Below, in pieces: positions 1 to 64,000 of a DNA stretch of 64,000 nt. How positions within the stretch are numbered: the first letter of the stretch is position 1; each line of letters opens with the position of its first letter. The notes below the pieces were generated by a model. That model did not search any database, had not been told where the DNA came from, and was given only the letters and a program-made list of their open reading frames with translations. The position numbers and the translations under genes are program-made. Origin of the DNA: Asticcacaulis sp. EMRT-3 (lineage in GTDB: Bacteria; Pseudomonadota; Alphaproteobacteria; Caulobacterales; Caulobacteraceae); contig NZ_JASERT010000001.1 of NCBI RefSeq assembly GCF_030027245.1, positions 310,001 through 374,000 of the forward strand, given 5' to 3'.

Positions 1-306
1 GCCGGGTCGGATCGTTAAAATCAAGGAGATTCGGCGCAAGGTTGCGCCATTTCCGCCAGCGTGCTGGTAAAATGCGCGCGAGCCGTCGTCATGACGCTGT
101 ATTTTCATTTGACCAAAACCGGAACCGCTGTCTTAATGTTGGCGACAATCCGTTACTCTGGCTGCCTATGCTAAAGGGATTTGAGGATGACCGGGCCCAT
201 TACCCGGTGCTTTGATCCCGATCTGCTGCTACCGAGACGCATGATTGTTTGCGGAAGTTTTCGCTTCCGCGCCTCGATAACGGCTCGATGCATAAGGAGA
301 GCGCAC
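1..306. other. Intergenic region and cold-shock leader
   Basis: No convincing gene is visible. The part just before the cold-shock gene probably contains its promoter and an untranslated leader, and a GGAG ribosome-binding site lies next to the start. An open frame from 181 runs into the cold-shock gene, but its first 42 codons look like leader sequence because homology to the family begins only at the ATG at 307. Confidence 0.5.
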
Positions 307-510
307 ATGGCCGAAGGTACGGTCAAATGGTTCAACACCACCAAAGGCTACGGCTTCATCCAACCCGCTGACGGCGGTAATGATGTTTTTGTTCACATCT
401 CGGCTGTTCAGCACGCCGGCCTGCAAGGTCTGGCCGATGGCCAGAAGGTCGCTTATGAACTGCAAAACGAACGCGGCAAGACCGCTGCGGTCGATCTCAG
501 ACTGATCTGA
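307..510 (+). CDS. Cold-shock domain protein (CspA family)
   Basis: A 67-residue single cold-shock domain, the usual size of bacterial CspA proteins. The RNA-binding motifs are visible: KWFNTTKGYGFI (RNP1 region) followed by DVFVHISAV (RNP2 region). Family members bind single-stranded RNA and DNA as chaperones and act in the cytoplasm during cold shock or growth transitions. The start at 307 is chosen because MAEGTVKWF is the canonical N-terminus and GGAG lies just upstream. The gene is monocistronic, ending at a strong hairpin terminator. Whether it is cold-induced cannot be read from the sequence, although the long leader is typical of regulated csp genes. Confidence 0.96.
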   Translation: MAEGTVKWFNTTKGYGFIQPADGGNDVFVHISAVQHAGLQGLADGQKVAYELQNERGKTAAVDLRLI

Positions 511-533
511 TTTTCGTCGGCGAAGTTTAAAAG

Positions 534-567
534 AAACGCGGTTCGGTTTCCGGGCCGCGTTTTTTTA
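534..567 (+). terminator. Rho-independent terminator after the cold-shock gene
   Basis: An AAACGCGG / CCGCGTTT stem (534-541 and 555-562) runs into a T tract ending at 567. It closes the cold-shock transcript 23 bp after its stop codon and faces the convergent gluQ gene. Confidence 0.9.
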
Positions 568-576
568 TGCGCTATT

Positions 577-1380
577 TCAGGCCCTGGGCGTGTGTTCGAT
601 CATCGCCTTGATGTCCTGCGGTGTCAGCCCGTCGGCGCGGTAATCGCGCAGGGCTTTTGATCCCTTGCGCTTGGCGAGACGCCGCCCCTGATCGTCGAGC
701 AGCAGGGCGTGGTGGGCATAGATCGGCGTTGGCAGGCCGAGCAGGGCTTGCAGCAGCACCTGGGTGTGGGTGGCGTCATACAGATCGTGGCCGCGATGGA
801 TATGGGTAATCGCTTGCCGCGCATCGTCGATCACCACGCACAGATGATAGGCCACACCGATGTCCTTGCGGCCCAGGATCACATCGCCATTGATCGCCGG
901 ATCGGCCTTTTGCAAGCCGCGCCCGGCCTCGTTAAAGCTCAGATCGTCAAAGCGTGCGCCCAGATAGCGGCGGCAGGCGTCCAGTGACAGACGCCAGGCG
1001 GGCGGAGCGGTGCCTGCACCGGCGACCCCCGCATCCTCACCTTGCGGCGCGCTCAAGGCCGCTTCGGCCTCGCCTGAGCGCGGGCGGGCATCGGCATAGA
1101 GGACGCCCATTTCACGCAGGCGATCAAGCGCGGCGCGATAATCTTTCATGTGTGCGCTTTGGCGCAAAACGGGCTGCGGCCAGTCCAGCCCCAGCCCGTG
1201 CAGATCGTCATACATCGCCTGCTCATAATCAGGTCGGCAGCGCGTATGGTCGATGTCTTCGATGCGCAGAAGGAACTCGCCACCGTGCGCCTGCGCCGCC
1301 TCAAAAGCCGTCAGGGCGCTGAAGGCGTGGCCGAGATGCAGAAAGCCGGTGGGCGAGGGGGCGAAGCGGGTGCGATACAT
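577..1380 (-). CDS. gluQ: Glutamyl-Q tRNA(Asp) synthetase
   Basis: A truncated class I glutamyl-tRNA synthetase paralogue of 267 residues that lacks the anticodon-binding domain, as in the GluQ/YadB family. The family charges glutamate onto the queuosine base of tRNA(Asp). The catalytic start FAPSPTGFLHLGH (HIGH-type motif, residues 6-18) and a KMSKS-like KRKGS near the C-terminus are present. The start at 1380 is chosen so that the conserved Rossmann start lies at the N-terminus; an in-frame ATG 12 bases upstream is possible. Oddity: the cysteine cluster that binds zinc in E. coli GluQ is replaced by YADARPRSGEAEA, so a zinc site is not apparent. Confidence 0.93.
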   Translation of the reverse strand: MYRTRFAPSPTGFLHLGHAFSALTAFEAAQAHGGEFLLRIEDIDHTRCRPDYEQAMYDDLHGLGLDWPQPVLRQSAHMKDYRAALDRLREMGVLYADARPRSGEAEAALSAPQGEDAGVAGAGTAPPAWRLSLDACRRYLGARFDDLSFNEAGRGLQKADPAINGDVILGRKDIGVAYHLCVVIDDARQAITHIHRGHDLYDATHTQVLLQALLGLPTPIYAHHALLLDDQGRRLAKRKGSKALRDYRADGLTPQDIKAMIEHTPRA

Positions 1381-1539
1381 GCAGGGCAGCATAACGTCAC
1401 TGACGGAAAAAATTCACAAAGATTCGCATTTCTTTTCCACAGAATCGGGTTCACTCTTAGCCTGGAACTGAACCGCGTGGAGAAGGAGATACGTCTTCAA
1501 AACATGTTGTTTAAAGCGCCTGACATATCGGAGGCCGAT

Positions 1540-2100
1540 ATGCAGATCCTGAAAAGCCCGCCTTCCGACTGGCGCGCCCTGGTGCTGAACGCCGATTTCC
1601 GGCCCCTGTCCTATTATCCGCTGTCAACCAAGCCGTGGCAGGAGGTCGTCAAGGCCGTGTTCGAAGGCCGCGTCGATGTGGTTTCGACCTATGATGTCGA
1701 AATACACTCGCCTTCGATGCGGATGCGCCTGCCCAGTGTGGTGTCGCTCAAAACCTATATCGACCAGAACCGCCCGCCCGCCTTCACGCGCTATAATGTA
1801 TTCCTGCGCGACCGTTTCGTCTGCCAGTATTGTGGCGTGGGCCATGACCTGACCTTCGATCATGTCGTGCCGGTGTCGCAGGGCGGCAAAAGCACCTGGA
1901 CCAATATCCTGACGGCCTGTGCGCCGTGCAATCTGCGCAAAGGGGGAAAAACACCCCGGCAGGCAGGCATGATGCCGACACAGAATCCACACCGCCCGAC
2001 AATGTATCAGTTGCAGGAGCGCGGCCGGTCGTTTCCCCCTCACTATCTGCACGAAAGTTGGATAGATTACCTCTATTGGGATACGCCGCTCGAACCCTGA
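1540..2100 (+). CDS. HNH endonuclease family protein
   Basis: A protein of 186 residues with an N-terminal block beginning ALVLNADFRPLSYYPLS and a C-terminal zinc-bound HNH fold: CQYCG, then FDHVVPVSQGG with the catalytic His, then CAPCN. This composition is typical of a widespread, chromosomally conserved alphaproteobacterial HNH family of unknown physiological role. The start at 1540 is preferred over the in-frame ATG at 1504. GGAGG lies five bases upstream of 1540, and relatives begin about 13 residues before ALVLNAD. It runs divergently from gluQ and is not in an obvious mobile context, so it is more likely a housekeeping nuclease than a homing enzyme. Confidence 0.9.
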   Translation: MQILKSPPSDWRALVLNADFRPLSYYPLSTKPWQEVVKAVFEGRVDVVSTYDVEIHSPSMRMRLPSVVSLKTYIDQNRPPAFTRYNVFLRDRFVCQYCGVGHDLTFDHVVPVSQGGKSTWTNILTACAPCNLRKGGKTPRQAGMMPTQNPHRPTMYQLQERGRSFPPHYLHESWIDYLYWDTPLEP

Positions 2101-2134
2101 GGGCCTATCCGCAGCAAGAGGGGGCTTGCGGGGC

Positions 2135-2449
2135 ATGTCGCCTGTCAGGTTTGAAACGGATCAGGGCGGCTTTGGCAGGGTGCGCTTCCCGCGCCCGAAG
2201 GGGTGTTCGCGCCTGCCGCTGGAGCCCTTGCAGGCGGCGTTGGAAGCCACGCTCCATGTCCGGTTTGAAACGCGCCGTGAACGGCTGTTCGGCCCGCCTG
2301 TCCTAAGCTTCGTCTATATGGGCGAGCGCGTGAAACTGCGGATGCTCGATACGGGCGATGCGCAGATCGATCTGTCGGCCGCCGATGACGAGATGCGCGA
2401 AACCCTTATTGAGCATCTCCGCCAGAGTGACGATTTCGAGCAGATTTGA
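2135..2449 (+). CDS. Conserved-looking hypothetical protein
   Basis: A small protein of about 104 residues that I do not recognise. It starts MSPVRFETDQGG and ends with an acidic helix-like tail (ETLIEHLRQSDDFEQI). It follows the HNH gene by 34 bp on the same strand and is probably cotranscribed. Codon usage is GC-rich like its neighbours. No signal peptide, membrane segment or metal motif is seen. The start could also be the ATG at 2126. Evidence that it is real is limited to the open frame, the position and the well-behaved composition. Confidence 0.55.
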   Translation: MSPVRFETDQGGFGRVRFPRPKGCSRLPLEPLQAALEATLHVRFETRRERLFGPPVLSFVYMGERVKLRMLDTGDAQIDLSAADDEMRETLIEHLRQSDDFEQI

Positions 2450-2471
2450 GGCGCGCCTCATGCCGCTGGCT

Positions 2472-2828
2472 TCAGGTTTGCGGCGGATAGGTTCCGTGTC
2501 CCTCGATGACCAGATCGCCGTCGAATTTCAACACTTCGCTGACGCGCACGCCGCCCTGATTACGATACAGGATCACCACATGATCAATACCGGAAAACAC
2601 GGTTTCTATCGTAAAATGCAGGTCAGGCAGGGCCTGTAATCCGGCGCGCCAGTAGTCACGAATCCGCGCCTTGCCCTGAAGCTTTCCCCCGCTGTCGGGG
2701 AGCAGGCGCACGGCAAATGGTGAGGTGAAGATGGCGTCGTCGTGGAAGTGCGCCAGCACGCGCTCTATGTCGCGCGTATTCCAGGCGTCGGCCCAGTCAC
2801 GGGCAAAGAGGGCAGGGTCACCTATCAT
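2472..2828 (-). CDS. NTF2-like (SnoaL-type) small protein
   Basis: A 118-residue protein with the pattern of an NTF2-like alpha+beta cone. An N-terminal helix (ALFARDWADAWNTRDIERVLAHF) precedes HDDAIFTSPFA, then GKARIRDYWRAGLQALPDLHFTI, and finally a strand-rich C-terminus. SnoaL/NTF2-like proteins are either small enzymes (cyclases, isomerases) or ligand-binding domains, and the substrate cannot be predicted. It stands alone on the minus strand, convergent with 2135-2449. Confidence 0.85.
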   Translation of the reverse strand: MIGDPALFARDWADAWNTRDIERVLAHFHDDAIFTSPFAVRLLPDSGGKLQGKARIRDYWRAGLQALPDLHFTIETVFSGIDHVVILYRNQGGVRVSEVLKFDGDLVIEGHGTYPPQT

Positions 2829-2905
2829 GCGAGGCTCTTTTCACATCAGTGCTTTGGGCAAATCCTAACGTCATGGTGATGCGCTGACAAGTAGCTGGTT
2901 GATCC

Positions 2906-4174
2906 TTAACTGAACTGCAACCACAGCATCACAACAGCCGCAACCGTCATCAGCAGAAAGGCCAGTCCGCCAAACAGGTTCGACCAGACGCCATTGGTAT
3001 AGTCGCCCATCACCTTCTTGTTGTTGGAAATATGCAGCACGATGGCGATGATGACCGGCGCGGTCAGGCCATAGAGGGTGGCCGACCAGATCAGGGCGCG
3101 AACCGCACCGATCTCGGTATAGTTGATGCCCAGCCCGATCAGCATGGCCACAACGAGAATGGCGTAGAAGGCCGGGGCCTCGTGCATCTTGCGATCCAGC
3201 CCCTCCTGCCAGTCGAAGGCCTCGGCCACCAGATAGGATAAGGAACCGGCCAGCACCGGTATGGCCAGGAAGCCCGTGCCGATAATGCCGATGGCAAACA
3301 GGTAATAGGCCGCCGGGCCCGCCAGCGGTTTCAGAGCCTGTGCCGCCTGTTCCACCGTGTCGATGCGGTGGATGCCGGCATTGAACAGAACCGTACCGGC
3401 GGTCAGGATGATGAAGAACATGACGATATTGGAAAACAACATGCCGAAATCGACATCGAAGCCCATCCTTTCTATATCGTGCTTATCGATGCGCACCCGC
3501 TTTTGCGTCTTCGATGCTTCGACCTCCATCGTGGCCTGCCAGAAGAACAGATAGGGCGAAATCGTCGTGCCGAGAATGGCCACCAGCATGGCGACGAAAG
3601 GGGCGTCGAAATGCAGGGTGGGCACGAATGTGTGGTGCAGCACCAAGGGCCAGTCGGTTTTGACCAGAAACGGCACCACCAGATAGACCAGCAGCACCGC
3701 GCATAGCCATTTCAACACGGCGGCGAACTTCGCATAGGGCAGCCAGATGATCGCCAGCAGGGTGACGCCGGTAAAACCGACGCTATAGGTGAGGGCGGGT
3801 ATTTGCGGCGCCACCAGATGCGCCACCGCGCCCATGCCGGCAATATCAGCACCGATATTGAGCACAATGGCCGGAAAGCTGAAAATCACCATCAGCCACA
3901 GGACGGGCCGGGGGTAATGGCGGCGCAGAATGCCGGTCAGGCCCTGCTGCGTCACCAGCCCGATGCGCGCACACATTTCCTGCACCGCCGCCATCAGCGG
4001 AAAGGTGACCAGCGCCGTCCACAGAGTCAGCAGGCCGAACTGCGCCCCGGCCTGACTGTAGGTGGCGATACCGGAGGGATCGTCATCGGACGCACCGGTG
4101 ACAAGACCGGGGCCGAAGCTTTTCAGCAAGGCCATGAAGCCCTTGGCGGGCGGAGATTTTGGTGAATCGCTCAT
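2906..4174 (-). CDS. Nramp-related divalent metal transporter
   Basis: A 422-residue inner-membrane protein with about 11 hydrophobic segments and the Nramp fold signature near the N-terminus (FGPGLVTGASDDDPSGIATY). Nramp proteins import divalent metals with proton coupling. The two unwound helices that bind metal are non-standard. The canonical DPGN of helix 1 reads DPSG, and the canonical MPH of helix 6 reads SPY (in GTTISPYLFFWQ), so the metal-binding Asn and Met are absent. This resembles the Nramp-related branch reported to handle harder ions such as magnesium, so calling it MntH would be unsafe. It lies 19 bp downstream of coq7 on the same strand. Confidence 0.9.
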   Translation of the reverse strand: MSDSPKSPPAKGFMALLKSFGPGLVTGASDDDPSGIATYSQAGAQFGLLTLWTALVTFPLMAAVQEMCARIGLVTQQGLTGILRRHYPRPVLWLMVIFSFPAIVLNIGADIAGMGAVAHLVAPQIPALTYSVGFTGVTLLAIIWLPYAKFAAVLKWLCAVLLVYLVVPFLVKTDWPLVLHHTFVPTLHFDAPFVAMLVAILGTTISPYLFFWQATMEVEASKTQKRVRIDKHDIERMGFDVDFGMLFSNIVMFFIILTAGTVLFNAGIHRIDTVEQAAQALKPLAGPAAYYLFAIGIIGTGFLAIPVLAGSLSYLVAEAFDWQEGLDRKMHEAPAFYAILVVAMLIGLGINYTEIGAVRALIWSATLYGLTAPVIIAIVLHISNNKKVMGDYTNGVWSNLFGGLAFLLMTVAAVVMLWLQFS

Positions 4175-4193
4175 TCCCCCCCCTTCATGCGAC

Positions 4194-4748
4194 CTAAATT
4201 TTTTCGCTGATTTTTATAGCGAGCCGGCAACCGGTCTTGATCACCGCCGACAACAGCGGATAGGCTAGGGCTTCGTGCGCCCCCTGATCGACGGCGTGAT
4301 CGTGATGGCCCAGTTCGTCATCGCGGAACCCGGCCAGCCTGCGTGACAGGTCGGGATCGCTGTCGGCCAGTTCCGCCACCTGTTCGGCATAGTGATCGCC
4401 GATCACGCTTTCCACCGCCTCGGTGCAGGCGTGGGCGGCCTTTTCACCGAGCAGGGCCGTGCCAATGCCTAAGCCTGTGGCGGCCACGCGCCATAATGGC
4501 GTCATCAGGGTGGGGCGCACCGCTTTTTCGCGCAGCAGGGCCTCGAAGGCGTCGAGATGCACCTGTTCCTCGCCCTGCATCCGGCTGAAGGTTTCGCTCA
4601 AATCTTTCAGCGGCGTTTCGGAAAAGACGAGGCTCTGGCCCCTGTAGATATGCACGGCAGCCAGTTCACCGGCGTGATCGACGCGCAGGATTTCCTCAAG
4701 GCGGCGGCGCTGTTCGCCCGCGCCGGGATGCGGTGGGGCGGCGCTCAT
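4194..4748 (-). CDS. coq7: Demethoxyubiquinone hydroxylase (Coq7)
   Basis: A 184-residue di-iron monooxygenase that performs a late ring hydroxylation in ubiquinone biosynthesis at the membrane. The four-helix di-iron ligands are visible: DHAGELAAVHIY (first Glu), GEEQVHLDAFE (ExxH), ACTEAVESVIGDHY, and RDDELGHHDHA (ExxH). The length matches the bacterial family. Its start overlaps the dsbB stop by four bases (ATGA), implying translational coupling in a yqaA-dsbB-coq7 operon. Other ubiquinone genes (ubiA, ubiD) lie elsewhere in this window. Confidence 0.97.
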   Translation of the reverse strand: MSAAPPHPGAGEQRRRLEEILRVDHAGELAAVHIYRGQSLVFSETPLKDLSETFSRMQGEEQVHLDAFEALLREKAVRPTLMTPLWRVAATGLGIGTALLGEKAAHACTEAVESVIGDHYAEQVAELADSDPDLSRRLAGFRDDELGHHDHAVDQGAHEALAYPLLSAVIKTGCRLAIKISEKI

Positions 4749-5299
4749 AACATCCTCCGGCGGCCGGGACGCAGGCGCAGCGAAGCCAGCAGGCTTAAGC
4801 AGGCCAGAATCGTGGAGATGATCGCGTTATAACCCGCCATCGACAGGCCGAACTTGCGCCATTGCGCCACATCGCACATCGGCGCCTTGGTGACGGCGCC
4901 CGCCAGGAAGGCGGCCATCTGGTCGAGGCTGACTTCGCCGCCCGACGCCGTGCAGCTTTGCGGGCCGCGCCACCACTTGACCTCGACCCCGGCATGGAAA
5001 AAGGCCAGAGCCGCACCGGTCAGAAAGATGGCGAACAGCACGAAGGAAAAGGCGCGCGGCGGCCCCTTGGCTCCGGTAAACAGCGCCCAGACGCTGGCCA
5101 CCAGCGCCACGGCGGAGGCCATCCAGTAGATGTCGCGCTGTTTCAGGCAGAGATGGCAGGGGGCGAGATGACCAAAGAGCTGGAACGACCAGGCTGTGGC
5201 CAGCATGGCTAGCGACACGATCAGAGCCGTGATGCTCCACCAGCGGCCAAAAGCGAGCATCAGCTTTTTGCCGACCTTGTTCGATTTGGGAGCCTGCAT
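4745..5299 (-). CDS. dsbB: Disulfide bond formation protein B
   Basis: A 184-residue protein with four hydrophobic helices. The CHLC motif (Cys48, Cys51) sits after helix 1 and a second cysteine pair (Cys116, Cys142) lies in the second periplasmic loop, the arrangement of DsbB. DsbB reoxidises periplasmic DsbA with quinone as acceptor, so linkage to coq7 makes metabolic sense. The start at 5299 is chosen because the longer open frame upstream overlaps yqaA. Spacing to yqaA is 17 bp. The DsbA-like proteins at 42.2-44.2 kb are possible partners. Confidence 0.94.
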   Translation of the reverse strand: MQAPKSNKVGKKLMLAFGRWWSITALIVSLAMLATAWSFQLFGHLAPCHLCLKQRDIYWMASAVALVASVWALFTGAKGPPRAFSFVLFAIFLTGAALAFFHAGVEVKWWRGPQSCTASGGEVSLDQMAAFLAGAVTKAPMCDVAQWRKFGLSMAGYNAIISTILACLSLLASLRLRPGRRRML

Positions 5300-5316
5300 T
5301 GCGATCCTGTTTTGGC

Positions 5317-5898
5317 CTATTTCGCCATGAGTTTGACGATGACGAAGCCTAGCACGGTTACCGCCAGAACAATAGCGCTGACAAGATAGATACGTTTTTC
5401 GATGACGGCGGTGATTTCCGGCCCGAAGCGTTTGAAAAGGAAAGCGACGAGGAAAAAGCGCGTGGTGCGGGTAATGGCCGAGGAGATGGCAAACCATAAA
5501 AGCGAAAACTGCGCCAGCCCCGCCGCAATGGTGACCAGCTTATAGGGAATCGGCGTCAAGCCCTTGATCAGGATGACCCAGACGCCCCATTTGTTAAAAA
5601 AGCGATGAAATTCGGCCAGACCATTGGGGTGGCCGAACAAGGCCAGTATCCAGTGGCCGAGCGGCTGGACATAATAGCCGATAGCATAGCCCAGGAAGCC
5701 GCCGAGCACGGAAAAGACCGAGCAGATGGCCGCCAGTCGCCAGGCTTTTTCGGGCTTGGCCAGCACCAGCGGCGCCAGCATGACATCGGGCGGCAGGGGG
5801 AAAAACGAGGCTTCGGCAAAGGCGATAACGGCGAGCGCCGTCTCGGCATAGGGCCCGCGGGCCAGGCGGATCATCCAGTTATACAGGGGACGCAGCAC
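5317..5898 (-). CDS. yqaA: YqaA/DedA-like membrane protein
   Basis: A 193-residue integral membrane protein of the small YqaA branch of the DedA/SNARE-associated (VTT) group. FAEASFFPLPPDVML and KGLTPIPYKLVTIAAGL match the re-entrant hairpin motifs of this family. Members are linked to membrane lipid homeostasis, but the specific substrate is unknown here. Translation probably starts at the GTG at 5898. It heads the apparent operon yqaA-dsbB-coq7, possibly with the Nramp gene. Confidence 0.9.
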   Translation of the reverse strand: MLRPLYNWMIRLARGPYAETALAVIAFAEASFFPLPPDVMLAPLVLAKPEKAWRLAAICSVFSVLGGFLGYAIGYYVQPLGHWILALFGHPNGLAEFHRFFNKWGVWVILIKGLTPIPYKLVTIAAGLAQFSLLWFAISSAITRTTRFFLVAFLFKRFGPEITAVIEKRIYLVSAIVLAVTVLGFVIVKLMAK

Positions 5899-6149
5899 GT
5901 CAGTCTCGCTTTTGCAACAGAAGCCTCCCCCTTAACAGGTGCGGCGGCGCTTGTCGCGGGTCTTGTCACAAATGCGTAAAACGCATTGAAAAAGTTTTAC
6001 TCTATCCCTATTCCGGCCCTTGACCCTCTTGCCATTTGCGTAGCGGAATCGCATTAGACGGAGGTATCGGGTCAGCACCAGACCCGATCTGTCACAGGCG
6101 CAGGGGCGCAGCCATACAAGAACAAGCCTCATTATTTAGGAAACGCTTC

Positions 6150-6611
6150 ATGACCCAGACCCTGCCCATTCTGGACGACTATATGCCCTACCGGCTTGCC
6201 GTTGCGTCAAGCGCGGTCAGCACCCTGATCGCCACGGCTTATGAAAGCCTGTATGGCCTGAAAATCCCCGAATGGCGGCTGATCTTCGTGCTGCACGAAG
6301 ACGGCCCCACCACCCAGCAGGCGCTGGTCAAGCGCTCCGGCATGGACAAGGTGACGATTTCGCGCGCCGCACAAGGGCTGGCCAAGCGCCGCCTGATCAC
6401 CCGCGCCCCGCATGAGCATGATGGCCGTTCGCATCACCTGATTCTCACCGCCGAGGGCGAGCGCCTCTATGCCGATGTCGCCCCGGCGGCGGCCGAGCAT
6501 GAGCGCATCATGCTGGCCGATTTCACGCCGGACGAGGTGGCGCAGTTCAAGAAACTGCTGCGCCGTGTCGAGGATGCCGCGCTGAAAGCCCAAAATGACG
6601 GTGCGCGCTGA
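6150..6611 (+). CDS. MarR-family transcriptional regulator
   Basis: A 153-residue protein with a winged helix-turn-helix. WRLIFVLHEDGPTTQQALVKRSGMDKVTISRAAQGLAKRRLITR is the recognition region and DGRSHHLILTAEGERLY is the wing. MarR proteins are dimeric repressors or activators that often respond to small phenolic ligands. The start follows a 250-bp gap divergent from yqaA, so it may regulate that operon or itself, but no clear operator palindrome was identified. The ligand is unknown. Confidence 0.93.
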   Translation: MTQTLPILDDYMPYRLAVASSAVSTLIATAYESLYGLKIPEWRLIFVLHEDGPTTQQALVKRSGMDKVTISRAAQGLAKRRLITRAPHEHDGRSHHLILTAEGERLYADVAPAAAEHERIMLADFTPDEVAQFKKLLRRVEDAALKAQNDGAR

Positions 6612-6718
6612 TCATGGCCTTTTGCGATCCGCCAAATACGGGTTGCGCGCTGGTGCAGAGCTTGACAATCTGTTAACCTTTGCCGAAGGCCGGTGGTGAT
6701 GAGCGGAAGGGGGGCGAC

Positions 6719-7501
6719 ATGCAGGATAATTTCGATGTGCCCGCCGCAGCGAACGATTTCCCCGTCGATCCGGTCATAAATCACCATTTTCTGGCCTGGC
6801 TGGTGCTGATCGCCATAGTTGTGATCGCCACCGCCACCCTGACGCTTATTTATAAATGGGCGGAATGGCAGGTGCGCAAAGGTCTGGGCGAGGGCATCGA
6901 TGCGCGCGCCGCCCTGATCGGCAAGGCCCTGGCCTGCGCCGCCGAAGCGCGTCAGGAACAGCAGGTGGCGCTGGCCAAGGAGGCGCGCGGCGTGATAGGC
7001 GAACAGTTTGGCCGGACTTTGGCCCTCAGCGGCGATCTCAACAAGGTGGTCGATAAGCTGAACAAGGCGCTGGAAGGCACGCGCGAGGAAGAGGCTGTGC
7101 CTGGGCCGGGCCTGCCGCATGGCGCGGTGATCAGCGGCGGCACGGTGATCAATATCGCCGTGGCCAATGGCGCGGTGAGCCCCGCGCCCGCCGCTCAGGT
7201 CAGCCCTTTGGTCAGCCCCGTGGCTGTGGCCCCCGTAACTCCGGCAGAAGGCGATGAGCGGATGAGCGCCGATGAACAGAGCGAGGCCCTGTGGCGCGCC
7301 ATCCAGAAACTGTTCAGCTTCTGGCGCAATCTCAGCGTGGTCAGCGCGGCCTTCCGGGCGGCGCAACAGCAATTGCTGTACTCTCCGGCATGGGAAGCTC
7401 CCGAAGAGAGCCATCACGACACGCCGCCGGCCGGTTTCTGGTCACGCTTTAAAAGCGGTTCTGCTAAGCCCGTGCCGCACCCTGGCGGGCACAGGCGATG
7501 A
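6719..7501 (+). CDS. Single-pass membrane protein of unknown function (first of a coupled pair)
   Basis: A protein of 260 residues. It has a short N-terminal tail, one strong membrane helix (FLAWLVLIAIVVIATATLTL), then a charged helical cytoplasmic region, an Ala/Pro/Val linker, and a C-terminal block LWRAIQKLFSFWRN. No family is recognised. The start at 6719 is chosen because AGGGGGG lies just upstream; a longer frame from a TTG at 6680 is less likely. Its stop overlaps the next start by four bases (ATGA). The next protein has the same architecture, so the two are probably diverged paralogues acting together. Confidence 0.82.
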   Translation: MQDNFDVPAAANDFPVDPVINHHFLAWLVLIAIVVIATATLTLIYKWAEWQVRKGLGEGIDARAALIGKALACAAEARQEQQVALAKEARGVIGEQFGRTLALSGDLNKVVDKLNKALEGTREEEAVPGPGLPHGAVISGGTVINIAVANGAVSPAPAAQVSPLVSPVAVAPVTPAEGDERMSADEQSEALWRAIQKLFSFWRNLSVVSAAFRAAQQQLLYSPAWEAPEESHHDTPPAGFWSRFKSGSAKPVPHPGGHRR

Positions 7502-8313
7502 ACAGCGATTTCGGGGATAGCTTCGGCGGGCCAGCCAGCGATTACGCCACCTATCATCAGGGCGTGGATCCCCTGCTGATCATGCTGCTGGTCGTCTTCG
7601 CCATCGTGCTGGCCGGGTTTATCGGCCTGATCGTTTATATGGGGCGACAGCGCGGCTACCGGCGGCTGCTGACCGAGCGCAGGGCGGCGGCGGTCGCCAT
7701 TTACGACAGCGTGCGCTTCCATCTCGATCAGGCGCTCAAATCGCCGGGCGGGGCGGTGCTGGAGCGCGGGCGCGAGGTGGCCGAGGTGATCGAGGCGCGG
7801 CTGGGTTACGTGCTGGCGCTGAAAAACCGGCCGGGCAAGCTGATCGAGGAACTCGACAAGGCGCTGGCCGGTGAAAAGCCGAAGCCGGTGGCCGATCCGG
7901 CCCCGCTCAAGGTCAAGGTGCCCCTGCCGACCGAAACCCACTATCTCGAAGTGTGGAAAGCCTTGCAGGAACTGAACCGGCTTTGGGACGACAGGCCGCG
8001 CATCATGGCCATGATCGAGGCGGCGCAGGCCGAACTGGCGCAGCGTCCGCCAAAAGAGAAGGCGCATGAGGCTCATAAGGTGGCGCAGGCTCCGGTCGCC
8101 GAAACGGTGGTGGCGGCCATCGACGCGGCGCTGGCTGATAAGCAGGCGGGGCAGGCAGGGCAGGCAGGGCAGGCGGGTAATGCGCCCGATCCCGATCCCG
8201 ATCCGCCCAAACCGCGCAAAAAACGGCGCGACAAAAGCGATGATGATGGTAAGAACGCTGGCGGCAAGCGCAAATCGGGCCTGCCGCCGCATAAACGCAA
8301 TATGCTGGCCTGA
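7498..8313 (+). CDS. Single-pass membrane protein of unknown function (second of a coupled pair)
   Basis: A protein of 271 residues with one N-terminal membrane helix (LLIMLLVVFAIVLAGFIGLI), a helical cytoplasmic part and a block VWKALQELNRLWDD that matches LWRAIQKLFSFWRN of the preceding protein. The C-terminus carries a low-complexity QAG repeat and an Asp-Pro repeat, then a very basic tail (KPRKKRRDKS and KRKSGLPPHKRN) that could bind nucleic acid or acidic surfaces. It is translationally coupled to 6719-7501. I cannot assign a function; a two-component membrane complex is an inference from the coupling and shared layout. Confidence 0.82.
   Translation: MNSDFGDSFGGPASDYATYHQGVDPLLIMLLVVFAIVLAGFIGLIVYMGRQRGYRRLLTERRAAAVAIYDSVRFHLDQALKSPGGAVLERGREVAEVIEARLGYVLALKNRPGKLIEELDKALAGEKPKPVADPAPLKVKVPLPTETHYLEVWKALQELNRLWDDRPRIMAMIEAAQAELAQRPPKEKAHEAHKVAQAPVAETVVAAIDAALADKQAGQAGQAGQAGNAPDPDPDPPKPRKKRRDKSDDDGKNAGGKRKSGLPPHKRNMLA
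8142..8202 (+). repeat. Short in-frame tandem repeats
   Basis: Four 9-bp units of the form GCAGGC(G/A)GG at 8142-8177 encode Gln-Ala-Gly repeats. They are followed by three CCCGAT units at 8185-8202 encoding Pro-Asp repeats. Both periods are multiples of three, so copy-number change by slippage would keep the frame and alter only the linker before the basic tail. Confidence 0.85.
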
Positions 8314-8346
8314 CGGGCAGCTTTAAGCGGGAGTACCAGATTTATC

Positions 8347-8994
8347 ATGCATACCCTTAATCGCCGGGCCATCGCATTTGCGGTCTGTCTGTCCGCACTG
8401 GCCGGCTGCGTTGATGTGATCGGTTTTCTGCATCTTGGTGGCTATTTCGTTGCCTTTATGAGCGGCAATTCCACGCAACTGGCCGCCGGTCTGGCACGCG
8501 GCGACACGCTGCATGTGGTGCAACTGGCCAGCCTGATCCTGCTGTTTGTGGTGGGCACCATGATGGGGGCGCTGACCGGTCATGGTGCATCGTCCCGGCG
8601 AGGCCTGCGCGTGCTGCGTCTGGTGACATGGTGCCTGTTTCTGGCGGCGGCGGCGCAGTTTTTCGGCTGGAACTTCATCGCCATTGTTCTGCTGGTGCTG
8701 GCGATGGGGGCGGAAAACAGCGTATTCCAGCGCGATGGCGATGTGGTGATCGGCCTGACCTATATGACCGGAACCCTGGTCAAGATGGGGCAGAAAATGG
8801 CCGCAGCCCTGCTGGGTGGCCCAGCCCTGGCCTGGCTGCCCTATGGGCTGTTATGGGCGGGGCTGCTGGCGGGCGGCGTGGCGGGAGCCGTGCTCTATCA
8901 GCATTTTGCGCTGAACAGCCTGTGGGCGGCGGCCGCCGCGGCCGCCCTGGCCAGCCTCTATGCCACGCTTGATCGCAGGGTTTTGCCGGATTAG
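8347..8994 (+). CDS. YoaK/DUF1275 family membrane protein
   Basis: A 215-residue integral membrane protein with about six hydrophobic segments. The family start ALAGCVDVIGFLHLGGYFVAFMSGN is clear, as is NSVFQRDGDVVIGLTYMTGTLVKMG in the second half. The function of DUF1275 proteins is not established. It stands alone. Its stop overlaps the stop of the convergent halogenase gene by four bases, leaving no room for an intervening terminator. Confidence 0.92.
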   Translation: MHTLNRRAIAFAVCLSALAGCVDVIGFLHLGGYFVAFMSGNSTQLAAGLARGDTLHVVQLASLILLFVVGTMMGALTGHGASSRRGLRVLRLVTWCLFLAAAAQFFGWNFIAIVLLVLAMGAENSVFQRDGDVVIGLTYMTGTLVKMGQKMAAALLGGPALAWLPYGLLWAGLLAGGVAGAVLYQHFALNSLWAAAAAAALASLYATLDRRVLPD

Positions 8995-10484
8995 GCTATA
9001 ACCGACGGACAATACTGTTTCAGGAAGGCCTCGTGCGGCATCATCTGCGCCACCGTATGATCGATCGTCGCCTTTAGTCCGCCAAAGGCCTGGGTGGTGT
9101 CTTCCCGGCTCATCAGCGCGCCCAATTTGTGCCAGCCCTTCGGTTCCAGCCTCTGGCCCAGCATGACCTGCACCCAGGAATCGACGCGGAACAGTTCGCC
9201 CGGTTCCTGATAGGCGAGGGCGAAATCGCGGAAAAGTTCGATGCGCGCTTGCAGGGAATCCGGAACCTCCATTTGGGCGCGATCCTGCCAGAAGGGGCTG
9301 TCGCTGCGTTCGTTCAGCTTGTAGTGCAGGATCACGAAGTCGCGGGCATATTCCAGTTCCTTGTGCGCCATGTCATTATAATGCTTCATGCGCGCTTCGC
9401 TGATGCCGGAAAATGGAAAATTCTGGACGAGGGTCAGAACGCTTTTCTGGAACAGATGGATGCTGGTCGATTCCAGCGGCTCGATAAAGCCGCTCGACAG
9501 ACCGATGGCCACGCAGTTTTTCTGCCAGAACTGACGGCGGCGGCCGGTCACAAAACGCAGAAGCCTCGGCTCGCCCAGCGCCTTGCCGCCGAGATGCGAT
9601 GTCAGGTTTGCGCAGGCCTCGTCATCGCTGATATAGTCGCTGGAATAGACATAGCCATTGCCCGTGCGGTGTTGCAGCGGAATGCGCCAGCGCCAGCCAG
9701 CCTGCATGGAGGTGCAGGTGACATAGGGCGTCAGGCCGTCTTTCGGGTTTTCGCACGGCATGGCGGCGGCGCGATTGCAGGGCAGCCAATGTGTCCAGTC
9801 CTCATAACCGGTATGCAGGGTCTGCTCGATCAGCAGGCCGCGAAAACCGGTGCAATCGATGAACAGGTCGCCCTCGATGACCTGTCCGCTCTTCAGCGTT
9901 ACGGAGGTAATATAGCCGCTCTCGGCGTTTTGCTGAACGCTGACGATTTCGCCTTCAATGCGCTTGGCCCCCGATGCCTCGCTGAGCTGGCGCAGATACT
10001 GGCCATAAAGACCGGCGTCAAAATGATAGGCGTAGTTCAGGGGCAGGTTCTTGTGCAGAAGGAACTTGCCCGCCTGCGCCGCCTGCAATTCGAGGCAGTA
10101 ATCATCCAAAGAGCCGCCAAAGCCCTGCGACTTCGCTTCCAGCCACATATGATGGAAAGGTGCCATCCAGGTGGATTTACCGATGGTGCCAAAGGCGTGG
10201 AAATAGCGGTCGCCCAGTCGCGCCCAGTCGTCGAACTCGATGCCCAGTTTGAAGGTGGCGCTGGTGGCGCGCATGAACTCGGCTTCGTCGATGCCGAGCA
10301 GGTGGTGAAAAGCTCTGATGGTGGGAATAGTGGCTTCGCCGACGCCGACAATGCCAATATCGGCCGATTCAATCAGCGTAACATCGAGCAGGCTGCCCAG
10401 CGAACGCGACAGGGCCGCCGCCGCGCACCAGCCTGCGGTTCCGCCGCCGGCGATGACAACTTTTTTGATGACCTGTGCATTCAT
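8991..10484 (-). CDS. FAD-dependent tryptophan halogenase family protein
   Basis: A 497-residue flavin-dependent halogenase. It has an N-terminal FAD-binding GGGTAG (residues 13-18), the lysine that carries the active halogenating species (Lys79 in ATFKLGIEF, same position as in PrnA), and the WxWxIP signature (WRWRIP, 264-269). Family enzymes halogenate tryptophan or other indoles and arenes with reduced flavin from a separate reductase, and no reductase gene lies nearby. In caulobacters and sphingomonads such genes commonly sit with TonB receptors, SapC and cupin-like genes, as here. The native substrate of this subgroup is unsettled. Confidence 0.93.
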   Translation of the reverse strand: MNAQVIKKVVIAGGGTAGWCAAAALSRSLGSLLDVTLIESADIGIVGVGEATIPTIRAFHHLLGIDEAEFMRATSATFKLGIEFDDWARLGDRYFHAFGTIGKSTWMAPFHHMWLEAKSQGFGGSLDDYCLELQAAQAGKFLLHKNLPLNYAYHFDAGLYGQYLRQLSEASGAKRIEGEIVSVQQNAESGYITSVTLKSGQVIEGDLFIDCTGFRGLLIEQTLHTGYEDWTHWLPCNRAAAMPCENPKDGLTPYVTCTSMQAGWRWRIPLQHRTGNGYVYSSDYISDDEACANLTSHLGGKALGEPRLLRFVTGRRRQFWQKNCVAIGLSSGFIEPLESTSIHLFQKSVLTLVQNFPFSGISEARMKHYNDMAHKELEYARDFVILHYKLNERSDSPFWQDRAQMEVPDSLQARIELFRDFALAYQEPGELFRVDSWVQVMLGQRLEPKGWHKLGALMSREDTTQAFGGLKATIDHTVAQMMPHEAFLKQYCPSVIA

Positions 10485-10499
10485 CTGCTGGTGCTTTCT

Positions 10500-11531
10500 T
10501 TAGCGGTTGAAACGGTTGAGGAGCATGGCGCGCAACCGGCGCGCCGTGGATGCGTCAAGCGGTGCCAGATCGCCTTGGGCGTGGGGCGGTATATGGGCGC
10601 GCGCCGTGTCTTCGGGGCCGAACAGATAATAGTCGAAGACCGCTCGCCAGGCCGCCTTTTCGGCCGCCGGGCGTTCGCGCAGGCTCAGCAGGCCATGCAG
10701 CAGCGTATTCATCGGCGTATCGACATAGGCCGGAGTCGTGTTCCACCAGTAATTGATCAGGATATTGAAGGAATCGAGGGCCTCGACCTGATGCCACCAC
10801 ATCGACGGATAAAACAGCACGTCGCCCGGTTCAAGCTCGGCCACCTGAGCCGAAGCCAGCGCCTCTTTGAAACGCGGGAAGGCTTCGAAATCGGGTTGGG
10901 TAAAATCGACCAGACTGATGACCTGACCGCCCGGTGTCGGTTCCAGCGGGCCCGGATAGAGGTTGGCAATCTGATCGGGCTTGAACAGGGTAAAGCGCCG
11001 GTGGCCTGCCATGCAGACCGCCAGATTATGCGAAATATCGAAATGGGCGCAGGCCGTCGTCCGATTGCCGAGCCAGATGCTTTTCAGCACCGCATTTTGC
11101 GTGAACATGTCGCCGGTGAGCGGCAGGCCGTCGCTGGCCAGCAGGCCCGGAAAAAAAGTGTCGAGGTCGGTGGAGCCCATATAGAAGGATGGCGCGTCCC
11201 TGTCGTCGGCGCACTGGCCCACCAGATCCAGGAAACGATCAAGCGACATGCGCTCGGAGCTGAAATTGAACCCGTCAAACCCGCCATTATAAGAAAAGCG
11301 CCCCCTGATCGACGGCTCCCCCCTGAAAACGAGCAGGGGCTTGCCCTGATAATAGGGACGCAGGTAGTCCATAACCGCCTGACGAGAGGCCAGCCCCGCC
11401 TGAACCATCGGCAGGTTCACAGCCAGTCCCTTGAAGATCATCGGCGTCTGACGGGCGATCAGTTCGGCGAAATTGATCTCCTCAAGGCTTGTGGCTTTCA
11501 CAGCCATGACTTTTGTGGCGGGAGCTGTCAT
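10500..11531 (-). CDS. Cupin-like (JmjC/cupin_8) protein
   Basis: A 343-residue protein with a double-stranded beta-helix fold. The metal triad His163-x-Asp165 (AHFDISHN) and distal His247 (SMWWHQVE) is intact, which suggests a Fe(II)/2-oxoglutarate-type oxygenase or a metal-binding relative. It lies 15 bp upstream of the halogenase and 33 bp downstream of sapC on the same strand, so the three are probably one transcript. The substrate is unknown; hydroxylation of a protein or glycan ligand of the TonB system is possible but speculative. Confidence 0.9.
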   Translation of the reverse strand: MTAPATKVMAVKATSLEEINFAELIARQTPMIFKGLAVNLPMVQAGLASRQAVMDYLRPYYQGKPLLVFRGEPSIRGRFSYNGGFDGFNFSSERMSLDRFLDLVGQCADDRDAPSFYMGSTDLDTFFPGLLASDGLPLTGDMFTQNAVLKSIWLGNRTTACAHFDISHNLAVCMAGHRRFTLFKPDQIANLYPGPLEPTPGGQVISLVDFTQPDFEAFPRFKEALASAQVAELEPGDVLFYPSMWWHQVEALDSFNILINYWWNTTPAYVDTPMNTLLHGLLSLRERPAAEKAAWRAVFDYYLFGPEDTARAHIPPHAQGDLAPLDASTARRLRAMLLNRFNR

Positions 11532-11564
11532 TGTTGGGGGCGGGCTCTTTAATAGATTTTCAGA

Positions 11565-12323
11565 TCAGGCAAAACGCTGGGCGGCAAGCCGTTTGTTCTT
11601 GCGGGTGATCAGGTGGCTCATATTGGCCATCGACGATACCACAATGAATGCCAAGGCCAGAAAGCCCTTTTCGTTCAGTGACTTCAGGCTCTGCGCACTG
11701 AGGTCGCGCAGGGCCTCGCGGCTGATGGTCAACAGGTCATTCAGAACATAGGATGTCGTGTCGTCGATCTGCACTTCGATTTCGACGGGTGCCAGGAGGC
11801 CAGCTTCATAAAAGGCGGCAAACATGGCCGGGCTGATCTGCTCACCCATATAGACCTGTTGCAGAAGCTGCGTCACATGCACGAGATTGGGTGCCTGGCC
11901 GCCATGCGGCAGGAACAGGGATTCGCCTTCGCTTGTGCTGATGCGCGGATGTTCGGGATCGACCAGAATCATGGCTTCGGCATCGGCAGGCAACTCTTCG
12001 CCTTCGGCCGGTGTGGGCTGGCCGATCAGGAAGGGACTGATCCTCTGCATGGCCGGCACATAAAGCGCATCCCAGCGATCCTCGTCGAGGAACAGGTTCT
12101 CGTCCTTGTCAAAACCCAGAAGCGCTACGGATTTAAAACCGCCGCTTTCGGTGCGGCGAAAGAAAATCGGATAGTGACGCTGTATCTCGTCATATTCCGA
12201 CGGGAAGACGAGCACCTGATTGATATTGTCGCCGAAAGACGCCCCGTGACGTGTAATCAGGCGCAGGTCATGATGATCAACATTGTTCAGTAAGACGTGT
12301 TGTCCCAAGGTCTTATGCCTCAT
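11565..12323 (-). CDS. SapC family protein
   Basis: A 252-residue protein of the SapC family. It opens HVLLNNVDHHDLRLI, which matches the typical family N-terminus, followed by FPSEYDEIQRHYPIFFRR and LDEDRWDALYVPAMQRISPFLIG. SapC-like proteins recur beside TonB receptors in Caulobacterales; their role is not known. The start at 12323 is chosen from family alignment, and an in-frame ATG at 12359 is an alternative. No Shine-Dalgarno sequence is clear at either. A strong hairpin separates it from the receptor gene, so it may be read partly by readthrough. Confidence 0.88.
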   Translation of the reverse strand: MRHKTLGQHVLLNNVDHHDLRLITRHGASFGDNINQVLVFPSEYDEIQRHYPIFFRRTESGGFKSVALLGFDKDENLFLDEDRWDALYVPAMQRISPFLIGQPTPAEGEELPADAEAMILVDPEHPRISTSEGESLFLPHGGQAPNLVHVTQLLQQVYMGEQISPAMFAAFYEAGLLAPVEIEVQIDDTTSYVLNDLLTISREALRDLSAQSLKSLNEKGFLALAFIVVSSMANMSHLITRKNKRLAAQRFA

Positions 12324-12468
12324 TTTATGGAATTCAAATGGATTATTTGCTGCGTCCATGATGGCGCGGTGGCCTGAAAAACACAAGTTCATCATGTCAT
12401 GAAAGCCGGGCGTCACCCGCCGAATTGCAGGGCATATTGCCGCAGTCAGCAGGGCCGCCATGAAGACA

Positions 12469-12496
12469 GAAAGGCCGCGGAAAACCGCGGCCTTTC
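12469..12496 (-). terminator. Hairpin between the TonB receptor gene and sapC
   Basis: A perfect 12-bp inverted repeat, GAAAGGCCGCGG / CCGCGGCCTTTC, with a 4-base loop lies 26 bp after the receptor stop codon. On the minus strand the stem ends in CCTTTC rather than a long T tract. It could be an attenuating hairpin that sets a high receptor to sapC ratio, as often seen after abundant outer-membrane receptors. Confidence 0.75.
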
Positions 12497-12521
12497 CTCA
12501 AATCCTCAACCCTTACGGGAT

Positions 12522-15500
12522 TTAGAACTTGTAACGAATGCCGAACTCATAACGCGAGTCAAGCTCCTGGTAGTTCACAACATCGGTCGGTACGCGGATG
12601 TACTGAACGATATGGCCCTTGTTGATGTTCAGCGCTTCGAACGTCAGGCTGATATTGTCACGCAGGGCATAGCTGAACGAAGCGTCCCACTGGCCATAGG
12701 CCGCTGCGTACAGACCGCCGTTTTGCGAAGCATTGGCCTGTTGCAGGTACTTGTCGCGCCAGTTGTAGAGGATACGGCCTTCGAAGCCGTACTTTTCATA
12801 GATACCGGTCACGTTGTACGTGTTGCTGAGGCCTTCCAGAGCGAACTGGCTGCTGCCGAGCGGATCGGCGGCATTATCGAGGGCCACGTCACCATTCACC
12901 GTGGTGGCGCTGGCGGCGATACCAAAGCCAGTGTCACCGAAGAAGTGCTGGATAGCGAATTCGAAGCCGTCAATATTGGCCGTGTGGTTATTGATCGGTT
13001 GCGACAGGGTGAAGGTGGCCAGAGGATCGCTGCTGTTGCTGACGACCTTCCAGTTCGGATTACCCCACAGATAAAGCGAAAGCTGATCCGTATCTGGCGA
13101 CACATGGCCGTCAGGCGCGGTTTTGGTGCTCCATTCGGTTTTCGCTGTCGCCACATTACCGCCAGCCTGATCGATGAGGATCGTCATGGCGGACAGGTTA
13201 TTGGTGTTGGTCGAGACACCCAGAGATGTAAGAGCCGCCACCGCGTCACCCGAGCGGGTGTTCGCTGCGCCGGAAGCCGGGTCGGTTATACCGAACAGAT
13301 GGGTCTGGGTCGTACCATTGCCGATGAAGTTTTGCACGGCCTTGCGGTAGTAACCCAGCGAGACGTAGCTGTTCCGGCCATAATACCATTCCGCCGACAG
13401 GTCGAAGTTTTCCGACACCAGCGGCTTCAGGTCGGGGTTGCCCGACGAAGCTGTATAGACGCCGCCATTATAGCTGGCATCACCCGGAGCATTCACGCCG
13501 GTCGTTGCGTACATCGAGCTGTATTGCGGACGCGCATCGGTCACCGAGAAGGACATACGGCCGATGAAATCATCGGTGATGTTCATCGCCATGTCGATGC
13601 TGGGCAGCAGGTTGGAGTAGTGAGACTTCACAGCATAGGGCTGAACGTCCGTTCCCTGAACAACCGAGAAGTTGTTCTTCTGATCCCAGCGCAGGCCGGT
13701 CGGGATGTTCTGGAAGGCGGTCACCGTGACGTCGGTGGTTTCATAACGCACACCGGCCAGGATCTTCACCGGACGGGTGAGGAACTCGCCCTTCATGGCA
13801 AACTGCGCATAGGCCGCCTTGACCTGTTCTTCAACTTCGTTGTGGCTGAAGCCATTGAGGTGCGGCGTATTGGCTTTGGCGGTGCCGACCGGCAGGACGT
13901 TCTGGAAGTTGGGGCTGGCGTAATAGGCTTCCAGACCATGATAGGCAGTCACAGCGTTAAAGCGGTACGCGGTGCCATCACCATTATTCAGATCGACCGA
14001 ATTGAACTGGCAGGCCAGGCAGAAGGTCTTGATGTCGGTATTGCCGTACTTTTGCAGGTCGCCGGGGTTCAGGCCACCCCAGTCACCGTATTGCGCCTGA
14101 TACGAATAGGCCGCTTCCGTGTTGACATTCTTATAGGCGTCAACGCCGAAGCTCAGACGGCTGCTATCGTCCACCGCATAGGTGGCGTCAAACTTGGCCT
14201 GCTGAATCTTGTCGGTTTGACGCGAGAAGAACTGATTGCTGTAGCCGGAGCCGAGCGAGCCGATGTCCTGCTTGCCGGTCGCTGACTTGGCCGGGTTGAG
14301 CGTGACGTGCTGAACGGGCGCCGCCAGATTGCCATAGGTGGTCGTGTTGGAGGCGACATAGGTCTGCGACACGGAAACGGTCGTGGACGAGGTGCCGTCA
14401 GGATTGTTGCCGCCCGAGCTGGATTGCGACGAGGACAGATCAGCCGTCAGGATCCAGTGGTCGTTCAGATTGTACTTAACATTCAGGCCGGTCGATTCGA
14501 TGCTGCTTTCCACGGAACGCAGTTCGTTTTCGTAACCCTGATCCTTGTTAGGCGGAACCGTGTCGGTGGCTGAAATCGCCGAGTCAATGGTCGAGTTGCC
14601 GTCAAACGTGATCGCCGCATAGGGCGAGCGCGAAAACCAGTTGGTCAGTTCGGAGCGGGCTTCTGTTTCCTTGGTATTGGCGAACAGGGTATTGGCCGTG
14701 ATGGCCAGGTCTTCGGTCGGCTTCCAACGGAACGAGATGGCGGCATTGGTGCGCTTCAGATCGTTTTCAGCATAGGTCAGGCGGCTGTCGGTCGGTACGG
14801 CGATCAACTGCTTCATGTTGGTCGGCGCATTGGTGATATTCGCCGCAGCAGGTGCCTGGCCGGTCGTCAGCCAGTTAGCATAGGTCTGGACGTTCCAGGC
14901 ATTGACCGTGTCCGAACGGGTCGAACCGGTTTTTTCCTGATACGAACCAAAGGCGGCGATGCCGAACTTGCCGCTGTCATTGGTCCACTGATAGGCACCG
15001 GAGATTTCCGGCGTGACGCTCTTCTTGGACAGAACCGTGCCGAGGCCCGGATGATCCGAGGTCAGGCCCTTAACCGTGATGCTGCCTTCCGAACCCGCAT
15101 GGGCGAGCGGTTGCAGGGTCTGGAGATTGATCGTGGCGCCGATGCCGCCGGCGGGCATGTCGGCGCGGCCGGTCTTGTAAACCTGAACCGCCGAGACGCC
15201 GTCCGAAGCGATATTGCTGAAATCGAAGGCGCGCGAATTGCCCTGATTGCTGTCAGCACCCTGGCCGCCGCCAATAACGCCGATGGTCGAGGCCGGCATG
15301 ATGCGGCCGTCAACGGTCGTCATATTATAACCGGGGCCGAAACCACGAACCGTGATCTGTTCGCCTTCGCCGTTGACGCGGTTGATCGACACGCCGGTGA
15401 CGCGCTGCAACGAATCCGCGAGGTTGGTGTCGGGGTACTTGCCGATGTCTTCAGCCGAGATGCCGTCAACGACGCCGTCCGAGTTCTTCTTGAGCAGCAT

Positions 15501-15719
15501 CGAGCGCTGAAGCGAACCACGGATGCCGGTGACGACGACGACGGTCGAGTCATCGCCGGCCGCAGCCGGAGCCGGTGCAGGGGCCGCCGCCGGAGCCGCA
15601 GCGGCGTCCTGGGCGAAGGTGGGCGCGGCGAAGGCGCACAGCGCCATCGTTGACGCGCCGCCGAGGAAGGCTGCGCGCAGCAGGCTCCCTCTGGATTTAG
15701 TCTTTACAGGATTGGTCAT
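12522..15719 (-). CDS. TonB-dependent outer-membrane receptor
   Basis: A receptor of 1065 residues. It has a signal peptide ending APTFAQD, an Ala/Pro linker, a plug domain (VVVTGIRGSLQRSM, then ITVRGFGPGYNMTTVDGR) and a long 22-strand barrel ending in an aromatic residue (YEFGIRYKF), as expected for outer-membrane assembly. The length and plug motifs match the large TonB-dependent receptor subfamily (about 1000 residues) common in Caulobacterales and Xanthomonas, which generally imports glycans or other complex nutrients rather than iron. GGAGGATCT lies directly before the start. It heads the receptor-sapC-cupin-halogenase cluster. The ligand is not predictable. Confidence 0.97.
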   Translation of the reverse strand: MTNPVKTKSRGSLLRAAFLGGASTMALCAFAAPTFAQDAAAAPAAAPAPAPAAAGDDSTVVVVTGIRGSLQRSMLLKKNSDGVVDGISAEDIGKYPDTNLADSLQRVTGVSINRVNGEGEQITVRGFGPGYNMTTVDGRIMPASTIGVIGGGQGADSNQGNSRAFDFSNIASDGVSAVQVYKTGRADMPAGGIGATINLQTLQPLAHAGSEGSITVKGLTSDHPGLGTVLSKKSVTPEISGAYQWTNDSGKFGIAAFGSYQEKTGSTRSDTVNAWNVQTYANWLTTGQAPAAANITNAPTNMKQLIAVPTDSRLTYAENDLKRTNAAISFRWKPTEDLAITANTLFANTKETEARSELTNWFSRSPYAAITFDGNSTIDSAISATDTVPPNKDQGYENELRSVESSIESTGLNVKYNLNDHWILTADLSSSQSSSGGNNPDGTSSTTVSVSQTYVASNTTTYGNLAAPVQHVTLNPAKSATGKQDIGSLGSGYSNQFFSRQTDKIQQAKFDATYAVDDSSRLSFGVDAYKNVNTEAAYSYQAQYGDWGGLNPGDLQKYGNTDIKTFCLACQFNSVDLNNGDGTAYRFNAVTAYHGLEAYYASPNFQNVLPVGTAKANTPHLNGFSHNEVEEQVKAAYAQFAMKGEFLTRPVKILAGVRYETTDVTVTAFQNIPTGLRWDQKNNFSVVQGTDVQPYAVKSHYSNLLPSIDMAMNITDDFIGRMSFSVTDARPQYSSMYATTGVNAPGDASYNGGVYTASSGNPDLKPLVSENFDLSAEWYYGRNSYVSLGYYRKAVQNFIGNGTTQTHLFGITDPASGAANTRSGDAVAALTSLGVSTNTNNLSAMTILIDQAGGNVATAKTEWSTKTAPDGHVSPDTDQLSLYLWGNPNWKVVSNSSDPLATFTLSQPINNHTANIDGFEFAIQHFFGDTGFGIAASATTVNGDVALDNAADPLGSSQFALEGLSNTYNVTGIYEKYGFEGRILYNWRDKYLQQANASQNGGLYAAAYGQWDASFSYALRDNISLTFEALNINKGHIVQYIRVPTDVVNYQELDSRYEFGIRYKF

Positions 15720-15743
15720 GTAGATCCTCCCAACATGGTTTCA

Positions 15744-15758
15744 GTTGAATGTTTCAAC
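15744..15758. promoter_or_regulatory. Possible operator upstream of the TonB receptor
   Basis: GTTGAA-TGT-TTCAAC is a perfect 6-bp palindrome with a 3-bp spacer, 25 bp upstream of the receptor start codon. Its position between promoter and gene suits a repressor site. No cognate regulator gene is adjacent, and the short length makes chance occurrence possible. Confidence 0.35.
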
Positions 15759-16524
15759 TGCTGCTTAATTATTGCGCCGTTTTTCATGACGGTCGCCAAA
15801 CGGCTTGCTTTAAGCCGCAGTTACACGCGAGTATCTTCGCGGCCGTTTCCGGTCACGTCCCGATATCGGGTGTTTCGGTTGTCGTCCTGGAATTTTAAAA
15901 TTCCCCTGACGTTCATTCTCCCTAAGACGCAGGCCTGACGCCGTTGGATGGCACTTTTGTCCTGCTTCCCAATTTATACTCATGAATCGCATTGGCGGGC
16001 GGTGACGTCGCCCATCAATCGGCTGTCGGATAGTGTGTTTGCCTTGCCTTGGCCCGCTATCATGACGGTTGCGGCGGATATAAGCAAAATCCGGGCGCTT
16101 AGGGAATGGGGTGATTGCTGTTAGCTGTGGCTCATTCATCGAATGCAGCGCGGGAGAGGCGACTTAAGGAAGTGGTTTCAATTTGCAATGCAATAATAAA
16201 AAAGTATGTAATTCATTGTTATATAACGCATAAAAATATTGCGAAATATTTAATTTGTGCAGCGCAAAATTTCACTGGTCAAAAAAACAAGACCTCCGCA
16301 CATAAAATAATATAATATGAGGGTTTGCATGAAGGCCCCAATACGACAGGATTGCAAGAACTTGTCATCAAGGTGCGGCAATTTTGCATCATAAATGTTT
16401 TGAAAACTGAGCCAAATGAGGCGGATACGCCGCATGGAGCGAGCGGTGAAGGCCTTTTGCAGGGTCTCATCGTCGATTCGCACGCCTGGCATTGCGGGAC
16501 ATATTTTCAGCTATGGAAACCTTT
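15759..16524. other. Long intergenic region upstream of the TonB receptor
   Basis: About 770 bp with no convincing gene. 16180-16330 is strikingly AT-rich compared with the surrounding DNA. Short open frames here lack ribosome-binding sites and family resemblance. The region probably holds the receptor promoter near its left end. Confidence 0.5.
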
Positions 16525-16577
16525 ATACCAGGCTGAGACGACTTTGACTCATCGCAGCCTGGCAAGGCCGACGGGCC
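16525..16577 (-). repeat. Half copy of a dispersed palindromic repeat
   Basis: Starts ATACCAGGCTG and contains CTCATCGCAGCCTGGCAAG. The first 48 bp match 49821-49868 at 40 of 48 positions, and the flank GGCAAGGCCGACGGGCC is the reverse complement of part of the repeat at 57455-57471. It forms a hairpin (CCAGGCTG... / ...CGCAGCCTGG) 8 bp downstream of the stop codon of the truncated FNR-type gene, where it could act as a terminator. Confidence 0.75.
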
Positions 16578-16584
16578 GTCCGGT

Positions 16585-16794
16585 TTATGCGGTCATGTCT
16601 TCAAGGACATCCCAGCGCAGGACATCGAGGTGACGCGCTGAATCGAGGCGAATAATGCGTGCAATCTTGAGCTTTGTCAGAACACGCGACACCGTCTCGA
16701 TGGTCAGGCCGAGATAGTCGGCAATATCGGCGCGTGACATCGGCAGCTCGATGATATTGTCGTCGCGCGAGTTCTGGCGGGCGGCTATTTCTAT
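16585..16794 (-). pseudogene. 3' remnant of an FNR/FixK-type regulator gene
   Basis: Minus-strand translation gives the C-terminal 70 residues of a Crp/FNR-family regulator. It begins IAARQNSRDDN, carries the helix-turn-helix ELPMSRADIADYLGLTIETV followed by SRVLTKLK, and ends at a TAA at 16585-16587. ADYLGLTIETVSR is diagnostic of the FNR/FixK group. The sensory beta-barrel, the cysteines and any start codon are missing: upstream of about 16795 the sequence becomes unrelated. Oxygen-responsive regulation is therefore lost at this locus unless another copy exists. The break lies 290 bp left of the island repeat, so an earlier insertion or deletion at the same hot spot probably truncated it. 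Confidence 0.85.
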
Positions 16795-17086
16795 CGGCCA
16801 TCGTCCTTGGATGCTGTATGGCGGTGACTGCCAGCACTTCTGAACGATCCCTTTTGAACACTTACTGATGGTTGTGGGGATTTTGACTCAAGACGATCTT
16901 GAACCGCTTGATGGTACAGTTTGATGCTACAGTCGTTTTCGGCATTACCTATTGAAACTGTTGAGGTAATTGGCTGTTTGAAACTGTCGAAATGATACAG
17001 TCCGCTGCTACAGTGCGCAGAGACGCTCGCTGAGAAAGCGTTTAAAGTACTGTATTTTAATGGAAAATCGTCTTGAAAAACAGTGC
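16795..17086. other. Non-coding segment with clustered ACAGT/ACTGT motifs
   Basis: Lies between the truncated regulator gene and the island's left direct repeat. It has eight ACAGT or ACTGT pentamers in 170 bp: 16916, 16929, 16997, 17010 and 17080 as ACAGT; 16957, 16983 and 17049 as ACTGT. Several are arranged as inverted pairs (for example ACTGT at 16983 facing ACAGT at 16997). The base composition differs from the flanking chromosome. It may be a recombination or regulator-binding region left by an older element. An open frame through here (16791-17360, minus) has no family resemblance. Confidence 0.5.
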
Positions 17087-17104
17087 TGGTGCCCCCGGTC
17101 GGAC
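17087..17104. other. Left attachment-site repeat of the island
   Basis: Identical over 18 bp to the last bases of tRNA-Leu(CAA) including its encoded CCA end (29087-29104). Similarity stops at 17105. This is the copy produced by integrase-mediated crossover at the tRNA 3' end. Confidence 0.9.
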
Positions 17105-17211
17105 GAGATAGCTCGCTTTTGCTATCGGTTTGATTGAGTCCCGTTGAGCGGATTTTCGAGCCATTGATCTTGTTGGCTTTTTCTCGCTTAATACCGAAGT
17201 TCATTGTGAGT

Positions 17212-17224
17212 CCCCCGGTCGGAC
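17212..17224. other. Third, shorter attachment-like repeat
   Basis: CCCCCGGTCGGAC, the 13-bp core of the island repeat, recurs exactly 120 bp to the right of the copy at 17092-17104. Its flanks differ from the tRNA. It suggests a tandem or earlier integration event at this site, or a secondary crossover site. Confidence 0.65.
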
Positions 17225-17469
17225 GGTAGTTATAAGAATAACCGGCTGACATCTGGCATCGAATGCATGAGGGGTATTTGCGCATCCCCCCGTCCATACC
17301 CCAAGCAATGTTGGGGACTCGAACTGGCGATAGTCTCAGATTATTTTTGCAGTGTGTCAAGCGTTACGGACTGCTATGGCCGAAAGAGAAGGTAAGGCCT
17401 ACGGTTGCAGCTTTGGAAGCTGGTTAGCGGTAATTCCGGCTGGTCTTGCCAAGCCATAGCAAAACCCTC
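17225..17469. other. Island left-end non-coding segment
   Basis: No gene recognised. Contains GGGGACTCGAACTGG near 17314-17328, which resembles a tRNA T-arm in reverse, but no tRNA could be folded around it. Confidence 0.4.
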
Positions 17470-17949
17470 CTATTTTCCTCCAAACTCACGGCTCCAAGCA
17501 GCCAGAGAAGGAAGTTCAATTTGAGGAAATGTTTTCCAATCGGGGAAGTAGAGCATGCTATCGGCTATTACTTCCGTAACGCCAATCGGCACTTTATCTT
17601 GCTCATAGCTGCCCCAGTAACTTAGGGCATTTTCTTCGGTTAAATCGCCTTTCGCGGCGGCTTCAAAATCTCGGACGTCCGCGTAATGGTACCTGCCACT
17701 CGAAAGAACCAAATAGCATGGGGTGATCATACGGTTGTTAAAAAGCCAATACTTCATTCGCTCCTCAGCGGTGGCCCGATCAAGAGACAGGAAAAATGAA
17801 CGTAGCCGACTTGGTAGATGTGGAAATTGTTCTTTCCGAATTTTTTCAAAGAGATCTTCCGCTGCGCCTGGAGTGCCGAACTTCATATGCGACGGTGAAA
17901 TGCCTACCAGCAAATCGTCCATTGCCGTCACTAGCCCGATCCATTCATG

Positions 17950-19546
17950 GTTCCTGTGACCGGGTTGCCGTTTAGGTTGGCCTATGCCGAGACGCGTTTT
18001 TCCGCTTCGTGTTTTTCGCCACGCGCTGGACCAGATTTTTCTCCGATGGGGTTGATGGTGATGGCGGCGGCTTTTGGGGCATAGCCCCATTTTTCATGCA
18101 GGTGCGGGCTTGAGCGCGGCCATGATGTGACGGAAGAGACTGGCCTCTGGGCAAGCGGCGGCGAAGGCGATCCTGATGCGATGAGACGTCTCGGTGATCC
18201 GGGCGCCGATCTTCAGTAAGCGCAACCGGATGGTATTGAACTCTGCGGTCGCCAGCTTGTGGGCCTTTGGGATTTGATCCCTGACGGTGAGCATGAGCCA
18301 ATAGGCGGCGGTGTGGAGGATCAGACGCATCTGGTTGGCCAGGGGGCAACGGCAGGAGGTGCGGTCGCTTTTAAGCTGGGTCTTGTGCAGCTTGATCAAG
18401 TTCTCCGCATTGCCCCGGGCGCAATAGAGCTTGGCGTATAGGGTCTCAGGATCGGGATCGCCCAGGGACGTCACGACGAAACGGTTGTCGAGACCAAGCG
18501 GCGTGGCTTCGATACGAGCAATGACGCGGCGCTCGCGCCCCCAGGATTGGGCGCCATGGCGGACTTCGGTGTAGCCGCGAACGGCGGCGGCTTGCTGTTC
18601 GGCGCGAACGACACGGATATGATCGGCAAAGGCTTCGACCTTGGCATGCAAGGGCTTGGAGCCGGGCAGTCCGAAGATATAGTCGACGCCCTTGCGCTCG
18701 GCCCAGGCCATGACCTCGGGTCTGGCGTAATGCCCGTCGCCGCGCAGGGTAATGTGAGTTTTGGGCCAGTGTTTGCGGATCCGGCGCACGATCTTGCGGA
18801 CCCAGCTACGCACCTCTTTGCCGGAAGGTGTTTTACCTGGCCGCAGAATGACCACGACCGGCCGACCCGTGGCCACGTCGTAGACGTGGATAGGCTTGAA
18901 GCAATACTCGCCTTCATGGGCGTTGAAGAACGACAACTGCTGGCGGCCATGGACGACGTCGACCGTGTCGTCGATATCGAGCGTGATCTCAGCCGGGATG
19001 GCCGAGCCAAAGCTATGGCAATACTGATCGACCAGGGCGTAGGTCAGCCGGATCAGGCTACGAAGATCTGGGGCATTCTCCCAACGCGACAGCGTGGGTT
19101 GCGAGCACAGATCCTTGCCTTCCTCGGGAAGACGGCCGCAGGCGAGCTTGAACGCAGGGTCGGTGCGCAGAGAGCCCAGGTCATTGCCATCTTCATACCC
19201 GCAGGCGATGGCGAAGATCCGAGCCTTCAAGATTGACGCCACCGAGTGTGTCACCAGCAACGGATTGCGACGGTCTGGAATGAGCCGCCAAAGCCGGTCG
19301 ATGATCCCGATCTGGCGTTCCGCGGCAGACAAAAGCATGACGCCGCCGTCGGAACTGATACGACCGCCATCGAAAGCAGCCGTGACTTTCTTGCGCGAAA
19401 CGCTTGGCAAATCGAACGGAAGATCGGTAATCTGGTCCATGGCGGGTGTGGCACCGGCGGTGTTGGAAATGATTTAGGATTCGACACCCATAATCTATGC
19501 CAAAACAAAGCCTTACGCTACACCCGCTGCATCATTTTGCCGCTAC
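17950..19546 (-). mobile_element. IS1380-family insertion sequence
   Basis: A 1597-bp insertion bounded by the 4-bp direct repeat CATG, with one transposase gene filling most of its length. Size and target-duplication length fit the IS1380 family. The ends are defined by the in-frame restoration of the host gene. Good terminal inverted repeats are not obvious at these ends; a weak inverted match (ACCGGGTT near 17959 against ACACCCGCT near 19520) lies slightly inside, so the exact ends could shift by a few bases. Confidence 0.85.
18094..19440 (-). CDS. IS1380-family transposase
   Basis: A full-length DDE transposase of 448 residues. Catalytic acidic residues are visible in context: ITLDIDDTVDVVHGRQ (first Asp), ITLRGDGHYARPEVMAWAE (second Asp) and YCARGNAENLIKLHK (Glu). 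The N-terminal DRLWRLIPDRRNPLLVTH and the C-terminal CRCPLANQMRLILHTAAYWL are characteristic of the IS1380 group. The frame is intact, so the element may still be mobile. It catalyses cut-and-paste movement of the element in which it sits. Confidence 0.96.
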   Translation of the reverse strand: MDQITDLPFDLPSVSRKKVTAAFDGGRISSDGGVMLLSAAERQIGIIDRLWRLIPDRRNPLLVTHSVASILKARIFAIACGYEDGNDLGSLRTDPAFKLACGRLPEEGKDLCSQPTLSRWENAPDLRSLIRLTYALVDQYCHSFGSAIPAEITLDIDDTVDVVHGRQQLSFFNAHEGEYCFKPIHVYDVATGRPVVVILRPGKTPSGKEVRSWVRKIVRRIRKHWPKTHITLRGDGHYARPEVMAWAERKGVDYIFGLPGSKPLHAKVEAFADHIRVVRAEQQAAAVRGYTEVRHGAQSWGRERRVIARIEATPLGLDNRFVVTSLGDPDPETLYAKLYCARGNAENLIKLHKTQLKSDRTSCRCPLANQMRLILHTAAYWLMLTVRDQIPKAHKLATAEFNTIRLRLLKIGARITETSHRIRIAFAAACPEASLFRHIMAALKPAPA

Positions 19547-19751
19547 CATGAATAAGAGCGGCTAGGCCTTGTCCTATCGACGCATTGTGCAAAGCGAAGG
19601 CGAACTCAGTGGGTTTCTTCGGAATATCTGCTCTGCTCCATGTGGTGCGCGTGGGAGCGATGTACCACATTAGGTGATCGAACAGTTCATGCAGATTGCC
19701 TTCATTGTCTCGAACAGTCAGTTTTTCACTATCGAAGATCACTTTCTGCAA

Positions 19752-19939
19752 TGTTTAATTCCTAAATACCTGATAGTGATACATATATTGGCGCGAATTT
19801 AAATCACTCAAGTGATTTGGTAAGTGACTGAAATTCGGCAGAGAATCAAACCATCGCCTCAGTGTTGAACTGATGCAGGGCTTGGAATGCGATAACAGGT
19901 GATCAAAACGCGATGCCTGCGATTTAAAAGGGGGTTATT
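19752..19939. promoter_or_regulatory. Divergent intergenic region of the island
   Basis: An AT-rich 188-bp region between the split gene (leftward) and the kinase operon (rightward). It must hold both promoters. ATTTAAATCACTCAAGTGAT at 19797-19816 contains the palindrome ATCACT-CA-AGTGAT (19803-19816), a possible operator for the operon. Confidence 0.45.
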
Positions 19940-22213
19940 ATGGCTAATGTAAAGGCCGACCTGCAAGCAGAGTTGGCAAAGGACTCGCCTGACCCCTCCA
20001 TTGTGGCCAGGCTGACTGATGAGCTTTTAGATCAATCCACCAACTCAGTGCGGTTCACGGTTGATGCCGGACATATCAATCGCTTGGGGTATGAGCTAGT
20101 CGGAAAGCAGGAAACCGCCCTCTCCGAACTCATAAAAAATGCCTATGACGCCGACGCCACTGGTGTTGAAATTCGTTTTCAAAACTACGACCGTCCCGGT
20201 GGAACGCTTATCATAGCAGATACCGGGACTGGGATGAGCGCGGATACAATTCGCAATACGTGGATGCGATTGTCCACACGGGACAAAATCGACCATCCTA
20301 AGTCTCCAATTTTTGACCGGCCGCGAGCCGGCCGAAAGGGTATCGGTCGTTTTGCTGTTCAACGATTGGGCCAGAAGCTTACCCTCGAAACAAGTCAGAT
20401 AGGACAAGCGAAAGGGATTCGCGTTAAATTCGACTGGGATGCGTCATATCGGTCTGGGATGGATCTCGGACATGTCTGGAACGACATCACGACTTTTGAT
20501 AAAGCGCCGGACTCTCAGGGCACCAAGCTTATCATTGAGGATCTGAGAGACAGTTGGCGAGACGAATATTTCGAAAGGGTATGGCGATCAGTATTGTTTT
20601 TGCAGCCGCCATTCCCTTTGGGCGGTGCGGCCGATCACGCTTCCGGGCTGACAAATGCGTCAATCAAAGACCCTGGCTTTGAAGTTACGATTAATGGCCT
20701 GCAGGATGGAAAGCGAAAAGCGCGATTTGATCTCCAAAATAGCTTCCTCAATTTAGCACTTGCCGAGATCACTGGCTCCATTGATTCTAACGGTCGAGGG
20801 AAGGCGCGGATTATTTCTAAGAGGCTTGGGTTTGATGAGACTGTGGAATTCGAAGAGCACTATGATAAGGTCGGGGTCGTATATCTTGAGAGCCGATACT
20901 TCATCTACCACACCGACTTTTTGTCCGGGATTTCCCAGAAAACCGCTGCCGCGATGGGGACGCAGTATGGTGGCGTAAGAGTTTATCGAAATGGGTTCCG
21001 GGTAGCGCCGTATGGTGAGCCCTCAGACGATTGGTTGCGATTATCTGATAGGCAAGCCCGTCGCGTGCTTCTTGCCGCGATGAACAACAATAATTTTTTT
21101 GGACATGTGACACTATCTGCGAAGGACAACCCTAACCTCGAAGAGACTAGTTCTCGTGAAGGTCTTGTCGAAAATGACGCTTACAAGGAACTTGTGAATT
21201 TCACTTTTGAATGTCTTTACGCGGCTGTAAAACTTGTCGCTGAGCGTCGACAAAAGAAGGTTCAAGCGTCGCAAACTACGGGTTACACTCCCGCGCGTAA
21301 GGCGTCTGCCGAAGCTGCGCTCGAAAGCTTAGCCGCAGCGCAAGAGAAGATTGAAGAGGCGGCAACCCAAACAGGCCCCGAACGCGATGCCGCTTTGGCC
21401 GAAGCTGTAGCTCAAGTTAGTCTCGCAGTAAAAATCCAGGAGGGTGTTGTCAGTGACGAGAATAACTATCTCGAATACGAGAACATGTTGCGAATCTTGG
21501 CCTCCCTTGGTGCCTCAATGAGCATTTTTGGTCACGAGATTAAAGCCATGAACAATTCTGTAAATGGACAAATCACTTTACTTCAGGCGGGAATTGGAAG
21601 CTTAAGGGATCAATTGGAGCGTGATGCTTTATTATCTAGGATAGAATTATTAAGAACCGCAGTTGGAAGAGTATTCAATCTTGGTGGGTACATAGAAAAT
21701 CTAACTTCCTATACTCAATCGCGCGTTTTAAAAAAGGTACATGTGCTTCACTCTATTGAATCCTTTTTTGAGCAATTTCGAACTTATCTTCTTAGGAACG
21801 AGATAAAAGTAAAAATTGAGGTTCAGCCCCGAGATTTGCGTACTATTGAAATGCACGCATCAGAGTTAGAAGCAGCATTGTTTAATTTCACCACCAACGC
21901 TGTAAAAGCCCTGAGAAAACATAACTCACCCGGCAATCACCTTATTAAGGTCTCTGCAAAAGAGGACGGTAATTTTGTTCTTATCAATTTCGAAGATAAT
22001 GGTCCTGGCATCCATGATAGTATCAGGGATCGGATTTTCGATGCCTTTTTCACTACTACTCAAGGGCGCGTAGATGATTTTAGCGGTGCCGGAACTGGAC
22101 TCGGACTTAGAATCGTTTCCGACATAGCAAGTGCCTACGGTGGTTCGGTAGAATTGACGACGCCAAGTGATGGCTACTCGACCAATTTCGCCTTTAGAAT
22201 TTTGAGAGGTTAG
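19940..22213 (+). CDS. Dual GHKL ATPase / histidine kinase-like sensor
   Basis: A 757-residue cytoplasmic protein with two ATP-binding modules. The N-terminal one is Hsp90/MORC-like: N-box ELIKNAYDADATGVEI (about 63-78), IADTGTGMS (about 93), GRKGIGRFAVQRLG (about 132). A middle region is followed by an Ala/Glu-rich helical stretch. Then comes a histidine kinase-like core: candidate phospho-acceptor in FGHEIKAMNNS (about 528), N-box NFTTNAVKALRK (about 650), DNGPGI (about 685) and GAGTGLGLRIVSD (about 717). No membrane segment is present, so the stimulus is cytoplasmic. It is first in a three-gene operon, 6 bp before a receiver-domain gene that is the likely phosphotransfer partner. Which module senses and which signals is unknown. 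Confidence 0.88.
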   Translation: MANVKADLQAELAKDSPDPSIVARLTDELLDQSTNSVRFTVDAGHINRLGYELVGKQETALSELIKNAYDADATGVEIRFQNYDRPGGTLIIADTGTGMSADTIRNTWMRLSTRDKIDHPKSPIFDRPRAGRKGIGRFAVQRLGQKLTLETSQIGQAKGIRVKFDWDASYRSGMDLGHVWNDITTFDKAPDSQGTKLIIEDLRDSWRDEYFERVWRSVLFLQPPFPLGGAADHASGLTNASIKDPGFEVTINGLQDGKRKARFDLQNSFLNLALAEITGSIDSNGRGKARIISKRLGFDETVEFEEHYDKVGVVYLESRYFIYHTDFLSGISQKTAAAMGTQYGGVRVYRNGFRVAPYGEPSDDWLRLSDRQARRVLLAAMNNNNFFGHVTLSAKDNPNLEETSSREGLVENDAYKELVNFTFECLYAAVKLVAERRQKKVQASQTTGYTPARKASAEAALESLAAAQEKIEEAATQTGPERDAALAEAVAQVSLAVKIQEGVVSDENNYLEYENMLRILASLGASMSIFGHEIKAMNNSVNGQITLLQAGIGSLRDQLERDALLSRIELLRTAVGRVFNLGGYIENLTSYTQSRVLKKVHVLHSIESFFEQFRTYLLRNEIKVKIEVQPRDLRTIEMHASELEAALFNFTTNAVKALRKHNSPGNHLIKVSAKEDGNFVLINFEDNGPGIHDSIRDRIFDAFFTTTQGRVDDFSGAGTGLGLRIVSDIASAYGGSVELTTPSDGYSTNFAFRILRG

Positions 22214-22219
22214 GTCAAG

Positions 22220-23350
22220 ATGTTCAAAGGTGTCTACATTGATGATGACCAAGCGGACTTAAGTCTATATGGCGATTTGCTCAATAGTTTCTACGCCCAG
22301 GCCGAAGAAAACGAATCGATAAAATTTACACCGTTAGAGCCGGCAAGCATAAGTTGGCTATATGATTTAGTTCAAAAAGAACAGCCGGAAATAGTTGCAC
22401 TAGATTACCGATTAGACGGCATCGCCAGAACAGATGGCCAAAACAAATATAGGGCAGGCACTATCGCGCAAACAGTGCGAGAGCTGGCCGTTGAGGCCCC
22501 GCATTTAGACATGCCAATCGTGCTGATCTCGACAGAAGACAATATCAAGAGCCTCTACGGTCCAGATAAAACTTCTCACGATTTGTTTGATCATAAAATC
22601 TTAAAGGGCGATATTGCAGGCGGAAATCCTGGTACTATCCCAGCACGCCTCTTAGATCTTTGTGTTGCCTACGACGCCATTAAACGAATGGGAAATGACG
22701 TTGCTTTTATTCCGAACATCCTTGGCTTAGCCCCAGACGAATGGGATGATATTCAGCCAGCGCGATTTTCAAATGCACTGAAAGAAGCTGGCAACCTACC
22801 TCATCAAGTGGCTCGATTTTTTAAGCGCCAAATCATAGAGCGTGCCGGTTTGCTGGTTGGGGCGAATGATGTTGCCGCGTTATTGGGCATTGCTCAAGCT
22901 CATGCGGGTGATGCCTTTGAACGACTCCATTCGCATGAAGAGCTTGCGTACAAAGGAATTTTGTCCTCAGGTTGGCCCAGGATTTGGAACCATAAGCTTC
23001 GAGATTTTCTAAAGGAAGTCTTTGGGAAGACTTCGTTGGACGTTTCGAACGAGGACAGATCAACCAAAATTAACGGTGTACTAGGCACTGAGTTCGCCCC
23101 AGCACCCTCACCTTGGACGGGCGAGACAAATGTGCGTTCCTCGTTCGCGTGTTCAAGCTGCGGACGGCCCACCGAGTTGACTAATTCTATCGCTGCTTTC
23201 GATCCTTGGGCACCAACGTTTAGCCAACGTCAACGTATTTGTTTCGACTGTGTATCTACAGGATTGTTCGAGCAACGCCACTTACATGTCGACCAGCTCG
23301 ATGAAAGGATCGCCGAAGACATACGAGACGGAAAGGTGGAGCGGAAATGA
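22220..23350 (+). CDS. Receiver-domain protein with C-terminal zinc ribbon
   Basis: A 376-residue protein. The N-terminal receiver (REC)-like domain retains the key positions: acidic cluster Asp8-Asp10 (YIDDDQ), likely phospho-acceptor Asp62 (VALDYRLDG), Ser/Thr104-105 (VLISTEDN) and Lys127 (FDHKILKGD). The loop after Asp62 is longer than usual. A helical middle region follows, then a four-cysteine zinc-ribbon-like motif near the end (CSSCG about 310, CFDC about 341). No DNA-binding helix-turn-helix is seen, so the output is probably protein- or RNA-directed. It sits 6 bp after the dual-ATPase kinase gene and overlaps the next gene by 4 bases. Confidence 0.82.
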   Translation: MFKGVYIDDDQADLSLYGDLLNSFYAQAEENESIKFTPLEPASISWLYDLVQKEQPEIVALDYRLDGIARTDGQNKYRAGTIAQTVRELAVEAPHLDMPIVLISTEDNIKSLYGPDKTSHDLFDHKILKGDIAGGNPGTIPARLLDLCVAYDAIKRMGNDVAFIPNILGLAPDEWDDIQPARFSNALKEAGNLPHQVARFFKRQIIERAGLLVGANDVAALLGIAQAHAGDAFERLHSHEELAYKGILSSGWPRIWNHKLRDFLKEVFGKTSLDVSNEDRSTKINGVLGTEFAPAPSPWTGETNVRSSFACSSCGRPTELTNSIAAFDPWAPTFSQRQRICFDCVSTGLFEQRHLHVDQLDERIAEDIRDGKVERK

Positions 23351-24021
23351 CAACTTTTCCGCCAGCCCGTGACATGGCAACAGCACTGACAGGTACAGTG
23401 GGCAAATTGGTTGACGCTGGAATTTTAACTGCCGATAGCAATGCTTGGATCGAGGCCGCTGTCTCCCCCTTACGGCGGCAACGCACAAGCAACGATTGGG
23501 AATACACAATATCGCGTGAAAACCCGCTAAGATTCAACGCAGTTTTGGATGAGGCTGGTGATGCGTACTCCCCGGAGATCAGCGTCGACCATATTAGAGT
23601 TACAGGAGATACGGAGGGCTTCCCTTTTCAAGCATGGGATATTTCCCTGACTCTCAGGTATCAAACAGAAGGGATCGTTTGCCCACGTTGGCATTTTGAC
23701 CTTGGAAACAGCACCCAAGACGGCCCCAAAATGCACTTGCAGTATGGCGGTCATGTTCACGCCGATCGAAGCCTAGATGCAAAAATTAAAGTGCCACGCT
23801 GGAATGCGTTGCTAATGGACACGGTTCTGCTCTGCGAGGCGGTCGCTGCGAATTTCTACGGAGACATCTGGCGAGAGAGCCTTCGAGAGGATCGCGTATT
23901 GGCAAGTTATATCAAAGCCAGCGAAAAGCTTTGCTACCCATATTTAATTGAAAAGATGCGAAACGCAGTGGAGGCTTCAGGGTCTGGCACCATTCTTAGC
24001 CAATGCTGGAATGACCGTTAA
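23347..24021 (+). CDS. Unknown protein, third gene of the kinase operon
   Basis: A 224-residue protein, translationally coupled to the receiver gene (ATGA overlap). No family recognised. The central part looks beta-rich (FQAWDISLTLRYQTEGIVCP, then WHFDLGNSTQDGPKMHLQYG) and the C-terminal half is helical (WNALLMDTVLLCEAVAANFY, then SEKLCYPYLIEKMRNAV). There is no signal peptide, membrane helix or recognisable nuclease, protease or NADase motif. By position it is the best candidate for the output or adaptor protein of the kinase/receiver pair; this is inference from gene order only. Confidence 0.75.
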   Translation: MTTFPPARDMATALTGTVGKLVDAGILTADSNAWIEAAVSPLRRQRTSNDWEYTISRENPLRFNAVLDEAGDAYSPEISVDHIRVTGDTEGFPFQAWDISLTLRYQTEGIVCPRWHFDLGNSTQDGPKMHLQYGGHVHADRSLDAKIKVPRWNALLMDTVLLCEAVAANFYGDIWRESLREDRVLASYIKASEKLCYPYLIEKMRNAVEASGSGTILSQCWNDR

Positions 24022-24024
24022 GGT

Positions 24025-25836
24025 CTAGGTTGTCTTCTTTTTGCGATCCGGAACGCGGCTTTCACGGAGCATAGTTAGTTGATCCGAAAGTAGCCGGATT
24101 TCTTGATTGTGTGATGCGCCAAAAATCGGTCTGAAAATAAAGTCATCCGCCAATTCACGCGCTTGGACTGGGTCACCAGCTCGCAGAGCTTGGTCTATAT
24201 CTGCATATCGATCAATAATCGCTGACAGTGAAATGCCTTTCGGAAGTACCACGCTTATTTTTTCTGCATCTCGGGGCTCGTGTTTCAGAACTCCTGACCC
24301 ATATTTTCGACCAACAATTTCTGCGGAAATTTGCGAATACGATGTCAAAAGTGAGATGGAAATAAGCTCAGCCTGACCTTCGGACAGCTTCATCTTAAAA
24401 AATACACGATGTAGCGTGTTAGTGCAATTCGAGCCAAAGCGGTTTAGAATTAGCCTTGGGCCGTGGTGGTGCATTACAGGGAAAAATGCGTCGGGAATAT
24501 TGCCGTCTTGCGGACAGCACCACACCCTACGTTTCCGAAAAGTTCCTATCGATTTTTTTTTCGATTCTGGATAGCTATCTAGGTAAGCCTGTAACCCTGG
24601 TGGATTGCTCGTGTCTATTTTAGCGCTGACCATAAGGGCCTTTGCCCCCTTGCCTAGAAGTGCTTCATAATCTCTTTGATGGAATTCAAGGCCATCGAAA
24701 TATCCGAATTTTGCAAGAATAGGCTCCAAATCTTTTTCGGCGATCCCTAGCTCTTGCGCTTTTGGTCGGGACAGAAGGAAATGGGGATTGTCACCTGTAA
24801 CAACTCCAATGCGAACGTTCAGGTAATCGCCCAGCATACCGCAATCCTCACGGTCAGCTACTTCTCCAATCAAATTGCGGGTGACATTACTTAAGCGCCC
24901 ACCAACGGGAGATAAACACGAGGCTTCAGAGATGTCGTGGCCCGCGTTCCACTGCCACACTGCGGTTTTGAAAGCTTCCAAATCGTGGCAATAGGTGAGC
25001 GGAATGTCGGATTGGAAAACTTGCCTAGGCGTAACACTAAATCCCTCGGCCAACAAAATTGCAGTCTCTTCATCGGTTCCTTCATTCAAGAACAAACGTT
25101 CGTGAATGGAAAACGCTCTTACGCGATGGAAGTGGCTGACAAGGTAGCGACGAAGATCGGTGGCATAGTCCGCCTGTAGTAGGCTACCTGGCAAGACCCA
25201 CGCCATACGTCCGTTAGCACTCAGATATTGGACGGAAAGCAGGACAAAATAAGCCCAAAGGCTTGCCCGATTATTCATTCGGACGCCTAACGAGCGGATA
25301 ACCTCCACAGCTTTCGCACGAATCTGAGGATCTACCTTATGGTAAGAAAGATATGGCGGGTTGCCGATTACCACACCAAATTTCGAGACCCAGTCGACTT
25401 TAGTTGGCGGCACTAAGAAGTCTTCATTCAAAAAATGAGCAGTGTCAAAGTCCACCCCAATGAGGTCGCTCAAGTGGCTAAATGCCACCGGATCAATGTC
25501 GCAACCGTGGATATTGTCTTGAGGGCGTATATTGCCGTGGTTTGTCAGTCTATCGATGGAAGACTTGATAAACCCGCAACCGCCAAAGCTTGGCTCTAAT
25601 ACTAGGTCCGATGGCGAACGTATTGCCCATTCGGACAGGACTTCGCTCACACCCACTGGCGTATAAAAAGCAGCAAGCTCTCGTTGTTTTAGTGCTACTT
25701 TCTGCATAAACCCCAACTGGTGCTTCAAAAAAATCATCATAAGTGATTTCTCAGAAATTAGTAAGGCAGTGATTTCATGAACAGATTGTTGTTTTCCACC
25801 TATTTTTTTCAGGGAATTCTTTAAAAGCTGAGGCAT
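24025..25836 (-). CDS. N6-adenine DNA methyltransferase (Eco57I/type I-like)
   Basis: A protein of about 603 residues with a gamma-type N6-adenine methyltransferase core. AFYTPVGVSEVLSEWA precedes the SAM-binding motif I VLEPSFGGCGF, GCDIDPVAF follows, and the catalytic motif IV is GNPPYLSY. The long C-terminal part is probably the target-recognition region (ISAEIVGRKYGSGVLKHEP). The start is uncertain: ATG at 25836 is used, a TTG at 25848 or the ATG at 25707 are alternatives, and none has a strong ribosome-binding site. It lies just after a nucleotidyltransferase-HEPN gene on the same strand and no restriction subunit is recognisable. It is either a solitary methyltransferase or the modification half of an unusual defence pair. 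Confidence 0.87.
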   Translation of the reverse strand: MPQLLKNSLKKIGGKQQSVHEITALLISEKSLMMIFLKHQLGFMQKVALKQRELAAFYTPVGVSEVLSEWAIRSPSDLVLEPSFGGCGFIKSSIDRLTNHGNIRPQDNIHGCDIDPVAFSHLSDLIGVDFDTAHFLNEDFLVPPTKVDWVSKFGVVIGNPPYLSYHKVDPQIRAKAVEVIRSLGVRMNNRASLWAYFVLLSVQYLSANGRMAWVLPGSLLQADYATDLRRYLVSHFHRVRAFSIHERLFLNEGTDEETAILLAEGFSVTPRQVFQSDIPLTYCHDLEAFKTAVWQWNAGHDISEASCLSPVGGRLSNVTRNLIGEVADREDCGMLGDYLNVRIGVVTGDNPHFLLSRPKAQELGIAEKDLEPILAKFGYFDGLEFHQRDYEALLGKGAKALMVSAKIDTSNPPGLQAYLDSYPESKKKSIGTFRKRRVWCCPQDGNIPDAFFPVMHHHGPRLILNRFGSNCTNTLHRVFFKMKLSEGQAELISISLLTSYSQISAEIVGRKYGSGVLKHEPRDAEKISVVLPKGISLSAIIDRYADIDQALRAGDPVQARELADDFIFRPIFGASHNQEIRLLSDQLTMLRESRVPDRKKKTT

Positions 25837-25849
25837 AGATGCGAACAAA

Positions 25850-26749
25850 CTAAGTGCCGAGGCGCTCCCGGCAGACTGCTTGGACTATATCTCGGAGAAT
25901 GGTGATCCGCTCGTTGAGCCATTCGAGTTCGTCCTCGGAGACCGCATACTCAGCGGAGTAGCGTGCCTCTACATACGCTCTGCGAAGCCGGTCAAAGGCT
26001 TGCCTATGTAGTTTGGTGTCATTGGGCCAGACGGCCTTGAGGCGGTCATCTAGGGCCTCTGCTTGCGACCGGAGCAAAGTGATGCGATGGCTTTTAGGGC
26101 TGTACAATGTCAGCACGAGCAAGAGACAATGATATAGTCTCTCTGCCGCTTGGTGCAGGTTGAATGCGGCGAGCTTGAGATTGTTCCGTTCTATGCAATA
26201 GCCAGCAATGTTTTGAAACTCGACCGCGTCTGGAAACCATTGATCGAAGTTGGCTTGAGCCTCAGCCTTGATCTCCGCCGCCGTGAGCGGCTTCGGCTTG
26301 ATCAGGGGATGACCAGGCGCTTCGTAAAGCATGATGCCGTCACGGGCGATGTCAGTGAAAAAAGGGCGGCCCTTGGCAAGCTGGTCGTTTACATCGGCGA
26401 GATCGTGGACAATGAAGTTGACAGGGGTTTTGATATGCTGAGTGACAGTCACTTCGCGGATGAAATGCTCATCTGCCTTGCCCCAATATTCATGCAAATC
26501 GGTAAACTGATGGCTGTTGACCACGATCAGCAGATCGTAGTCGGATCGATAGCCTGAAAGCCGGTCTTCCACCCAGTCGCCGCGCGCATAGGAGCCGAAC
26601 AGGATCACCTTCAAAATACGACCGAGTTTCCGCTTGTCCGACAGCTTGGTTTTAGTGACATCCTCGAACTCATCGAACAGCACCTTGACCACGCGCTCAA
26701 GCTCGCGGCGTTTCGTATCCGGTAAGTGAGAGAGCTGATCGGCCAGCAT
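25850..26749 (-). CDS. Nucleotidyltransferase-HEPN fusion protein
   Basis: A protein of 299 residues. The N-terminal half is a minimal nucleotidyltransferase with GSYARGDWVEDRL and the acidic pair SDYDLLIVV. The C-terminal half (from about GYCIERNNLKLAAFNLHQ) is an all-helical HEPN domain. Separate MNT and HEPN proteins form antitoxin-toxin pairs in which MNT AMPylates HEPN; the fused form is found in many islands. A clear Rx4-6H RNase motif is not evident to me, so the HEPN part may bind rather than cut RNA. The start at 26749 is chosen for a GGA-rich ribosome-binding site. The next gene is the methyltransferase, with almost no gap. Confidence 0.87.
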   Translation of the reverse strand: MLADQLSHLPDTKRRELERVVKVLFDEFEDVTKTKLSDKRKLGRILKVILFGSYARGDWVEDRLSGYRSDYDLLIVVNSHQFTDLHEYWGKADEHFIREVTVTQHIKTPVNFIVHDLADVNDQLAKGRPFFTDIARDGIMLYEAPGHPLIKPKPLTAAEIKAEAQANFDQWFPDAVEFQNIAGYCIERNNLKLAAFNLHQAAERLYHCLLLVLTLYSPKSHRITLLRSQAEALDDRLKAVWPNDTKLHRQAFDRLRRAYVEARYSAEYAVSEDELEWLNERITILRDIVQAVCRERLGT

Positions 26750-26837
26750 CGGGATTCCTGTCAGGTGGAAATCCGAGTCTAGCACCGCTGCCGGGCGTGG
26801 GCTACCGCTTTTGCAGCGGCCCTATTACGAGTGCGGC

Positions 26838-27128
26838 CTACCTACGCTTCTTCAATGGCAATTCGAGCTGTGTCCATTGTGGAAGCCCGTTGGCGTCGGG
26901 CTTCGGCGCCGGCACAATTGCTGACACTGGCGGCGCGGGCGCTTTCTCTGAATTCCCGCCGTCGATGAACTCCAACAGGTCACGGCGCATGATCAGACGC
27001 CGCCCGCCAACCTTTACCGACCGCAAGGCCCCTTCGGCGATCCTTTCGTAAAGGAATGACCGGCCCAGGCCTGACGCCTTCACAGCCTCGTCTATCCGAT
27101 ATGAAATCTTGTCGTTGGTATCTGGCAT
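26838..27128 (-). CDS. AlpA/excisionase-like helix-turn-helix protein
   Basis: A 96-residue MerR-like winged helix protein of the excisionase/AlpA type: YRIDEAVKASGLGRSFLYER (helix-turn-helix), then AEGALRSVKVGGRRLIMRRD (wing), DLLEFID, and a Pro/Ala-rich tail ending in KKRR. Such proteins either assist excision or regulate the integrase. It lies between the integrase and the cargo, the standard position for a recombination directionality factor. The start at MPDTNDKI (27128) is chosen over the longer frame from 27158. Confidence 0.88.
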   Translation of the reverse strand: MPDTNDKISYRIDEAVKASGLGRSFLYERIAEGALRSVKVGGRRLIMRRDLLEFIDGGNSEKAPAPPVSAIVPAPKPDANGLPQWTQLELPLKKRR

Positions 27129-27594
27129 GTGGAAGCCCTCCAGACCGAATAATACCATGCTGACCCGGTTTAACTGATAGCCCTAGGAGGGACAGGCAGC
27201 GCCAAATGAGGTCACGGAGCACAACAAACAAGAGCGGTCGAAATTTCATTGAGGGTCTAAACATCGTGCCGTGCGGGCTCTTGACAGGTCCGGCCAACCA
27301 TAGGCCAGGGACCTGCTAAGAGCCCTTTTGGGAGACATTTTTTGTGCGGAGCGCAAAATGTCGATTAAATTAACAAAAACAATTGATTACAGCGAAATAA
27401 CTCCCAGTTTTCAAAAGAAGTCACCAAAAACGATGTGCAGACAAGAACTTAGGCGAAACGGGAGTTGAGCTTTATCTTGCCTTCACTGCGTACCTTTTTT
27501 GTTCTATTTTTCACAAGGTAAAGTAAGGCCGCATTTTGTGCGATGCACACTAAAGAGCAAAAGGCCGTAAACGTGACTAGCTCGGATGGTGCTT
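27129..27594. other. Non-coding region between AlpA-like gene and integrase
   Basis: Contains an AT-rich tract around 27360-27420 and no convincing gene. It probably includes the promoter of the AlpA-like gene, and possibly integrase arm sites, though none is identified. A minus-strand frame through 27449-27760 mostly overlaps the integrase C-terminus out of frame. Confidence 0.5.
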
Positions 27595-28905
27595 CTAACC
27601 ATAATTTTGACCTGGGAAACGCACTGTCATGGTCACATTTGACGTATAGCCAGTCTTTGGCTCGATAGATCGGGAGGCCACTTTCAGCCGCTGCGCAAAC
27701 TGCTTGGGAGAAAGGATATCTACGCCCGCTCGTAAGTGATCGAGATAGTCGGACCACCATTGCGCCATTTCTACCCGCTCATCCCAAAACTGGCTACGCT
27801 GATAGATACCACGTACACTGTCGTCCACATGTGACAGGGCCAGTTCAATGGTCTCCGGTGTCCAAAGCCTTGATTCGTTGAGAAGCGTGCTGGCTGTGCT
27901 GCGGAAGCCGTGCGACACCATCTCGTCGTTGCCATAACCCATTCTCCGAAGCGCTAGGTTTAGAGTGTTGTCGGACATGGGCTTTCGCCAATCCTTATGC
28001 GCCGGGAACATCAGTTTGTAATTGCCGAACCTGACATGTGCTTCATTGATAATTGCCAACGACTGTCGAGATAGGGGCACGGAATGAGGTTCCCGCATTT
28101 TCATTTTCTCAGACGGTATTTTCCAGACGCAGTTGCCACGGTCCACTTCCGTCCATTCGGCGCTGCGAAGCTCTCCGGGGCGAACGAATATATGAGGTAG
28201 GAGCCTTAAAGCCAGCCGCGTGCCGATGTAGCCGTGGTAGGCTTCAATATCTCGCAAGAGCTGGCCGAACGCACCCGGATCAATAATGGCCGCGTGGTGC
28301 CGCACTTTTGGTTTTATGAGCGCTTCCCCCAGTTCGGCGGCGGGATTTGTCGCAGCTCGTCCCGTCAGGATGCCGTAGCGGCAGACCCTAGAGATAAACG
28401 CTCTGATGCGGTTTGCCGTCTCATGATGTCCGTTGGCTTCCACCTTACGGATGGCCTGGAGAATCTCGTAGGGCATCAGATCAACGAGTGCTTGGTCTCC
28501 AAGGTCTTTTTCGATCAGGGAAAAGAACCAGGCCATCTTGTAGAGCGTTTTCTCTGAAAAGCCGTCCTTGCGCTTTTTCTCGATAAATTCGTGCGCGACG
28601 ACACGCAAGGTGCTGCTCTTCTCCAGAATTCTTGCCTTCTCCTCACGCTTCCGTTCCTCGTAGGGATCGACCGCGTTGGCAAGCAGGACACGGGCGTCGT
28701 CGCGCCTCTGCCGCGCATCTTTAAGGCTTATCTCTGGATAAGAACCGACCGACAGCACTTTCTCAGCGCCTTGCCATCGATACTTCACCCGCCAAAATTT
28801 TCCACCCGACGGCGTGACAAAAAGATAGAGACCGCCCTCATCGTAGAGCTTGAAGGGCTTAGTTGTCGGCTTCGCGTTGCGCGCCGTCATTTCCGATAGA
28901 GCCAT
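27595..28905 (-). CDS. Tyrosine recombinase (P4-type integrase)
   Basis: A 436-residue integrase with the N-terminal arm-binding DUF4102-type domain (KPFKLYDEGGLYLFVTPSGG), a core-binding helical domain and a catalytic domain. The catalytic set is visible: Arg in FVRPGELRSAEW, His-x-x-Arg in HGFRSTAS, and the nucleophilic Tyr in RGIYQRSQF. P4-type integrases typically use tRNA 3' ends. The gene begins about 180 bp from the tRNA-Leu 3' end and is transcribed away from it. It should catalyse recombination between the 18-bp repeats. The frame is intact, so the island may still be excisable. Confidence 0.97.
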   Translation of the reverse strand: MALSEMTARNAKPTTKPFKLYDEGGLYLFVTPSGGKFWRVKYRWQGAEKVLSVGSYPEISLKDARQRRDDARVLLANAVDPYEERKREEKARILEKSSTLRVVAHEFIEKKRKDGFSEKTLYKMAWFFSLIEKDLGDQALVDLMPYEILQAIRKVEANGHHETANRIRAFISRVCRYGILTGRAATNPAAELGEALIKPKVRHHAAIIDPGAFGQLLRDIEAYHGYIGTRLALRLLPHIFVRPGELRSAEWTEVDRGNCVWKIPSEKMKMREPHSVPLSRQSLAIINEAHVRFGNYKLMFPAHKDWRKPMSDNTLNLALRRMGYGNDEMVSHGFRSTASTLLNESRLWTPETIELALSHVDDSVRGIYQRSQFWDERVEMAQWWSDYLDHLRAGVDILSPKQFAQRLKVASRSIEPKTGYTSNVTMTVRFPGQNYG

Positions 28906-29086
28906 GTTCCCTCCTGGAACTTAATAGCAACATACCGTGTGACAGCTTTTGGGCTATACCCCCAATTCTACCCCAAAATCGCGTGGATGCGGGTGGAAAC
29001 GGGTGGACGGCCGTGGCCTGCGACACGTATAACCTACCAGATTTTAAGGGATTTTTCAAGTAGTCCACAGGGCCTGTGGATAACCT

Positions 29087-29104
29087 TGGTGCCCCCGGTC
29101 GGAC
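29087..29104. other. Right attachment-site repeat of the island (in tRNA-Leu)
   Basis: The 18-bp repeat TGGTGCCCCCGGTCGGAC at the tRNA 3' end, identical to 17087-17104. The integrase gene starts 182 bp to its left. Confidence 0.9.
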
Positions 29105-29171
29105 TCGAACCGACACTCCTCTCGGAACCGGATTTTGAATCCGGCGCGTCTACCAATTCCACCACAGGGGC
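29087..29171 (-). tRNA. tRNA-Leu (CAA anticodon)
   Basis: An 85-nt class II tRNA. The acceptor stem GCCCCTG pairs with CGGGGGC, with discriminator A and an encoded CCA (29087-29089). The anticodon stem CCGGA/TCCGG encloses the loop TTCAAAA, giving CAA, which reads the leucine codon UUG. There is a long variable arm, and the T-loop GGTTCGAGTCC is standard. Its 3' 18 bp are the attachment site of the island, and the integration has kept the tRNA sequence intact. Confidence 0.97.
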
Positions 29172-29220
29172 CTGTAGTCGGGAGCGGGTCTGATACTGGC
29201 ATTTAGGGCGGCTGGCAAGT

Positions 29221-29652
29221 CTATATTGCGCGCGACATCAGGATGTGGGGCAGGGTGACTTCGGTGAAAATGCCGCCTTGCGCAGCATAGCCGTGGCGTT
29301 GGTAAAAGCCCTGTGCGTCAAGGCGCGCCGCCAGCACGATGCGGTACTTGCCTTGTCGTCTCGCCTCGGCTTCGGCGGCGGTCAGCAGGGCGGAGCCCAG
29401 GCCCTGACCGCGCCTGTTGTCCGCCGTGGCCATCTGGCGCAGTTTCACGGTCTGCCCGTCATAAGGCGACAGGATCACCGTGCCCGTCAGTTCGCCATCG
29501 GTAAAGGCGCAAATATGGGTGTCGGCGGCTTCGGCGGCCAGTTGTTCAGGCGTGAAATCAAGGTCCAAAGGCGCGCGCAGTACGGCGCGGCGTACAGCGA
29601 CAGCGGCGGGATATTCCGGGCCAACCCAGGCGATGATGCGTATCTCAGACAT
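29221..29652 (-). CDS. GNAT-family N-acetyltransferase
   Basis: A 143-residue GNAT domain. LRQMATADNRRGQGLGSALL is the acetyl-CoA-binding motif A (R/Q-x-x-G-x-G/A), followed by AEAEARRQGKYRIVLAARLD and the FYQRHGYAAQG motif B region. The substrate is unknown. It is the first chromosomal gene beyond the tRNA and is monocistronic on the minus strand. Confidence 0.93.
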   Translation of the reverse strand: MSEIRIIAWVGPEYPAAVAVRRAVLRAPLDLDFTPEQLAAEAADTHICAFTDGELTGTVILSPYDGQTVKLRQMATADNRRGQGLGSALLTAAEAEARRQGKYRIVLAARLDAQGFYQRHGYAAQGGIFTEVTLPHILMSRAI

Positions 29653-29813
29653 ATGGCTCCTGATCGTGATTATACAAAACAGCCTTATCGCCGGACATGG
29701 TTCTGTAAAGCGTGATGGATCAGGCTGGGATTGCGTCTGTCTTATGCAAAGGTTTCACCCTGAGCCCGGCGCTTGTGGCGCTTTTCAGCCTGAGGCTAAG
29801 CCTTTGTCTTATA

Positions 29814-29860
29814 GCTCTTCCTTATCCAAAAAGTGGATCCGCTTTTTGGGGGAGCGCTCT
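29814..29860. repeat. Dispersed palindromic repeat (copy 1)
   Basis: A 47-bp element starting GCTCTTCCTTATCC, containing a palindrome CCAAAAAGTGGATCC/GCTTTTTGG at 29826-29849 centred on GGATCC, and ending GCGCTCT. Nearly identical to 47580-47626. It abuts the stop codon of the downstream minus-strand gene, where it may serve as a transcription-end hairpin. Confidence 0.85.
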
Positions 29861-29861
29861 G

Positions 29862-30488
29862 CTAAATCGGCCCCATCGTCGTCTGGGCGTTAAACACCTG
29901 ACGGATCGGCGCATTATCAGGATCGAGCGCGATCATCCGCCATGTCCCACCATCCGCCTCGAACCTGACTGGTGCGGCATTGGGGCTGGAATACATATCA
30001 TCGAGAAATTTGCGTGAAATGGCGCGAAACGGAATGCCGTGACAGACGAACAGGCAGGTTTCGTCCTCGCGGTACGCATTGACGCAATCAAAAACGCGAT
30101 CGATCACCTCGCCCAGCGGCTCGGCATTATCGGGGTAATGCTTGCCGTCAATATCGGCCTTCGGGTTCATGAAGGCGCGCATCTCCTGACGGTGCTGACG
30201 CACCTCGTCGAGCGTCATGCCTTCGAACAGGCCGAAATTGCGCTCGATCAGTCGCCCATCGGTGACCGGTTCGATGCCGAGGCGTTCGCCCACGATGCGG
30301 GCCGTTTCCAGCGCGCGCGACAGGGGACTGGCGATAATGCGCGTCACCCCCTGACCGGCCAGAAAACCGGCCGCCGTCTTCGCCTGTTCGCGGCCTGTGG
30401 CATTGAGCGGAATGTCGGTCGAGCCCTGCAAACGCATCTGCTGATTCCAGTCGGTCTGGCCGTGGCGCAAAACGAGAAAGGCACTCAT
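29862..30488 (-). CDS. Histidine phosphatase (phosphoglycerate mutase-like)
   Basis: A 208-residue enzyme of the histidine phosphatase superfamily. LVLRHGQTDWN carries the phospho-accepting His, SPLSRALETARIV has the second conserved Arg, and FVCHGIPFRAI supplies the second catalytic His. LIERNFGLFEGMT is typical of the GpmB/CobC-like branch. The substrate is not predictable; small phosphomonoesters are likely. Its start overlaps the HIT gene by four bases, indicating coupled translation. Confidence 0.93.
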   Translation of the reverse strand: MSAFLVLRHGQTDWNQQMRLQGSTDIPLNATGREQAKTAAGFLAGQGVTRIIASPLSRALETARIVGERLGIEPVTDGRLIERNFGLFEGMTLDEVRQHRQEMRAFMNPKADIDGKHYPDNAEPLGEVIDRVFDCVNAYREDETCLFVCHGIPFRAISRKFLDDMYSSPNAAPVRFEADGGTWRMIALDPDNAPIRQVFNAQTTMGPI

Positions 30489-30925
30489 GATCGGGCAAGC
30501 TTTTCGGCGATGCGCGCCGCCGTGGCCTTCAGCACCTCGATATCGGCCATGCCACTTTCGCCGTGGCGGGCGGGTGTCTGGCCTTCCCAGATCGGCAGGA
30601 TGTGGAAATGGAGATGGAAGACGGTCTGGCCGGCGGCTTCGCCATTGAACTGAATAATGCGCAGCCCATCAGGCGCCAGGGCGTCGCGCACGGCACGCGC
30701 GATGCGGCGGGTGTGCACGATCAGGTTTTGCAGATCGTCATCACCGATGTCGAACAGGTTGCAGGCCGCCACCTTGGGGATGACCAGCGTGTGGCCCTTG
30801 CTTTGCGGAAAGGCGTCCATAAAGCTTAAAATCCGCTCGTCTTCGTAAACCCTGGCGCACGGAATGTCGCCGCTGATGATCTTGGCGAAGATATTGCCGG
30901 GATTATAGGTGGCGTCGAGGGTCAT
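30485..30925 (-). CDS. HIT-family hydrolase
   Basis: A 146-residue Hint/Fhit-type protein with the histidine triad HLHFHILP preceded by FNGEAAGQTVF, and an N-terminal NIFAKIISGDIPCARVYED typical of bacterial HinT. It hydrolyses nucleoside phosphoramidates or adenylated intermediates. The start at 30925 gives the usual HinT N-terminus; a longer frame to 30961 is less likely. It is first of a two-gene unit with the histidine phosphatase. Confidence 0.94.
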   Translation of the reverse strand: MTLDATYNPGNIFAKIISGDIPCARVYEDERILSFMDAFPQSKGHTLVIPKVAACNLFDIGDDDLQNLIVHTRRIARAVRDALAPDGLRIIQFNGEAAGQTVFHLHFHILPIWEGQTPARHGESGMADIEVLKATAARIAEKLARS

Positions 30926-31085
30926 GGGCGTGAGTCCAGTGGGGTTTTGCGGTATCGTCAAGTTTAGAGGACTATACCTGGCGCGCCAAGAGGGGTAAGA
31001 GCACGAGGATGATCCTCAATACACGTCTTGTCATGTCGGGCGGGCTTGCCGAGGCTATGGGCTTTAATATCCGCAAGGTATCCGC

Positions 31086-32102
31086 GTGAACACATCCGAA
31101 CCGAAACAGGTCAAGACCCTCTATGTGGCGGAGGGCGAAGACGGTATCCGCGTCGATCGCTTCTTCAAGCGCCGCTGGCCGCACCTCAACCACGTCCAGT
31201 TCAACAAGCTGCTGCGCTCCGGTCAGGTGCGCGTCGATGGCGGGCGGGTCAAGGCCGAGACACGGCTGACGACGGGCCAGACGGTGCGTGTGCCGCCCCT
31301 GCCGGATGCGCCCGATGTCGATGAGCAAAAGCGCGAACGCGCCACGCTCAGCCCGCAGGAAATCCGTTTTGTCAGATCACTGGTTCTGTATGAGGACGAA
31401 GACGTGATCGCCATTAACAAGCCTGCGGGGCTGGCGGTGCAGGGCGGCACCAAGACGAAGAACCATGTGGACCGCCTGCTGTCGGCCTGGGGCGAGGGGC
31501 TGGAACGACCGCGCCTCGTTCACCGTCTCGACCGCGATACATCGGGCGTGCTGCTGCTCGGCAAGAGCCCTTCGGCGGCGGCGCGTCTGGCTGGGTCTTT
31601 CGCCAAGCGACGCGCCCACAAGACCTATTGGGCGCTGGTGGTCGGCAACCCGAAGCCGGAAGAGGGCTATATCGATACGCCGCTGATCAAGAAGGGTTTT
31701 CACGACCGCGAGATCGTCCAGCCCGCCGACATCAAGGAGCCGGGCGCGGAGCCCGCCGAAACCGAATATGTCACCATCAGCCGCGCCGGGCCGCGCGTCA
31801 CATGGCTGGGCTTACGCCCGCATACCGGCCGCACCCACCAGCTTCGCGCCCATATGCAGGCTATCGGTCACTCCATTCTGGGCGATCCGAAATACGGAAA
31901 TGACGCCAGCCGCGATCTGTCGGAAGGTTTGGGCCTGCAACTGCATCACCGCCGCATCGAACTGCCGCACCCGACCCAGGGCACGCTGATCGTGGAAGCG
32001 CCGCTCGATCCGGTCATCAAGGCCGGGTTTGAGCGCTTCGGCTTCGATGCCCACGAGGCCGAGCCCGATCCGTTTGTGAATATGAAAAAGAAGAAGCGTT
32101 GA
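31086..32102 (+). CDS. RluC/RluD-type 23S rRNA pseudouridine synthase
   Basis: A 338-residue protein with an N-terminal S4 RNA-binding domain (GIRVDRFFKRRWPHLNHVQF) and a RsuA/RluD-type catalytic domain containing the catalytic-Asp motif HRLDRDTSGVLLL. The next conserved block is RPHTGRTHQLRAHMQAIGH. It converts uridines in 23S rRNA to pseudouridine. The RluC subtype is favoured by length and S4 placement, but RluD cannot be excluded. Translation starts at a GTG (31086). The stop overlaps the next start (TTGA). Confidence 0.92.
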   Translation: MNTSEPKQVKTLYVAEGEDGIRVDRFFKRRWPHLNHVQFNKLLRSGQVRVDGGRVKAETRLTTGQTVRVPPLPDAPDVDEQKRERATLSPQEIRFVRSLVLYEDEDVIAINKPAGLAVQGGTKTKNHVDRLLSAWGEGLERPRLVHRLDRDTSGVLLLGKSPSAAARLAGSFAKRRAHKTYWALVVGNPKPEEGYIDTPLIKKGFHDREIVQPADIKEPGAEPAETEYVTISRAGPRVTWLGLRPHTGRTHQLRAHMQAIGHSILGDPKYGNDASRDLSEGLGLQLHHRRIELPHPTQGTLIVEAPLDPVIKAGFERFGFDAHEAEPDPFVNMKKKKR

Positions 32103-32797
32103 GTACTGGCGTGGCGATTAAAGGGTTAAAATTAGCCGTCTGGGATGTCGATGGCACGCTGGTGGACAGCCGCGCCTCGATCCTGCTCGCGCTGCAAGAA
32201 GGGGCCGCCGCCATCGGGGTTGAACCGCCGACCTATGAGGAGGCCCGCCATATTGTCGGCCTGTCCCTGCTGGAGGCGGTGCAGACCCTGCGGCCCGAAC
32301 TGCCGCTCGATAAGGCCGAAGCCTATGCCCATCAGTATAAACGCAGTTTCGTGCGTTTCCACGAAGACCCTGATTTCCGCGAGGGCCTCTATGCCGGAGC
32401 CGATGATACCCTGCGCCGCCTGAAACGCGAAGGCTGGTTGCTCGGCATGGCCACGGGTAAGTCACGACGCGGTGTTTCGCGCAATGAGACGCTGTATGGC
32501 TGGCAGGGACTGTTCGATGTCACCTTCTGCGCCGATGATGGCCCCTCCAAACCGAACCCGCACATGCTGCAACGCAATCTTGATGCGCTCGGCGTCGCCA
32601 CCCATGAGGCGGTGATGATCGGCGATACAGCGCATGATATTGGCATGGGCCGCGCAGCCGGTGTCTATACGGTCGGCGTGTCGTGGGGCTTCCATACGGT
32701 CGCCGAACTGCAACAGGCCGGGGCGCATGATATTGTGCATAGTTTCGCTGAGTTGAAGGCCTTGCTGGATGCGTTTGAACCTCAGTCTGTGGCTTAA
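32099..32797 (+). CDS. HAD-family hydrolase (phosphoglycolate phosphatase-like)
   Basis: A protein of about 232 residues with all HAD motifs: WDVDGTLVDS (nucleophile Asp), MATGKSRRG (motif II Thr), Lys in SKPNPHML (motif III), and MIGDTAHDIGMGRAAG (motif IV). The helical cap is of the PGP/Gph type. Likely a small-molecule phosphatase; phosphoglycolate or flavin phosphates are possible. The start is either a TTG overlapping the previous stop (32099) or the GTG at 32111, and coupling favours the first. Confidence 0.9.
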   Translation: MSTGVAIKGLKLAVWDVDGTLVDSRASILLALQEGAAAIGVEPPTYEEARHIVGLSLLEAVQTLRPELPLDKAEAYAHQYKRSFVRFHEDPDFREGLYAGADDTLRRLKREGWLLGMATGKSRRGVSRNETLYGWQGLFDVTFCADDGPSKPNPHMLQRNLDALGVATHEAVMIGDTAHDIGMGRAAGVYTVGVSWGFHTVAELQQAGAHDIVHSFAELKALLDAFEPQSVA

Positions 32798-32821
32798 CAT
32801 ATTCGTCCAAGAGCTTGAAAC

Positions 32822-33568
32822 ATGACCTATAAGGCCGAAGCCCCTTCCAAAGCCTCCGATCAGTTGGGTTTTCGTCCCAAGCGTTTTTGGCAAGTGGCCT
32901 GCGCTGTTGCGGATGGCGGCATCTATGAGGTGCACCTTGATGGCCGTCCGGTCAAAACCCCGACGGGTAAGGTTTTGCGTCTGCCCGGCGCGGCCCTGGC
33001 CGAAGCGGTAGCGGCTGAATGGGCGGCGGTGGACAAGCATGTCGAGTTTGCCGACATGCCGCTGACACGCCTCGGTTTCGCCGCCAGCGATCGTATGGAC
33101 GAACGGCATGAGGACACCGTGGCCGAGGTGCTGCGCTATGCCGAAACCGATCTTTTGTGCTATCCGTCCGACTACCCCGAAGCCCTGAAGGCGCGCGAGG
33201 CGGCGGCCTGGCTGCCGCTGCTCGACTGGGCGCGAACGGAACTGGATTTGGATTTTCATCAGAACAAAACTCTTATCCATCAGCCGCAACCGGCTGAGAC
33301 AACACAGAAAATTTCTGAACTGCTGACAGCCATGAACGCCTTTGAGCGTGCTGGCCTGATGGCGGCGATTCCGTTGTTCGGCTCGGTGGTGCTGGCGCTA
33401 GCCGTATGGCGCGGCCATCTGACGGGTGAGCAGGCCTTTGCCGCGTCGCGCATCGGTGAGGATTTCCAGACCGAACAGTGGGGCCATGATGCCGAAGCTG
33501 ATCAGCGCGCCGCCGGTCATCGCGCTCAGGCGGCCAGTTGCGATGTCTGGTTCCGGGGGTTGTCTTAA
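32822..33568 (+). CDS. ATP12-family F1-ATPase assembly chaperone
   Basis: A 248-residue ATP12-like protein. RPKRFWQVACAVADGGIYEVHLDGRPVKTP is the family's N-terminal block, MPLTRLGFAASDRMDER and YAETDLLCYPSDYPEALKAREAAAW follow, and WGHDAEADQR closes the fold. ATP12 proteins bind the F1 alpha subunit during ATP synthase assembly in alphaproteobacteria and mitochondria. It is third in the rluC-HAD-atp12 run, convergent with the F0 operon, which fits its role. Confidence 0.95.
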   Translation: MTYKAEAPSKASDQLGFRPKRFWQVACAVADGGIYEVHLDGRPVKTPTGKVLRLPGAALAEAVAAEWAAVDKHVEFADMPLTRLGFAASDRMDERHEDTVAEVLRYAETDLLCYPSDYPEALKAREAAAWLPLLDWARTELDLDFHQNKTLIHQPQPAETTQKISELLTAMNAFERAGLMAAIPLFGSVVLALAVWRGHLTGEQAFAASRIGEDFQTEQWGHDAEADQRAAGHRAQAASCDVWFRGLS

Positions 33569-33570
33569 AT

Positions 33571-33606
33571 AAAAAAGCCCGGCGTTGATATGCGCCGGGC
33601 CTTTTG
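33571..33606. terminator. Bidirectional terminator between the ATP12 gene and atpF
   Basis: A hairpin AAGCCCGGCG / CGCCGGGCCTT with A-rich sequence on the left and a T-run on the right, so it can end transcripts from both convergent genes. Confidence 0.9.
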
Positions 33607-33625
33607 ATTGTATCACAGAAAGCGT

Positions 33626-34117
33626 TTAGTTGAAGCGGCCTTCGAGCTGGCCGATGGCCTTATCGACCAGCGGATCGGAAGTTGTCTTGGCCAAACGCTC
33701 GCTCAACACGGTTTCGGCCAGTTGCGCGGCCAGATCGGCGGCGGCCGACTTGACATCGGCGGTGGCCCTGGCCTCGGCCTGAGCAATCTTGCGCTCGGCC
33801 TGAGCTTCGCGGCGCTGGATGCTGGCTTCCAGATTCGCGTGTGCCTCCTGGGTGAGGCGTTGAGCCTCTTCTTCGGCCAGCGCAATCAGTTCGCGGGCCT
33901 TTTTCTCGGAAGCCAGACGCTGGGCCTTGATCGTAGTGAGCAGGTCGGTCGCTTCCTGACGGATGCGCACGGCCTCATCGAGCTCGGCGCGCACGGCTTC
34001 ACCCTTTTCGCCGAGCGTCTTCCACAGTGAGCCGGGCACCTTCATGACGAGCAGAATCACGAAGAAGATGCCAAGCGCCAGACGGACCCAGAATTCGAGG
34101 TCTTGCATCATGTCCAT
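33626..34117 (-). CDS. atpF: ATP synthase F0 subunit b
   Basis: A 163-residue protein with one N-terminal membrane helix (FWVRLALGIFFVILLVMKVPG) and a long charged coiled coil, as in the F0 stator subunit b. It pairs with b' to connect the membrane motor to F1. Last gene of the atpI-atpB-atpE-b'-b operon, 4 bp after b'. Confidence 0.95.
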   Translation of the reverse strand: MDMMQDLEFWVRLALGIFFVILLVMKVPGSLWKTLGEKGEAVRAELDEAVRIRQEATDLLTTIKAQRLASEKKARELIALAEEEAQRLTQEAHANLEASIQRREAQAERKIAQAEARATADVKSAAADLAAQLAETVLSERLAKTTSDPLVDKAIGQLEGRFN

Positions 34118-34121
34118 GAGC

Positions 34122-34799
34122 CTACACCTTTGCCATAGCGGATTTGAGCGCAGCGGCGGTGGCCGCCTTGCCGGTCAGTTTGGCCACCAGTTCCGCAGCC
34201 GTTTCGCTGGCGATGTCGCTGACATGGCTCATCGCCTCGTCACGCGCCGCCCGAATGCGGGCTTCGGCCTCACCGAGACGCTTGTTGAGCTTCACGTCTT
34301 CCTCGGCCTGAACGGCGGCGCTTTCCGCATTGGAACGCGCCAGCGATTCCGCGGCCATGCGGCGCGCGGCGGCATGGGCTTCGGCGATGTCGGCTTCGGC
34401 CTGCTTCGCCTGAGCCTCAGCCTCATCACGGTTGGCGCGGGCATTGGCCAGGTCTTCGGCGATGGTGGAGCCGCGGTTCGAGATCACCTTGCGCAGACGC
34501 GGGGCGAAAATCCGACCGATCAGCAGATAAAAGACGCCGAAGATGACCAAAAGCCAGACGATCTGGCCCGGCCATTGCGCCATGTCGAGCTGAGGCATAC
34601 CGCCTTCGTCCTTAGCGGGATGTTCCGTCGTTGCCGAGGTGGCGGAGACGGTCTGCGGCATGGCCGAAACGGAGGCCACGGCCTGACCCGGCACCAGGGT
34701 GGCGACCGTGGTGACGCTGGGCGTCGCGGAAAACGACGCCTGCGCGCTCATTGAAGCGCTGACGGAAGAAGGAGCCTCAGGAGAGGTGGCTACGGTCAT
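34122..34799 (-). CDS. ATP synthase F0 subunit b'
   Basis: A 225-residue b'-type stator subunit. It has a membrane helix (GQIVWLLVIFGVFYLLIGRI), the motif FAPRLRKVISNRGSTIAEDL and a long coiled coil. Photosynthetic bacteria and alphaproteobacteria carry such a second b. Oddity: about 65 residues rich in Ser, Thr, Ala and Val precede the usual start (MPQLDMAQWPGQIV), so either the N-terminus is extended or translation begins at that internal ATG. Confidence 0.93.
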   Translation of the reverse strand: MTVATSPEAPSSVSASMSAQASFSATPSVTTVATLVPGQAVASVSAMPQTVSATSATTEHPAKDEGGMPQLDMAQWPGQIVWLLVIFGVFYLLIGRIFAPRLRKVISNRGSTIAEDLANARANRDEAEAQAKQAEADIAEAHAAARRMAAESLARSNAESAAVQAEEDVKLNKRLGEAEARIRAARDEAMSHVSDIASETAAELVAKLTGKAATAAALKSAMAKV

Positions 34800-34884
34800 T
34801 ATCTATCCTTGCGATTCGCTTTCGCGCCCTGGGCCTGCCTGCCATCGCGGACATGCGGCGGTCAGGGCGCGGAATCGCGGCTGC

Positions 34885-35127
34885 TTACTTAAGAACGAAC
34901 AGGATCATCAGGGCGATAACGAAGGCGAAGATGCCGAGGGCTTCGGTCAGCGCCATGCCGATGAACAGGTTGGTTTGCTGGGTCTTGGCCGCCGACGGGT
35001 TACGCAGGGCGCCCAGATAATAGTTGCCGAACAGGATGCCGAGGCCGATACCGGCGCCGATCATGCCGAGGGTCGCCAGACCAGCGCCGATAGCGCGAAG
35101 GCCGGTTTCGATGAGTTGAGAATCCAT
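34885..35127 (-). CDS. atpE: ATP synthase F0 subunit c
   Basis: An 80-residue hairpin of two membrane helices. The glycine-rich first helix is GAGLATLGMIGAGIGLGILF. The second carries the proton-binding Glu in FIGMALTEALGIFAFVIAL. The polar loop region contains RNPSA. It forms the rotor ring. Position in the operon and length are standard. Confidence 0.97.
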   Translation of the reverse strand: MDSQLIETGLRAIGAGLATLGMIGAGIGLGILFGNYYLGALRNPSAAKTQQTNLFIGMALTEALGIFAFVIALMILFVLK

Positions 35128-35169
35128 CAGTTAAGCTCCGTATGGGAAAGAGAGAAAGAAGAAAAAAGA

Positions 35170-35931
35170 TTAGTGGTGGCCGATATTGACCACGTCACTG
35201 AGGTAAACACAGGCCAGAACCGCGAACACGAAGGCTTGCAGGTAAGCGACCAGGAATTCGAGGGTAGTCAGCGCCACCATGGTGCTGAGGGTCAGGACAC
35301 CGATCGCCCAACCGGCCACGCCGATGCTGGCGGCCATGAGGATAAAGCTGGCGAAGACCTTCAGCACGATATGACCACCGACCATATTGCCGAACAGACG
35401 CAGGGTGAGGGTGACCGGGCGCACCATGAAGGAGATGACTTCGATGAGGATGATCAGCGGGGCCAGATACCAGGGCACGCCCGACGGCAGGAACATCTTG
35501 AAGAAGCCAAAGCCGTGGCGGATAAAGCCGACCAGCAGCACGATGGCGAAGGTCAGCAGGGCCAGGGTCAGGGTCACCGCCACCTGCGAGGTGGGGGTGA
35601 AGATGGTGAACATGCCGACCAGATTACAGCTCAGGATGAACAGGAACAGGGTGAAGACGTAAGGGAAGAAATGACGGCCATCGTGGCCGATGATCGATTC
35701 GGTCAGATCATCGACCAGGCTGAACAGCCCTTCGGCCATCACCTGCATCCGGCCCGGAATAATGCTGGCGCGCGCCGTGGACAGGGTGAAGAAAATAAGC
35801 GTCAGGCCGACGGCGATCATCATGGCCAGCACCGAATTGGTGATGGAGAGGTCGAAATGCACGCCCGCTACGTCAAAGGCCGGCCCCGGCAAGACGGTCT
35901 CGATTTTAAACTGGTGTAACGGATCGGCCAT
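35170..35931 (-). CDS. atpB: ATP synthase F0 subunit a
   Basis: A 253-residue polytopic membrane protein. It contains the essential Arg helix (VTLTLRLFGNMVGGHIV) and the final helix LEFLVAYLQAFVFAVLACVYL, both conserved in proton-channel subunit a. It lies between atpI and atpE in the usual alphaproteobacterial order. Confidence 0.97.
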   Translation of the reverse strand: MADPLHQFKIETVLPGPAFDVAGVHFDLSITNSVLAMMIAVGLTLIFFTLSTARASIIPGRMQVMAEGLFSLVDDLTESIIGHDGRHFFPYVFTLFLFILSCNLVGMFTIFTPTSQVAVTLTLALLTFAIVLLVGFIRHGFGFFKMFLPSGVPWYLAPLIILIEVISFMVRPVTLTLRLFGNMVGGHIVLKVFASFILMAASIGVAGWAIGVLTLSTMVALTTLEFLVAYLQAFVFAVLACVYLSDVVNIGHH

Positions 35932-36023
35932 AAGCCCTTATAACCTCTTTTAACAAGAACGGCCCGTCATCAAGGCGGACCGCCAAACATTTGAATTTCG
36001 CGGCAGAAGCCCCGCGGATGCTT

Positions 36024-36329
36024 TTAGCTCTGGCTCGTCTTGGCGATCAGATAGACCGACAACACCATGCCGAATATGGCCCCGATGATCATGCCCCACG
36101 GAAGCGTGTGGAGATAATGATCGCTGACCCAGCCCAGCCCCAGTCCGCCCACAATGCCTCCCAGCAACTGGCCAAGCGCCTGATAGCCCTTGCTGGCACC
36201 CACCTCGGCGCCGGAGTCGGGCTTCTCTTTCCGCTCGCGCGTTTCGATGGCCGTCAGCCGTTTATCGAGATCGCTCAGCTTGTTTTTTGCCGAGCTTTCG
36301 TCTGGAAGTTCATCTGTCACGTTCAGCAC
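36024..36329 (-). CDS. atpI: AtpI-type ATP synthase accessory protein
   Basis: A 101-residue protein with a charged N-terminus and two membrane helices (LGGIVGGLGLGWVSDHYL and WGMIIGAIFGMVLSVYLIA). Size, topology and first position in the F0 operon identify it as AtpI/AtpZ, which assists c-ring assembly or magnesium supply. Confidence 0.92.
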   Translation of the reverse strand: MLNVTDELPDESSAKNKLSDLDKRLTAIETRERKEKPDSGAEVGASKGYQALGQLLGGIVGGLGLGWVSDHYLHTLPWGMIIGAIFGMVLSVYLIAKTSQS

Positions 36330-36614
36330 CCAACAGGCGGAACAACGGGGTCGTTATTCCGGCTTCGAACGGCGCGGAACCTACTCAAGAGATATGCAAA
36401 GGTCAAGCAGTGACATGGAGCAAAAGCAAGCTGTTTGAAAATAAATGGGAAACAGCGCTGTCATGTCGGTTTTACTGCAAGTTTATAACAGCGTAAAATC
36501 ACCGGAATCGCAGGCGCTGCGGCGCGTTTCATCATGACAGAACCGGCTTTGTTATGCACAGGGCCAAGATCAGGCGATTTTTTTTGATTCAGACCAAGCA
36601 TAGTGGCTGAAAAT
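36330..36614. other. Intergenic region upstream of atpI
   Basis: 285 bp between smc and atpI, both on the minus strand. It presumably carries the promoter of the atp F0 operon; no other structure is evident. Confidence 0.45.
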
Positions 36615-39600
36615 CTAGGCCACGTTTTCGGCCACCAGCGCCTCGGCCTGCGACAGATCGACGCTGACCAGTTGCGACACGCCGCGCTCGCTCATGGTGA
36701 CGCCAAACAGGCGGTCCATGCGCGACATGGTGACCGGATTGTGGGTGATGGCGATGAAGCGGGTGCGCGTGCGCTGGCGCATCTCGGCCAGCAGACGGCA
36801 ATAGCGATCGACATTGGCGTCATCGAGCGGCGCATCGACCTCATCGAGTACGCAGACCGGTGCAGGATTGGCCAGAAACACGCCGAAGATCAGGGCCGTA
36901 GCGGTCAGGGCCTGTTCGCCGCCCGACATCAGGCTCATGGTCGAGAGCCGTTTGCCCGGCGGGCAGGCGAAGATTTCCAGCCCGGCTTCGAGCGGATCGT
37001 CCGATTCGATCAGGCGCAGTTCGGCCGATCCGCCGTCGAACAGGGTGACGAACAGGGTTTTGAAGTGTTCGTTGATGATCTCAAAAGCGGCCAGCAGGCG
37101 TTCGCGGCCCTCGGCATTCAGTTCATCAATGCCGTCGCGCAATTTGGCGATGGCGGTGGTCAGGTCGCCGCGTTCCTTGGACAGGGTATCGAGGCGCGCC
37201 TCGTATTCGCTGGCCTCTTCCTCGGCGCGTAAATTGACCGCACCCAACTGGTCGCGCTCCTTTTCCAGACCGGACAGCAGCGATTCGGCGCCGGAAGCAT
37301 CGGCAGGCGTAGCGATGGCTTCTTCCTTCAGCCGCTTGCCCAGCTCATCGGGCGAGCCGCCGGTCTGATCAAGGATCAGGGCTTCAATGTCGCGCGCCTT
37401 GTCCTGAATGGCTTCGAGACGGGCCTGCGCCCCGGCGCGTTCCTCGCGGGCGGCGGAGGCGGCCTGTTCGTGGCCGCGCACATCGATGTCGGCGTCGCGG
37501 CGGGCCTGCTCGGCGGCATTCAGCTTGTCGCGGCCTTCATTCAGGCGTTTTTCGGCGGTGCTGAGCGAATCGACCAGAGAGAGCCGCTTGGCCTCAAAGG
37601 CGTGGGGCGCGGATTGCGCGGCTTCCAGCGTGGCGCGCGTGGCCTGCTGATCCTTTTCGAGCTTGCCCGTGCGCGCCGCCGAATCCTGCGTGCGGCGGCT
37701 CCATTCGGCCAGTTCGCGGCTCAAGGTGCGTTCGCGGCCTTCGCGGGCGCTGCGGTCGCGGGCCTCCTGATCGAGATCGGCACGGGCGCGCATCACCGCC
37801 TGACGGTGCTGACCGGCCTCGGCGCGGGCGGCATCGAGCGCGGCCTTCATGGCGTCCGTATCGAGGCCTGCGGTTTGCGCCGCCTCAACGGCGCGGAAGG
37901 CGGCTTCGGCCTCGGCGTGGTCGGCGCTGAGGCGGGCGAGACTGGCCTCCAGCGCCTCGACACGGGCCTCGAACTGGGTCTGGGCGCGTAAGCTCTCTTC
38001 GGCGGCCATCTGCTTCAGGCGTACCTGACGCTCCAGTTCCGGCAGGCGGCCCCGCGCCTGACGCAAGGACTCTTCGTGCGTCCTGACGGCCTGCGCGGCG
38101 GCGGCCTGCTGACCTTGCACCTCGGCCAGTCTGGGCTTCAGGCCGTCGATTTCGGTTTCGAGTTCGTCATGGCGCGTGCGCTGGGCCAGCCGCACGGCGG
38201 CGGGCTTGGGCGCTTTGGCGCGCACGATCAATCCGTCCCAGCGCCACAGATCGCCTTCGCGCGACACGAGCCGCGCCCCGGCGGGCAGGAGGCCTTGCAG
38301 GCGGTCGCCATCGGCGGCGGCGGCCACGCCGACCGTGGACAGGCGCAAGGAAAGCGCAGCGGGGGCGCGGACATGGGCGCTTAAGGGGGCTACGCCCAGC
38401 GCGGCCAGATCGATGCCGGACGCCTTCGATTCGAAATCCTCGCTCCAGAAGGCCAGGGCGGCGCTGCCCGTGCGTTTCGACAGGCTGAGATTGAGGTCAT
38501 CGCCCAGCGCCGCCGCCAGCGCCAGTTCATAGCCTTTTTCGGGCCGAACCTGATCAAGCACCGGCGCGCCGTCCTTGCGGTTACCGGCCAGTATCTGGCT
38601 GAGGCCCCGCGCTTCAGCCACCAGTCGGCCAAGCTGGTCTTCCAGTTCGCGCACGGTTTTTCGGCTTTGCGCCTCGGTATTGACGAGCGCCGGACGGCCA
38701 CTTTCCAGCGCATCGGCGGCCTGACGGGCGGCGTCTAGCCGGTCTTGCGCTTCGGCGGCTTCGGCCTTCAGGCACTCGACAGCGGCGTGATCGAAGACGC
38801 CCAGCGCCTGACGTTCGTTTTGCGCCGTCTGCCATTGGGCGGTCAGGCGCTCATAACGGGTTTTGGCCTCATTGAGGCGCGCGCTTTCCAGCCTCTGGCG
38901 TTCGGTAAGCGCCGCCTGTTCGGCGGCCAGAACCTCGATGGCGTTATCGGCCTTGACGCGCATGGCTTCGGCCTGTTCGAGTGCTTTTCTCAGCTCCGGT
39001 TCCTGCGAAGGGGCGTTGGCGATCTCCTCGCGCACCCTTGCCAATGACGCGGTTAGCCGTTCGACCTGCGCCCCGCCATCGGCCGACAGATCCTGTTCGC
39101 GCTGGAAATCATCCTGCAAGCGTTTCAGCTCGCTTTTCAGCCGTTCGATCTCGCTGGCCACCTGCTTTTCTTCGAGATCGAGGCGTTCCTTTTCGATATT
39201 GAGCCGGTGCATGATGGTGGCGGCCACGGCCTCTTCTTCGCGCAAAGGGCCAATGGCTTCGGCGGCCTTCAGGGCGGCGGTCTGGGCCACAGATGCAGCG
39301 CGCGTAGTGGCCTCGACACGCGCCGTTTGCGCCTGCATGTCGCTGACCGCACTTTCGAGGAGGTGGCGCACCTCCAGCCATTTGGCGTGGAGAATGGCCT
39401 TTTGCAGGGCACGGATCTCGGCGGAAATCTTTTTGTACTTATCGGCCTGACGTGCTTCGCGTTTGAGCCGCGACAGGGCGGAATCGAGTTCGCGGGCGAT
39501 GTCATCAAGCCGTGACAGATTGGTTTCGGCGGCGGAAAGGCGCAGTTCGGCCTCATGGCGGCGGGTGTGCAGGCCCGACACGCCACCCGCTTCTTCCAGC

Positions 39601-40088
39601 ACGCGGCGGCGGTTTTGCGGCTTGGCGGCGATCAGCTCGGAAATCTGGCCCTGGCGGACGAGAGCGGGCGAATTCGCGCCGGTCGAAGCATCGGCGAACA
39701 GAAGCTGCACATCGCGGGCGCGCACCTCCTTGCCATTGATTTTGTAGGATGAGCCCGCGCCGCGATCAATGCGCCGCGCCACATCCAGCATGGGCTGATC
39801 GGTGAAGGGCTGCGGGGCCATGCGGTCGGCATTATCGATGGTCAGCGTCACCTCGGCCCAGTTGCGCGACGGGCGCTTATCCGAACCGGCGAAGATGACA
39901 TCGTCCATGCCGGCGCCGCGCATCGCCTTGGCCGAGGTAGCCCCCATCACCCAGCGCAGGGCCTCAAGCAGGTTCGACTTGCCGCAGCCATTGGGCCCGA
40001 CAATGCCGGTCAGGCCCGGATCGATGCGAAACTCAGTCGCATCGACAAAGGACTTGAAACCCGAAAGCTTGATCTTCTGAAACTGCAA
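36615..40088 (-). CDS. smc: Chromosome segregation protein SMC
   Basis: An SMC ATPase of about 1157 residues. The N-terminal head has Walker A GPNGCGKSN followed by LLEALRWVMG. Long coiled coils flank a central hinge (around LGDDLNLSLSKRTGSAALAF). The C-terminal head carries the signature LSTMSLMSGGEQALTATALI and Walker B PAPVCVLDEVDAPLDD. SMC with ScpA/ScpB organises and segregates the chromosome. The start is uncertain: the TTG at 40088 gives the family-typical (M)QFQKIKLSGFKSFVD, while a GTG at 40118 adds ten residues. No scp genes are nearby. Confidence 0.96.
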   Translation of the reverse strand: MQFQKIKLSGFKSFVDATEFRIDPGLTGIVGPNGCGKSNLLEALRWVMGATSAKAMRGAGMDDVIFAGSDKRPSRNWAEVTLTIDNADRMAPQPFTDQPMLDVARRIDRGAGSSYKINGKEVRARDVQLLFADASTGANSPALVRQGQISELIAAKPQNRRRVLEEAGGVSGLHTRRHEAELRLSAAETNLSRLDDIARELDSALSRLKREARQADKYKKISAEIRALQKAILHAKWLEVRHLLESAVSDMQAQTARVEATTRAASVAQTAALKAAEAIGPLREEEAVAATIMHRLNIEKERLDLEEKQVASEIERLKSELKRLQDDFQREQDLSADGGAQVERLTASLARVREEIANAPSQEPELRKALEQAEAMRVKADNAIEVLAAEQAALTERQRLESARLNEAKTRYERLTAQWQTAQNERQALGVFDHAAVECLKAEAAEAQDRLDAARQAADALESGRPALVNTEAQSRKTVRELEDQLGRLVAEARGLSQILAGNRKDGAPVLDQVRPEKGYELALAAALGDDLNLSLSKRTGSAALAFWSEDFESKASGIDLAALGVAPLSAHVRAPAALSLRLSTVGVAAAADGDRLQGLLPAGARLVSREGDLWRWDGLIVRAKAPKPAAVRLAQRTRHDELETEIDGLKPRLAEVQGQQAAAAQAVRTHEESLRQARGRLPELERQVRLKQMAAEESLRAQTQFEARVEALEASLARLSADHAEAEAAFRAVEAAQTAGLDTDAMKAALDAARAEAGQHRQAVMRARADLDQEARDRSAREGRERTLSRELAEWSRRTQDSAARTGKLEKDQQATRATLEAAQSAPHAFEAKRLSLVDSLSTAEKRLNEGRDKLNAAEQARRDADIDVRGHEQAASAAREERAGAQARLEAIQDKARDIEALILDQTGGSPDELGKRLKEEAIATPADASGAESLLSGLEKERDQLGAVNLRAEEEASEYEARLDTLSKERGDLTTAIAKLRDGIDELNAEGRERLLAAFEIINEHFKTLFVTLFDGGSAELRLIESDDPLEAGLEIFACPPGKRLSTMSLMSGGEQALTATALIFGVFLANPAPVCVLDEVDAPLDDANVDRYCRLLAEMRQRTRTRFIAITHNPVTMSRMDRLFGVTMSERGVSQLVSVDLSQAEALVAENVA

Positions 40089-40237
40089 GGATTGTTTCCA
40101 TAAACTATTCCTTAACACTCATAGCATGGCAAAGGCGGTCAAGAAACTTACGCGACGGGGCGTGTGATTCCTGTGGAAGATTGCGGCGTTTGTCGACGCT
40201 AAAGCATGATGATATGAGTTTGGGTCGCTAAACTTTC

Positions 40238-40384
40238 CCTTCTCCCCATGACAATGGGGAGAAGGTGGCCTGAACGCAGTGAAGGCCGGATGAGGGGCTG
40301 GGCAGGTACATAAAGAATGCCCCTCACCCGGTCGCCTTCGCTTTGCTTAGGCTCCCGCCCTCTCCCCTCATGAGGGGAGAGGGG
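40238..40384. repeat. Intergenic hairpin repeats between smc and mutY
   Basis: Two strong inverted repeats: CCTTCTCCCCA / TGGGGAGAAGG at 40238-40265 and CCCTCTCCCCTCA / TGAGGGGAGAGGG at about 40358-40383. The intervening sequence contains CCCCTCACCCGGTCGCCTTC. The arrangement resembles common GC-rich intergenic repeats in Caulobacterales. The second hairpin overlaps the mutY stop codon and may terminate it. A similar CTCCCCATC...GATGGGGAG hairpin occurs near 58671-58692. Confidence 0.7.
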
Positions 40385-41483
40385 AAGGAAAAGCGATTCC
40401 AGGTAAAGTCATCCCGTCCTGATCCAGCTTGCGCAGGGCTTTGGCGAAGACGGTCGGCAGGCTGCTGGCCTGATCGAGCGGCAGCCATTGCCAGCCATTA
40501 TGCTGGCGTAACAGGCTGGCCGCTTCGGCGGGCGGCACATCGAGTAGCTTCACAGACTGGCTAAGGGCGAAATGGGTGAAGACATGCTCATAATCGCCAA
40601 GATCGCGCCAGACCCCTTCAAGCGGCGGGGCGGGGGGCGTTTCATCCGCGCCCCAGTCGCTGTGCGGCAGGCCCAGCATACCGCCGAGCAGGCCCTTATC
40701 AGGTCGCCGCTCGACGATCACGGCATCGCCCGCGCGCATCACGAACACCGTGCCGAAGCGGCGCGGCCTGACCGGTTTGGCGGCCTTAATGGGGAAGCGT
40801 TCAGGCTGACCTTGCGCGCGGGCGGCGCAAGCCTCGGCAACAGGGCAGGCCAAAGGATCAGTAAGACATAAGGGCGATTTGGGGCGGCAGACCAGAGCGG
40901 CCAGATCCATCAGGGCCTGCGGCCAGTCGGCGGGCCGCGCCTCGCTCAGCCACTGTGCGCCGGCTTCGCGTATCTCAGGCTTGGCGGCGGGCAGGGGGGT
41001 GGTGATGGCGTACAGGCGGCTCATAATGCGCTCAATATTGCCGTCGATGACATTGGCGGGCAGGTGATAAGCCAGCGCCGCCACTGCCGCCGCCGTATAG
41101 GGACCGAAACCGGGCAGGGCCAGCAGACCGGCTTCGGTATGCGGAAACCGGCCGCCATGCTCGCGCACCACGGTGCGGGCGCATTCCAGCAACCGGCGCG
41201 CGCGGGCATAATAGCCAAGCCCCGCCCATTCGGCCATGACGCGCCCGTCTTCGGCGGCGGCCAGATCGCCAACTGTCGGCCACAGCCTGAGGAATTTGTC
41301 ATAATAGGGGGCGGCGTGGCCCACCGTGGTCTGTTGCAGCATGACTTCGGACAGCCAGATGCGATAGGGATCGGCGGTGGCGTGGCCTTGGCCGCTGTTG
41401 CGCCACGGCAGCTTGCGGCCATGCCGGTCGTACCAGTCGAGCAGGGCCGCTCTTAAGCGCGCGACAAGCGCCGCATCCTTCAT
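40368..41483 (-). CDS. mutY: A/G-specific adenine glycosylase
   Basis: A 371-residue MutY. It has the helix-hairpin-helix LPGFGPYTAAAVAALAY followed by the catalytic Asp region NVIDGNIERIMSRL. The four cysteines for the [4Fe-4S] cluster are in CRPKSPLCLTDPLACPVAEAC. The C-terminal NUDIX-like domain recognises 8-oxoguanine (ending around HVFTHFALSQSVKLLDV). It removes adenine mispaired with 8-oxoG. The start at 41483 matches the domain; a longer frame extends antisense into the divergent gene. It is 13 bp from the divergent DciA-like gene. Confidence 0.96.
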   Translation of the reverse strand: MKDAALVARLRAALLDWYDRHGRKLPWRNSGQGHATADPYRIWLSEVMLQQTTVGHAAPYYDKFLRLWPTVGDLAAAEDGRVMAEWAGLGYYARARRLLECARTVVREHGGRFPHTEAGLLALPGFGPYTAAAVAALAYHLPANVIDGNIERIMSRLYAITTPLPAAKPEIREAGAQWLSEARPADWPQALMDLAALVCRPKSPLCLTDPLACPVAEACAARAQGQPERFPIKAAKPVRPRRFGTVFVMRAGDAVIVERRPDKGLLGGMLGLPHSDWGADETPPAPPLEGVWRDLGDYEHVFTHFALSQSVKLLDVPPAEAASLLRQHNGWQWLPLDQASSLPTVFAKALRKLDQDGMTLPGIAFPSPLPS

Positions 41484-41496
41484 TATAATCGTCACG

Positions 41497-42048
41497 ATGA
41501 AACGCTCTTTGCCATCCGTCGAGGACTCGGTACGCATCTTACGCACGCTGCGCACCAAACGCGCGCCCAAACCGAGGCCGCCCGTACAAAAACAGGTTCA
41601 GCCCCTGCTGAAAAGCCTGCAAAAGAAATTCGAGGCGATGGATGACGGCACATCGGCGCTGAAATCGCGCTGGAACGAGATCGTCGGCGAATCATTGGGC
41701 CGTTTGTGCGAGCCGGTGCGCATTATTCGCGGCCGCACCGGCGGGGCGCTCGAAATCCGCGTGGCCGGGGCCTATGCGCCGCTGATCCAGCACCAGTCGG
41801 CGGTGCTGATCGACCGCATCAACCTGTATCTCGGCGGGCGCAAGGTGGAACGCCTGCGCCTGATTCAGGGGCCGCTCACCCGTCAGGCCGCCGCGCCGAA
41901 ACCCGCGCCCCCCCGGCCCTTGAGCCCGCAGGACGAACTGGCCCTGCAAAGACAGGTGGCCGATGTCAGCGATGAAAAGCTGCGGGCGCAACTGCTCAAG
42001 CTGGGGCGCGGGGTGCTGCGACGGCAGAAGAACGCGCCTCAGGGCTGA
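41497..42048 (+). CDS. DUF721/DciA-like protein
   Basis: A 183-residue protein with the DUF721 core (SALKSRWNEIVGESLGRLCE, then ALEIRVAGAYAPLIQHQSAV and LIDRINLYLGG) and a disordered Pro/Ala-rich C-terminus. DUF721 includes DciA, the helicase loader of bacteria lacking DnaC/DnaI, although short-range similarity makes this assignment tentative. It is divergent from mutY, and placement beside mutY and upstream of thiol oxidoreductase genes is common in Caulobacterales. Confidence 0.88.
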   Translation: MKRSLPSVEDSVRILRTLRTKRAPKPRPPVQKQVQPLLKSLQKKFEAMDDGTSALKSRWNEIVGESLGRLCEPVRIIRGRTGGALEIRVAGAYAPLIQHQSAVLIDRINLYLGGRKVERLRLIQGPLTRQAAAPKPAPPRPLSPQDELALQRQVADVSDEKLRAQLLKLGRGVLRRQKNAPQG

Positions 42049-42173
42049 CGCCCGACCATTTCGCGCCTTATTTCCAGCGTATTTTGCTCTTTAAAAAAGA
42101 CGGCAAAACTATAAAAGGTTGGTACGCGGCTGAAAGGCCGCGATTCCGATGTGCGCTTTTTCAGGGAAACCCC

Positions 42174-42845
42174 ATGATATTGTCCAAGCTGCAATCTTCC
42201 GGTGCTGGCAAGCCGGGGTTCTTCGCCGGGTTGGCCGCCAAAATCCTGCTGGTGGGGGCTATCGCCTCGCTCGGCCTGATGACCGCCTGCGCCAAAAAGG
42301 CCGATCCAACCGCCGGTGAGATGACGATGGGCAATCCCAATGCCAAGGTGACTCTGGTCGAATATGCCTCTGTGGCCTGTCCGATCTGCGCCCAGGTCAA
42401 TGCCACCGTCATCCCTGAGGTCAGGGCGAAATATATCGACACCGGCAAGGTGCTTTATGTCTATAAGCCGATGATGACCGGCAATCCTTCGGTGGCCACG
42501 GCGGGCCACCTGCTGGCGCAGTGCGCGGGCAAGGACAAGTATTTCGACGTGATCGACGCCATCATGCGCTCACAGAAGGAAATGGGCGGCGAAGAAACCG
42601 GCTACAGCAACGCCCGTCCCGTCCTGTGGGGGATTGCCCAGTCGGTGGGCATGACGCAGGCCCAGTTCAATGCCTGCATCACAGACAAGAAGGCCATCGA
42701 CACGCTGAAGCAAAAAATGGACACCTATATGCGGGTCGATAAGGTGGACGCCACGCCGACCTTCTTCGTCAATGGCAAGCGCATGACGATGGTCAAGGGC
42801 GACATCAGCGATTTCGACAATGCCATCCAGCCCCTGCTTAAGTAA
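42174..42845 (+). CDS. DsbA-like thiol oxidoreductase, lipoprotein (first of three)
   Basis: A 223-residue thioredoxin-fold protein of the DsbA/Thioredoxin_4 group. A signal sequence with lipobox (GLMTAC) predicts a lipid-anchored periplasmic protein. The active site is CPIC in VACPICAQ, after GNPNAKVTLVEYAS. The cis-Pro segment is ATPTFFVNG. It probably introduces or isomerises disulfides in exported proteins, with DsbB (5.0 kb) as a possible oxidant. It is followed directly by two paralogues. Confidence 0.93.
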   Translation: MILSKLQSSGAGKPGFFAGLAAKILLVGAIASLGLMTACAKKADPTAGEMTMGNPNAKVTLVEYASVACPICAQVNATVIPEVRAKYIDTGKVLYVYKPMMTGNPSVATAGHLLAQCAGKDKYFDVIDAIMRSQKEMGGEETGYSNARPVLWGIAQSVGMTQAQFNACITDKKAIDTLKQKMDTYMRVDKVDATPTFFVNGKRMTMVKGDISDFDNAIQPLLK

Positions 42846-43499
42846 GTGAAACTGATGAAACATCCGATCAACGCCTTTTTCCGTCTGGTCAGTTTTGGCG
42901 GCCTGATGGGTGCCGCCCTGCTGATGGCGGCCTGCGGCAAGCCCGCCCCCACACCGGTCGGCAGCGGCGACATGGATCTCGGCAATCCCAATGCCAAGGT
43001 GACCGTTATCGAATATGCCTCGGTGACCTGTCCGCACTGTGCCGAATTCCAGAAGGACGTGATGCCGCAACTGACGGCGAAATACATCACGCCGGGCAAG
43101 ATTCACTATATCTACCGCGAATTCCTGACTCCGCCGCAGGATGTTTCCGCCGCCGGTATCCTGCTGGCGCGCTGTGCGGGCAAGGATAATTATTTCAAGG
43201 TCATCGACCAGATCATGGCTTCGCAGGACGAGATGTTCTCCGATGGCACGGGCAAGAACGCCATCCCGGTTCTCCGCCGCATCGGCGCTTCGGTCGGCGT
43301 CACCGGCAAGGCCTTCGACAAGTGCATTACCGATCCGGCGGGCCTGACGCGCATTCAGGATAATATCGACACCTATATGAAGAAGGACGGCGTCAATTCG
43401 ACCCCGACCTTCTTTATCAATGGCAAGGTGCTTGAGCGCCATACCGGCACCCTGTCGGATTTCGACGATGCGATTCAGCCGCTGTTGCAGGGTAAATAA
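42846..43499 (+). CDS. DsbA-like thiol oxidoreductase, lipoprotein (second of three)
   Basis: A 217-residue paralogue of the preceding protein with lipobox LLMAAC, active site CPHC (VTCPHCAEF) and cis-Pro STPTFFING. It begins at a GTG directly after the upstream TAA, or at the ATG three codons later. CPHC is the classical oxidising DsbA motif, unlike CPIC in the first copy, so the pair may differ in redox potential. Confidence 0.93.
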   Translation: MKLMKHPINAFFRLVSFGGLMGAALLMAACGKPAPTPVGSGDMDLGNPNAKVTVIEYASVTCPHCAEFQKDVMPQLTAKYITPGKIHYIYREFLTPPQDVSAAGILLARCAGKDNYFKVIDQIMASQDEMFSDGTGKNAIPVLRRIGASVGVTGKAFDKCITDPAGLTRIQDNIDTYMKKDGVNSTPTFFINGKVLERHTGTLSDFDDAIQPLLQGK

Positions 43500-43500
43500 A

Positions 43501-44169
43501 ATGGCCAGACTGATGCGCGGTTTCGCCGGTGTTTTGATAACAGGCATGATGGTGCTGGGCCTGCCCGCTTCGGCGGCGGATCATGCAGCCGCCATTCCGG
43601 CTCTCGTCATGCCATCTTCCGATCCGAAGCTCCTGCCCGACATGACGCTCGGCAATCCGAAAGCGCCGGTGACGGTGATCGAATATGCCTCCGCTGCCTG
43701 TCCGCATTGCGCGGCCTGGAAGAAAGAGAACTGGGCGAATTTCCAGGCGAAATACCTGGCCACCGGAAAGGTGCACTATATTTTTCGCGAAGTGCTGACC
43801 AGCCCGCAGCAATATGCGCTGTCGGCCTTTCTGATCGGGCGCTGCGCCGTGAACCAGAGCGCCAATCCGAAAGATTCGACGCCCTATTTCAAGGTGGTGG
43901 ATACCTTCTTCAAAGATCAGGACGATTATTACCAGACAGGCCAGGTCGGCACGGTTCTGGCCGATGTCACCAAGGCGGTCGGCATCAGTCATCAGGCGGA
44001 ATTGGACTGCGTGGCCGACGGGCCGAGCTTCTCGGCCTTCATGGATACGATGAATGCCCACATGGCAGCCGACCATGTCAATTCGACCCCGACCTTCTTC
44101 GTCAATGGCAAGCGGCTGGAAAGCCATGAGATGAGCGATATCGAGGCGGCGATCGCGGCGGCAAAATAG
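43501..44169 (+). CDS. DsbA-like thiol oxidoreductase (third of three)
   Basis: A 222-residue paralogue with a cleavable signal peptide (VLGLPASAADHA) and no lipobox, so it is soluble in the periplasm. The active site is CPHC (AACPHCAAW) and cis-Pro is STPTFFVNG. It has an insertion (CAVNQSANPKDSTPYF) absent from the other two and an extra cysteine there. It starts 2 bp after the previous stop. All three share GNP(N/K)A(K/P)VT(L/V)(V/I)EYAS. Confidence 0.93.
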   Translation: MARLMRGFAGVLITGMMVLGLPASAADHAAAIPALVMPSSDPKLLPDMTLGNPKAPVTVIEYASAACPHCAAWKKENWANFQAKYLATGKVHYIFREVLTSPQQYALSAFLIGRCAVNQSANPKDSTPYFKVVDTFFKDQDDYYQTGQVGTVLADVTKAVGISHQAELDCVADGPSFSAFMDTMNAHMAADHVNSTPTFFVNGKRLESHEMSDIEAAIAAAK

Positions 44170-44186
44170 CTTTCATGATTGGGCAT

Positions 44187-44579
44187 CTATTGGGCCGCAC
44201 TGTAGGGCGGCGGCAGGACGCCGGTATTGTTCATCGGCACGTCGTCGCTGTTGACAGCCGCAGGCGGACTGGCCGCCGGGGGCTGCGCTTTCGCTTTATC
44301 AGGTGTGCGATAGGTGTCGTCCCGCACGCCGGGGCCATTGCCCATAGCCCGTGCGCGTTCGAGCTGGCGACGGTTGAGGTCGTTGGCGCTATGCGGATTA
44401 TACGGGTCGTTGGCCGGATCGTGAGCGGCCAGAGCGCGTGCGTGCTCGCGCTGGAGTTGGGCCGGGTCATGAAGATGGGCGGCGGGCGAAGCGGCCGACT
44501 GGGCCAGCGCCCCGACGGGCAGCCCTGCTAGGATGAGGGCGGCGGCAAGGGCCGCGGCGGAAGCTAGTGTGCGGATCAT
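44187..44579 (-). CDS. Small secreted protein with QLQREH motif (paralogue A)
   Basis: A 130-residue protein with a signal peptide ending VGALAQSA and a conserved-looking block AQLQREHARALAAHDPANDP-YNPHSANDLN-RRQLERA. The tail is Pro/Ala-rich. The same block recurs in the protein at 48168-48599. I do not recognise the family. It is convergent with the third DsbA-like gene. Periplasmic location is predicted; it has no cysteines. Confidence 0.78.
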   Translation of the reverse strand: MIRTLASAAALAAALILAGLPVGALAQSAASPAAHLHDPAQLQREHARALAAHDPANDPYNPHSANDLNRRQLERARAMGNGPGVRDDTYRTPDKAKAQPPAASPPAAVNSDDVPMNNTGVLPPPYSAAQ

Positions 44580-44708
44580 AATGCGTCATCCTTCGGTTTT
44601 CTACGGTAACTTTAAACCGGAGAACGTAAGGATGAGATCTGGAAGGCGCACCTGCATGTTCAAAAGCGGTTAAGGCAGGCGGAGGGGAGCCGCCTGCCTT
44701 TGCCTTCA

Positions 44709-44990
44709 TCAGTGGCTCATGGTGTCGCCCGACGACATGGTGCCAGACGGGGCACCAGACATGGCACCAGACATGGCACCAGACGGGGCCATCGCATCCG
44801 ATGACATGCCGGACGAGGACGACATGGCCATAGTGTCGCTGCCCGCCATAGGTGCCATCGCATCGGACGAAGACGATGACATTTCAGACATGGCGTTGTC
44901 GCTTTTGTGTGGGGCGGAGCAGGCGGTGACGGCGGTGAAGGTCAGGGCGAGGGCGGCGAAGGCCAAACTATGTTGCAGCGTGCGTTGCAT
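44709..44990 (-). CDS. Small Ser/Met-rich lipoprotein
   Basis: A 93-residue protein with a lipoprotein signal (FTAVTACSAPHKSD) followed by low-complexity repeats of the type SSSSDAMAP, GSDTMAMSSSSG and PSGAMSGAMSG. Methionine is frequent, which could allow weak binding of copper or silver ions, but no established metal motif is present. The unit ACCAGACATGGC is repeated in the DNA (around 44757-44783). It is divergent from the ABC exporter genes. Confidence 0.72.
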   Translation of the reverse strand: MQRTLQHSLAFAALALTFTAVTACSAPHKSDNAMSEMSSSSSDAMAPMAGSDTMAMSSSSGMSSDAMAPSGAMSGAMSGAPSGTMSSGDTMSH

Positions 44991-45124
44991 AGAGGTTTCC
45001 TCAGATGGGGTTGGGACAGGCGGCGCTGTCTGAAAAGGGGATACGCCGCGGCGCGCCGTTCGGTTACACGGGCGCTTCCCTTTGCAGAGATAACGCATTA
45101 GGTTGCCGCAAAACGGGGGTGACG

Positions 45125-46063
45125 ATGAGCGATCTGGCCTTGAGTCTGGAAGGGGTCGGCAAGACCTACGACGATTTTCAGGCCGTGCGTGATCTGAGCT
45201 TTCGCGTCAAGCGCGGCACGATCTGCGGATTTTTGGGCCCGAATGGCGCGGGCAAGACGACCAGCGTGCGCATGATGCTGGGCCTGACGGCTCCCACGAC
45301 GGGGCAGATCAGCGTGCTGGGCGGCTCATCGGCGCGGGCGCTCGACCGGATCGGTTTCATGCCGGAGGAGCGCGGACTTTATCGTAAGATGAAGGCCATT
45401 GATGTCATCGTGTTTCTGGCCGAGATGAAGGGCATGAAGGCCGCCGAGGCGCGCCGCCGTGGCCGTGAGATGCTGGAGGCGCAGGGGCTGGGGGCCTTTG
45501 CCCATACGCAGATACGTTCGCTCAGCAAAGGCATGTCGCAAAAGGTGCAACTGATCTCGTGCCTGGTGCATGAGCCGGAGCTGGTGATCCTTGATGAGCC
45601 GTTTTCCGGGCTTGATCCGGTCAATCAGCAGGGGCTGGAAGAGGTGATCCGCGGGCTGGCCAAACGCGGGGCGACAGTTTTGTTCTCCACCCACGTCATG
45701 CAGCACGCCGAGCGCCTGTGCGAAAAAGTGGTGCTGATGGGGCGCGGGCGAAAGGTGTTCGAGGGCACGCTGAAGGAGGCGCGCGCTGCGGCACCGCGCC
45801 ATCTCGATCTGGAAGGTGCGCTCGATGAAGCCGATTGTCTGGCCCTGCCGGGGGTCGAGACGGCGAGCGAGATGGAAACGGACGAGGGGCGGCTGTGGCA
45901 TTGCCGTCTGGCGGCCTGGGCCAGTCCGCATGAGGCGCTGAAGGCGGCTTTTCTGAAAGGGCTGGATGTGCGGCGTTTTGAGGCGCGCGAGCCCAGCCTG
46001 CATGACGCTTTCATTGTTTTGACCGAAGCGGCGGCCCAAACGGCAGGAGACGATCATACTTAA
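45125..46063 (+). CDS. ABC transporter ATP-binding protein (NatA-like)
   Basis: A 312-residue ABC ATPase with Walker A GPNGAGKTTSV, signature LSKGMSQKVQL, and Walker B LVILDEPFSGLD with the H-loop STHVMQHAERL. The C-terminal extension is typical of ABC-2 exporters of the NatA type. It pairs with the permease that follows. The start at 45125 is chosen for the canonical N-terminus; the longer open frame upstream overlaps the divergent lipoprotein gene. The substrate is unknown. Confidence 0.94.
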   Translation: MSDLALSLEGVGKTYDDFQAVRDLSFRVKRGTICGFLGPNGAGKTTSVRMMLGLTAPTTGQISVLGGSSARALDRIGFMPEERGLYRKMKAIDVIVFLAEMKGMKAAEARRRGREMLEAQGLGAFAHTQIRSLSKGMSQKVQLISCLVHEPELVILDEPFSGLDPVNQQGLEEVIRGLAKRGATVLFSTHVMQHAERLCEKVVLMGRGRKVFEGTLKEARAAAPRHLDLEGALDEADCLALPGVETASEMETDEGRLWHCRLAAWASPHEALKAAFLKGLDVRRFEAREPSLHDAFIVLTEAAAQTAGDDHT

Positions 46064-46091
46064 GACGCTGCTGATCGCGCGCCGCGAATAT

Positions 46092-47432
46092 ATGGCCTTT
46101 GTGCGCACCACGGGCTTCTGGCTGTCGCTGGTGACCCTGCCTTTGCTGATCACGGCGATCATCTTCGTGCCGGTGCTGCTGCGCCAGAGCGCGCCGGTGA
46201 CGGTGTTGTCGGTGGCCGTGCTCGATCTCAGCCATGATCATATAGGTGGTGATTTGCGCGATCTGGTGCAGGCGAAGGCCGCGCCACCTGCCGGAAGCGA
46301 CGCCCTGCAAGGGCTGGCGGCGAAAATGGCGCATGGCGATGTGGTGCGGCTGGCAGCCTTGCCGCCGTCGCTTGATCCGGCCAGTCACCCCGGGCTGAGT
46401 GTCGCGCAGGCCGAGGCGCTGATCCCGAAACTGCTGGCCGCGCCCGATGCCAAGGTATCGAACATCATCCTCGCCTATGATGATGGCGATGTGTTGCAGT
46501 TTCACCTGTGGTCCACCCACGCGCAAAAAGGCAAGTTGCAGGACATGCTGCAATGGGATCTGCACGGCCTGCAATATTACAAACTGGCGCGCGAACACGG
46601 CATTGACCATCAACTGGCGCACGATATGCGCGAATCGCGCGCCACGCTGGTCAGCCTGTCGCCCGGCACTTTGAGGGCGGGCGGGGCGCTGGGCGATATG
46701 CTGCGTGATAATGCGCCGCGCATTATCGGCATGATGAGCGGCTATCTGGCCTGGATGACGATCGTGTCGTCGTCGATGATCCTGTTGTCGGGCGTGATCG
46801 AGGAAAAATCGAGCAAGGTGCTGGAGGTTGTGCTGGCCTCGACCTCGGCGGAAAGCCTGCTGATCGGCAAGGTGCTGGGCGTGGCCTGCGTCATGTTGAC
46901 CGTCGGTGCTATCTGGTCGCTGGGTGGCTGGGTGCTGCTTAGTTCGGGCCTGAGCTTCTTGCCGCCCAATATGCTGGCGGCGGTGCAGGCGGGGCTGGCG
47001 GGGCTGTTTTCGCCGCTTCATCTGTTGCTGCTGGCGGCCTATTTCGCCTGTGGCTATCTGATGTTCGGCGTGTCCTTCGCGGCGATTGGCGCCTTTTGCG
47101 AAACCCAGAAGGACGCCCAGGCGATCATGGGGCCGGTGATGATGGTGCTGATGGTGCCGATGCTGTGCATGCAGTCGGCTTTCATCGCGCCGGAATCGCC
47201 GATTCTGCGCTGGCTGTCCTTCGTGCCCATCTTTACACCGTTTCTGATGCCGCTGAGGCTGGCTGAGCCGCTGCCGTGGTGGGAGATCGCGCTTAGCCTG
47301 ACCCTGATGGTGGTGCTGATGGTGTTCATGATCGGCGTCGGGCGGCGCGCCTTCCGGCAGGGGGCGCTGACTGGCGGCAAGCTGAGCTGGGGCCTGCTGG
47401 CGCGCATCGCCATCCGGCGAGGGGCTGACTGA
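46092..47432 (+). CDS. ABC-2 type permease (NatB-like)
   Basis: A protein of at least 446 residues. Membrane helix 1 lies at the N-terminus (GFWLSLVTLPLLITAIIFVP), a large extracytoplasmic domain follows, and then come five C-terminal helices. It has the ABC-2 signature IEEKSSKVLEVVLASTSAESL. Relatives begin about 12 residues earlier with a T-L-L-I-A-R-R-E-Y type segment. That segment is encoded here (from 46056) but has no ATG, GTG or TTG; the codon at the expected position, 5 bases after AGGAGA, is ATA. Either ATA initiates, or the protein is shortened to the ATG at 46092. Partner of the preceding ATPase. Confidence 0.9.
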   Translation: MAFVRTTGFWLSLVTLPLLITAIIFVPVLLRQSAPVTVLSVAVLDLSHDHIGGDLRDLVQAKAAPPAGSDALQGLAAKMAHGDVVRLAALPPSLDPASHPGLSVAQAEALIPKLLAAPDAKVSNIILAYDDGDVLQFHLWSTHAQKGKLQDMLQWDLHGLQYYKLAREHGIDHQLAHDMRESRATLVSLSPGTLRAGGALGDMLRDNAPRIIGMMSGYLAWMTIVSSSMILLSGVIEEKSSKVLEVVLASTSAESLLIGKVLGVACVMLTVGAIWSLGGWVLLSSGLSFLPPNMLAAVQAGLAGLFSPLHLLLLAAYFACGYLMFGVSFAAIGAFCETQKDAQAIMGPVMMVLMVPMLCMQSAFIAPESPILRWLSFVPIFTPFLMPLRLAEPLPWWEIALSLTLMVVLMVFMIGVGRRAFRQGALTGGKLSWGLLARIAIRRGAD

Positions 47433-47492
47433 TCGTCGCGCATAAAAAACGCGCCGGATGAGGGCGCGTGCGTGGCGGACTGTGTAAAAAAG

Positions 47493-47528
47493 GCGGCCTC
47501 TCCTGATGGGGAGAGGCCGCTTTTTTTT
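47493..47528 (+). terminator. Rho-independent terminator after the ABC exporter
   Basis: A perfect 11-bp stem, GCGGCCTCTCC / GGAGAGGCCGC, with a 6-base loop, followed by eight T residues. Confidence 0.95.
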
Positions 47529-47626
47529 AGAGCGCCGATCTGATGGAATCAGATCGACGCTCTAAGTTTTTGTTTTATCGCTCTTCCTTATCCAAAAAGT
47601 GGATCCACTTTTTGGGGAAACGCTCT
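47529..47626. repeat. Mosaic of two palindromic repeats
   Basis: The first unit, 47529-47563, is AGAGCGCCGATCTGAT / ATCAGATCGACGCTCT (one mismatch, 3-base loop). The second unit, 47580-47626, is the 47-bp element also found at 29814-29860, with palindrome CCAAAAAGTGGATCC/ACTTTTTGG. Both end in CGCTCT. The last base overlaps the stop codon of the secreted protein gene at 47625, mirroring the first copy's position after a stop codon. Confidence 0.85.
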
Positions 47627-47852
47627 AGTTCGAAGCCGCCGCGCTCGACGAATCCGCCGAGGCGCTGGCCGAAGACGAATCGCTGGCCGAAGAATCCGAC
47701 GAAGACGACGACGAGGCGCTGTCGCTCGAAGCGGCGGCGGTGGTGTCCGTGGTGGCGGGAGCAGCGGCATCCTGAGCCGCCGACATCATCGGAACGAGGG
47801 CGAGGCCGGCGACGAGGGCAGCGGCGGCAGTGATGTGCAGGACGTTTTTCAT
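47625..47852 (-). CDS. Small secreted Ser/Ala/Asp-rich protein
   Basis: A 75-residue protein with a signal peptide (LVAGLALVPMMSAAQD) and a mature part made almost wholly of Ser, Ala, Asp and Thr. Low complexity prevents a family assignment. Likely periplasmic or surface-exposed and disordered. It shares size class, export and strand with the lipoprotein at 44709 and the QLQREH proteins, forming a cluster of small exported proteins. Confidence 0.65.
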   Translation of the reverse strand: MKNVLHITAAAALVAGLALVPMMSAAQDAAAPATTDTTAAASSDSASSSSSSDSSASDSSSASASADSSSAAASN

Positions 47853-48113
47853 GATCTATGGACTTTCTCTGGAGGTTTTCATTTTATACAGGTTTCATTT
47901 GCGTATTTCGCAAATAAGTCTTTTAAGTTCTTGACGTATATCTTTCACGTCGAACCTGATTGTTAGTTTTTATTCAAATTAAGGCGCAAATTTGACTATA
48001 AAACGCTATTGTTACAAAAAATAAAGGCATTTTCATCTGAAAAAGTATTATATTTATGGATTTTTTATTTTATAAAAATTGTAATTTATATGAATTTTGC
48101 ATTTATTACACAG
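47853..48113. other. AT-rich intergenic region
   Basis: Strongly AT-rich, especially 48040-48110, with no plausible gene. It contains the promoter of the leftward secreted-protein gene and little else that is recognisable. Confidence 0.5.
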
Positions 48114-48152
48114 ACGGAAAAGCCGACCCCCGGCAGGGGTCGGCTTTTCCGT
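48114..48152 (-). terminator. Hairpin after the second QLQREH gene
   Basis: A perfect 17-bp inverted repeat, ACGGAAAAGCCGACCCC / GGGGTCGGCTTTTCCGT, with a 5-base loop, 15 bp past the stop codon. Confidence 0.85.
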
Positions 48153-48167
48153 GACAAAATTCTTCAG

Positions 48168-48599
48168 CTATTGCGGTGTGGTGCCCGTATTCATGCCGCC
48201 ATTGGCCCCGCTATCCGTACCCGCAGGGGGATTGGCAGGAGACGACATAGTGGAGGCCGGCGGCGGTGGCGCGGAGGCATCAGGCGGGGCGGCGGCGGGG
48301 CCACCCGCATCGGCTGTGGTGCCGTCCGGCAAGGGCGTGCCCTGTAGCTGTGCCTGATTGAGCGCATTGCTGCTGGCGGGATTCATCGGGTCATTGGCGG
48401 TATCGCCCGCCTTCACAGCGCGGTTGTGCTCGCGCTGCAACTGGGCGGGGCTGGCGCCCTGAAGCGGATTGGCGGCGGCGGGCGCGGCCTGACCGGCAGC
48501 CTGACTTGTCGTCTGGGCGTGGGCGAGGGCCGGAGCCAGGGCGAGCGTCGCCACGGCGGAAGCGGTCAGGAAGGTCGTTCTAAGAGAAGGGTTTTTCAT
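48168..48599 (-). CDS. Small secreted protein with QLQREH motif (paralogue B)
   Basis: A 143-residue protein with a signal peptide ending ALAHAQTTS and a block AQLQREHNRAVKAGDTANDP-MNPASSNALN-QAQLQG that matches paralogue A at 44187-44579. The tail is Pro/Ala/Gly-rich. The shared pattern is QLQREHxRAxxAxDxANDPxNPxSxNxLN. No cysteine, metal or enzymatic motif. The start at 48599 follows a good ribosome-binding site (AGGAT) and gives a standard signal peptide. Confidence 0.78.
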   Translation of the reverse strand: MKNPSLRTTFLTASAVATLALAPALAHAQTTSQAAGQAAPAAANPLQGASPAQLQREHNRAVKAGDTANDPMNPASSNALNQAQLQGTPLPDGTTADAGGPAAAPPDASAPPPPASTMSSPANPPAGTDSGANGGMNTGTTPQ

Positions 48600-48727
48600 G
48601 TGAATCCTCATCGGTGTACGTACGGATGCCTGCAACTATGAACTGTGGCTGGATATTTCGGCCTAGAGCAACGCGCGTTTCATTTGACTTACAAATTGAA
48701 TGCGAGATGCGGAAAAACGTAAAATGT

Positions 48728-48777
48728 AGAGCGGGTTGCATGCCTTTGACCGATTCAATCAGAATGCAAACCGCTCT
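48728..48777. repeat. Palindromic repeat bounded by AGAGCG/CGCTCT
   Basis: A 50-bp element with ends AGAGCGGGTTGCAT and ATGCAAACCGCTCT (one mismatch as inverted repeats). The AGAGCG...CGCTCT boundary matches the units at 47529-47626. Confidence 0.75.
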
Positions 48778-48875
48778 GGTGAGAAGTTTGGGATTCCGTC
48801 CCGGCAAAAATTTGTTCCAAAAATAAGGGAAGCATATGTTTGTCAGCGGCGGAAAATCAGGACGGCGATCATGAA

Positions 48876-48909
48876 AAAAGCCCCGAAGCGCTGAGGCTTC
48901 GGGGCTTTT
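48876..48909 (-). terminator. Terminator after the RcnB-like gene
   Basis: A 14-bp stem, AAAAGCCCCGAAGC / GCTTCGGGGCTTTT. On the minus strand it is followed by a T tract. It lies 21 bp past the stop codon of the minus-strand gene. Confidence 0.9.
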
Positions 48910-48930
48910 CCAGGATGGCGACATTGGTAT

Positions 48931-50001
48931 TCAGTAAAAATCGTAGATCACATCGAGAATGCGCCCCGTATCGACATCGGCAAGGACGGCGTCTTCGCCG
49001 AGGAAGTACCACGCGCAGCCATAGGGAGGAATGGGCAGGTCGTAGGCTTGCCAGTCGTAGATGCGGTAGCTGTCGAAAAAGTCCGGCAGATATTCGCCTT
49101 CCAGCCAGCGATGGCCATACCATTGCGACGGCACATTGTAATAGCCGACGCCGGGGAAGAAATAGTAGCCATAGCGCACGCCCGAATAGCCACGGAAGTG
49201 CTGGTTGTCATGCCAGTCGAAATGGGTGCGGCCACGACTGTAGCCGCCGTAACTGTAGCCGCCACGATTATAACCACCGTAACCGCCATTGCCATAATGG
49301 TTGTTGCGGTCGCCACCGCCGTAGCGGTCACCCCGATCACCGCCGCCGTTCCAGTTGTGATCACCACGGTCATTATTTCCGTCATTATGGCCGCCGTTCC
49401 AGTTGTGATCACCACGGGCTGAACGATCTCTATCATCGTGATCAGGGCCACGGCCACGCGCATTGTCATAGTGGGTTGTGGACTGCGTGGTGGTCTGCGT
49501 CTGGGTCTGAGGGGGGCGGCCATTGAGCGGGGCATGATTATTACTGCCCCACCACGGGCGGTTCGAATTCCCCGTACTATTGGTCGCGGGGGTACGGCTG
49601 TCGCGGCGCGGACTTGTGGCGGGCGCGGCGGGGCGCACATAGTCGCGGCTGGTGCTGCTGCTGGTCGCGTTGTTCCAGCCACCCCGACCGCCGCCTCGCT
49701 CGCCCTGATAACCACCGCCTTCGTGACCGCCGCCATCGTGGCCGCCGTGCGGGGCGGCAAGGCTTGGCATGGCGGCCAGGGCCAGGATCAGGCCAAGCGC
49801 CAGACCGGAAACCGTGGCTGATACCAAGCTGCGATGATTTTGGCTCATCGCAGCTTGGCAAGCGCGACTGCGCGTCGCCGCGGATGCGGCGAGCCATGCG
49901 GCGCTTGAGCTGAAAAAATGCGAATACCAACTTGCGCCCAAATAGGTTCTGGGCTGCGCAAGTTGGTATGAGGCCGCTTTTTTTGCAAACTTGCTGTTCA
50001 T
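48931..50001 (-). CDS. RcnB-like secreted protein with a repeat-interrupted signal peptide
   Basis: A protein of 356 residues as read. Its C-terminal region (DWQAYDLPIPPYGCAWYFLG, then EDAVLADVDTGRILDVIY) matches the RcnB family of periplasmic proteins linked to nickel/cobalt homeostasis. The middle is a long Gly/Asn/His/Asp-rich low-complexity region. Translation probably begins at 50001, with GAGGAG immediately upstream. The N-region MNSKFAKKAAS is separated from the hydrophobic core ATVSGLALGLILALAA by 50 extra codons derived from a palindromic repeat. Removing 150 bp restores a textbook signal peptide. An in-repeat ATG at 49848 (MSQNHRSLVSATVSG...) could act as a new start with a usable signal peptide. 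Confidence 0.85.
   Translation of the reverse strand: MNSKFAKKAASYQLAQPRTYLGASWYSHFFSSSAAWLAASAATRSRACQAAMSQNHRSLVSATVSGLALGLILALAAMPSLAAPHGGHDGGGHEGGGYQGERGGGRGGWNNATSSSTSRDYVRPAAPATSPRRDSRTPATNSTGNSNRPWWGSNNHAPLNGRPPQTQTQTTTQSTTHYDNARGRGPDHDDRDRSARGDHNWNGGHNDGNNDRGDHNWNGGGDRGDRYGGGDRNNHYGNGGYGGYNRGGYSYGGYSRGRTHFDWHDNQHFRGYSGVRYGYYFFPGVGYYNVPSQWYGHRWLEGEYLPDFFDSYRIYDWQAYDLPIPPYGCAWYFLGEDAVLADVDTGRILDVIYDFY
49821..49969 (-). repeat. Palindromic repeat element inserted in frame in the RcnB-like gene
   Basis: A 149-bp element, 150 bp with one flanking C. On the minus strand it starts ATACCAACTTGCGC and ends CGCAGCTTGGTAT, giving imperfect terminal inverted repeats. Internally there are two hairpins: ATACCAACTTGCGC / GCGCAAGTTGGTAT and CCAAGCTGCGATGA / TCATCGCAGCTTGG. 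The linker contains TTCAGCTCAAGCGCCGCATG, shared with the repeat at 57411. It encodes 50 in-frame codons without a stop and includes an ATG. Confidence 0.85.
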
Positions 50002-50509
50002 AGGCTCCTCACTGTCTTTGCAGGTCGAACTCATCGCGGCTTACAGCAGGGGTAACCTTGCCAAAGACCCATGAGGACCTGATACATGGGGCGATAAAAT
50101 TATCGTCTTGCCACCTTTATGACAGAACCAAGCTGAACCGAAGCTGAATGAGATCATGGCATAAGGCGGCGTGAAAAGCCATCCGTAGGGGCAGGCGACA
50201 GGCTTGGTGAGGCTGGTCTGGCGAGTTTAACTGGAATTGGGGCGGCGTCATCATTGGCGTTAACCGATTCTATCAGTACTTATTCTTGAATATGTTCTAT
50301 ATTTACGATTTATAAGCAATGTAAACTACAATATTATGGAAATATAAATCATTATGTACAAAAATATGAATGTATATTTTAATATTATTCATTTCTTTAC
50401 ATAAAAAATTCAGAGTAAACTTATGTGTTAACTTTAATTTCACGAGCCGGTGTTGAAATCATCTCATCAGACCTCAACGGAGACGCGCAAGAAGGCGCGG
50501 CATCAGAAG
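50002..50509. other. Intergenic region between divergent genes
   Basis: About 500 bp; 50270-50430 is very AT-rich. No gene or RNA is recognised. It must carry the promoters of the RcnB-like gene and the Sel1-type gene. Confidence 0.5.
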
Positions 50510-51890
<1,381 letters not shown>

Positions 51891-52142
51891 GGGCGGCTTA
51901 CCGAAGGCTGTGGAACGAAACAGTGAAGGGATGCGGGCCTCTGCCGGAAAATGCGGGGCCGTTGAAGAATCTTTAAGCTTCTGCTGATTAAGCCCGAAAA
52001 TGGTAAACATTCATTAACGCCCGCTGGCCTAGTTTGGCATACGGGCGACTCAAATTTGCAACCTATGCTATATTCATGCACGCTGAGCATGAGACTTGAA
52101 GCCCGGAACTGTGTGAAAACCCTGGCGGGACGGAACGACTCC

Positions 52143-53762
52143 ATGCAAGCTGATAAAGCCTGGATTGATGACGCGGAATCGGTGGTGCGGATGCCAGAGC
52201 GCAGGACTGCGCCAGGTCAGGCGGGCTTTAGCCAGGCGGAAAAGAATAGATCGGGACATGTGATGGGATTCGCCGCCAGACCGGCCGGAAACACGGTTTC
52301 GCAACTGGAGTTGGGCGATATTCTCAGGCTGTTATGGCGTGAAGTCTGGCTGATCCTGATTGTGTTTTGCGCCATTTTCGCCATCGGTCTGGCTGCGGCT
52401 TTCTCCATGCCGTCCAACTATACGGCCGGGGCCAGTCTGCTGATGCAGCTATCGCAAAACTACGTCTATGATCCGGCGACGGGCGGAGCCGCCAGCGGTG
52501 TGGCGGCCACAATTGATCAGATCGTACAATCTGAAGTTGAAATTCTTAACTCCACCGAGTTGAAAAAGCGCGTCATCGCCAAGCTGGGCTATAAAGTGAT
52601 CCTGCCCGACTCTCCGCAATACTGGAACCCGAAGAGCGAGGCTGAGCGCGCCGAGGCCGAACAGGCGGCGCTGAAGGTGATGCAGGGGGGACTCGATATT
52701 TCCACCGCGCCGCAAAATAATGTCGTGCATCTGACGTTCAAGCATTCCAACGCCATGTCGGCAGCTTTGATTCTCAATACGCTGATCGACGAATATCAGG
52801 TCTATCGCCGCGAGGTCTTCACCGATACCACCGGCCCTCTGCTGGAACAGCAGAAAGAGGATTTCGACGCGCGTCTGGCGGTGGCCGATCAGGCCTATCA
52901 GCGTTTTCTGGCGCAAAACGGCGTCGGCGATTTTCAGGCCGCCAAGGCCACCTACGCCAAGATTTACGACACGGTGACCAGCGGGCTTTATGATGCGCGT
53001 TCGCAACGGGCCACTGATCAGGCCAAGCTGACCGAAATCGAAGTCAATCTGAAAACCCTGTCACCGGAAATGTCGACCGAGCGCGATCTCGACCTTTCGG
53101 TGCCCAACAAAATCTTTGCCTTAAAGCAACAGCGTCAGGAGCTTTTGTCGCGCTATCTGCCAAGCGCCCAGCCCGTCAAGGACATCGATGCCCAGATTGC
53201 CGCCTATCAGGGCATGATGAATACCGGTAACGGCGTCGGCGAACAGGCGCACAAGATGGGGGTCAATCCGATCTATCAGGACGCGATGACGCAGAAGCTT
53301 GATCTCGAAGCCGACATCGCTTCCCTGCATGGCCGTATTCAGCAGCTTGAGGATCAGGCCGGTCAGGTGACGCAGAAGATGCAGGGTTTGCTCAGTATTG
53401 AGGCGCAATATAATAATCTCAGCGCCGACCGTGATGCCCTGCAAAACAATATCCGTGCCTTTACCCAGCGCATTCAGGAAAACGACGCCCAGCAGGCCTT
53501 GGCCAAGGGGTCGGACGATACGGTGCGCGTGGTCGAAAAAGCCTCCATGCCCGACAAGCCCAAAAGCCTGAAGCGCGTCATTCTGATCCTGTCCTTCCTG
53601 TTCGCCGGCTTTACCGCCCTGTGCGCAGGCCTGTTGCGGGTCTATACGCGCAAGGGTTTTTCCAGCGCTTCCATGGCCGCAAAGGCGCTCGATCTGCCGG
53701 TTCTGGCGCAGGCAGGCATGAAGAGTGGGGCTGGCATGAAGACCGAGGCAAGGGCGGCCTGA
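52143..53762 (+). CDS. hfsA: Polysaccharide chain-length/export protein (Wzz/HfsA-like)
   Basis: A 539-residue inner-membrane protein with a cytoplasmic N-tail and helix 1 (LILIVFCAIFAIGLAAAFSM). The Wzz-type periplasmic domain begins NYTAGASLLM, a long coiled coil covers about 220-450, and helix 2 is RVILILSFLFAGFTALCAGL after a Pro-rich KASMPDKPKSLKR. There is no kinase domain, which is supplied in related systems by the next gene product. The start at 52143 is preferred; a frame from 52056 is longer but has no support. Confidence 0.85.
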   Translation: MQADKAWIDDAESVVRMPERRTAPGQAGFSQAEKNRSGHVMGFAARPAGNTVSQLELGDILRLLWREVWLILIVFCAIFAIGLAAAFSMPSNYTAGASLLMQLSQNYVYDPATGGAASGVAATIDQIVQSEVEILNSTELKKRVIAKLGYKVILPDSPQYWNPKSEAERAEAEQAALKVMQGGLDISTAPQNNVVHLTFKHSNAMSAALILNTLIDEYQVYRREVFTDTTGPLLEQQKEDFDARLAVADQAYQRFLAQNGVGDFQAAKATYAKIYDTVTSGLYDARSQRATDQAKLTEIEVNLKTLSPEMSTERDLDLSVPNKIFALKQQRQELLSRYLPSAQPVKDIDAQIAAYQGMMNTGNGVGEQAHKMGVNPIYQDAMTQKLDLEADIASLHGRIQQLEDQAGQVTQKMQGLLSIEAQYNNLSADRDALQNNIRAFTQRIQENDAQQALAKGSDDTVRVVEKASMPDKPKSLKRVILILSFLFAGFTALCAGLLRVYTRKGFSSASMAAKALDLPVLAQAGMKSGAGMKTEARAA

Positions 53763-53852
53763 TGATGCGCCTTGATCGCAGCAACGGGCTTTGCGACAGT
53801 GGAGCGGGCGATTCGCGGCAGGCGCTGAGTCGCAGTACGGTATGGCGTGCTC

Positions 53853-54572
53853 ATGGTTGATCTCACCCGCGAAATGGCCGATCTGATGACGGCGTTAGGT
53901 CGCGCTCATGGGGGGCCGGCTCAAACGGGGCGGGGGCGCGCCCTGATGTTCGTGGCCGCCTATGCCGGTGAGGGCACCTCGACCGTGGCGCGCGAATATG
54001 CGCGTTGCGAGGCAGCCTACGCCAAAAAGCCGGTCTGGCTGATCGATGCCGACCTGAAACGCCAGACCCAGATGCAGGCCGTAACCGATGCGGCCAGCCG
54101 TTTTGGGCCGCCGGGGGCGCTGAGCCAGGCCTCGCCGGATGGTTCGGCCTTCTTCCACCTGTCGCCGCCGGGCGTGGCGCGCGATGGTCAGGCTGTGCCC
54201 GATGCGCGCTATCTGGTGGCGCGTCCTTTTCTTGATCGCCGCCTGTGGGTGACGCGCCTCCTGAGCGACAAGCTGCCGCCGGGCTGCCGCCCCAAATTGT
54301 TCGAGCAAACCACCTACTGGCGATCTTTACGCGGCCACGCCCAGACGATTGTGGTCGATGCACCGGCTATGGAGCGTGGTACAGCCGCCCTGCAACTGGC
54401 TCCCCTGATGGATGGTGTTATTCTCGTGGTCAGCGAAGGTGACGGCGATGTGCAGGCACGTCTGACCTTGCGTAATGCCATCGAGCGGGCGGGCGGACGA
54501 TTGATGGGCATGGTCTATAACCGCGCCCGCCATGTGGCGAAATCCGCGCCCGGCCGCTTCGCCGCCCTGTGA
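53853..54572 (+). CDS. hfsB: CpsD/CapB-like ATPase with degenerate P-loop (HfsB-like)
   Basis: A 239-residue protein with the fold pattern of the CpsD/BY-kinase ATPases: FVAAYAGEGTSTVAREYA at the P-loop position, WLIDADLK (Walker A' type), and TIVVDAPAMERG plus MDGVILVVSEGDGD near the end. Key oddity: the P-loop reads GEGTST, so the invariant lysine of GEGKST is missing. ATP hydrolysis or tyrosine kinase activity is doubtful and a structural role with the chain-length protein is likely. The start could be the GTG at 53847. A 32-codon frame overlaps the hfsA-like stop at 53762-53860 and may be a displaced original start. Confidence 0.75.
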   Translation: MVDLTREMADLMTALGRAHGGPAQTGRGRALMFVAAYAGEGTSTVAREYARCEAAYAKKPVWLIDADLKRQTQMQAVTDAASRFGPPGALSQASPDGSAFFHLSPPGVARDGQAVPDARYLVARPFLDRRLWVTRLLSDKLPPGCRPKLFEQTTYWRSLRGHAQTIVVDAPAMERGTAALQLAPLMDGVILVVSEGDGDVQARLTLRNAIERAGGRLMGMVYNRARHVAKSAPGRFAAL

Positions 54573-54579
54573 TGCGCCG

Positions 54580-55848
54580 ATGAACAGCCTGGTACAGACC
54601 TGGCGCGACCTATGTCAGGGCTGGCGTCGGGACTGGAGCACCGGCTGGCTGTCCCTGTTGTGCGGGGTCGGTTTGCTGCTGGCTTTTTCGCAAGCCTGGG
54701 AAGCGCCGCTGTTCGGCTATAACGGTACGCCGCAAAGCGAAGGCGGGCTGGCGCGGGCCATCTATTATCCCTTTTATCTGTGCGGCCTGTTCGTGGCCGT
54801 GATGAGCTGGCGCAGGCTGGCCAGCGCCGTATGGCGTACGCCGCTGCTGGTGGTTCTGACGCTTTTGTGCGGGCTGTCGTTTATCTGGTCGATCGATCCT
54901 TCCGGCACGCTGCGCCGCTTCATCGCGCTGTTGATGACGGTGCTGGGCGGCTATGCGCTGGCCGTGCGGTTTTCGTGGCCGCGCCTGAGCGAGGTGGTGG
55001 GGCTGGCCTTCGTGGTGATGATGGTGCTCTCTTATGTGCTGGCCATCGCCTTTCCGCATATGGGGCGCATGCAGGAACTGTTCGTGGGCGCGTGGCGCGG
55101 GCCGTGGGTGGAAAAGAACAGCCTCGGCGCCATGATGGCCATCGGCTTCGTGGCGGCGGCGGCGGCGGCGCTCAATAATCCGTCACGGCGCGGGGTGTGG
55201 TGGATCATGGCGGCGGGCATGGCGGGGCTGGTCTTTCTCTCGACCTCGAAAACCTCGCTGGTGGCGCTGGCGGTCGGCATGGCCGGGGTTGGCGCGATCA
55301 TTCTGGCGCGGCGCGGGCCGATCATCGCCATTATGCTGACCTGGCTGAGCCTGAGCGTCTTGCTGATCATCACCACCTTCCTTTTGATGGAGCCGGGCAT
55401 GGTGTTCGGCCTGCTTGGCAAGGACGCCACCCTGACCGGGCGCACCTATATCTGGGAAGGGATTTCGTCGGTCATGCAGGGCCATCAGAAGCTCGGCTAT
55501 GGCTATGGCGTGGTGTGGGACGATGAGGCCAGCTATGCGCCCCTGGCCAAGATCACCCAGGTGGCCGGGTTTCGCGCCTATCACGCCCATTCATGCTGGT
55601 ACGAGACATGGCTGGGTCTTGGCGTAGGTGGATTTGTGCTGTGGGCATTGGTGTTTGCCGAGACGTGGCTGAAGGCGCTTTACCGCACGGCGCGCGGCGA
55701 GGGCGGTTATTTCGCCCTGCCGTTCCTCGCTATTTACAGCCTGTCGAGCGTGACCGAAAGCATGGCCATGATCTGGAACGACATCCGCTGGTGTCTGTTC
55801 GTGATGGTGCTGGTCAAGCTGTCCATGCCGGGCGACGAGGATGCTTGA
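54580..55848 (+). CDS. hfsC: O-antigen ligase/polymerase-like membrane protein (HfsC-like)
   Basis: A 422-residue protein with about 11 membrane helices, a Wzy/WaaL-like layout and a large periplasmic loop late in the protein (around KDATLTGRTYIWEGISSVMQ, with GYGYGVVWDDEASYAP). The Wzy_C-type motif region HAHSCWYETWLGLGVGGFVL is present. It polymerises or ligates lipid-linked oligosaccharide in the periplasm. It follows the CpsD-like gene by 7 bp. Confidence 0.8.
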   Translation: MNSLVQTWRDLCQGWRRDWSTGWLSLLCGVGLLLAFSQAWEAPLFGYNGTPQSEGGLARAIYYPFYLCGLFVAVMSWRRLASAVWRTPLLVVLTLLCGLSFIWSIDPSGTLRRFIALLMTVLGGYALAVRFSWPRLSEVVGLAFVVMMVLSYVLAIAFPHMGRMQELFVGAWRGPWVEKNSLGAMMAIGFVAAAAAALNNPSRRGVWWIMAAGMAGLVFLSTSKTSLVALAVGMAGVGAIILARRGPIIAIMLTWLSLSVLLIITTFLLMEPGMVFGLLGKDATLTGRTYIWEGISSVMQGHQKLGYGYGVVWDDEASYAPLAKITQVAGFRAYHAHSCWYETWLGLGVGGFVLWALVFAETWLKALYRTARGEGGYFALPFLAIYSLSSVTESMAMIWNDIRWCLFVMVLVKLSMPGDEDA

Positions 55849-55851
55849 AAT

Positions 55852-57399
55852 TTAACGTTTCCAGATCGGTTTGCCGGAACCGGGCAGGCCCATTTCAGCC
55901 CATTTCTGCGAGACGCGATCAATGATGGATTGATCCATTTCGAGCTTTTCGCCCCATTCGCGGTGCGTTTCCGGCTCCCACTTATTGGTGGCGTCGAGGC
56001 CGATCTTGCTCCCTAAGCCCGATTCCGGCGAGGCGAAGTCGAGATAGTCAATCGGCGTGTTTTCGACCACGGTGATGTCGCGCGCCGGGTCCATGCGGGT
56101 GGACAGCGCCCACATCACGTCCTTCCAGTCACGCGCATTGATGTCGTCATCAACCACGATAATCCATTTGGTGTACATGAATTGGCGAAGATATGACCAC
56201 GCCCCCATCATGACGCGCTTGGCATGGCCGGGATAGGCCTTCTTCATGCTGATCACGGCGATGCGGTAGGAACAGCCCTCCGGCGGCAGCCAGAAATCGA
56301 CGATTTCCGGAAACTGCTGCTGAATCAGCGGGATAAAGACTTCATTTAAAGCTTCGCCCAGCACGGACGGCTCATCGGGCGGGCGGCCGGTAAAGGTGGA
56401 CAGATAGATGGGTTTTTTCCGCATCGTGATGGCGGAGATTTCAAATATCGGAAATTTTTCGACCGAATTATAATAGCCGGTATGGTCGCCATACGGGCCT
56501 TCATCGGCATAGTCGTCGAGCAGGACATGGCCTTCCAGCACGATTTCGGCATGGGCGGGCACCAGCAGCGGCACGGTTTTGGCGGCCACCAGTTCGGCCT
56601 TCTGGCCGCGCAAAAGCCCGGCGAACTGGTATTCCGACAGGGTATCGGGCACGGGGGTGACGGCGGCCAGGATCAGGCCGGGATCAGCGCCCAATACGGC
56701 GCAGGCGGGCAGGGGCTCGCGTTTGCCGCCTTTGTCTTTGGCGGCCTTCCAGCGGCGGTGGTGCTGGGCACCGCCGCGATGGGCCAGCCAGCGCATGATG
56801 GTGCGGTTTTTACCGAGCACCTGCATCCGGTAAATGCCCAGATTATAGTCGTCTTCGCGCGAATCCGACGGGCCTTTGGTGACGATCAGCGGCCAGGTGA
56901 TCAGCGGAGCGGGCTCGCCGGGCCAGCAGCCCTGAATCGGCAATTTGGTTAAATCAATGTCTTCACCGGTCAGGACAACCTCCTGAACCGGTGCGGTTTT
57001 CACCGTTTTGGGCCGCATCGATAAAACGGTCTGCATCAGCGGCAGCATGTCGAAGGCGTCTTTCAGGCCGCGCGGTGGTTCGGGCTGGCGCAGGAAGGCC
57101 AGCAGTTCGCCGACCTCGCGCAGTTCCTCGCCCGTGGTGCGTTCCCTGCCTTCCAGTGTGACGCCCATCGCCACGCGCCTGACCGTGCCAAACAGATTGA
57201 CCAGAACCGGCATGGGCGAGGGCGAGCCATCTTCCAGCGTGACGTTTTCGAACAGAACCGCCGGGCCTTTTTCAGCCAGCAGGCGGGTCTGGATCTCGGT
57301 CATTTCGAGATGGGTCGAAACCGGCGTGGTGACGCGCACCAGTTCGCCGGCCGCTTCCAGCTTGGCGATGAAATCCCGCAGGCTTTTATAGGCGCTCAT
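55852..57399 (-). CDS. ubiD: UbiD-family prenylated-FMN decarboxylase
   Basis: A 515-residue enzyme with the UbiD architecture: N-terminal [18 protein letters not shown], the central prFMN-binding region ([20 protein letters not shown]), [12 protein letters not shown], and the C-terminal [20 protein letters not shown]. UbiD decarboxylates 4-hydroxy-3-polyprenylbenzoate in ubiquinone synthesis using prenylated FMN supplied by UbiX. The length is usual. It is convergent with the polysaccharide genes, with only 3 bp between stops. The upstream region carries repeats (57411-57605). Confidence 0.95.
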
Positions 57400-57410
57400 C
57401 TTTTTCTCTA

Positions 57411-57605
57411 TTCTTCAGCTCAAACGCCGCATGGCTCCTCGCATAAGCTCGGGCGGCCCGTCGGCCTTGCCCAAAGTGCGAAACCGCCCTTTGGGATGAT
57501 GTTCTTCAGCTCAAACGTCGCATGTTTACAGGAAGGCGGGTGCCTCGCATAAGCTCGGGCGGCCATTTCTTAAAACAAAGTGGCGGCCTTGCCCAAAGTG
57601 CGAAA
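57411..57605 (+). repeat. Two diverged tandem repeat units upstream of ubiD
   Basis: Unit 1 (57411-57483) and unit 2 (57502-57605) share, in order, TTCTTCAGCTCAAACG(C/T)CGCATG, CCTCGCATAAGCTCGGGCGGCC and GGCCTTGCCCAAAGTGCGAAA. Unit 2 has about 30 extra bases. The same blocks appear in the RcnB-gene insertion (49821-49969), the 48-bp repeats (50805 and 50889) and the half copy at 16525. Confidence 0.85.
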
Positions 57606-57669
57606 AATGCACTCCGGGAGGATTTGAGTATAGCTTGCTGACATAGGCCAGAGCGGGCAATATGACCAG

Positions 57670-58557
57670 ATGGAAAAGACGCAAGACTTGGTTCTCGTGA
57701 TCGGGGCGCGCTCACTGGTGGGGCGCAGGATGCATGACGCCCTGATCAAGGCGGGCTGGCCGCAGGAGGCTATCTGGCGCACGGCGCGCAAACCCATAGC
57801 CGGTCAGGGTCTGGTGCTGGATGCCACCCGGCCCGAAGCCTTTCAGCCGGACAATCGCTTCAGCCATGTGATCATTTGTGCGCCGGTCTGGCTGGTCAGC
57901 GAGGCCCTGCTTCAGCGCTTGCAGGCGCTGGGGATGCAACGTCTGGTGGCTTTTTCGTCAACCAGCCGCCTGACCAAGGGCGAATCGCTGGAACCGGCTG
58001 AGCGCGAAGTGGTTGAAAAACTGGCGGCGGGTGAGGCGCGCGTCGCGCAGTTTTGCGCGCAGAACAGCATCGACTGGACGATCCTGCGGCCCACCCTGAT
58101 CTATGATGAGGGGCACGACGAAAATGTGACCCGCATCGCCGACCTGATCCGCAAGCTCGGTTTTTTCCCGCTATGCGGCAAGGCGTCGGGCCTGCGCCAG
58201 CCCGTCCATGCCCGCGATCTGGCGGCGGCGGCAGCGGCGGCGCTACCGGCTGAGGCCAGTTTCGGCAAGAGCTATAATCTGCCCGGTGGTGAGTCTCTTA
58301 CCTATCATGATATGGTGGCGCGCGTCTTTGCCGCGCTGGGTCGCAGGCCGCTGATTTTAAGCCTGCCCGAAGTCGTGTGGCGCTGGGGATTTGCCGTGCT
58401 GGACGTGTTAACGCCAGGGCGCAAACTGAAGCGCAATCTGCAAATGGTTGTGCGCATGAACCGCGACCTGTGGTTCGACCCTGTGCCGCCCGCCCGCGAT
58501 TTCGGCTATGCTCCGGGGGATTTCAAACCGGATTTCAAGGCCGATTCCAGGGGTTAG
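57670..58557 (+). CDS. NAD(P)-binding epimerase-like protein (SDR family)
   Basis: A 295-residue extended/atypical SDR. It has a Rossmann start LVLVIGARSLVGRRMHDALI (glycine motif modified to GARSLVG), VAFSSTSRLTKG, WTILRPTLIYDEGHD, and a C-terminal substrate part YNLPGGESLTYHDMVARVFA. The classic YxxxK is not evident, so it may bind NAD(P) without SDR catalysis, like NmrA- or complex I NDUFA9-type proteins. The substrate is unknown. Confidence 0.85.
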   Translation: MEKTQDLVLVIGARSLVGRRMHDALIKAGWPQEAIWRTARKPIAGQGLVLDATRPEAFQPDNRFSHVIICAPVWLVSEALLQRLQALGMQRLVAFSSTSRLTKGESLEPAEREVVEKLAAGEARVAQFCAQNSIDWTILRPTLIYDEGHDENVTRIADLIRKLGFFPLCGKASGLRQPVHARDLAAAAAAALPAEASFGKSYNLPGGESLTYHDMVARVFAALGRRPLILSLPEVVWRWGFAVLDVLTPGRKLKRNLQMVVRMNRDLWFDPVPPARDFGYAPGDFKPDFKADSRG

Positions 58558-58763
58558 CAAGGGTTTCGCATAGATTTTCAGAAGGTGCTCATCTGCCTGA
58601 ATGCGGCTTTACGCTACCCAACATGCCCCACCACCACATCTCAGCCGCTTAAGCGGCTTCGTGCGGCCCCCCTCCCCATCATAGATGGGGAGGTATAGGG
58701 AAAGCGATTTTCTTCATGACGATACCTGTGTGCATCTGTGGATAAAACCTGCTGAGCAGACTT
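58558..58763. other. Intergenic region with a GC-rich hairpin
   Basis: Contains CTCCCCATCATAGATGGGGAG (58671-58691), a hairpin similar to those between smc and mutY; no gene. Confidence 0.6.
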
Positions 58764-59984
58764 TCAGTTCAGTTTCCAGCGCATCGAGACGCGCAGCACC
58801 TTGCCGGAATAGCGGCTGGCCCAGTCGATCTTATTGCCCGAAGCACCGAGATGGTTGAAAATATTCATCAGGGCCGCGCCGAAGCCATGCCCTTTCGGGT
58901 TTTCGCTGATCAGCACGCAATCGTCGAAATCGCCCGTGGCGGTAAAGCGGCATTCGGCGGCAGCATTGCCCTCGATCGCATCATTCTGAGCTTCGGCCGG
59001 ATAGCTGTTCTGGCTGAGATAATCGAAATAACCGGCCATATCGAGGGTCTGGAAGCGCGGGTCGTCGCTGTCCACGGCATAGAAGATGGTGTCCCGCGCC
59101 ACATCGCTGACCTTGAGGATATTGTCGGCGAATTGCGCCCGCTTGAACTGCGGGTGGGCGGTCAGCCAGGTTTGGGCCGTGGCGCTGTCATCATCATGGC
59201 CGCCACGGATCAGCACATCATACAGCCGCGCCGCTTCGTGCGGATCGGCCGCCGTGCCCTGACCGGCATCGATCTGCTGCGCCATATGCAGCACGGCGTC
59301 GCGTTTGCCGAGCACAGCGGCCTTACGGAAATAGGTCAAACCTTGCGCGTAGTTTTGCGGCACATACTGGCCTGAGCTGTAGATTTCGCCGAGCGCTTCG
59401 AGCGCATCGCCATTGTCCTTGCTGGCGGCGGCGTCGAGATACTTCAGCCCCTGCACCGGATCGGCGGGCGTGGCCTTGCCCTCGACGAGGGCCAGACCCA
59501 GGGCGTAAAGGGCGGTGGGCGCGCCGCTGCCCGCCGCCGTGCGGCAATAGGGCAGGGCCTTGCCCCAGTCCGGCGTAACGGCCGGGTTTTGCGTGAAGGT
59601 TTCACACATATGCAGGGTGGCACCCACATCGCCCTGATCGGCGGCCTTTTGATACCAGCCGAGCGCCGCGTTGAAATCGGGATTAACGCCCTTGCCGCTT
59701 TCCAGACGTCCGGCATAGTCGGCTTCAGCCTTGGCCAGTCCGCCTTGCGCGGCGCGCAGAGTCCATTGCGCCGCCAGTTTCGGGTTTTTCTTCTGGCCGT
59801 ATATGCCCTCGACATAGACCTGGGCGAGATCATAGGCGGCTTGCGCATCGCCGCCATTGGCGCGCGTCGTCAGGTCAGCCATCACCTGCTGCGGCGTGGG
59901 CGGCGGCACCGGCGGCGGATCGGCCAGCGCCGTCGTCGCCCACAAAACGCCCATCAGACAGGCCACGCTCAGACGTATGTTCAT
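58764..59984 (-). CDS. Secreted Sel1-repeat protein with a TonB-C-like domain
   Basis: A 406-residue protein with a signal peptide (CLMGVLWATTALADPPP), then about six Sel1/TPR-like units (for example ALGWYQKAADQGDVGATLHM, GLKYLDAAASKDNGDALEAL and GLTYFRKAAVLGKRDAVLHM). The C-terminal domain resembles the TonB C-terminus (AECRFTATGDFDDCVLISEN, ending VLRVSMRWKLN). The TonB-like part lacks a proline-rich periplasmic spanner or membrane anchor, so it is probably a periplasmic scaffold rather than an energy transducer. It is in line with the minus-strand genes upstream. Confidence 0.88.
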   Translation of the reverse strand: MNIRLSVACLMGVLWATTALADPPPVPPPTPQQVMADLTTRANGGDAQAAYDLAQVYVEGIYGQKKNPKLAAQWTLRAAQGGLAKAEADYAGRLESGKGVNPDFNAALGWYQKAADQGDVGATLHMCETFTQNPAVTPDWGKALPYCRTAAGSGAPTALYALGLALVEGKATPADPVQGLKYLDAAASKDNGDALEALGEIYSSGQYVPQNYAQGLTYFRKAAVLGKRDAVLHMAQQIDAGQGTAADPHEAARLYDVLIRGGHDDDSATAQTWLTAHPQFKRAQFADNILKVSDVARDTIFYAVDSDDPRFQTLDMAGYFDYLSQNSYPAEAQNDAIEGNAAAECRFTATGDFDDCVLISENPKGHGFGAALMNIFNHLGASGNKIDWASRYSGKVLRVSMRWKLN

Positions 59985-60037
59985 GGGGCTACCTGTCCGA
60001 CCCGACCGCCGGAAGTGCGATATGATAGTCGATCATG

Positions 60038-60727
60038 TCAGGCCTTGTGGCCATGCGAAGTCTCCATTTGCCAGACACTGGCGGCCTTTTCGTCGCCGTC
60101 TTCGATGTCGGCATGAGTCAATATGGTGTAGGCCGCCACCTTTTTCAGGCCCGCATCCACAGATGCATACGGAAAATAGGTGCGATGCGGATCACCGATA
60201 TAGACGGCGATAGTGTGGCGGGCGGCGCGGCGAAAATATGACAGCATGGCCTCGCTCATCGCTTTTTCATAGCAGATGTCGCCAGCCAGGATCAAATCTA
60301 TGTCTGCCGGGGGATCGTCGTGCAGCAGGTCGCCGCCCAGAAAGACCGGGGCGACGCCGTTCAGTTGGCCATTCAGCGCCACGGCGACCTCGGCATAGGG
60401 GTCGATGTCGTTGCACAGGGCGCTGGCCGCGCCCGCCTTCAGCGCCGCTATGCCGACCAGACCGGAGCCGCAGGCCATATCAAGCACCCGCTTGCCACGC
60501 ACCAGGGCGGGATTTTCGAGGATATAGCGGGCCAGGGCCTGACCGCCCGACCAGGCAAAGGCCCAGAAGGGCGGCGCAAGCCGGGCCTGATCGAGCGCCT
60601 GTTCGGTCATCAGCCACAAAGGCGTCACCTCATCGGCCTGATAGAGCGACACCCCCGGCACCGACGCCACCGGCAAGGAACGTGTATGATCGCGGATAAA
60701 GGCCATCCGCGCCGCCAAATCGGGCAT
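60038..60727 (-). CDS. SAM-dependent methyltransferase (ETF-beta/METTL20-like)
   Basis: A 229-residue class I methyltransferase with motif I VLDMACGSGLVGIAALKAGA and DIDPYAEVAVALN. The N-terminal PPFWAFAWSGGQALARYILE and DLILAGDICYEKAMSEAML match the METTL20/ETF-beta lysine methyltransferase group (protein lysine methylation), though other small targets are possible. The start codon directly abuts the stop of the upstream DUF3298-type gene (TAAATG). Confidence 0.88.
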   Translation of the reverse strand: MPDLAARMAFIRDHTRSLPVASVPGVSLYQADEVTPLWLMTEQALDQARLAPPFWAFAWSGGQALARYILENPALVRGKRVLDMACGSGLVGIAALKAGAASALCNDIDPYAEVAVALNGQLNGVAPVFLGGDLLHDDPPADIDLILAGDICYEKAMSEAMLSYFRRAARHTIAVYIGDPHRTYFPYASVDAGLKKVAAYTILTHADIEDGDEKAASVWQMETSHGHKA

Positions 60728-61573
60728 TTATTGCGCCTTGTCCTTGTCGGAATCGGGATCGGGCAGGGCGGCTTCCTTGATCGCTTCGCCGTCGAACTGG
60801 TCGGCCCATTGCGGAGCGATCACGCTTTTAAGCTGGCTTTGCGGCACCCGGATTTCATAGGGGCCTTCGGCATAGGGGCCGATTTCATAGGGGGCGAACA
60901 GGGCGTCGATCGCGCCGATCTTGCCGTCGATGGTGGAGGGAATCAGAATCAGGCGACTGTCGGCCAGATGCGGGCAGGCAAAGCCCGATTGCGCCTGATT
61001 GACCGGTTCACCGGTACGGCGCGCCCGCTCGGCTTCGATCTGGTGGCAGAGGTAAGAATCGACCGCCGACATATCGGCGTGGGGCGCAAACAGGCTGCTG
61101 ACCGGCACGAGGTCATTCTTCGTCTTGTCCCATAACAGGGTATGGAAGGTCGAATTGGGATGGGCCCCGCCCTGATAATCGTCTTCCTCGGCATAGAGCG
61201 ACACAAAACGGCTGCTCTGGGCGGCGATCTTCCAGTTGATGGCGTGGTAATAGGCGGGCATGGCGATGCCATCGGCGCTCGATTCGGCGCGGTCCTTATG
61301 GGCCTGATCGAGAAAAGCCGTCAGCGCCGCCTGACCTTCCTTATACAGCCGGGTATGCAGCTTCGGATAGAGCTTGATCGGGTCGGGCAGGGTGAGGCTG
61401 ACCTGGGCGTCGTCGGTGGTCTTGGCAAAACCGAGCGGCGCTACCGTGGCGGGCGGTGTGGTCGGCGCCTTCTCAGCGGTGGGCTTCTGATGACAGGCGC
61501 TTAAAGCGCACACGGCCAGCAGAGACAGAGCCAGGGCGGCGGGCAGGTAGGCATTTCGCTTCGGACTATACAT
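60728..61573 (-). CDS. DUF3298-type lipoprotein
   Basis: A 281-residue protein with a lipobox (LLAVCALSACHQKP) and a DUF3298/DUF4163-like region: SSRFVSLYAEEDDYQGGAHP followed by NSTFHTLLWD, where GGAHPN is the family hallmark, and later APYEIGPYAEGPYEIRVP. Function unknown; related to periplasmic RsiV-type ligand-binding domains. The start at 61573 is chosen for the signal sequence. It overlaps ubiA by 8 bp. Confidence 0.9.
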   Translation of the reverse strand: MYSPKRNAYLPAALALSLLAVCALSACHQKPTAEKAPTTPPATVAPLGFAKTTDDAQVSLTLPDPIKLYPKLHTRLYKEGQAALTAFLDQAHKDRAESSADGIAMPAYYHAINWKIAAQSSRFVSLYAEEDDYQGGAHPNSTFHTLLWDKTKNDLVPVSSLFAPHADMSAVDSYLCHQIEAERARRTGEPVNQAQSGFACPHLADSRLILIPSTIDGKIGAIDALFAPYEIGPYAEGPYEIRVPQSQLKSVIAPQWADQFDGEAIKEAALPDPDSDKDKAQ

Positions 61574-62585
61574 GAAACCTGCCGCTGACATGCACGAGAA
61601 CCAGCCCCAGAAACCAGAGCAGGCCCACCGTGCGGTTGGATTTGAAAAGGATGAGGGCACGTTCGCCCGAATCGGGCTGCAAGCGCGTCACCTGCCAGAA
61701 AAAATGCCCGCCGACGGCCAGAATTCCAGCGAAAAACAGGAAGGGCAGGTGGGCCAGCGTACCGGCAAGGCCGGTCAGCACCACGGCCAGACCATAGAAG
61801 ATAGCGACGCCATCAACCGTGTGGCGGCCCAGTGCGCGTGCGCTCGATTTGACGCCGATTAAGATGTCGTCCTCAATGTCCTGAAGCGCATAGATGGTGT
61901 CGTAGCCGAGCGTCCAGAACACCAGACCGGCATAGAAGACGAGGGCGGGCACATCGAGGCGGCCCGTCATGGTGGCGTAGCCCATCAGCAGGCCCCAGTT
62001 GAAGGTCAGGCCCAGCCAGGCCTGCGGCCACCAGGTGATGCGCTTCATGAACGGATAGGCCGCCACCAGACCGAGCGACGCGACGCCCAAGATGATAGCC
62101 AATGTGCCGAGCTGCACCAGTATGGCCAGCGAGATCAGCGAGCAGGCGGCCACGAATAAAAGCGCCTGCTTCGGGCTGATCTGACCGGACGGGATCGGGC
62201 GGCCGCGTGTGCGTTCGACCTGGGCGTCGAAATCGCGGTCGATGAAGTCATTATAGGCGCAGCCCGCCGCGCGCATCAGGGCGGCACCGATAAAGAACAG
62301 CAGCAGCTTGCCATAGGGGAAGATCGACAGGGCCGCCCGTCCGTTCCATTGCGGATGGGTGATGTCGGGATGCAGGGCGTCGATGGCGAAGATCGGGTGG
62401 GCCATGCCGAGCGCCAGCCCCATAGCGCCGGGCAGAAACAGCAGCCAGATGCCGATCGGCCGGTCAAAACGGCCAAGCCGTAACCAGGGCCGTAAGGCTG
62501 CGGGCGCGTACCGATCCACCCAGTTCAGGCGGGGCGCGTCAGGCAGGGGGGCGGGCGGGGACTGATCTGGGAGAGAGGCCGTCAT
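61566..62585 (-). CDS. ubiA: 4-hydroxybenzoate polyprenyltransferase
   Basis: A 339-residue UbiA with about eight membrane helices and the two Asp-rich prenyl diphosphate motifs: NDFIDRDFDAQVERTRGRPI and DIEDDILIGVKSSARALG. It attaches the polyprenyl tail to 4-hydroxybenzoate, the first committed step of ubiquinone synthesis; ubiD and coq7 products act later. The start at 62585 is chosen; a longer frame upstream has no support. Confidence 0.96.
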   Translation of the reverse strand: MTASLPDQSPPAPLPDAPRLNWVDRYAPAALRPWLRLGRFDRPIGIWLLFLPGAMGLALGMAHPIFAIDALHPDITHPQWNGRAALSIFPYGKLLLFFIGAALMRAAGCAYNDFIDRDFDAQVERTRGRPIPSGQISPKQALLFVAACSLISLAILVQLGTLAIILGVASLGLVAAYPFMKRITWWPQAWLGLTFNWGLLMGYATMTGRLDVPALVFYAGLVFWTLGYDTIYALQDIEDDILIGVKSSARALGRHTVDGVAIFYGLAVVLTGLAGTLAHLPFLFFAGILAVGGHFFWQVTRLQPDSGERALILFKSNRTVGLLWFLGLVLVHVSGRFHV

Positions 62586-62634
62586 GCCGCTTTGATGAAC
62601 TGCCGCAGCAAAAATGTCGAGCGTTTTTGCGCGT

Positions 62635-63237
62635 TCAGCCGCGACGGCGAACCAAACCCGAACGGTCTTTGCGCACCTCGCGCGCCGGAATGACACGGGC
62701 GAACGGGCGCAGGCCGAACAGGGTCATTTCCATGCCGGTTTCGAGAATGTCGCCGCGTTTGGGCGCTTTCAGGAACAGGTCTTCCATCGGGGTGATGACG
62801 AACAGGCCACCGGGCACATAGACGAGCACCAGACCTTCGTTTTTCGGCATGACCTCCGACCACAATTTAAGCTGGTCATAATAATGCTGGGTACGCCAGG
62901 CATCGGGGCGGTCGGGATCGACATCGACGGCAAGCGTAGTGCCATTGGGCTCAAGGCGCAGCACAAAACCGCAGACATCGGGCCGCCACAGGGCGTTCAT
63001 ATCATCGTGGCGTATCCACAGGCATTTGAAATCCTGACAGGTTTGCGGATGCAGGCCCCACACGCCGCAGCCGCCTTCTGGCCGGACATGGTGGCAGACA
63101 TGGCCCATCTTCTTTTCAAGTTCGGGAATGTCATAGACCTTGCAGCACAGGCTACAGTCACCGCAGACCTTCAGATCGGCGCGCTTCGGAGGCGCGGAAT
63201 CGGTAACGGGCGCTTTGCGCGTCGCGTGCGGGAGCAT
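62635..63237 (-). CDS. YkgJ-like cysteine-cluster protein
   Basis: A 200-residue protein with a cysteine-rich N-terminal half (VCGDCSLCCKVYDIPEL, CHHVRPEGGCGVW, then QTCQDFKCLW). It matches the YkgJ-type putative zinc/iron-chelating cluster family, whose biochemical role is unclear. The C-terminal half is beta-rich without cysteines. It lies 49 bp upstream of ubiA on the same strand. Confidence 0.85.
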   Translation of the reverse strand: MLPHATRKAPVTDSAPPKRADLKVCGDCSLCCKVYDIPELEKKMGHVCHHVRPEGGCGVWGLHPQTCQDFKCLWIRHDDMNALWRPDVCGFVLRLEPNGTTLAVDVDPDRPDAWRTQHYYDQLKLWSEVMPKNEGLVLVYVPGGLFVITPMEDLFLKAPKRGDILETGMEMTLFGLRPFARVIPAREVRKDRSGLVRRRG

Positions 63238-63388
63238 GGCGGGCTGAACCTTCTGTCCGTAAGCGGGCCGTCCGCCCGCCGTGGTTCGAATCGTGGCAGA
63301 ATAGAGTCAATAAATCCTTACCGGAGGCGGGTTATCCTCAGGTTCGGCACCTCATTTTCGCAGACAGACGGTTTTTTGAAAGACCGCC
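63238..63388. other. Short intergenic region
   Basis: Between the ppk2 stop and the start of the cysteine-cluster gene, both minus strand; no clear hairpin terminator or other structure seen. Confidence 0.4.
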
Positions 63389-64000
63389 TCAGGGCTGCAA
63401 AGCGCGGCGGCCTTCGATGATTTCATCGTAGTCGAAAAGGATGTCAGGATCGGGTGCGGCCACCTCATCGCAACCATGCGGACAATCGATGACCTTCAGC
63501 ACATGACGCAGGATATTTTCGCGCGCCTTTTTCTTGGAGTCGGTGGCGACGCAGATCCAGCGGCCATTGTCGTGGTGGGAGCGCTTCAGCATTTCATCAC
63601 GCGCCGCCGAATAATCGTCCCAGCGCTCCTGCGCCACCTTGTCGAGATCGGACACTTTCAGACGCTTGCGCGGATCGCTGCGCCGGGCATCGAGGCGCTC
63701 TTTTTGTTCTTCCCGCGATATATCGAGCCAGAACTTGATCAGGTTAATGCCGCTGCGCACGATCATGCTCTCGAAATCGGGCACGTCGCGGATGAAAATT
63801 TCCTGCTTTTCAGGACTTGAAAAGCCCATCACCTTCTCAACCCCGGCGCGATTATACCAGGAGCGGTTATAGATGGTCCATTCGCCGGTGGTGGGCAGGC
63901 GGTTGACATAGCGCTGGAACCACCACTGGCCCTCTTCGGCGTCGGTCGGTTTGGGCAGGGCTACCACATGGGTGTTGCGCACCGACAGACATTCGGTCAG
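63389..64000 (-). CDS. ppk2: Polyphosphate kinase 2 (partial, cut by window edge)
   Basis: The C-terminal 203 or so residues of a PPK2. VVALPKPTDAEEGQWWFQRY, then TIYNRSWYNRAGVEKVMGF (lid/Walker B region), FIRDVPDFESM and LIKFWLDISREEQKERLDAR are family-diagnostic. PPK2 enzymes transfer phosphate between polyphosphate and nucleotides. The open frame runs off the right edge, and the Walker A region is outside the window. The GTG at 63982 is internal. Confidence 0.94.
   Translation of the reverse strand: MTECLSVRNTHVVALPKPTDAEEGQWWFQRYVNRLPTTGEWTIYNRSWYNRAGVEKVMGFSSPEKQEIFIRDVPDFESMIVRSGINLIKFWLDISREEQKERLDARRSDPRKRLKVSDLDKVAQERWDDYSAARDEMLKRSHHDNGRWICVATDSKKKARENILRHVLKVIDCPHGCDEVAAPDPDILFDYDEIIEGRRALQP

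Follow-up and report, generated by a model that had tools for sequence, protein, structure and literature searches.

A recurrent four-gene island module as a candidate phosphorelay-gated restriction system

What is the function of a compact operon that pairs a soluble histidine kinase carrying two ATPase modules with a receiver and a protein of no recognised family? The operon lies in Asticcacaulis sp. EMRT-3, within the 64,000-nucleotide stretch of DNA analysed here (the window). An earlier note had suggested a new three-gene phosphorelay system of immunity or stress response. That hypothesis is still the best reading, with its scope changed from three genes to four, including a DNA methyltransferase, and with a candidate effector. 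The features are as follows (position, strand where applicable, description).

17087..17104, left end of the ~12-kb island, carrying the other copy of the attachment repeat (18 bp)
19940..22213, +, gene 1, soluble protein of 757 aa, accompanied by genes 2 and 3 in 12/12 loci
20111..20434, +, HATPase_c_3 of gene 1 (aa 58-165; Pfam 1.6e-21)
21533..21535, +, codon of H532 of gene 1, in the DHp helices
21860..22198, +, HATPase_c of gene 1 (aa 641-753; Pfam 1.7e-23)
22220..23350, +, gene 2, receiver protein of 376 aa
22403..22405, +, codon of D62, predicted phospho-acceptor of gene 2
22766..23104, +, middle region of gene 2 (aa 183-295), tentatively helix-turn-helix-like
23105..23347, +, C-terminal four-cysteine ribbon of gene 2 (C311, C314, C341, C344)
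23347..24021, +, gene 3, 224 aa, undescribed family, probable effector
23692..23694 and 23734..23736, +, codons of H116 and H130, invariant in gene 3 together with D118, P127 and R151
24025..25848, -, Eco57I-family N6-adenine DNA methyltransferase of 607 aa with an NPPY motif, fourth gene of the core (Pfam N6_Mtase 5.3e-14, Eco57I 1.1e-10)
25850..26785, -, HEPN and nucleotidyltransferase protein, island cargo, not core
26838..27158, -, excisionase/AlpA-like helix-turn-helix protein of the island (NCBIfam TIGR01764 1.3e-7)
27595..28905, -, tyrosine integrase of the island (Pfam)
29087..29104, attachment repeat inside the tRNA-Leu gene (29087-29171, - strand)

Genes 1, 2 and 3 are intact and tightly coupled in the window. 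Gene 1 bears out its first description as an Hsp90/MORC-like ATPase and a histidine kinase core in one soluble protein, Pfam recognising both ATPase modules; a paraMORC-type GHKL and S5-like module is followed by a linker, DHp helices and the histidine-kinase ATPase. Pfam found neither a TPR nor a fused nuclease domain in gene 1. H532 of gene 1 and D62 of gene 2 are invariant. The receiver of gene 2 is intact, as had been proposed, with its conserved lysine at position 129 rather than 127. Its tail is indeed a four-cysteine ribbon, all four cysteines being kept in 25 of 30 alignment rows, but denying gene 2 a DNA-binding domain was unsafe, because aa ~183-295 looks helix-turn-helix-like. MarR_2 matches this region in 4 of 11 family members (best E 2e-4) and has no match in the window protein itself; a helix-turn-helix region, which gene 2 may hold, is also compatible with ordinary transcription control.

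Gene 3 proved as unrecognised as first thought, with no Pfam match and no sequence or fold match found for the coupled protein; its predicted structure is an antiparallel sheet with helices, unlike a receiver. The family shares the motif HxD...PxxHx[QHY]...R. The invariance of the five gene 3 residues in our alignment A9 is less independent than in an earlier alignment, because the motif helped to admit rows (L101, L103, L104, L022 and L026 were taken in partly for it). A second-round gene 3 HMM gave 0.025 for L104 and 3e-5 for L026.

All 12 genome loci that we found by searching with gene 3 hold genes 1-3 and, next to them, an Eco57I-family N6-adenine methyltransferase, with module gene order kept at protein identities of 32-50% (the methyltransferase copy in L007 is cut by a contig end). 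NPPY is present in all 15 methyltransferase copies read. The four-gene set occurs in distant bacteria and proviruses and on a Hymenobacter plasmid, there with a methyltransferase only 18% identical, and module loci were also reached on viral contigs via gene 2 or gene 1. When viral contigs were scanned with gene 1 alone, keeping the best 80 of 104 relatives, genes 2 and 3 proved present in all ten untruncated loci of at least 30% identity and the N6 methyltransferase in eight, contig ends cutting the remaining two; L088 and L149, also at least 30% identical, are cut or broken and stand outside this count. We therefore define the core as four genes, methyltransferase included, from the gene 3-found loci (12/12) and the closer gene-1 loci (10/10). 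Some loci share contigs (L095 with L019, L097 with L018, L087 with L016/L017). In one close pair of loci (L010/L012), each of the four genes has a dN/dS far under 1, and this purifying selection and the recurrence of gene order at 12/12 loci are beyond chance. Across the window and 11 loci, genes 1-3 co-diverge with Mantel r of 0.88-0.95 and the methyltransferase less closely with them (0.58-0.65), both values being without a housekeeping-gene control.

The earlier note made its hypothesis depend on genes 2 and 3 being present in most relatives of gene 1, and the outcome is split: both are there in the closer loci, but at greater distance another gene often stands in for gene 3, or it is absent. 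The slot following the receiver gene has exchangeable contents: a gene 3 relative, an HNH, MBL-fold or Vsr protein, another protein, or none. From 78 gene-1 loci (best 80 of 104 relatives), four were removed as >95% identical, leaving 74, and 15 as truncated or with <2.5 kb downstream, leaving 59 for slot counts; distance counts use all 78. By seed sequences, 36 of these 59 loci lack gene 3, HNH and MBL in the slot, which is empty in 20, filled by another protein in 13 and by a methyltransferase in three. Pfam assigned HNH to five, Lactamase_B to three, Vsr to two and HNH_2 to one of 36 slot proteins from the same scan, the Vsr and HNH_2 proteins being reassignments of seed-negative slots. Twelve slot proteins match the gene 3 HMM and three more (L101, L103 and L104) are gene 3-like by seeds and motif only; L125 was scored as having none, yet its ORF matches the HMM. 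Receiver length separates the effector classes without overlap (340-410 aa in 15 versus 209-228 aa in eight, the latter from HNH/MBL loci). Because most of the seeds that define the effector classes come from adenine-methyltransferase loci, and because related loci are non-independent, the Fisher value of 1e-12 is descriptive only. MBL-fold proteins are not always nucleases. We did not find this effector-slot rule in print.

We favour, with moderate confidence, a methylation-keyed, phosphorelay-gated restriction system directed against phages or mobile elements, with gene 3 as its effector. The computed basis is a four-gene unit with intact catalytic residues, a receiver fold, an exchangeable slot that can hold nuclease families elsewhere and a mobile/defence context; what triggers the system, whether phosphate is passed on, what gene 3 does and the defensive role are inferred. 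The methyltransferase would mark host DNA at adenines. Gene 1 would be the sensor: unmarked foreign DNA, or what follows from it, would be registered by its paraMORC-type ATPase, an ATP-driven clamp or conformational switch, which would then activate the histidine-kinase half. Phosphate would pass from H532 to D62, and phosphorylated gene 2 would release or activate gene 3. Where no recognisable effector was noted earlier, gene 3 is now a candidate and probably fills this role, in all likelihood as an enzyme that cuts nucleic acid through H116, D118, H130 and R151; with neither a sequence nor a fold match for gene 3, the nuclease role rests on slot equivalence and the conserved motif. If so, bacterial restriction would take a signalling form in which different proteins recognise, relay and cut, a phosphate switch connects them and effectors are swapped like cartridges, one of these being a new family whose putative active site is conserved. 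MORC-like ATPases in a bacterial setting would also be linked to DNA-mark sensing.

A regulatory two-component system is in our view unlikely; in it, control of the methyltransferase or of other genes would come from DNA binding by the middle region of phosphorylated gene 2, and gene 3 would be an accessory regulator or ligand-binding protein. The helix-turn-helix-like region in gene 2 relatives and the loci without a slot gene (20/59, best 80 of 104 relatives) fit this reading, and the Discussion of Bellieny-Rabelo et al. (2021, PMC8011034) speculates on control of restriction-modification (R-M) systems. Against it, HNH, MBL-fold or Vsr proteins take the place of gene 3 elsewhere, the 209-228 aa receivers of HNH/MBL loci leave scant room for an output domain, and methyltransferase orientation varies (convergent to genes 1-3 in 7/12 loci).

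Abortive infection, in which gene 3 would act on RNA, nucleotides or proteins to kill or arrest the cell while the methyltransferase only quiets the sensor, seems quite improbable. Separate sensor, relay and effector would resemble signalling-type immunity, a HEPN-nucleotidyltransferase gene lies in the same island and the HxD...H...R motif carries no specific pointer to DNA, but elsewhere the slot is filled by HNH and Vsr proteins, families known mainly as DNA nucleases.

Methyltransferase matches number 65 within 2.5 kb of gene 1 and none in 491 kb at 2.5-7 kb (78 gene-1 loci, best 80 of 104 relatives), and of the 54 gene-1 loci with enough sequence on either flank, 49 have one within 4 kb (same relatives). 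An independent, solitary methyltransferase that merely travels with the kinase operon in defence islands, as its variable position and orientation, weaker co-divergence and very different Hymenobacter copy might suggest, is very improbable given its presence in 12/12 loci, this confinement to <=2.5 kb and an adenine type that tracks effector class (22/23 vs 1/30, subject to the seed and relatedness caveat). Counting against the favoured reading, the methyltransferase lacks an obvious hypervariable domain for its target, and none of the partner regions tracks it in particular; its divergence in the Hymenobacter plasmid set and the 36 of 59 loci (best 80 of 104 relatives) with neither gene 3 nor HNH or MBL in the slot by seeds count the same way.

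Pfam, NCBIfam and PADLOC did not assign the operon to any described system; in PADLOC (library of 2023), gene 1 gave partial matches only and genes 2 and 3 none. Detocs is a phosphorelay-based phage defence with a TPR-containing histidine kinase and an effector with its own receiver domain. The four-gene unit would share the phosphorelay design but has gene 1 without TPR, gene 3 without a receiver (Pfam, predicted structure) and a DNA methyltransferase in the core. The composition thus differs from Detocs, the only system named in the note, but the broader design of a dual-ATPase kinase and receiver beside R-M genes was described in 2021 as the two-component-like systems of HEF_HK (PF19191) and Response_reg_2 (PF19192), with stress on C5 methyltransferases (PMC8011034). 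These share with the four-gene unit HATPase_c_3, DHp and HATPase_c, an adjacent receiver and an R-M neighbourhood with methyltransferase and Vsr, and the favoured reading, if true, would give such pairs a testable function. Gene 1 aligns with HEF_HK proteins at 99.9% in hhalign profile comparison and has no PF19191 match at E<=1, nor has the window's genome; gene 2 has no PF19192 match (one of 30 alignment rows at E 0.19; none in the genome) and reaches 27% probability in receiver profile comparison. PF19191 frames are mostly longer than gene 1 (8 of 11 matches in 1005-1086 aa, three in 751-805 aa), and all eight PF19192 matches lie in frames of 567-817 aa, unlike gene 2. Gene 3 appears to be a new family: it was not found in print, and no family of this kind was met among the named groups of PMC8011034, where unnamed orthologous groups remain.

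Iyer et al. (2008, PMC2292703) described operons in which GHKL plus S5 ATPases accompany DNA methylases, Vsr and HNH, an ATPase and methylase context shared by the four-gene unit; there paraMORC1-5 carry nuclease, TIR or unassigned C-termini, and receiver or two-component words are absent from the main text. BbrUII/HgiDII (NF050001) and VcSduA/Shedu type I-D (PMC12137116) likewise place an N-terminal GHKL ATPase in a restriction or defence protein, whereas gene 1 has a histidine-kinase core instead of a nuclease; its NF050001 match (82.9 bits, aa 38-207) is far under the 550-bit cut-off. Like classical type II R-M, the unit contains a DNA methyltransferase, and Pfam, NCBIfam and PADLOC found no known endonuclease domain in it, gene 3 being a candidate only. 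A new R-M type, with an ATPase-clamp sensor kinase that recognises foreign DNA, cleavage switched on by a His-Asp phosphorelay and an exchangeable effector slot (gene 3, HNH, MBL-fold, Vsr), is possible, and we advance it tentatively.

The four-gene set sits in a mobile/defence context. Its island-borne, AT-rich character, noted earlier, is upheld by an exact 18-bp copy of the tRNA-Leu 3' end at both island ends and by a GC content that falls from 60-61% in the flanks to 47-51% across the four genes. The methyltransferase/HEPN pair that had been listed as neighbours divides, the former belonging to the unit (12/12 loci) and the latter having a homologue in one of 12. Profile searches covered, with Pfam, 20 chosen neighbours from 12 alphaproteobacterial neighbourhoods and ten near core and viral loci and, with PADLOC, ten chosen neighbours; PD-T7-1 adjoins L001, and a caspase-like gene adjoins L012.

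The operon is a unit of four genes. The earlier note had described a three-gene operon; its grouping of genes 1–3 stood, and its limit of three genes gave way once an adjoining methyltransferase proved part of the unit:

19940..22213, + strand, gene 1, paraMORC-type ATPase and histidine kinase
22220..23350, + strand, gene 2, receiver protein
23347..24021, + strand, gene 3, undescribed family, probable effector
24025..25848, - strand, Eco57I-family N6-adenine methyltransferase

The anatomy of the unit, its conservation and the association of its genes were shown by computation. Scanning 84,980 species genomes with two peptide patterns taken from a gene 3 alignment gave at least 12 loci (a lower bound), and 12/12 had genes 1, 2 and 3 in order with an adjoining Eco57I-family methyltransferase (L007 has a methyltransferase truncated at the contig end and a gene 1 split over two ORFs; in L003 gene 1 is cut). 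The operon first noted is real and conserved. The methyltransferase lies convergently downstream in seven loci, downstream on the same strand in one and upstream on the same strand in four, and its NPPY motif was present in all 15 copies read.

Because these loci had been selected by gene 3, we also searched from gene 2 and gene 1. Gene 2 retrieved three viral-contig loci, all with genes 1–3; the methyltransferase is also in two (L018 and L019), and in L017, on the same contig as L016, it was not seen upstream and the contig stops at gene 3. Among plasmids, gene 2 found one Hymenobacter record with genes 1–3 and an adenine methyltransferase, its gene 3 recognized by HMM at 2.5e-6. Gene 1 alone (best 80 of 104 relatives) gave ten loci with ≥30% identity and uncut downstream, three of them contigs already known through gene 2; genes 2 and 3 occur in 10/10 and an N6 methyltransferase in 8/10, the remaining two being cut by contig ends. 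The unit is rare: of 385 alphaproteobacterial genomes, a single one, the window's own, has gene 2 relatives. Within the best 80 of 104 relatives, five loci (L090–L094) have the module close to the ends of viral contigs of similar size (36–41 kb), as if one phage group had a standard site for cargo; four of them show the methyltransferase, and L090 is cut.

Pairwise distances of genes 1–3 correlate strongly (r 0.88–0.95; window plus 11 loci, L007 left out) and more weakly with those of the methyltransferase (r 0.58–0.65, same loci); these are raw values, computed without a housekeeping-gene baseline. No region tracking the methyltransferase was found in the partner proteins. In the close pair L010/L012, dN/dS was ~0.04 for both gene 1 and gene 3, and 0.12 for gene 2 as well as for the methyltransferase. 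PADLOC matched 3 of 10 proteins flanking core loci: PD-T7-1 (4e-181) and, weakly, PDC-M63A, both adjoining L001, and a caspase-like protein (1e-18) adjoining L012.

The wider gene 1 family often has a methyltransferase close by and varies in the slot, the gene position after the receiver gene. Viral contigs scanned by gene 1 only yielded 78 loci (best 80 of 104 relatives, as for all slot counts below), with methyltransferase ORFs (C5 or N6 seeds, E<1e-10) within 300 bp of gene 1 (32), at 300–2,500 bp (33) and none at 2.5–7 kb in 491 kb. After removal of 4 near-identical and 15 cut loci, the slot of the remaining 59 held gene 3 by HMM (12), a gene 3-like protein by seed and motif (3), HNH (5), MBL-fold (3), methyltransferase (3), another protein (13) or nothing (20, including L125, counted here although its ORF matches the gene 3 HMM). 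Pfam assigned HNH (5), Lactamase_B (3), Vsr (2) and HNH_2 (1) among the 36 non-methyltransferase slot proteins. These seeds found no gene 3, HNH or MBL in 36/59 loci, so the co-occurrence expected for genes 1–3 holds at ≥30% identity and often fails in the wider family, where the output of most loci is unrecognized or lies within the receiver protein. The receiver protein measures 340–410 aa in the 15 gene 3-type loci versus 209–228 aa in the eight HNH/MBL loci, and 220–613 aa in the other 36. Gene 3, HNH or MBL fills the slot in 22/23 N6-methyltransferase loci versus 1/30 C5 loci, a contrast that is descriptive given seed choice and shared ancestry. Four C5 loci (L114, L128, L130 and L146) have slot proteins of 215–233 aa with no assigned family, which may be a further, distant gene 3 branch; the one read (L114) has HxQ, then an arginine-proline stretch, and a faint gene 3 likeness.

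By annotation, a Deinococcus plasmid shows the same design with HNH in the slot, and Burkholderia and Hymenobacter volaticus plasmids with an MBL-fold protein; a Rhizobium plasmid has a gene 3-like protein (3e-5) and a GIY-YIG-annotated protein, and such a slot gene is absent from the annotation of Campylobacter, Ensifer and Rhizorhabdus plasmids. Kinases of this type (E≤1e-40) occur in 13/385 alphaproteobacterial genomes, the window's own among them; in 12 neighbourhoods taken from this set, Pfam on chosen neighbours found a C5 methyltransferase in at least six and an MBL-fold protein in at least one.

Gene 3 is a putative new effector family. Sixteen sequences share invariant W51, P76, H116, D118, P127, H130, Q132, G134, P150, R151, N169 and W175, and H116, D118, P127, H130 and R151 remain invariant in 21, a set that takes in five slot proteins of very remote relationship, chosen in part for the motif. 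The two His, one Asp and one Arg kept over such distance suggest an active site. In a profile search of a 5.8-billion-protein database, 36 proteins emerged from 7,996 scored candidates; all lack a Pfam domain, and the named ones are called hypothetical.

For the trigger, phosphotransfer, target and defence role, we infer the following scheme as the most likely. The methyltransferase would supply a mark. Gene 1 joins to its histidine kinase a GHKL/S5 module, a type that in MutL, topoisomerases and MORC proteins works as an ATP-driven clamp or switch. The receiver would relay the signal to whichever protein occupies the slot; most simply, gene 3 would be an enzyme cutting nucleic acid after phosphorylation of gene 2, since nuclease families occupy the slot elsewhere. 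Gene 2 could instead be a DNA-binding regulator. Bellieny-Rabelo et al. (2021; PMC8011034) speculate on R-M systems being controlled by such pairs. They report HEF_HK/Response_reg_2 pairs adjoining R-M genes; 174 of 222 proteins combine HATPase_c_3, HEF_HK and HATPase_c, and downstream of the gene for the receiver they most often find Vsr genes. ParaMORCs in R-M operons are described by Iyer et al. (2008; PMC2292703). Genes 1 and 2 match neither of the two Pfam models, but gene 1 aligns with HEF_HK proteins in profile comparison. The unit forms its own branch within a kind of system that is published but uncharacterized. No experimentally tested system of this kind was found in the literature covered (bioRxiv and most subscription papers lie outside it), which included passages of PMC3710099, PMC12137116, PMC7159879 and PMC7824862. 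The modular slot rule makes the function of the unit directly testable.

The suggestion of an AT-rich, island-borne operon was borne out. On the right side lie genes for a tyrosine integrase and an excisionase-type protein, together with a tRNA-Leu gene; 17087–17104 is an exact copy of the final 18 bp of this tRNA gene, which gives an element of ~12.0 kb, and GC is 47–51% in genes 1–3 and the methyltransferase versus 60–61% in the flanks. A 13-bp partial copy of the attachment repeat, 125 bp inward from the left end (17212–17224), is perhaps an older or tandem insertion. Within the island, a transposase-like ORF assigned by eye (18094–19440, 61% GC) adjoins an ORF that weakly matches DUF2441 (17470–18090) and may have interrupted a cargo gene. 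Adjoining the methyltransferase, one chain joins a nucleotidyltransferase and HEPN (25850–26785), recalling MNT/HEPN toxin-antitoxin pairs and weakly matching the models for MntA and Hailong HalB; a homologue occurs in 1/12 gene-3-found loci (L012). A stretch of ~65 bp at 29796–29860, repeated at ~20 genome sites with 83–92% identity, probably belongs to an intergenic repeat family.
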